Below, in pieces: positions 1 through 12,203 of a DNA stretch of 12,203 nt. Location of the stretch: NCBI GenBank assembly GCA_029932715.1, contig JAOZPO010000001.1:9738-21940 (forward strand). The letters are read 5' to 3'. The DNA is from Halobacteria archaeon. Its GTDB lineage: Archaea; Halobacteriota; Syntropharchaeia; Alkanophagales; Methanospirareceae. Positions within the stretch are counted from its first letter, which is position 1, and each line of letters opens with the position of its first letter. Under the pieces are notes generated by a model, which ran no database searches, was not told where the DNA came from, and saw nothing but the letters and a program-made list of their open reading frames with translations. The translations under genes were made by a program, and so were the position numbers.

Positions 1-1888
1 CGGGTGGCAGAAACCCCATTAGCTTCTCATACCCCCACTCTGCTATTTGCTCCTTCAATTCCTTGTTCACCTTCGCACGCTCGACAAAGAACGATACGAG
101 TTCTTTAGCAAGTTCGTTCTTATCCCGCTCACCACCAGGTTCAAGCACCACGCAAACAGTCAGCTTATCACGTTGCATATCAGGACATACAACCAACCGA
201 TCTCTCTCGATGCCTATACACAAGCCCAACGCAGCTTTAAAGTACTTACGCTTGCCCCGTACCACAAAACTGCCTTTCTTTATGTATTCCCCTGTCGGCG
301 GTGTCTTACTCACCTGCTCACCCGAAACGCAATAGCATTCGCCCTCGTAGAATCCGTATTTCCATAGATTAGAATACGAAGCTGCGAATTGCGCTATTGC
401 TTTTAAATCAGTTTCTGAAACGTTTTTACCTCCTGTCTTCGCTATCACTACCGGTGCACCCTCTGCCTGCGTATGGAAAAATAGGTCTTCAGCGTCCATA
501 TACTTCTTCACAAGTATCTCATTTGTCGTTGCGTCTTTACCACCAAGCACGAGGACCCCTTCTGACGTCTCAAACCATCGGAACCGCTCGTACCACTCCT
601 TCTTCACTCTCTTAATCGCTTCTTTCTTCTTTGGTACCTTTTCTGTCGCTATGTTTAATTCTCGCTCCTTCTCCTGCGCTATCTTCTGTTTCGTATCCTC
701 TATCGCACGTTCCACACCCGCTCTTTTCTTACGCAGCACTTTCGCTCGTTCATAACACGCACCTGCGTTTTTATACAATGATACAGAACTATCAATCGTA
801 AGCGTAATGTCCTCATCAGGCAGCGTCACTTGCACAAACTTCTTTTTATTCTGCATATCATGCAAAATACGCTCTATATCCGCATAATGCCCATAGATTA
901 ATTCCCCTTTTCCTATCCATGATTCCTCTTCCTCTTTGAACTTGCGAAATGCTTCTTCTTGCTCCTTCAACACATGCTCGTACTTACCTATTTGCTCGAC
1001 ACGTACATCCTGCGCATGCTCTTCTAACTCTTCTCCTATCTTCTCAGTAAAAAATTCGTCCACGGCATCGTTGAACGAAGCAAAAAACACCTTTTCACTG
1101 CTTTCATACGTGCTCAATTCAAACGGAAGAACGTCCACACGCTCTTGCTTTTCTATCACTATGTGCGGTCTCAACTGCTCATTTGTTATTATCGGCTCAA
1201 GTATTGCGAATATCGCCCCGTGAATCGCTTTTAGCTCTTGTTCCGTAAGCTCATCCGATTTTTTCGCCTTTACCACTCCTGCTTTTTCACACACTTCTTC
1301 TGCATACAGTCCACCCAGGTTCAAGTTCGTAGCAAGAACCCGTACCACGTCCTTACCCGGAACCGTAGATTTACACAGCGCTATCAACTCCTGCTCGTTC
1401 TGTGTCAGCGGATTTGCTCTTGTCGGTGGTCGTTTATATTTCTCACGGACTTTAATAACCCGAGACGAGAAGCTCTTTCTTCGCAATGGCATCAATATCT
1501 GCCCGGCTTCGTCTATAAGCACAATGTTACCGCGTGGCAGTAATTCCGCTATCAAATTGTACTTACCGTCCCAACGCTCTATCGTTATCGCTACTATTCG
1601 GTCGAAGTCAAGTTGCTGTATTTTATCTATCCTACCGCCACTGAGTCGTTTCCGCAGGTACATAGGGAAGTTAGACGGCATACGTGGCGCATGTCTTTTG
1701 TATCGTGTGATATGGATTCTCTTACCCGCTTCTATAACGAGGTCAATTGCTCCTTTATCCTTCTGACGCAGCTTTAGCCTTATCTCTTCTTTTCCTATCT
1801 GGTACACTTTCTCTACCCGTGCCCCAATAAGCTCTTGTAACTCGACCACGATCGCTGCTATGTCCACACTGCTCAGTGATTCTTTCAT
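1..1888 (-). CDS. NFACT/Rqc2 (RqcH-like) ribosome quality-control protein, 3' end cut by the window edge
   Basis: Reading the minus strand from ATG 1888-1886 gives 629 uninterrupted codons plus one base to the window edge, so the C-terminus is missing. An in-frame TAA lies two codons before the ATG, which fixes the start. The order fits the NFACT family: an N-terminal NFACT-N domain opening with SSVDIAAIVVEL and holding a Asp-Arg pair at residues 96-97 (DFDRIVA), matching the DR motif needed for tRNA handling and tailing in characterised members; a charged, probably coiled-coil middle (about 280-440); and an NFACT-R domain with YMDAEDLFFHTQAEGAPVVI (463-482). Known homologues bind the large ribosomal subunit with peptidyl-tRNA and direct C-terminal tailing of stalled nascent chains; I infer the same role here. 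No Shine-Dalgarno is seen. It follows nrdD after a 110-bp gap and probably has its own promoter. The family call is secure; tailing activity is unproven. Confidence 0.9.
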   Translation of the reverse strand, partial: MKESLSSVDIAAIVVELQELIGARVEKVYQIGKEEIRLKLRQKDKGAIDLVIEAGKRIHITRYKRHAPRMPSNFPMYLRKRLSGGRIDKIQQLDFDRIVAITIERWDGKYNLIAELLPRGNIVLIDEAGQILMPLRRKSFSSRVIKVREKYKRPPTRANPLTQNEQELIALCKSTVPGKDVVRVLATNLNLGGLYAEEVCEKAGVVKAKKSDELTEQELKAIHGAIFAILEPIITNEQLRPHIVIEKQERVDVLPFELSTYESSEKVFFASFNDAVDEFFTEKIGEELEEHAQDVRVEQIGKYEHVLKEQEEAFRKFKEEEESWIGKGELIYGHYADIERILHDMQNKKKFVQVTLPDEDITLTIDSSVSLYKNAGACYERAKVLRKKRAGVERAIEDTKQKIAQEKERELNIATEKVPKKKEAIKRVKKEWYERFRWFETSEGVLVLGGKDATTNEILVKKYMDAEDLFFHTQAEGAPVVIAKTGGKNVSETDLKAIAQFAASYSNLWKYGFYEGECYCVSGEQVSKTPPTGEYIKKGSFVVRGKRKYFKAALGLCIGIERDRLVVCPDMQRDKLTVCVVLEPGGERDKNELAKELVSFFVERAKVNKELKEQIAEWGYEKLMGFLPP

Positions 1889-1917
1889 TTCTTAAAGAGG
1901 AGAAGAGTTAACAAAGG

Positions 1918-1973
1918 AAAAAACTGTATTTGTATAGCCGTCAAGAGCAATGTCACAGAGTTCCATATATACA
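1918..1973 (-). promoter_or_regulatory. Probable promoter region of the NFACT gene, with a T6 run
   Basis: In the 110-bp gap after nrdD, the minus strand reads TGTATATATGGAA (1973-1961), a good archaeal TATA box, predicting a start near 1941 and a leader of about 50 nt. A weaker TATA-like stretch lies at 1937-1926. A run of six T on the minus strand (1923-1918) could instead end nrdD transcription if the weaker box is the one used. Neither reading can be proved from sequence. Confidence 0.4.
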
Positions 1974-1998
1974 GTTATGGACGAGGTGTTTCGCGAAG

Positions 1999-4272
1999 TT
2001 AAAAACCCGCCTTTTTTTTCGCTGCTAACGCCTTCTCATTTTCACCTGCATCAAAGCTAATCAAATCCAACTGCTTATACCCTCCAGTCGCAGTCCCGTA
2101 ATCTGCCTTTGCACCAACAACTTTACCTGGTTTTGCGCTTGAACTCAACGTTAAAGCTCTACTCTGCCCCTTTTCAACGCTTTCTACCGGTTCAACATTA
2201 AATGTCTTCCTCTTCCTGAATTCCTCACGCTTACCCTTATTCCACTGGTTCACCGGTCGTAAATACCCCACCACACGTGAGTATACCTCAGTCTCCGCAC
2301 CGCATTCCGGGCATGTATAAAACTCACCCGCTATATATCCATGAGTAGGGCAGACACTGAACGTAGGCGTAAAGGTAAAATACGGCAAATGATACAGCTC
2401 ACAAATTTTACGTATTAAGTTCTTTATTACTTCCGGGTCTCCGACTTTCTCACCTGCGAATATATGTAATACTGTACCCCCGGTATATTTTATCTGTATT
2501 CTGTCCTGCAAGTCCAGCGCCTCGAAGATGTCATCTGTGTAATTTACCGGTAATTGCGTAGAATTAGTATAAAAAGGCTCGGCTCCTGCCTTATACTCTT
2601 CTTCGTTAGCACAGATGATCTCCGGATTCTTATCTTTGTCTATCCTCGCCAGCCTATAAGAAGTGCCCTCTGCTGGCGTTGCCTCAAGATTATAGTTATT
2701 CCCCGTCTCTTTCTGGAAATCCAATAATTTAGCTCGCATAAAATCCAATACCCTTATTGTAAACTCCCTGGCTTTATCTGATGCAATATTCTCGCCCATC
2801 AGATTCAAGCAGGCTTCATTCATACCCAATAAGCCAATAGTAGAGAAATGATTCTTCCAGTATTCATCAAAACGCTCTTTTACACCTCGTAAATAAAAGC
2901 GAGTATATGGATAAAGATGTTCTGCCGTAAATTTCTCTAAAACATCCCTCTTTATCTCCAGGCTCTCCTTTGCCAGTTCCATCAATCGTTCTAAAGAAGC
3001 GACAAAATCGGATTCGTCTTTTGCTAAAAAGCCAAGTCTCGCCATGTTTATTGTGACTACACCAATAGAGCCGGTTAAAGGATTCGAGCCGAAAAGCCCG
3101 CCGCCTCTTACTTCTAATTCTCTATTATCTATCCGTAACCGACAGCACATGCTTCTGGCATCCTCGGGGTTCATATCAGAATTGATAAAATTACTGAAAT
3201 ACGGTACGCCGTACTTTGCTGTGAGTTCCCATAGACCTTCCAAATTCGACCAGTTAAAGTCCTTAGTGATGTTGTAGGTAGGTATAGGGAACGTGAAGAC
3301 TCTACCTTTTGCATCTCCTTCTGCCATTACTTCTAAAAATGCCTTATTGAATGTCGCCATCTCCTCCTGGAAGTCACTATACGTCTCTGCTTGTACTTTC
3401 CCCCCTATAATTACGCCCTGATCGGCATAGTATTTGGGAACCGTCAAATCTAATGTGATGTTCGTAAACGGGGTCTGGAATCCTACCCTCGTAGGGACAT
3501 TGATGTTAAATAAGAACTCTTGCAATGCCTGCTTCACTTCTTTATAGCTCAAGTCGTCATAGCGTATAAAAGGTGCGAGAAGCGTATCAAAATTTGAGAA
3601 CGCCTGCGCACCCGCTGCCTCACCCTGAAGCGTATAGAAGAAATTCACTACCTGTCCCAAAGCGCTATGTAGATGTTTAGCAGGTTTGCTTTCTATCTTG
3701 CCCTCTGCACCCCTGAATCCCTCTACCAACAGGTCAAACAGGTCCCAGCCCACACAATAAACAGAAAGAAGGTTCAGGTCGTGTATATGGAAATTGCCAT
3801 TTAAATGCGCCTCCCTGACCTCAGGCGGGTAAATTTTAATCAGCCAGTAGATTTTACTTATCTCCGATGATACATAATTGTTTAAACCCTGTAAAGAGAA
3901 CGTCATATTGCTATTTTCATTCACCTGCCAGTCTACCTTATCTAAATATTGGTCTACCAGGTCAACATTCGCCCTCGCTGTGATCTCCCGTATGCCCGCA
4001 TGCTGCTCTCGATAGATGATGTACGCCTTTGCCGTTTTACGATACGGAGAAGATAACAGAATCTCCTCTACTACATCTTGTATCTCCTCCACGGTAGGTA
4101 CATCACGTGGAATCGCCTGTTGTGCTAAATTCAAAACTTTTAACGTTAGTTTCTGCGCTATCTCATGATTGAATTCTCCGGTTGCTGCCCCTGCTTTTGC
4201 AATCGCATTTGTGATCTTCTCCGTTTCGAATTTTACTAATCTCCCATCTCTCTTCTCTATCTTTTTAAACAC
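1999..4272 (-). CDS. nrdD: Anaerobic (class III) ribonucleoside-triphosphate reductase with extended C-terminus
   Basis: This 757-residue glycyl-radical enzyme reduces ribonucleoside triphosphates to deoxy forms for DNA synthesis under anoxia. The start is GTG (4272-4270) after an in-frame TAG three codons upstream and a GGTGGG purine-rich stretch. Domains in order: N-terminal ATP-cone (about 1-95) for allosteric control; catalytic barrel with HIHDLNLLSVYC (162-173) and SMCCRLRID (374-382), whose Cys376/377 include the likely thiyl-radical site by analogy; C-terminal zinc site Cys641, His644, Cys654, Cys657; and the glycyl-radical motif RVVGYLRP with Gly669. Family members usually end soon after this loop, near KRKTF (687-691), but here about 65 more residues follow, rich in Ala, Lys, Gly and Ser. 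The activating radical-SAM enzyme NrdG, needed to form the radical, is not in the window. A promoter directly upstream suggests separate transcription from mcrC. Confidence 0.95.
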   Translation of the reverse strand: MFKKIEKRDGRLVKFETEKITNAIAKAGAATGEFNHEIAQKLTLKVLNLAQQAIPRDVPTVEEIQDVVEEILLSSPYRKTAKAYIIYREQHAGIREITARANVDLVDQYLDKVDWQVNENSNMTFSLQGLNNYVSSEISKIYWLIKIYPPEVREAHLNGNFHIHDLNLLSVYCVGWDLFDLLVEGFRGAEGKIESKPAKHLHSALGQVVNFFYTLQGEAAGAQAFSNFDTLLAPFIRYDDLSYKEVKQALQEFLFNINVPTRVGFQTPFTNITLDLTVPKYYADQGVIIGGKVQAETYSDFQEEMATFNKAFLEVMAEGDAKGRVFTFPIPTYNITKDFNWSNLEGLWELTAKYGVPYFSNFINSDMNPEDARSMCCRLRIDNRELEVRGGGLFGSNPLTGSIGVVTINMARLGFLAKDESDFVASLERLMELAKESLEIKRDVLEKFTAEHLYPYTRFYLRGVKERFDEYWKNHFSTIGLLGMNEACLNLMGENIASDKAREFTIRVLDFMRAKLLDFQKETGNNYNLEATPAEGTSYRLARIDKDKNPEIICANEEEYKAGAEPFYTNSTQLPVNYTDDIFEALDLQDRIQIKYTGGTVLHIFAGEKVGDPEVIKNLIRKICELYHLPYFTFTPTFSVCPTHGYIAGEFYTCPECGAETEVYSRVVGYLRPVNQWNKGKREEFRKRKTFNVEPVESVEKGQSRALTLSSSAKPGKVVGAKADYGTATGGYKQLDLISFDAGENEKALAAKKKAGF

Positions 4273-4276
4273 AATT

Positions 4277-4328
4277 CCCTACCCACCTATACTTACACAA
4301 AACAATGATACTATAACTTTTATATTCG
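4277..4328 (-). promoter_or_regulatory. nrdD promoter and leader
   Basis: The minus strand reads CGAATATAAAAGTT at 4328-4315, a strong archaeal TATA box (core ATATAAAAG, 4325-4317). The usual spacing puts transcription start near 4296, giving a leader of about 24 nt that contains GGTGGGTAGGG (4287-4277), a plausible ribosome-binding stretch before the GTG start. The remaining gap up to mcrC (4329-4430) holds no gene. Confidence 0.55.
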
Positions 4329-4415
4329 CTTCTGGATATAGGCAGAAAATCGCTGCTAAAAGGGAGCACTATGGGGTATCCCTCCAGGCAATTTCACTAC
4401 ACAGAGAGACCGTCC

Positions 4416-4420
4416 AAAAA
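4416..4420 (-). terminator. Possible T-tract terminator after mcrC
   Basis: Eleven bases after the mcrC stop codon the minus strand has a run of five T (CCCTTTTTGG). Archaeal RNA polymerase can terminate on such tracts, but five T is weak, and the main support is that a separate nrdD promoter follows. Confidence 0.3.
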
Positions 4421-4430
4421 GGGCATACAC

Positions 4431-5051
4431 TCACATGTCCGTAAACTTGCCTTCTTCTATTTCCCTGAGGGCTTTCTTCACTTTACTCACGATTTCATCA
4501 AGCTTCTGCTGTGGAACACTCTCACGCCGCACAATGCCGGTTACGAGATCCACAAGTACACCCTGCGTCTCTCCTTTTTTATTCCTCGTGCTCACTCCAA
4601 TTGCCTCAAAATCCTCAAGCACAACGGGACATTGACAGAGAACAATTGACGGTATTTTCACCTTCCTCAACACAAATCTGACTTTGTATATGAAATGTTC
4701 CCTTACGTTTCCATGATGTTCTATGAGAAGCTTATGTCTCCCAATTGTTTCTACTTCGCTGGGCAACAATCCGAAAGCTACTCCATGTCCACCTCCGGAA
4801 GGGGCATCAACCGGTGTGCCATCTCCTGCATTCAGTATTATTTCGCCTATGTTTACGCCTTTGTCCCTTAATTCCGTGGTCACCTCACATACTGGTTTCG
4901 GTACATGCCGGGGACCTGGAGACATTGCAGCCGCAATTACATCGTTCCGCCATGCTTTTGCAAATGTACCCCTCTGTGCAATCCCGCCTCCTAATCCCAG
5001 TGCTTGCCCTTTTCTGCATGCTACCAACTGCGTATCTCTACCAACTGCCAT
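4431..5051 (-). CDS. mcrC: Methyl-coenzyme M reductase operon protein C (MCR activation component)
   Basis: This 206-residue protein matches McrC across its length (members are around 200 residues). Diagnostic stretches are LGLGGGIAQRGTF (18-30), AMSPGPRHVPKPVCE (42-56), LNAGDGTPVDAPSGGG (73-88), the LCQCPVVLEDFEAIGV segment (138-153) and a C-terminal PQQKLDEIVSKVKKAL (180-195). McrC is known from purified MCR activation fractions, where it works with AtwA and methanogenesis marker proteins to deliver electrons that reduce F430 nickel in MCR; it is cytoplasmic. The start ATG 5051-5049 is preceded by AGGATG. It is the last gene of the atwA2-atwA1-mcrC set, 33 bp behind atwA1. It lies apart from any mcrBGA genes in this window, as expected in lineages whose mcr operon lacks the C gene. 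Confidence 0.93.
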   Translation of the reverse strand: MAVGRDTQLVACRKGQALGLGGGIAQRGTFAKAWRNDVIAAAMSPGPRHVPKPVCEVTTELRDKGVNIGEIILNAGDGTPVDAPSGGGHGVAFGLLPSEVETIGRHKLLIEHHGNVREHFIYKVRFVLRKVKIPSIVLCQCPVVLEDFEAIGVSTRNKKGETQGVLVDLVTGIVRRESVPQQKLDEIVSKVKKALREIEEGKFTDM

Positions 5052-5084
5052 TGTACTTCATCCTATATTTTGCTCCTTATCACT

Positions 5085-6683
5085 TTAAGCAGCTCTTAAA
5101 TCCTCTAATTTCGTTATTTTGCCGTTCTGCATGTGTGCTACTCTATCACAGACCATATCAACAAAATCGGTATCATGGGAGACGATCAAGAATGTAATGC
5201 CCAAATTCTCCCGTGCTACTCGTATAGAATCCGCAACATATCTCTTCGTTATCGGGTCCATTGTACCGGTTGGCTCATCAAGTATGGCTATTGCCGGCTC
5301 CTTCATCAACACCTGAGCGATAACTATCCTCTGCCTTTCACCTGCACTTAGTTGCGTATGCTCTTTAGGAAGGATCTCCTCTGCTTCCTCTTCGCTAAAC
5401 CCTACTCCTTCTAATATAAACTTTACTTTTATCCGTGCAAGCTCTTCAGGTACCTTCACGCCTATGCAACTTGTAAGATTCTCTAACACCGTCTTCTCGG
5501 GATACAGGGAATATTCCTGATGTAACATAGCCACGTGTGTCGCCGCTTGCTCGCCCACTCCGGGGGTAGTCGCACTCCATGCAATCCACACACCTGTTTC
5601 CGCTACCCGTGACACATCAATCCATTTTTCGCCTGCTCTTATCTTAACCGAACCACCGGTCACAGGATCTATTTGTGTTATAATCCGTGCTAAGCTCGTT
5701 TTACCCGAGCCACTTACTCCTAATAGCCCAAATATCTCGTTCTCATTTATTGTTAGCGAGACATCATCCACTGCCTTCACCATCCCGCGCCATACAGAGT
5801 AGTAGTATTTCTTACAATGCTCTATGCTTATCTTTGGCTCCCCTATTTTCTTATACTCTTCACGCTCCAGGGTCCCAACTTGCTTCTCAAATTCTTCTAC
5901 TACCTCTTTTGAATCTCCATATTTCACCATCTCTCCATGGTCAAGCCATAATGTCTTTTCTGTTAGTTCGTCAATCACGTAAGGCCAGTGAGAAGTAACA
6001 ACCATAGCCATTCCTTCCTTTGTGCTGTCTATAAGCGCTTTGTGCACGAGCTTTGCCGTCTCATAATCTAACGTACCCGTAGGCTCGTCAGCTAACAACA
6101 ACATAGGGTCTAAAGCAAGTTGTCTCGCGAGCACTACCCTCTGTTTCTCGCCACCGCTAAGGTCACTCGCTGGGAATGTAATTCGATGTATCATTTTCAC
6201 TGCCTTCAGCAGATCATAAGCTCTCCTAAATCTCTTATCCTTTGGATATTTTCTGCTTTCCAATGCCTGTAATACGTTATACATAACTGTATCATCACCG
6301 TATAGCCCAAAAGTACGCTGTAGCATGATAGCGACACTTTTTCTCACTTTCTTCCTCGCTTCGTTATCCTGCCAGTAATTTATCTCCTTCAATTCCAGCT
6401 CTGTTCCACACTTGATACACGCTTCTCCTGCTTTACTCGGCATCCCGACCCATCCACATGATGGGCACATTGCCACTCTGAAGATTATCTCTCCAGAGGT
6501 AGGAGCGTATTCCTCTGTACCCCTTAGCATGTGAAGTAAAGCGGATTTACCCGATCCGCTCTTCCCGAGCAGCCCTAACGACTTTCCTTCTTCTACATTC
6601 ACACTTACGTTCTTCAGAACCTCTTTGCCATCGAATTCCTTGCATATATCACGGATTTCCAAGAATGGCTCCTTTTCACCCAT
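5085..6683 (-). CDS. atwA: Methyl-coenzyme M reductase system component A2, copy 1 (twin ABC ATPase)
   Basis: This 532-residue soluble ABC protein has two ATPase domains and no membrane segments. Domain 1: Walker A GKSGSGKS (40-47), signature LSGGE (175-179), Walker B ending Asp199-Glu200, switch His232. A zinc-ribbon insertion sits between Walker A and the signature (Cys73-x2-Cys76 and Cys89-x2-Cys92), a hallmark of component A2. Domain 2: Walker A GVSGSGKT (322-329), signature LSAGE (445-449), Walker B AIAILDE (464-470), switch His503. All catalytic residues are intact, so both sites should hydrolyse ATP. A2 couples ATP hydrolysis to reductive activation of MCR-bound F430. The ATG at 6683 has GGGAG and AAAGGA stretches just upstream. 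It lies 52 bp after its paralogue and 33 bp before mcrC, probably on one transcript. Domain 2 differs from copy 2 between Walker A and the LHQEYSL motif. Confidence 0.95.
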
Positions 6684-6735
6684 TTTTCCTTTCTCCCTTT
6701 TTCATATCAATATCAATGAGCAATGATCTATCGAT

Positions 6736-8337
6736 TTATTGCTCCCTCAAATCCTCTATCTCCGTTACTTTTCCCATATCCATCTTCGCTATCCTATCAC
6801 ATACCTTCTCAGCGAATTCAAGATCATGCGTAACAATCACGAAAGTAATGCCCAAATTCTCTCTCGCACGTATTATCGTCTCTCCAACATATTTCTTCGT
6901 TACCGGGTCCATTGTACCCGTTGGTTCATCAAGAACTGCAATATTAGGCTCTTTCATTAATAACTGCGCAATCAATATCCGCTGTTTCTCACCTACGCTT
7001 AGCTCCTGATGCGATTTTGGTAGTATCTCCGCTATTTCGTCATCAGCGAAGCCCACACCGTTAAGTACGAACTTTACCTTCATCTTTGCCAGGTCTTCTG
7101 ACATATTTAGACCTATACCGTGCGTGAGGTTATCCCAAACTGAGAGTTTTGGTATCAACGAGTATTCTTGATGTAACGTACCCACAAAATAATCTTTCCA
7201 CTCGGTCGTGCCACCTTGAATTACGCCATCCTTTACGAAAGTGCCAGAATCTTCCTTTGACGCCTCATACCACCTATCGCCGACTCTTACCCACACCGTA
7301 CCACCGGAACCAGCATCTAAATGACTTACAATCCGCATTAAACTCGTCTTTCCCGCACCGCTATGCCCCACGACCCCAAATATCTCGTGTTCATTTATAT
7401 CAAACGAAACATCATCCACTGCCTTTACCACTCCTCGCGATGCAGAGAGATAATACTTCTTAAGTCTTTCTATCCTTATCACCGGATCACCGAATTTTTT
7501 ATACTCCTCTCGCTCTATTTCCCCTACTTCCTTCTCAAAATCCGAGACCACCTTCTCCGTATCGCCATATTCAACTATTTCACCCTTATCGAACCATACC
7601 GCTTCTTCTGTCAGGTCTCTAATCACATAGGGCCAGTGAGAAGTAACGAGGAACGTTGTTCCTCCCCGTGTCGTATCTACCAGTGCACGATGTACCACCT
7701 TTGCCGTCACGTGGTCTAACGTACCAGTGGGCTCATCGGCTAAAAGTAGAATTGGTGCCAGTGCCAACTGCCTCGCAAGCACCATTCTCTGCTTCTCGCC
7801 ACCACTGAGGTCCCTCGTGTCCGGCATATTTACACGGTGTAGCATCTTTACCGATTCCAGAATCTCATATACCTTCTTCATCCTTTTACTTTTTGGGTAT
7901 TTTGAACGTTCCAACGCCTCTAAAATGTTCCAGATGACACTCTCATCACTGTATAGGGCGAAACTACGCTGTAGCATAATAGCAATTGCACTCTTTAATG
8001 TCCGCTTCATATCCATATCTTGCCAGAAATTTACCTCCTTAAACTCAAATTCCGTACCACACTTAGGACACTTCTCTCCTACCCTGCTTGGTCCTTCTAT
8101 CCATGTACATGTGGGGCAATACGCCAGCCGGAATATGACTTCGCCGCTATCCGGTGCATACTCGTCCGTACCCCGGAGCATACGAAGTAATACTGATTTT
8201 CCAGCTCCGCTCTTTCCTAATAGCCCTAAGGGCTCCAGCTCTTTTATATCCAGACTCACGTTCTTCAATACCACTTTATCCTCGAATTTCTTGCTCACGT
8301 TCCGAACTTCTATAAACGTCTCCTTCTCTCCGTCCAT
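6736..8337 (-). CDS. atwA: Methyl-coenzyme M reductase system component A2, copy 2 (twin ABC ATPase)
   Basis: This 533-residue paralogue of the next gene has the same architecture. Domain 1: Walker A GKSGAGKS (41-48), zinc-ribbon cysteines 74, 77, 90 and 93, signature LSGGE (177-181), Walker B ending Asp201-Glu202. Domain 2: Walker A GHSGAGKT (324-331), signature LSVGE (446-450), Walker B NIAVLDE, switch His504. No catalytic residue is missing, so it is not a decayed copy. It leads the probable operon; the ATG at 8337 follows AAGGGG closely. The role is ATP-dependent activation of MCR, as for any A2. Two copies in tandem imply either dosage or division of labour, for example different MCR forms or partners; the sequence alone cannot separate these. 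The nearly equal length and colinearity point to an old duplication with later divergence. Confidence 0.95.
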   Translation of the reverse strand: MDGEKETFIEVRNVSKKFEDKVVLKNVSLDIKELEPLGLLGKSGAGKSVLLRMLRGTDEYAPDSGEVIFRLAYCPTCTWIEGPSRVGEKCPKCGTEFEFKEVNFWQDMDMKRTLKSAIAIMLQRSFALYSDESVIWNILEALERSKYPKSKRMKKVYEILESVKMLHRVNMPDTRDLSGGEKQRMVLARQLALAPILLLADEPTGTLDHVTAKVVHRALVDTTRGGTTFLVTSHWPYVIRDLTEEAVWFDKGEIVEYGDTEKVVSDFEKEVGEIEREEYKKFGDPVIRIERLKKYYLSASRGVVKAVDDVSFDINEHEIFGVVGHSGAGKTSLMRIVSHLDAGSGGTVWVRVGDRWYEASKEDSGTFVKDGVIQGGTTEWKDYFVGTLHQEYSLIPKLSVWDNLTHGIGLNMSEDLAKMKVKFVLNGVGFADDEIAEILPKSHQELSVGEKQRILIAQLLMKEPNIAVLDEPTGTMDPVTKKYVGETIIRARENLGITFVIVTHDLEFAEKVCDRIAKMDMGKVTEIEDLREQ

Positions 8338-8361
8338 TTCCCCTTACCTCTGTCTACCTTC

Positions 8362-8449
8362 TGTATATATATGTTTACCTTTGAAAGTAATAAGGGACTT
8401 GTTCCCGATATTCATAACGCATAAAGATGCAACTTTCATATATATTTAG
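8362..8449 (-). promoter_or_regulatory. Candidate promoter region for the atwA2-atwA1-mcrC operon
   Basis: Two TATA-like stretches face the operon on the minus strand: CATATATATACA at 8373-8362 and AAATATATATG near 8448-8438. The nearer box would start RNA at about 8341, almost leaderless and cutting off the AAGGGG ribosome-binding stretch; the farther box would give a leader of about 80 nt that keeps it. The farther box is therefore slightly preferred. Confidence 0.4.
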
Positions 8450-8450
8450 G

Positions 8451-8489
8451 TTAAGCATCATTTCTCCAATATATGTTTAAACATCATTT
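8451..8489. repeat. Direct repeat TTAARCATCATTT, two copies 26 bp apart
   Basis: TTAAGCATCATTT (8451-8463) and TTAAACATCATTT (8477-8489) differ at one of 13 positions and are each preceded by an ATATAT stretch. They lie just upstream of the farther atwA2 TATA candidate and downstream of the U32 operon, a place where an operator pair could sit. In AT-rich DNA chance remains possible. Confidence 0.4.
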
Positions 8490-8497
8490 GTTCAGTT

Positions 8498-8503
8498 AAA
8501 AAA
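8498..8503 (-). terminator. T6 tract terminator of the U32 operon
   Basis: About 18 bases after the stop codon of the 122-residue gene the minus strand reads AAAAGTTTTTTAACTG. A run of six T with no strong hairpin fits intrinsic archaeal termination and would insulate this operon from the atwA operon. Confidence 0.45.
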
Positions 8504-8521
8504 CTTTTCTATTTTTCTCTC

Positions 8522-8890
8522 TCACCGTCTCTTCTTTAACACCACTATATCTGGTCTCGGAGAAGCTTTAGAACCTGCAAACTCACGTTTGCAATGCTCA
8601 CATAATTCCCGCGCTGTAAGCGTAACGACTTCTTCCGATCCCGGCAACTTCCTCGCGTAGATAAACTCTGGCTCTACTCCCACTGATTTACTTAACTCGC
8701 TCAGTATTGTCACTATCTTCTCTTTAAACACATCCACATCTTCGCCCTGCAGCCCTCTCAGATCAGCAGCGAAGCCAATACAGCCGCATGCCATCCCAAA
8801 TACTTTCGCCTCTGGTACGAATATGTTCCCTACTAAAGTCCTCAGCCCTTCCTCGAGCCTTCGCCTGCTCTCTCTTATTTCCCCCTTCAC
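8522..8890 (-). CDS. Uncharacterised 122-residue CxC/CxxC protein
   Basis: I do not recognise this small soluble protein. It starts with GTG (8890-8888) inside the stop of the upstream U32 gene (GTGA overlap), so its translation is probably coupled to it. Visible features are an amphipathic charged N-terminus (MKGEIRESRRRLEEGL), a Cys-Gly-Cys at 35-37 in the motif FGMACGCIGFAADL, a helical middle (about 50-72), and Cys97-x2-Cys100 with His99 between them in LCEHCKREF. The two cysteine pairs could together bind zinc or an iron-sulfur cluster, or act as redox pairs. The C-terminus is basic. Position as third gene behind two U32 proteins suggests it is a partner or substrate-handling subunit, comparable in position only to UbiT beside UbiU/UbiV; no sequence likeness to UbiT is claimed. 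A methanogen/ANME-specific protein is likely. Confidence 0.75.
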   Translation of the reverse strand: MKGEIRESRRRLEEGLRTLVGNIFVPEAKVFGMACGCIGFAADLRGLQGEDVDVFKEKIVTILSELSKSVGVEPEFIYARKLPGSEEVVTLTARELCEHCKREFAGSKASPRPDIVVLKKRR

Positions 8891-9897
8891 TTTTCTATCA
8901 CCTTCAATACCTTACTCGTTAGTTCATCGCAATAGTGACATTCGTTACATATCTTATTGCAGCTCTTCCATTTGTTTATACTGCCATCCAGGAGTGCATT
9001 ATCCACGTAAAACATATATCTGAGTTCAGAAGGGCAATCAAGAACTTCAAGCAGGTTCCCCTTGAGCTCCCTGTGGTGATATGCTTCCATGCAATTTAAT
9101 ATCCAGCTCACTGCATTTGCCCTACCCGACATTTTGAAATTATCAATGCCTATCGCCTCATACTCCTTCAAGTCCTCGGGTCTTATCCAGGGCGACAGTA
9201 TAATTTGCGCGGGGTCTCGTACTCTGATGGATATGCACTTATCGAAATAGTAATCACCAAAGGTGCTCTGGGGTTGCGGGGATAATGCACGAGAAGCAGT
9301 TATATGAGAGAATAAGTTAAAATGCGCATGTCTGAACGGGCATTTGTACAGGCAACCTTCATTTACTATCAGCCTGAGATCGCAGTGAACTGCTTTCTTT
9401 ATCGCTTCCAACATTTCAAAATCCCTGTTTATGTTCGTATCTACGGTAATTGAATCTGCACCAAGCATCTCGAAGAACTCAGCACGTTGTGGTGAATCAA
9501 CATGCGCCACGCAAGAGATGACGGTCTGCAGCGAGTTTTCTCGTAAAAGTTCAACAAGATACGGCTCTGCCACCGTAACACCGTCAACTCCTGCTTTATC
9601 CAGTTCGTTGAAATACCATTTAAACGTCTTGTAAGCATGGTAAGTCAAATGGTAGCCGCCCAAGCAGGAGGCATTCATTACGACATTCAGCTTTACGTTA
9701 TGCTGATGTGCATAAGCAGTTTGCTCCTTTATCTCATCAACAAGCGCGGCATGTAACGTCGCTCTTCCGCTGCCCATAATATCAGGCGAGCCTGCCATAT
9801 ATACCTCGCTAACGTCTTTCAGACCTTCGGATTCTTTATACTCCAGTATCTCTTTCAAAGCTGCGAAATGCCCTGGATGTGGTAATATCAGTCTCAT
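8887..9897 (-). CDS. U32-family iron-sulfur protein, copy 1
   Basis: This 336-residue protein belongs to the U32 ('peptidase U32') family. It opens with a TIM-barrel-like pattern (RLILPHPGHFAALKEIL; DGVTVAEPYLVELL at 105-118) and carries the family iron-sulfur motif in IVNEGCLYKCPFRHAHFN (Cys182, Cys186) with Cys221 in FDKC; Cys78 in NASCLGG may be the fourth ligand. Better-known relatives UbiU, UbiV, TrhP and RlhA act in oxygen-independent hydroxylation of quinone precursors or RNA, so protease activity should not be assumed. A further cluster, Cys313-x3-Cys317-x2-Cys320-x2-Cys323 at the C-terminus, could hold a second metal centre. The ATG overlaps the stop of its paralogue (ATGA), and its own stop overlaps the start of the 122-residue gene, so the three are coupled. 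Copy 2 is close in sequence and length, suggesting a heterodimer. The substrate is unknown. Confidence 0.9.
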   Translation of the reverse strand: MRLILPHPGHFAALKEILEYKESEGLKDVSEVYMAGSPDIMGSGRATLHAALVDEIKEQTAYAHQHNVKLNVVMNASCLGGYHLTYHAYKTFKWYFNELDKAGVDGVTVAEPYLVELLRENSLQTVISCVAHVDSPQRAEFFEMLGADSITVDTNINRDFEMLEAIKKAVHCDLRLIVNEGCLYKCPFRHAHFNLFSHITASRALSPQPQSTFGDYYFDKCISIRVRDPAQIILSPWIRPEDLKEYEAIGIDNFKMSGRANAVSWILNCMEAYHHRELKGNLLEVLDCPSELRYMFYVDNALLDGSINKWKSCNKICNECHYCDELTSKVLKVIEK

Positions 9898-10901
9898 TTT
9901 CTTATAACGGTTAAAGCATCCTTTGTAAGTTCATCACAATAACCACACTCGCCACAGACCTTCCGGCAGCGCTTCCAGTGTTCTATGGCACCGTCAAGCT
10001 TTTCATTGTCTATATAAAACATATACCTCAGCATTTGCGGGCAATCAAGGATTTCGAGCAGATTACCTCTGAACGAGCGGTGAGAATAGAACCTCATGCA
10101 GTCTATTATCCAATTCACCGCTTTCGTCCGTCCGGAAAGTTTGAAGTTCTTTATACCAATAGCTTCGTATTCCTTTATGTCTTCTGGTCTAATCCATCCG
10201 GACTTCAATATTTGCGTGGGGTCTCTCAATCGGATGTTTATGCACTTATCAAAATAGAAGTCAGGAGCGAACAGAGGGAAGCGAGGTTGGTTTAGACTGC
10301 TGAGATGCGATGCGAGATTGTAATGCGAATACCTGAAAGGGCACCGATACAAACATCCTTCATTCACAATCAGCTTAATTTCGCAGTTAACCGCCTTTAC
10401 TATCCCTTTTAATAGCTCAAAATGCCGGTTTATATTCGTGTCTATTGTTATCATGTCAGCACCGAGGTCTTCAAAGAATTTGGCTCGCTGTGGCGATTCG
10501 ACATAAGACAAAACAGACACGATGGTCTTCATAGGATAGTCACGCAGAAGCTCTACAAGGTACGGCTCCGCAACTATAACGCCATCAACTCCAGCCTTGT
10601 TCAATTCGTTAAAGTACCACGTGAACATCTTATAACCCTCAAAGCTCAGGTGTTGACCGCCAAGACATGTAGAATTCATCGCGATACTCAATCTTATACC
10701 GTGCTGATGCGCATATTCGGTCTGTTCCCGTATCTCTTCGATTAGTGGTGCATGCAACACGCCTCTCCCGCTTCCCATCACTTCCGGAGAGCCGCCCATG
10801 AAAACTTCTTCCACTTCATTCAAGCCCTCAGCTTCTTTTACTTCTAATATGTCCTTCAAAGCGGGAAAATGCCCTGGATGTGGGATTATTAATCTCGTCA
10901 T
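9894..10901 (-). CDS. U32-family iron-sulfur protein, copy 2
   Basis: This 335-residue paralogue heads the U32 operon. The start chosen is ATG 10901-10899 (MTRLIIPHPGHFPAL), which aligns exactly with the start of copy 1; the reading frame stays open upstream to 11246, but that part is antisense to the FrhB-like gene and resembles no U32 sequence. Key residues: Cys79 (NSTCLGG), Cys183 and Cys187 (NEGCLYRCPFR), Cys220 (FDKC), and a C-terminal Cys312-x3-Cys316-x2-Cys319-x2-Cys322 (RCRKVCGECGYC). Both cysteine sets are conserved between the copies, while the linker at about 197-215 varies. No Shine-Dalgarno is visible and a TATA box lies about 30 bp upstream, so the message may be nearly leaderless. 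As with copy 1, an oxygen-independent hydroxylase or other radical/redox modification role is inferred from the family, not shown. Confidence 0.9.
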   Translation of the reverse strand: MTRLIIPHPGHFPALKDILEVKEAEGLNEVEEVFMGGSPEVMGSGRGVLHAPLIEEIREQTEYAHQHGIRLSIAMNSTCLGGQHLSFEGYKMFTWYFNELNKAGVDGVIVAEPYLVELLRDYPMKTIVSVLSYVESPQRAKFFEDLGADMITIDTNINRHFELLKGIVKAVNCEIKLIVNEGCLYRCPFRYSHYNLASHLSSLNQPRFPLFAPDFYFDKCINIRLRDPTQILKSGWIRPEDIKEYEAIGIKNFKLSGRTKAVNWIIDCMRFYSHRSFRGNLLEILDCPQMLRYMFYIDNEKLDGAIEHWKRCRKVCGECGYCDELTKDALTVIRK

Positions 10902-10921
10902 ATACTGCTTGCTAATTATAT

Positions 10922-10951
10922 TTCCGTATTTAAATAAAAATGCAAACGGAA
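10922..10951 (-). promoter_or_regulatory. U32 operon promoter with flanking inverted repeat
   Basis: On the minus strand TTTATTTAAAT (10938-10928) is a TATA box placing the start near 10907, a few bases before the ATG. The box sits inside a 6-bp inverted repeat, TTCCGT (10922-10927) and ACGGAA (10946-10951), with an 18-bp spacer. A dimeric regulator bound there would block TBP, so this is a candidate operator. Confidence 0.4.
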
Positions 10952-10975
10952 TGTATGATGCGATAAGAGAGAGAT

Positions 10976-10998
10976 AAAAGAAGCTTTTTGCTTTTTTA
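10976..10998. other. Imperfect hairpin in the divergent promoter region
   Basis: AAAAGAAGC, a TTTTT loop and GCTTTTTTA can pair over nine positions with one G-U wobble (plus-strand RNA). It lies between the two divergent promoters. It could be a leader hairpin if FrhB-like transcription starts upstream, or a barrier between the two units. The stem is mostly A-U, so stability is low. Confidence 0.25.
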
Positions 10999-11013
10999 TT
11001 TACAGAAGCAAGG

Positions 11014-11042
11014 TCATATATAATAAAAAAAACAGAAGGGGG
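11014..11042 (+). promoter_or_regulatory. Promoter and ribosome-binding site of the FrhB-like gene
   Basis: TCATATATAATAA (11014-11026) is a TATA-like element and AAGGGGG (11036-11042) a strong ribosome-binding site nine bases before the ATG. The two conflict: this box would start RNA near 11046, past the binding site. An upstream T-rich stretch around 10992-11002 may therefore be the functional box. Confidence 0.45.
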
Positions 11043-11051
11043 AAAAGATAT

Positions 11052-12119
11052 ATGGAAGAGAAGCGTGATTTTGGCGATTTGGAGAGAGAAGTAATAGAGA
11101 AGGGCAAATGTGCGCTTTGTGGTGGCTGTGTTGCTACGTGTAGATTGCTCGATTACGGCTATCTCAGTGTGGACTTTTCTAAGGAAAGACCGGTGATAAG
11201 AGAAGGGCAGCAGTGCCCACCGGATTGTGGATACTGCTATCACCAATGCCCGAGGGTAGAGAAGCCGGCATTGAGGGAAGGATTTGAGGAGATGTATGAG
11301 GTAGTCAGCACGGACGAGGAGATAATAAATGCTTGTCAGGACGGGGGTGTGGTTACCTCGCTATTAGCTTATGCCCTTGACGATGCATTAGTAGAAGGCT
11401 GTGTAACGGTAGCGGATAAAGGAGAATGGAGACCGGAAGTGCAAGTGGCGATGGATAAGGCAGGGTTGATAAAGGGCGCGGGTAGCAAATATACGCCTGC
11501 GGCAGCGCTTACCGGTATAGCAGATGCTATCTTGACATACGACCTGTGGAGTGTCGCTCTGGTAGGGACACCATGCGACATGGTATCGTATGAAAAGATG
11601 CTCGTTGTGGGGCGGGGCACGCACAATGCACATAACTTCTCATCGCATATAAGATTAAGAATAGGGCTATTTTGCATGGGCAGCTATGGGTATGAACAGC
11701 TAATGAAGACGTATCTTGAAGAGGAGCATGGCATTGATATAAACGAGGTGACGAAGATGCAGATTAGCGACAATGTTTTACACGTGTATACAGGAGATAA
11801 GGAGCTGTTAAGTGCAGGGATCGAGGATATAGCGGATTATAAGCGAGATGGCTGTAAAGTATGTGAAGATTTTACAGGGTTGTTTTCTGACATAAGTGTT
11901 GGAAATGTGGGTTCACCCGAAGGTAAGTCATCGGTTATAGTTCGCACTGATTTTGGTAAGGAGGTATTTGAAGGTGCTCTTGAGCGTGGTTATATAGAAG
12001 CGAAGCCGATAGAGCCTTCAGGCGCTGATTTGATACACAGATTGATGAAAGAGAAGAAAGAAGCAGGAATTGCGGAGAAGGGACGGAGGAAGAAAAAGAT
12101 GGAAGAGGGCAAAAAATAA
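11052..12119 (+). CDS. FrhB-like F420 hydrogenase/dehydrogenase beta-subunit protein with two N-terminal 4Fe-4S motifs
   Basis: This 355-residue cytoplasmic protein joins two ferredoxin-type motifs, Cys20-x2-Cys23-x2-Cys26-x3-Cys30 and Cys55-x3-Cys59-x2-Cys62-x3-Cys66, to the FrhB fold. The FrhB part is recognised by CQDGGVVTSLLAYAL (95-109), the SKYTP and VALVGTPCDMV segments (145-178), GLFCMGSYGYEQL (205-217) and CKVCEDFTG (268-276). The family binds FAD and moves electrons between coenzyme F420 and iron-sulfur proteins. The length and double cluster resemble FpoF/FqoF more than the shorter FrhB of F420 hydrogenase, but the partner is unknown and no hydrogenase, Fpo or Hdr gene is visible nearby, so no symbol is given. 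The tail (about 333-355) is very Lys-rich. AAGGGGG sits nine bases before the ATG. It diverges from the U32 operon across a 150-bp gap and may be co-directional with a gene beginning at the right edge. Confidence 0.9.
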   Translation: MEEKRDFGDLEREVIEKGKCALCGGCVATCRLLDYGYLSVDFSKERPVIREGQQCPPDCGYCYHQCPRVEKPALREGFEEMYEVVSTDEEIINACQDGGVVTSLLAYALDDALVEGCVTVADKGEWRPEVQVAMDKAGLIKGAGSKYTPAAALTGIADAILTYDLWSVALVGTPCDMVSYEKMLVVGRGTHNAHNFSSHIRLRIGLFCMGSYGYEQLMKTYLEEEHGIDINEVTKMQISDNVLHVYTGDKELLSAGIEDIADYKRDGCKVCEDFTGLFSDISVGNVGSPEGKSSVIVRTDFGKEVFEGALERGYIEAKPIEPSGADLIHRLMKEKKEAGIAEKGRRKKKMEEGKK

Positions 12120-12128
12120 AAACCTTTA

Positions 12129-12162
12129 TGGCTGACAAAAGCCAAGATAAGTAAACCTTTTT
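12129..12162 (+). terminator. Weak hairpin plus T5 after the FrhB-like gene
   Basis: TGGCT (12129-12133) and AGCCA (12140-12144) form a 5-bp stem with a 6-base loop ten bases after the stop codon, followed 14 bases later by five T (12158-12162). The T-tract may also be part of the next promoter, so this call is weak. Confidence 0.25.
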
Positions 12163-12203
12163 ATGTACTGTGAATATATATTCATATAAGGGGGACGAAG
12201 AAG
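12154..12203 (+). promoter_or_regulatory. Promoter, 14-bp palindrome and ribosome-binding site of a gene beginning past the right edge
   Basis: AAACCTTTTTATG (12154-12166) resembles a BRE/TATA element and would start RNA near 12187. It is followed by the perfect palindrome TGAATATATATTCA (12171-12184) and AAGGGGG (12188-12194). Exactly nine bases remain to the window end, the same spacing found before the FrhB-like ATG, so a start codon is expected immediately beyond. A similar AAACCTTTATG occurs at 12120-12130. Confidence 0.5.

Follow-up and report, generated by a model that had tools for sequence, protein, structure and literature searches.

Introduction

The known enzymes that modify MCR, Mmp10, YcaO-TfuA, McmA and MgmA, are dedicated archaeal enzymes that act on active-site residues of McrA, but their chemistry is methylation or thioamidation and none of them adds oxygen. 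The MCRs of ANME-1, ANME-2 and M. formicicus contain a hydroxytryptophan whose enzyme has so far gone unnamed, and O2-free hydroxylation of an aromatic ring is rare chemistry. PMC7581889 (in excerpt) likewise reports that it has no known enzyme. In the excerpted data of PMC9081873 (Table 1) and PMC12413448, hydroxytryptophan is present in ANME-1 (7-OH), ANME-2c and ANME-2d (6-OH) and M. formicicus (6-OH), and absent from M. marburgensis, M. wolfeii, M. barkeri, M. acetivorans, M. kandleri, M. thermolithotrophicus, M. shengliensis and E. thermophilum. The ANME-1 residue is alpha-333 and that of M. formicicus is alpha-429 (PMC9118554, in excerpt).

U32 enzymes offer a precedent, as they hydroxylate aromatic rings without O2 (PMC6747719, PMC6599085, both in excerpt). 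UbiU and UbiV act O2-independently on a small molecule, in the hydroxylation of ubiquinone in E. coli, and each holds one [4Fe-4S] cluster through a CX6CX16CX38C or CXnCX12CX3C pattern (PMC6747719, in excerpt). TrhP (tRNA U34) and RlhA (23S rRNA C2501) are prephenate-dependent and have an essential Glu and two Cys (PMC6599085, in excerpt). Here we compare with these systems a U32 locus from an assembly, G000, that is 86% complete and that its nearest named relatives place in ANME-1.

Results

The U32-DUF5402 locus

The window (the whole stretch analysed, 12,203 nucleotides) holds two colinear U32 paralogues and a 122-residue protein, all on the minus strand and at the coordinates given by an earlier sequence-only reading. 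U32-a (9894..10901, 335 aa, ATG start) is a derived ANME-1 paralogue, U32-b (8887..9897, 336 aa, ATG start) keeps the residues common in other lineages, and DUF5402 (PF17393; 8522..8890, 122 aa, GTG start) is a small U32 partner with four invariant Cys. The overlaps described in that reading were also found on the minus strand, ATGA at 9894..9897 (U32-a stop/U32-b start) and GTGA at 8887..8890 (U32-b stop/DUF5402 start). Against PF01136 (gathering cut-off 22.4), U32-a scored 41.4 bits and U32-b 37.9 bits, and no further PF01136 gene was found in the assembly. The small protein scored 129.9 bits against PF17393 (gathering cut-off 25). Relatives at E<=0.001 numbered 317 for U32 and 149 for DUF5402, and the AlphaFold2 models were confident (mean pLDDT 90.4 for U32-a and 91.5 for DUF5402), which indicates that U32 and DUF5402 are real genes.

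Downstream of the trio on the minus strand lie two copies of AtwA, the MCR component A2 (TIGR03269; copy 1 at 6736..8337, copy 2 at 5085..6683), a McrC-like gene (TIGR03264; 4431..5051) and NrdD. Both AtwA copies and the McrC-like protein exceeded their TIGRFAM cut-offs and are conserved neighbours, bearing out the MCR-activation genes reported beside the trio. A FrhB/FpoF-like gene lies upstream of U32-a in divergent orientation.

Fold, cysteines and family placement

PF01136 was matched by 30/30 U32 relatives at E<=0.01, and the predicted structure of the window U32 is a TIM barrel resembling the solved member Mk0906 of Methanopyrus kandleri (PDB 5d88), although that chain is 254 residues long and its NE-x-C-x3-C motif is replaced. 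M. kandleri thus has at least one U32 relative, one without this motif, and its MCR is listed without hydroxytryptophan (Table 1, PMC9081873, in excerpt). The family iron-sulfur motif earlier ascribed to the window proteins is not there in its usual form: CX6CX15-16C, which recurs in most characterised U32 members and is present in E. coli UbiU, TrhP and RlhA, is absent from both U32-a and U32-b, as it is from E. coli UbiV. Eight other Cys were invariant across the 30 relatives (C78, C182, C186, C219, C311, C315, C318 and C321 in A5 numbering), with the C186 equivalent missing from one further relative in an earlier alignment (P0113), and window-type U32 proteins have a C-terminal CX3CX2CX2C pattern.

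With the UbiU model NF047963, U32-a reached 15.3 bits against a cut-off of 440 and the best relative an E of 2.8e-7. The TrhP model NF011996 did not match the window proteins and matched 15/30 relatives weakly, the best at 1e-9 and far under the cut-off. Firm grouping with a characterised family, which the sequence-only reading had named as grounds against its own proposal, was found neither in these NCBIfam scores nor in our tree with the characterised families; this tree was a quick one with SH-aLRT support only, in which 94/132 rows were kept after near-identical and short rows were dropped, and the E. coli rows sat on very long branches. NCBI labels one U32 relative, P0037, as an RlhA/YrrN/YrrO-type protein.

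The locus shares with UbiU-UbiV the U32 domain, two adjacent U32 genes, conserved Cys and, as proposed here, O2-independent ring hydroxylation. However, UbiU and UbiV are deep paralogues, whereas U32-a and U32-b are 64% identical and have another Cys pattern, and the partner is UbiT in one case and DUF5402 in the other. With TrhP and RlhA it shares the U32 domain, an essential Glu and two Cys near each other, and the model of an oxygen source via prephenate (PMC6599085, in excerpt). Unlike the window U32, these enzymes have CX6CX15C, work without DUF5402 and are not limited to methane metabolism.

Distribution of the pair

We searched 392 genomes of the phylum and a second set of 151 Methanobacteriota, both draws from larger groups, with genus names of genomes partly inferred from McrA. 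Among the 392, U32 (E<=1e-20) was found in 94, DUF5402 in 90 and mcrA (PF02249) in 217. In the ANME-1 family f1, U32 was present in 48/51 genomes, mostly as two copies, and DUF5402 in 45/51; PF02249 was found in 32/51 and not in 19/51, the window assembly included, and these assemblies are incomplete, so mcrA co-occurrence is unjudgeable in this family. Outside it, 43 genomes had U32 at E<=1e-100, and every one also carried DUF5402 (43/43) and mcrA or acrA (43/43), a count that leaves out G167 (gene fragments) and G020 and G004 (divergent U32). The latter two have no DUF5402, and G004 also has no mcrA. The reverse does not hold: 143/217 mcrA+ genomes were without pair-type U32 (G167 and G020 not counted), and the pair was absent from 15/15 Methanosarcina-type genomes (McrA 90-97% to 1E6Y). 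As a control, other PF01136 proteins do occur in Methanosarcina.

Among the 151 Methanobacteriota, U32 was matched at E<=1e-10 in 17 and at E<=1e-100 in five; the same five and no others carried DUF5402, and all five had mcrA. Methanothermus fervidus is the named source of one of the protein clusters (P0241). Neither U32 nor DUF5402 was found in eight Methanothermobacter-type genomes (G538-G545), among which the McrA-II of G538 is identical to 5A8R (M. marburgensis) and the McrA-I of G545 to 5A8K (M. wolfeii). In control lines, DUF5402 was present in M. jannaschii, a near relative of M. formicicus, and absent in M. acetivorans.

Outside ANME-1, therefore, U32 is confined to mcrA+ genomes, divergent outliers apart. 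The sequence-only reading had put the trio forward for a comparison with mcrA; outside ANME-1 it is the U32-DUF5402 pair that is confined in this way, and the ordered a-b-DUF5402 trio was seen in ANME-1 only. The suggestion that the small protein is a dedicated partner is supported by its presence in all 43 U32-carrying phylum genomes outside ANME-1.

Gene content and hydroxytryptophan in MCR

We compared gene content with the reported modification in ANME-1, ANME-2d, M. marburgensis, M. wolfeii and Methanosarcina. The genes were present in ANME-1 (L078, McrA close to 3SQG) and ANME-2d (L036, McrA close to 9QQT) and absent in M. marburgensis (G538), M. wolfeii (G545) and all 15 Methanosarcina-type genomes. 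Gene content is thus consistent with the presence of hydroxytryptophan across the covered species but under-sampled, the agreement amounting to ~4 independent lineages, and two other genes with the same species set may account for it instead. Among these species, the other modifications in the excerpted Table 1 of PMC9081873 show no such agreement with gene content: didehydroaspartate, S-methylcysteine, methylarginine and methylglutamine are each found in species that lack the genes.

The target residues did not discriminate: MCRs keep the Trp at alpha-333 and the one at alpha-429 whether U32 is present or absent, so that a comparison of target Trp and gene presence gave no help to the hydroxylase reading. 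AcrAs lack the alpha-429 Trp, again with or without U32, so in carriers that are alkane oxidisers the modification site must differ.

Gene order around U32

We inspected 92 loci, made up of 80 named ones (the best 80 of 190 relatives) and 12 genome stretches, with the same contig entering twice in cases such as L088 = L160 and L105 = L159. DUF5402 was on 79/92 loci and on 77 of these lay within 300 bases of U32 on the same strand; exceptions were Alkanophaga (L105 = G142) and G118, where the two genes are on different contigs. The usual ANME-1 order is U32a-U32b-DUF5402-AtwA(-AtwA)-McrC, and the trio recurs in many ANME-1 records. At 27/92 loci, all of them ANME-1, AtwA or McrC lay on the U32 strand no more than 700 bases away.

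U32 also stands at the mcr or acr operon itself in four lineages. In one ANME-1 group (L077, L078, L082, L085), U32a is followed by a methyltransferase gene and mcrB(GA), and b stays with DUF5402, AtwA and McrC (L040, L041, L045). In Methanoperedens (L034, L035, L036) and a Methanoperedens-type locus (L038), U32-DUF5402 lies 1.6-2.2 kb ahead of mcrBDGA; mcr was not seen at the Methanoperedens loci L037 and L157, and a second pair present in this genus is Methanosarcinales-like. Methanoliparum shows mcrBDCGA-U32-DUF5402 (L093; L094 is alike from mcrG on), and G082 shows acrA-U32-DUF5402 (L155), the three other U32 loci examined in G082 not being at acr. By our estimate, a gene in a genome of 1-3 Mb would land within 5 kb of mcr by chance in on the order of 1% of cases, which makes four lineages improbable by chance. 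In G317, mcrBDGA, mtr, U32b, DUF5402, AtwA and McrC fall inside 19.5 kb, and in G335 an mcr-type U32 lies ~50 kb from mcrA. The mcr, mtr, AtwA and McrC markers were absent on 38/92 loci, many of them short contigs, including M. fervidus and the other Methanobacteria. In Methanosarcinaceae, U32-DUF5402 has a divergently oriented neighbour that encodes a CbiR-like TIM barrel.

Together, co-occurrence and gene order at mcr/acr, AtwA and McrC make the link of U32-DUF5402 to MCR, as first proposed from the window alone, well supported. A different view is that the pair is an RNA hydroxylase like TrhP and RlhA, and that its proximity to mcr and mtr is mere clustering of highly expressed genes. The characterised U32 enzymes TrhP and RlhA do act on RNA (PMC6599085, in excerpt), and P0037 bears an RlhA-type name. 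However, an RNA target sits poorly with a patchy presence limited to mcrA+ archaea outside ANME-1 save divergent outliers, with repeated mcr/acr adjacency, with TrhP scores far under the cut-off and with Methanosarcina managing without the pair, and we consider it unlikely. Given the mcr/mtr gene order, the earlier view of RNA as an equally open target seems too generous.

The methyltransferase Mtr or its cobamide is an improbable target as well, even though several lineages have mtr just as close to the pair as mcr. The mtr genes are carried on 17/92 loci: mtrEDCBAFGH follows immediately on U32-DUF5402 in Methanolobus, Methanococcoides and ANME-3 (8 loci), and mtrH lies directly upstream of U32 in several ANME-1 loci (L068, L071, L074, L076, L079, L080, L084). 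The divergent CbiR-like gene would also suit a cobamide. On the other hand, Methanosarcina own Mtr but not the pair, and MtrD was not found in the carriers G082, G118, G142, G297 and G017, several of these assemblies being incomplete. Overall, MtrD was matched in 1/10 genomes tried (G007), which weakens Mtr as an obligate substrate.

Copies a and b

In a quick tree with SH-aLRT support only, the ANME-1 a copies formed one clade (29 rows, SH-aLRT 100), and the b copies formed one clade of 27 rows (SH-aLRT 96) plus a group of Methanospirareceae b-type rows that did not resolve with the others; the clades of both copies are exclusive to ANME-1. Near-fixed differences separate the two copies at 12 positions. 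At positions 36, 194 and 197, b matches all 15 rows from other lineages, which identifies a as the derived copy; 194 and 197 adjoin the C183/C187 motif.

The sequence-only reading took the locus for a heterodimeric enzyme with a dedicated small subunit. Such an obligate UbiU-UbiV-like dimer of a and b, with DUF5402 as third subunit, would fit the tandem, translationally coupled genes of most Methanophagales-type loci. However, G128 (Methanoxibalbensis) and G317 (AOM70-1) hold a and b at separate places, each with its own DUF5402, so the unit is the pair of U32 and DUF5402; a is also separated from b in the mcr-linked ANME-1 group, and other lineages mostly have a single U32 per DUF5402. The DUF5402 partner therefore survives from that reading, and the a-b pair as defining unit does not. 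We judge an obligate a-b heterodimer quite improbable as the general form, and an a-b dimer within the window strain is possible.

Modification of F430 or another methanogenic coenzyme is the least probable reading: the substrate of UbiU-UbiV is a small molecule (PMC6747719, in excerpt) and ANME-1 has both methylthio-F430 and two U32 copies, but ANME-2d carries the pair and yet, like ANME-2 MCRs in the excerpt of PMC12413448, has canonical F430 in its MCR, so that F430 is not a shared target, although one ANME-1 copy could act on it. Of the targets first offered (F430, MCR or a cofactor), MCR is thus retained through gene order and mcrA+ confinement, and F430 as a shared target is not. RNA, Mtr and F430 are all weaker candidates than MCR.

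Discussion

U32-DUF5402 is a real, conserved, unnamed MCR-linked system and a good candidate for the missing hydroxytryptophan enzyme. We put at roughly 0.48, or close to even odds, the probability that it is an O2-independent system for modifying MCR and alkyl-CoM reductase, most likely one that yields hydroxytryptophan in the alpha subunit of MCR. If so, the genes for this residue would be named, U32 enzymes would extend from RNA and quinones to proteins, DUF5402 would gain a role, and missing parts for heterologous expression of methane-oxidising MCR would be at hand. The MCR-modification reading also predicts hydroxytryptophan in cultured Methanolobus, Methanococcoides and Methanothermus fervidus.

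By this proposal, U32 would be a TIM-barrel hydroxylase, as the predicted fold and conserved Cys suggest, with one or two putative iron-sulfur clusters. DUF5402, its partner by co-occurrence and gene order, may serve in docking or electron transfer. By analogy with TrhP, RlhA and UbiU-UbiV, U32 would hydroxylate an aromatic McrA residue before or during MCR assembly. After the duplication in ANME-1, copy b kept the states of other lineages, and copy a diverged near the NE-x-C-x3-C motif; copy a may be responsible for the 7-hydroxytryptophan specific to ANME-1 (alpha-333 in 3SQG) or for S-oxymethionine. A bolder version, which we offer tentatively and with more doubt than belief, is that these are the first U32 enzymes to act on a protein and that the ANME-1 copies are two specialised oxygen inserters, a (moved to mcrBGA in one group) for 7-hydroxytryptophan-333 and b for another oxygenated residue, for example S-oxymethionine, or with these roles exchanged; a strict anaerobe would then furnish its methane-oxidising active site with oxygen from prephenate or water. 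By analogy with TrhP and RlhA, the oxygen of the general system would likewise come from prephenate or water rather than O2. Chorismate mutase was found in 7/7 genomes tested, including the assembly that holds the window, so prephenate can be made in these organisms.

Genes recurring around mcr, mtr and DUF5402

At five ANME-1 loci (L077, L078, L082, L085 and L234), mcrB is directly preceded by a class I SAM methyltransferase gene, located at 9060-9623 in L078 and at 4307-4834 in L234. Its product could account for an orphan methylation of MCR, for example the one that forms N1-methylhistidine or S-methylcysteine. In the window itself the gene for AtwA (MCR component A2) occurs twice in tandem (5085-8337; 532 and 533 aa), and among ANME-1 relatives several have two copies and others one. 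A further protein family, which had no NCBIfam match and no Pfam match over the cut-off, was present at 31 of the 80 named loci, themselves the best 80 of 190 relatives. Its gene lies near McrC/DUF5402 in ANME-1 and after mtrH in Methanolobus; members were located at 14826-15392 in locus L092 and at 4534-5274 in locus L090.

DUF5402 is adjoined by a gene for a GAF-domain protein, which is convergent in Methanothermobacter_A-type genomes and Methanothermus (for example, L120 679-1116 and L124 696-1145 carry such a gene) and co-directional in Methanoperedens (L036 9820-10266). Genomes of the alkane-oxidiser type encode a fusion of two DUF5402 domains, a single protein of about 240-250 aa, as found at loci L153, L154 and L088 and on C36 of the Alkanophaga genome G142.

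At L092 and other Methanosarcinaceae loci, U32 is divergent from a xylose-isomerase-like TIM-barrel gene (L092 7089-7910), whose product is weakly similar to the cobamide-remodelling protein CbiR. In another Methanosarcinaceae genome, G167, only fragments of U32 and DUF5402 are left before mtrE (L233), and this is a decaying locus. The genomes G012 and G332, which belong to the same genus as G167, had neither U32 nor DUF5402. Finally, a contig titled Candidatus Nitrosotalea (L081, DYFG01000125.1) carries a U32a-U32b-DUF5402-McrC locus typical of ANME-1 and is probably mis-binned.
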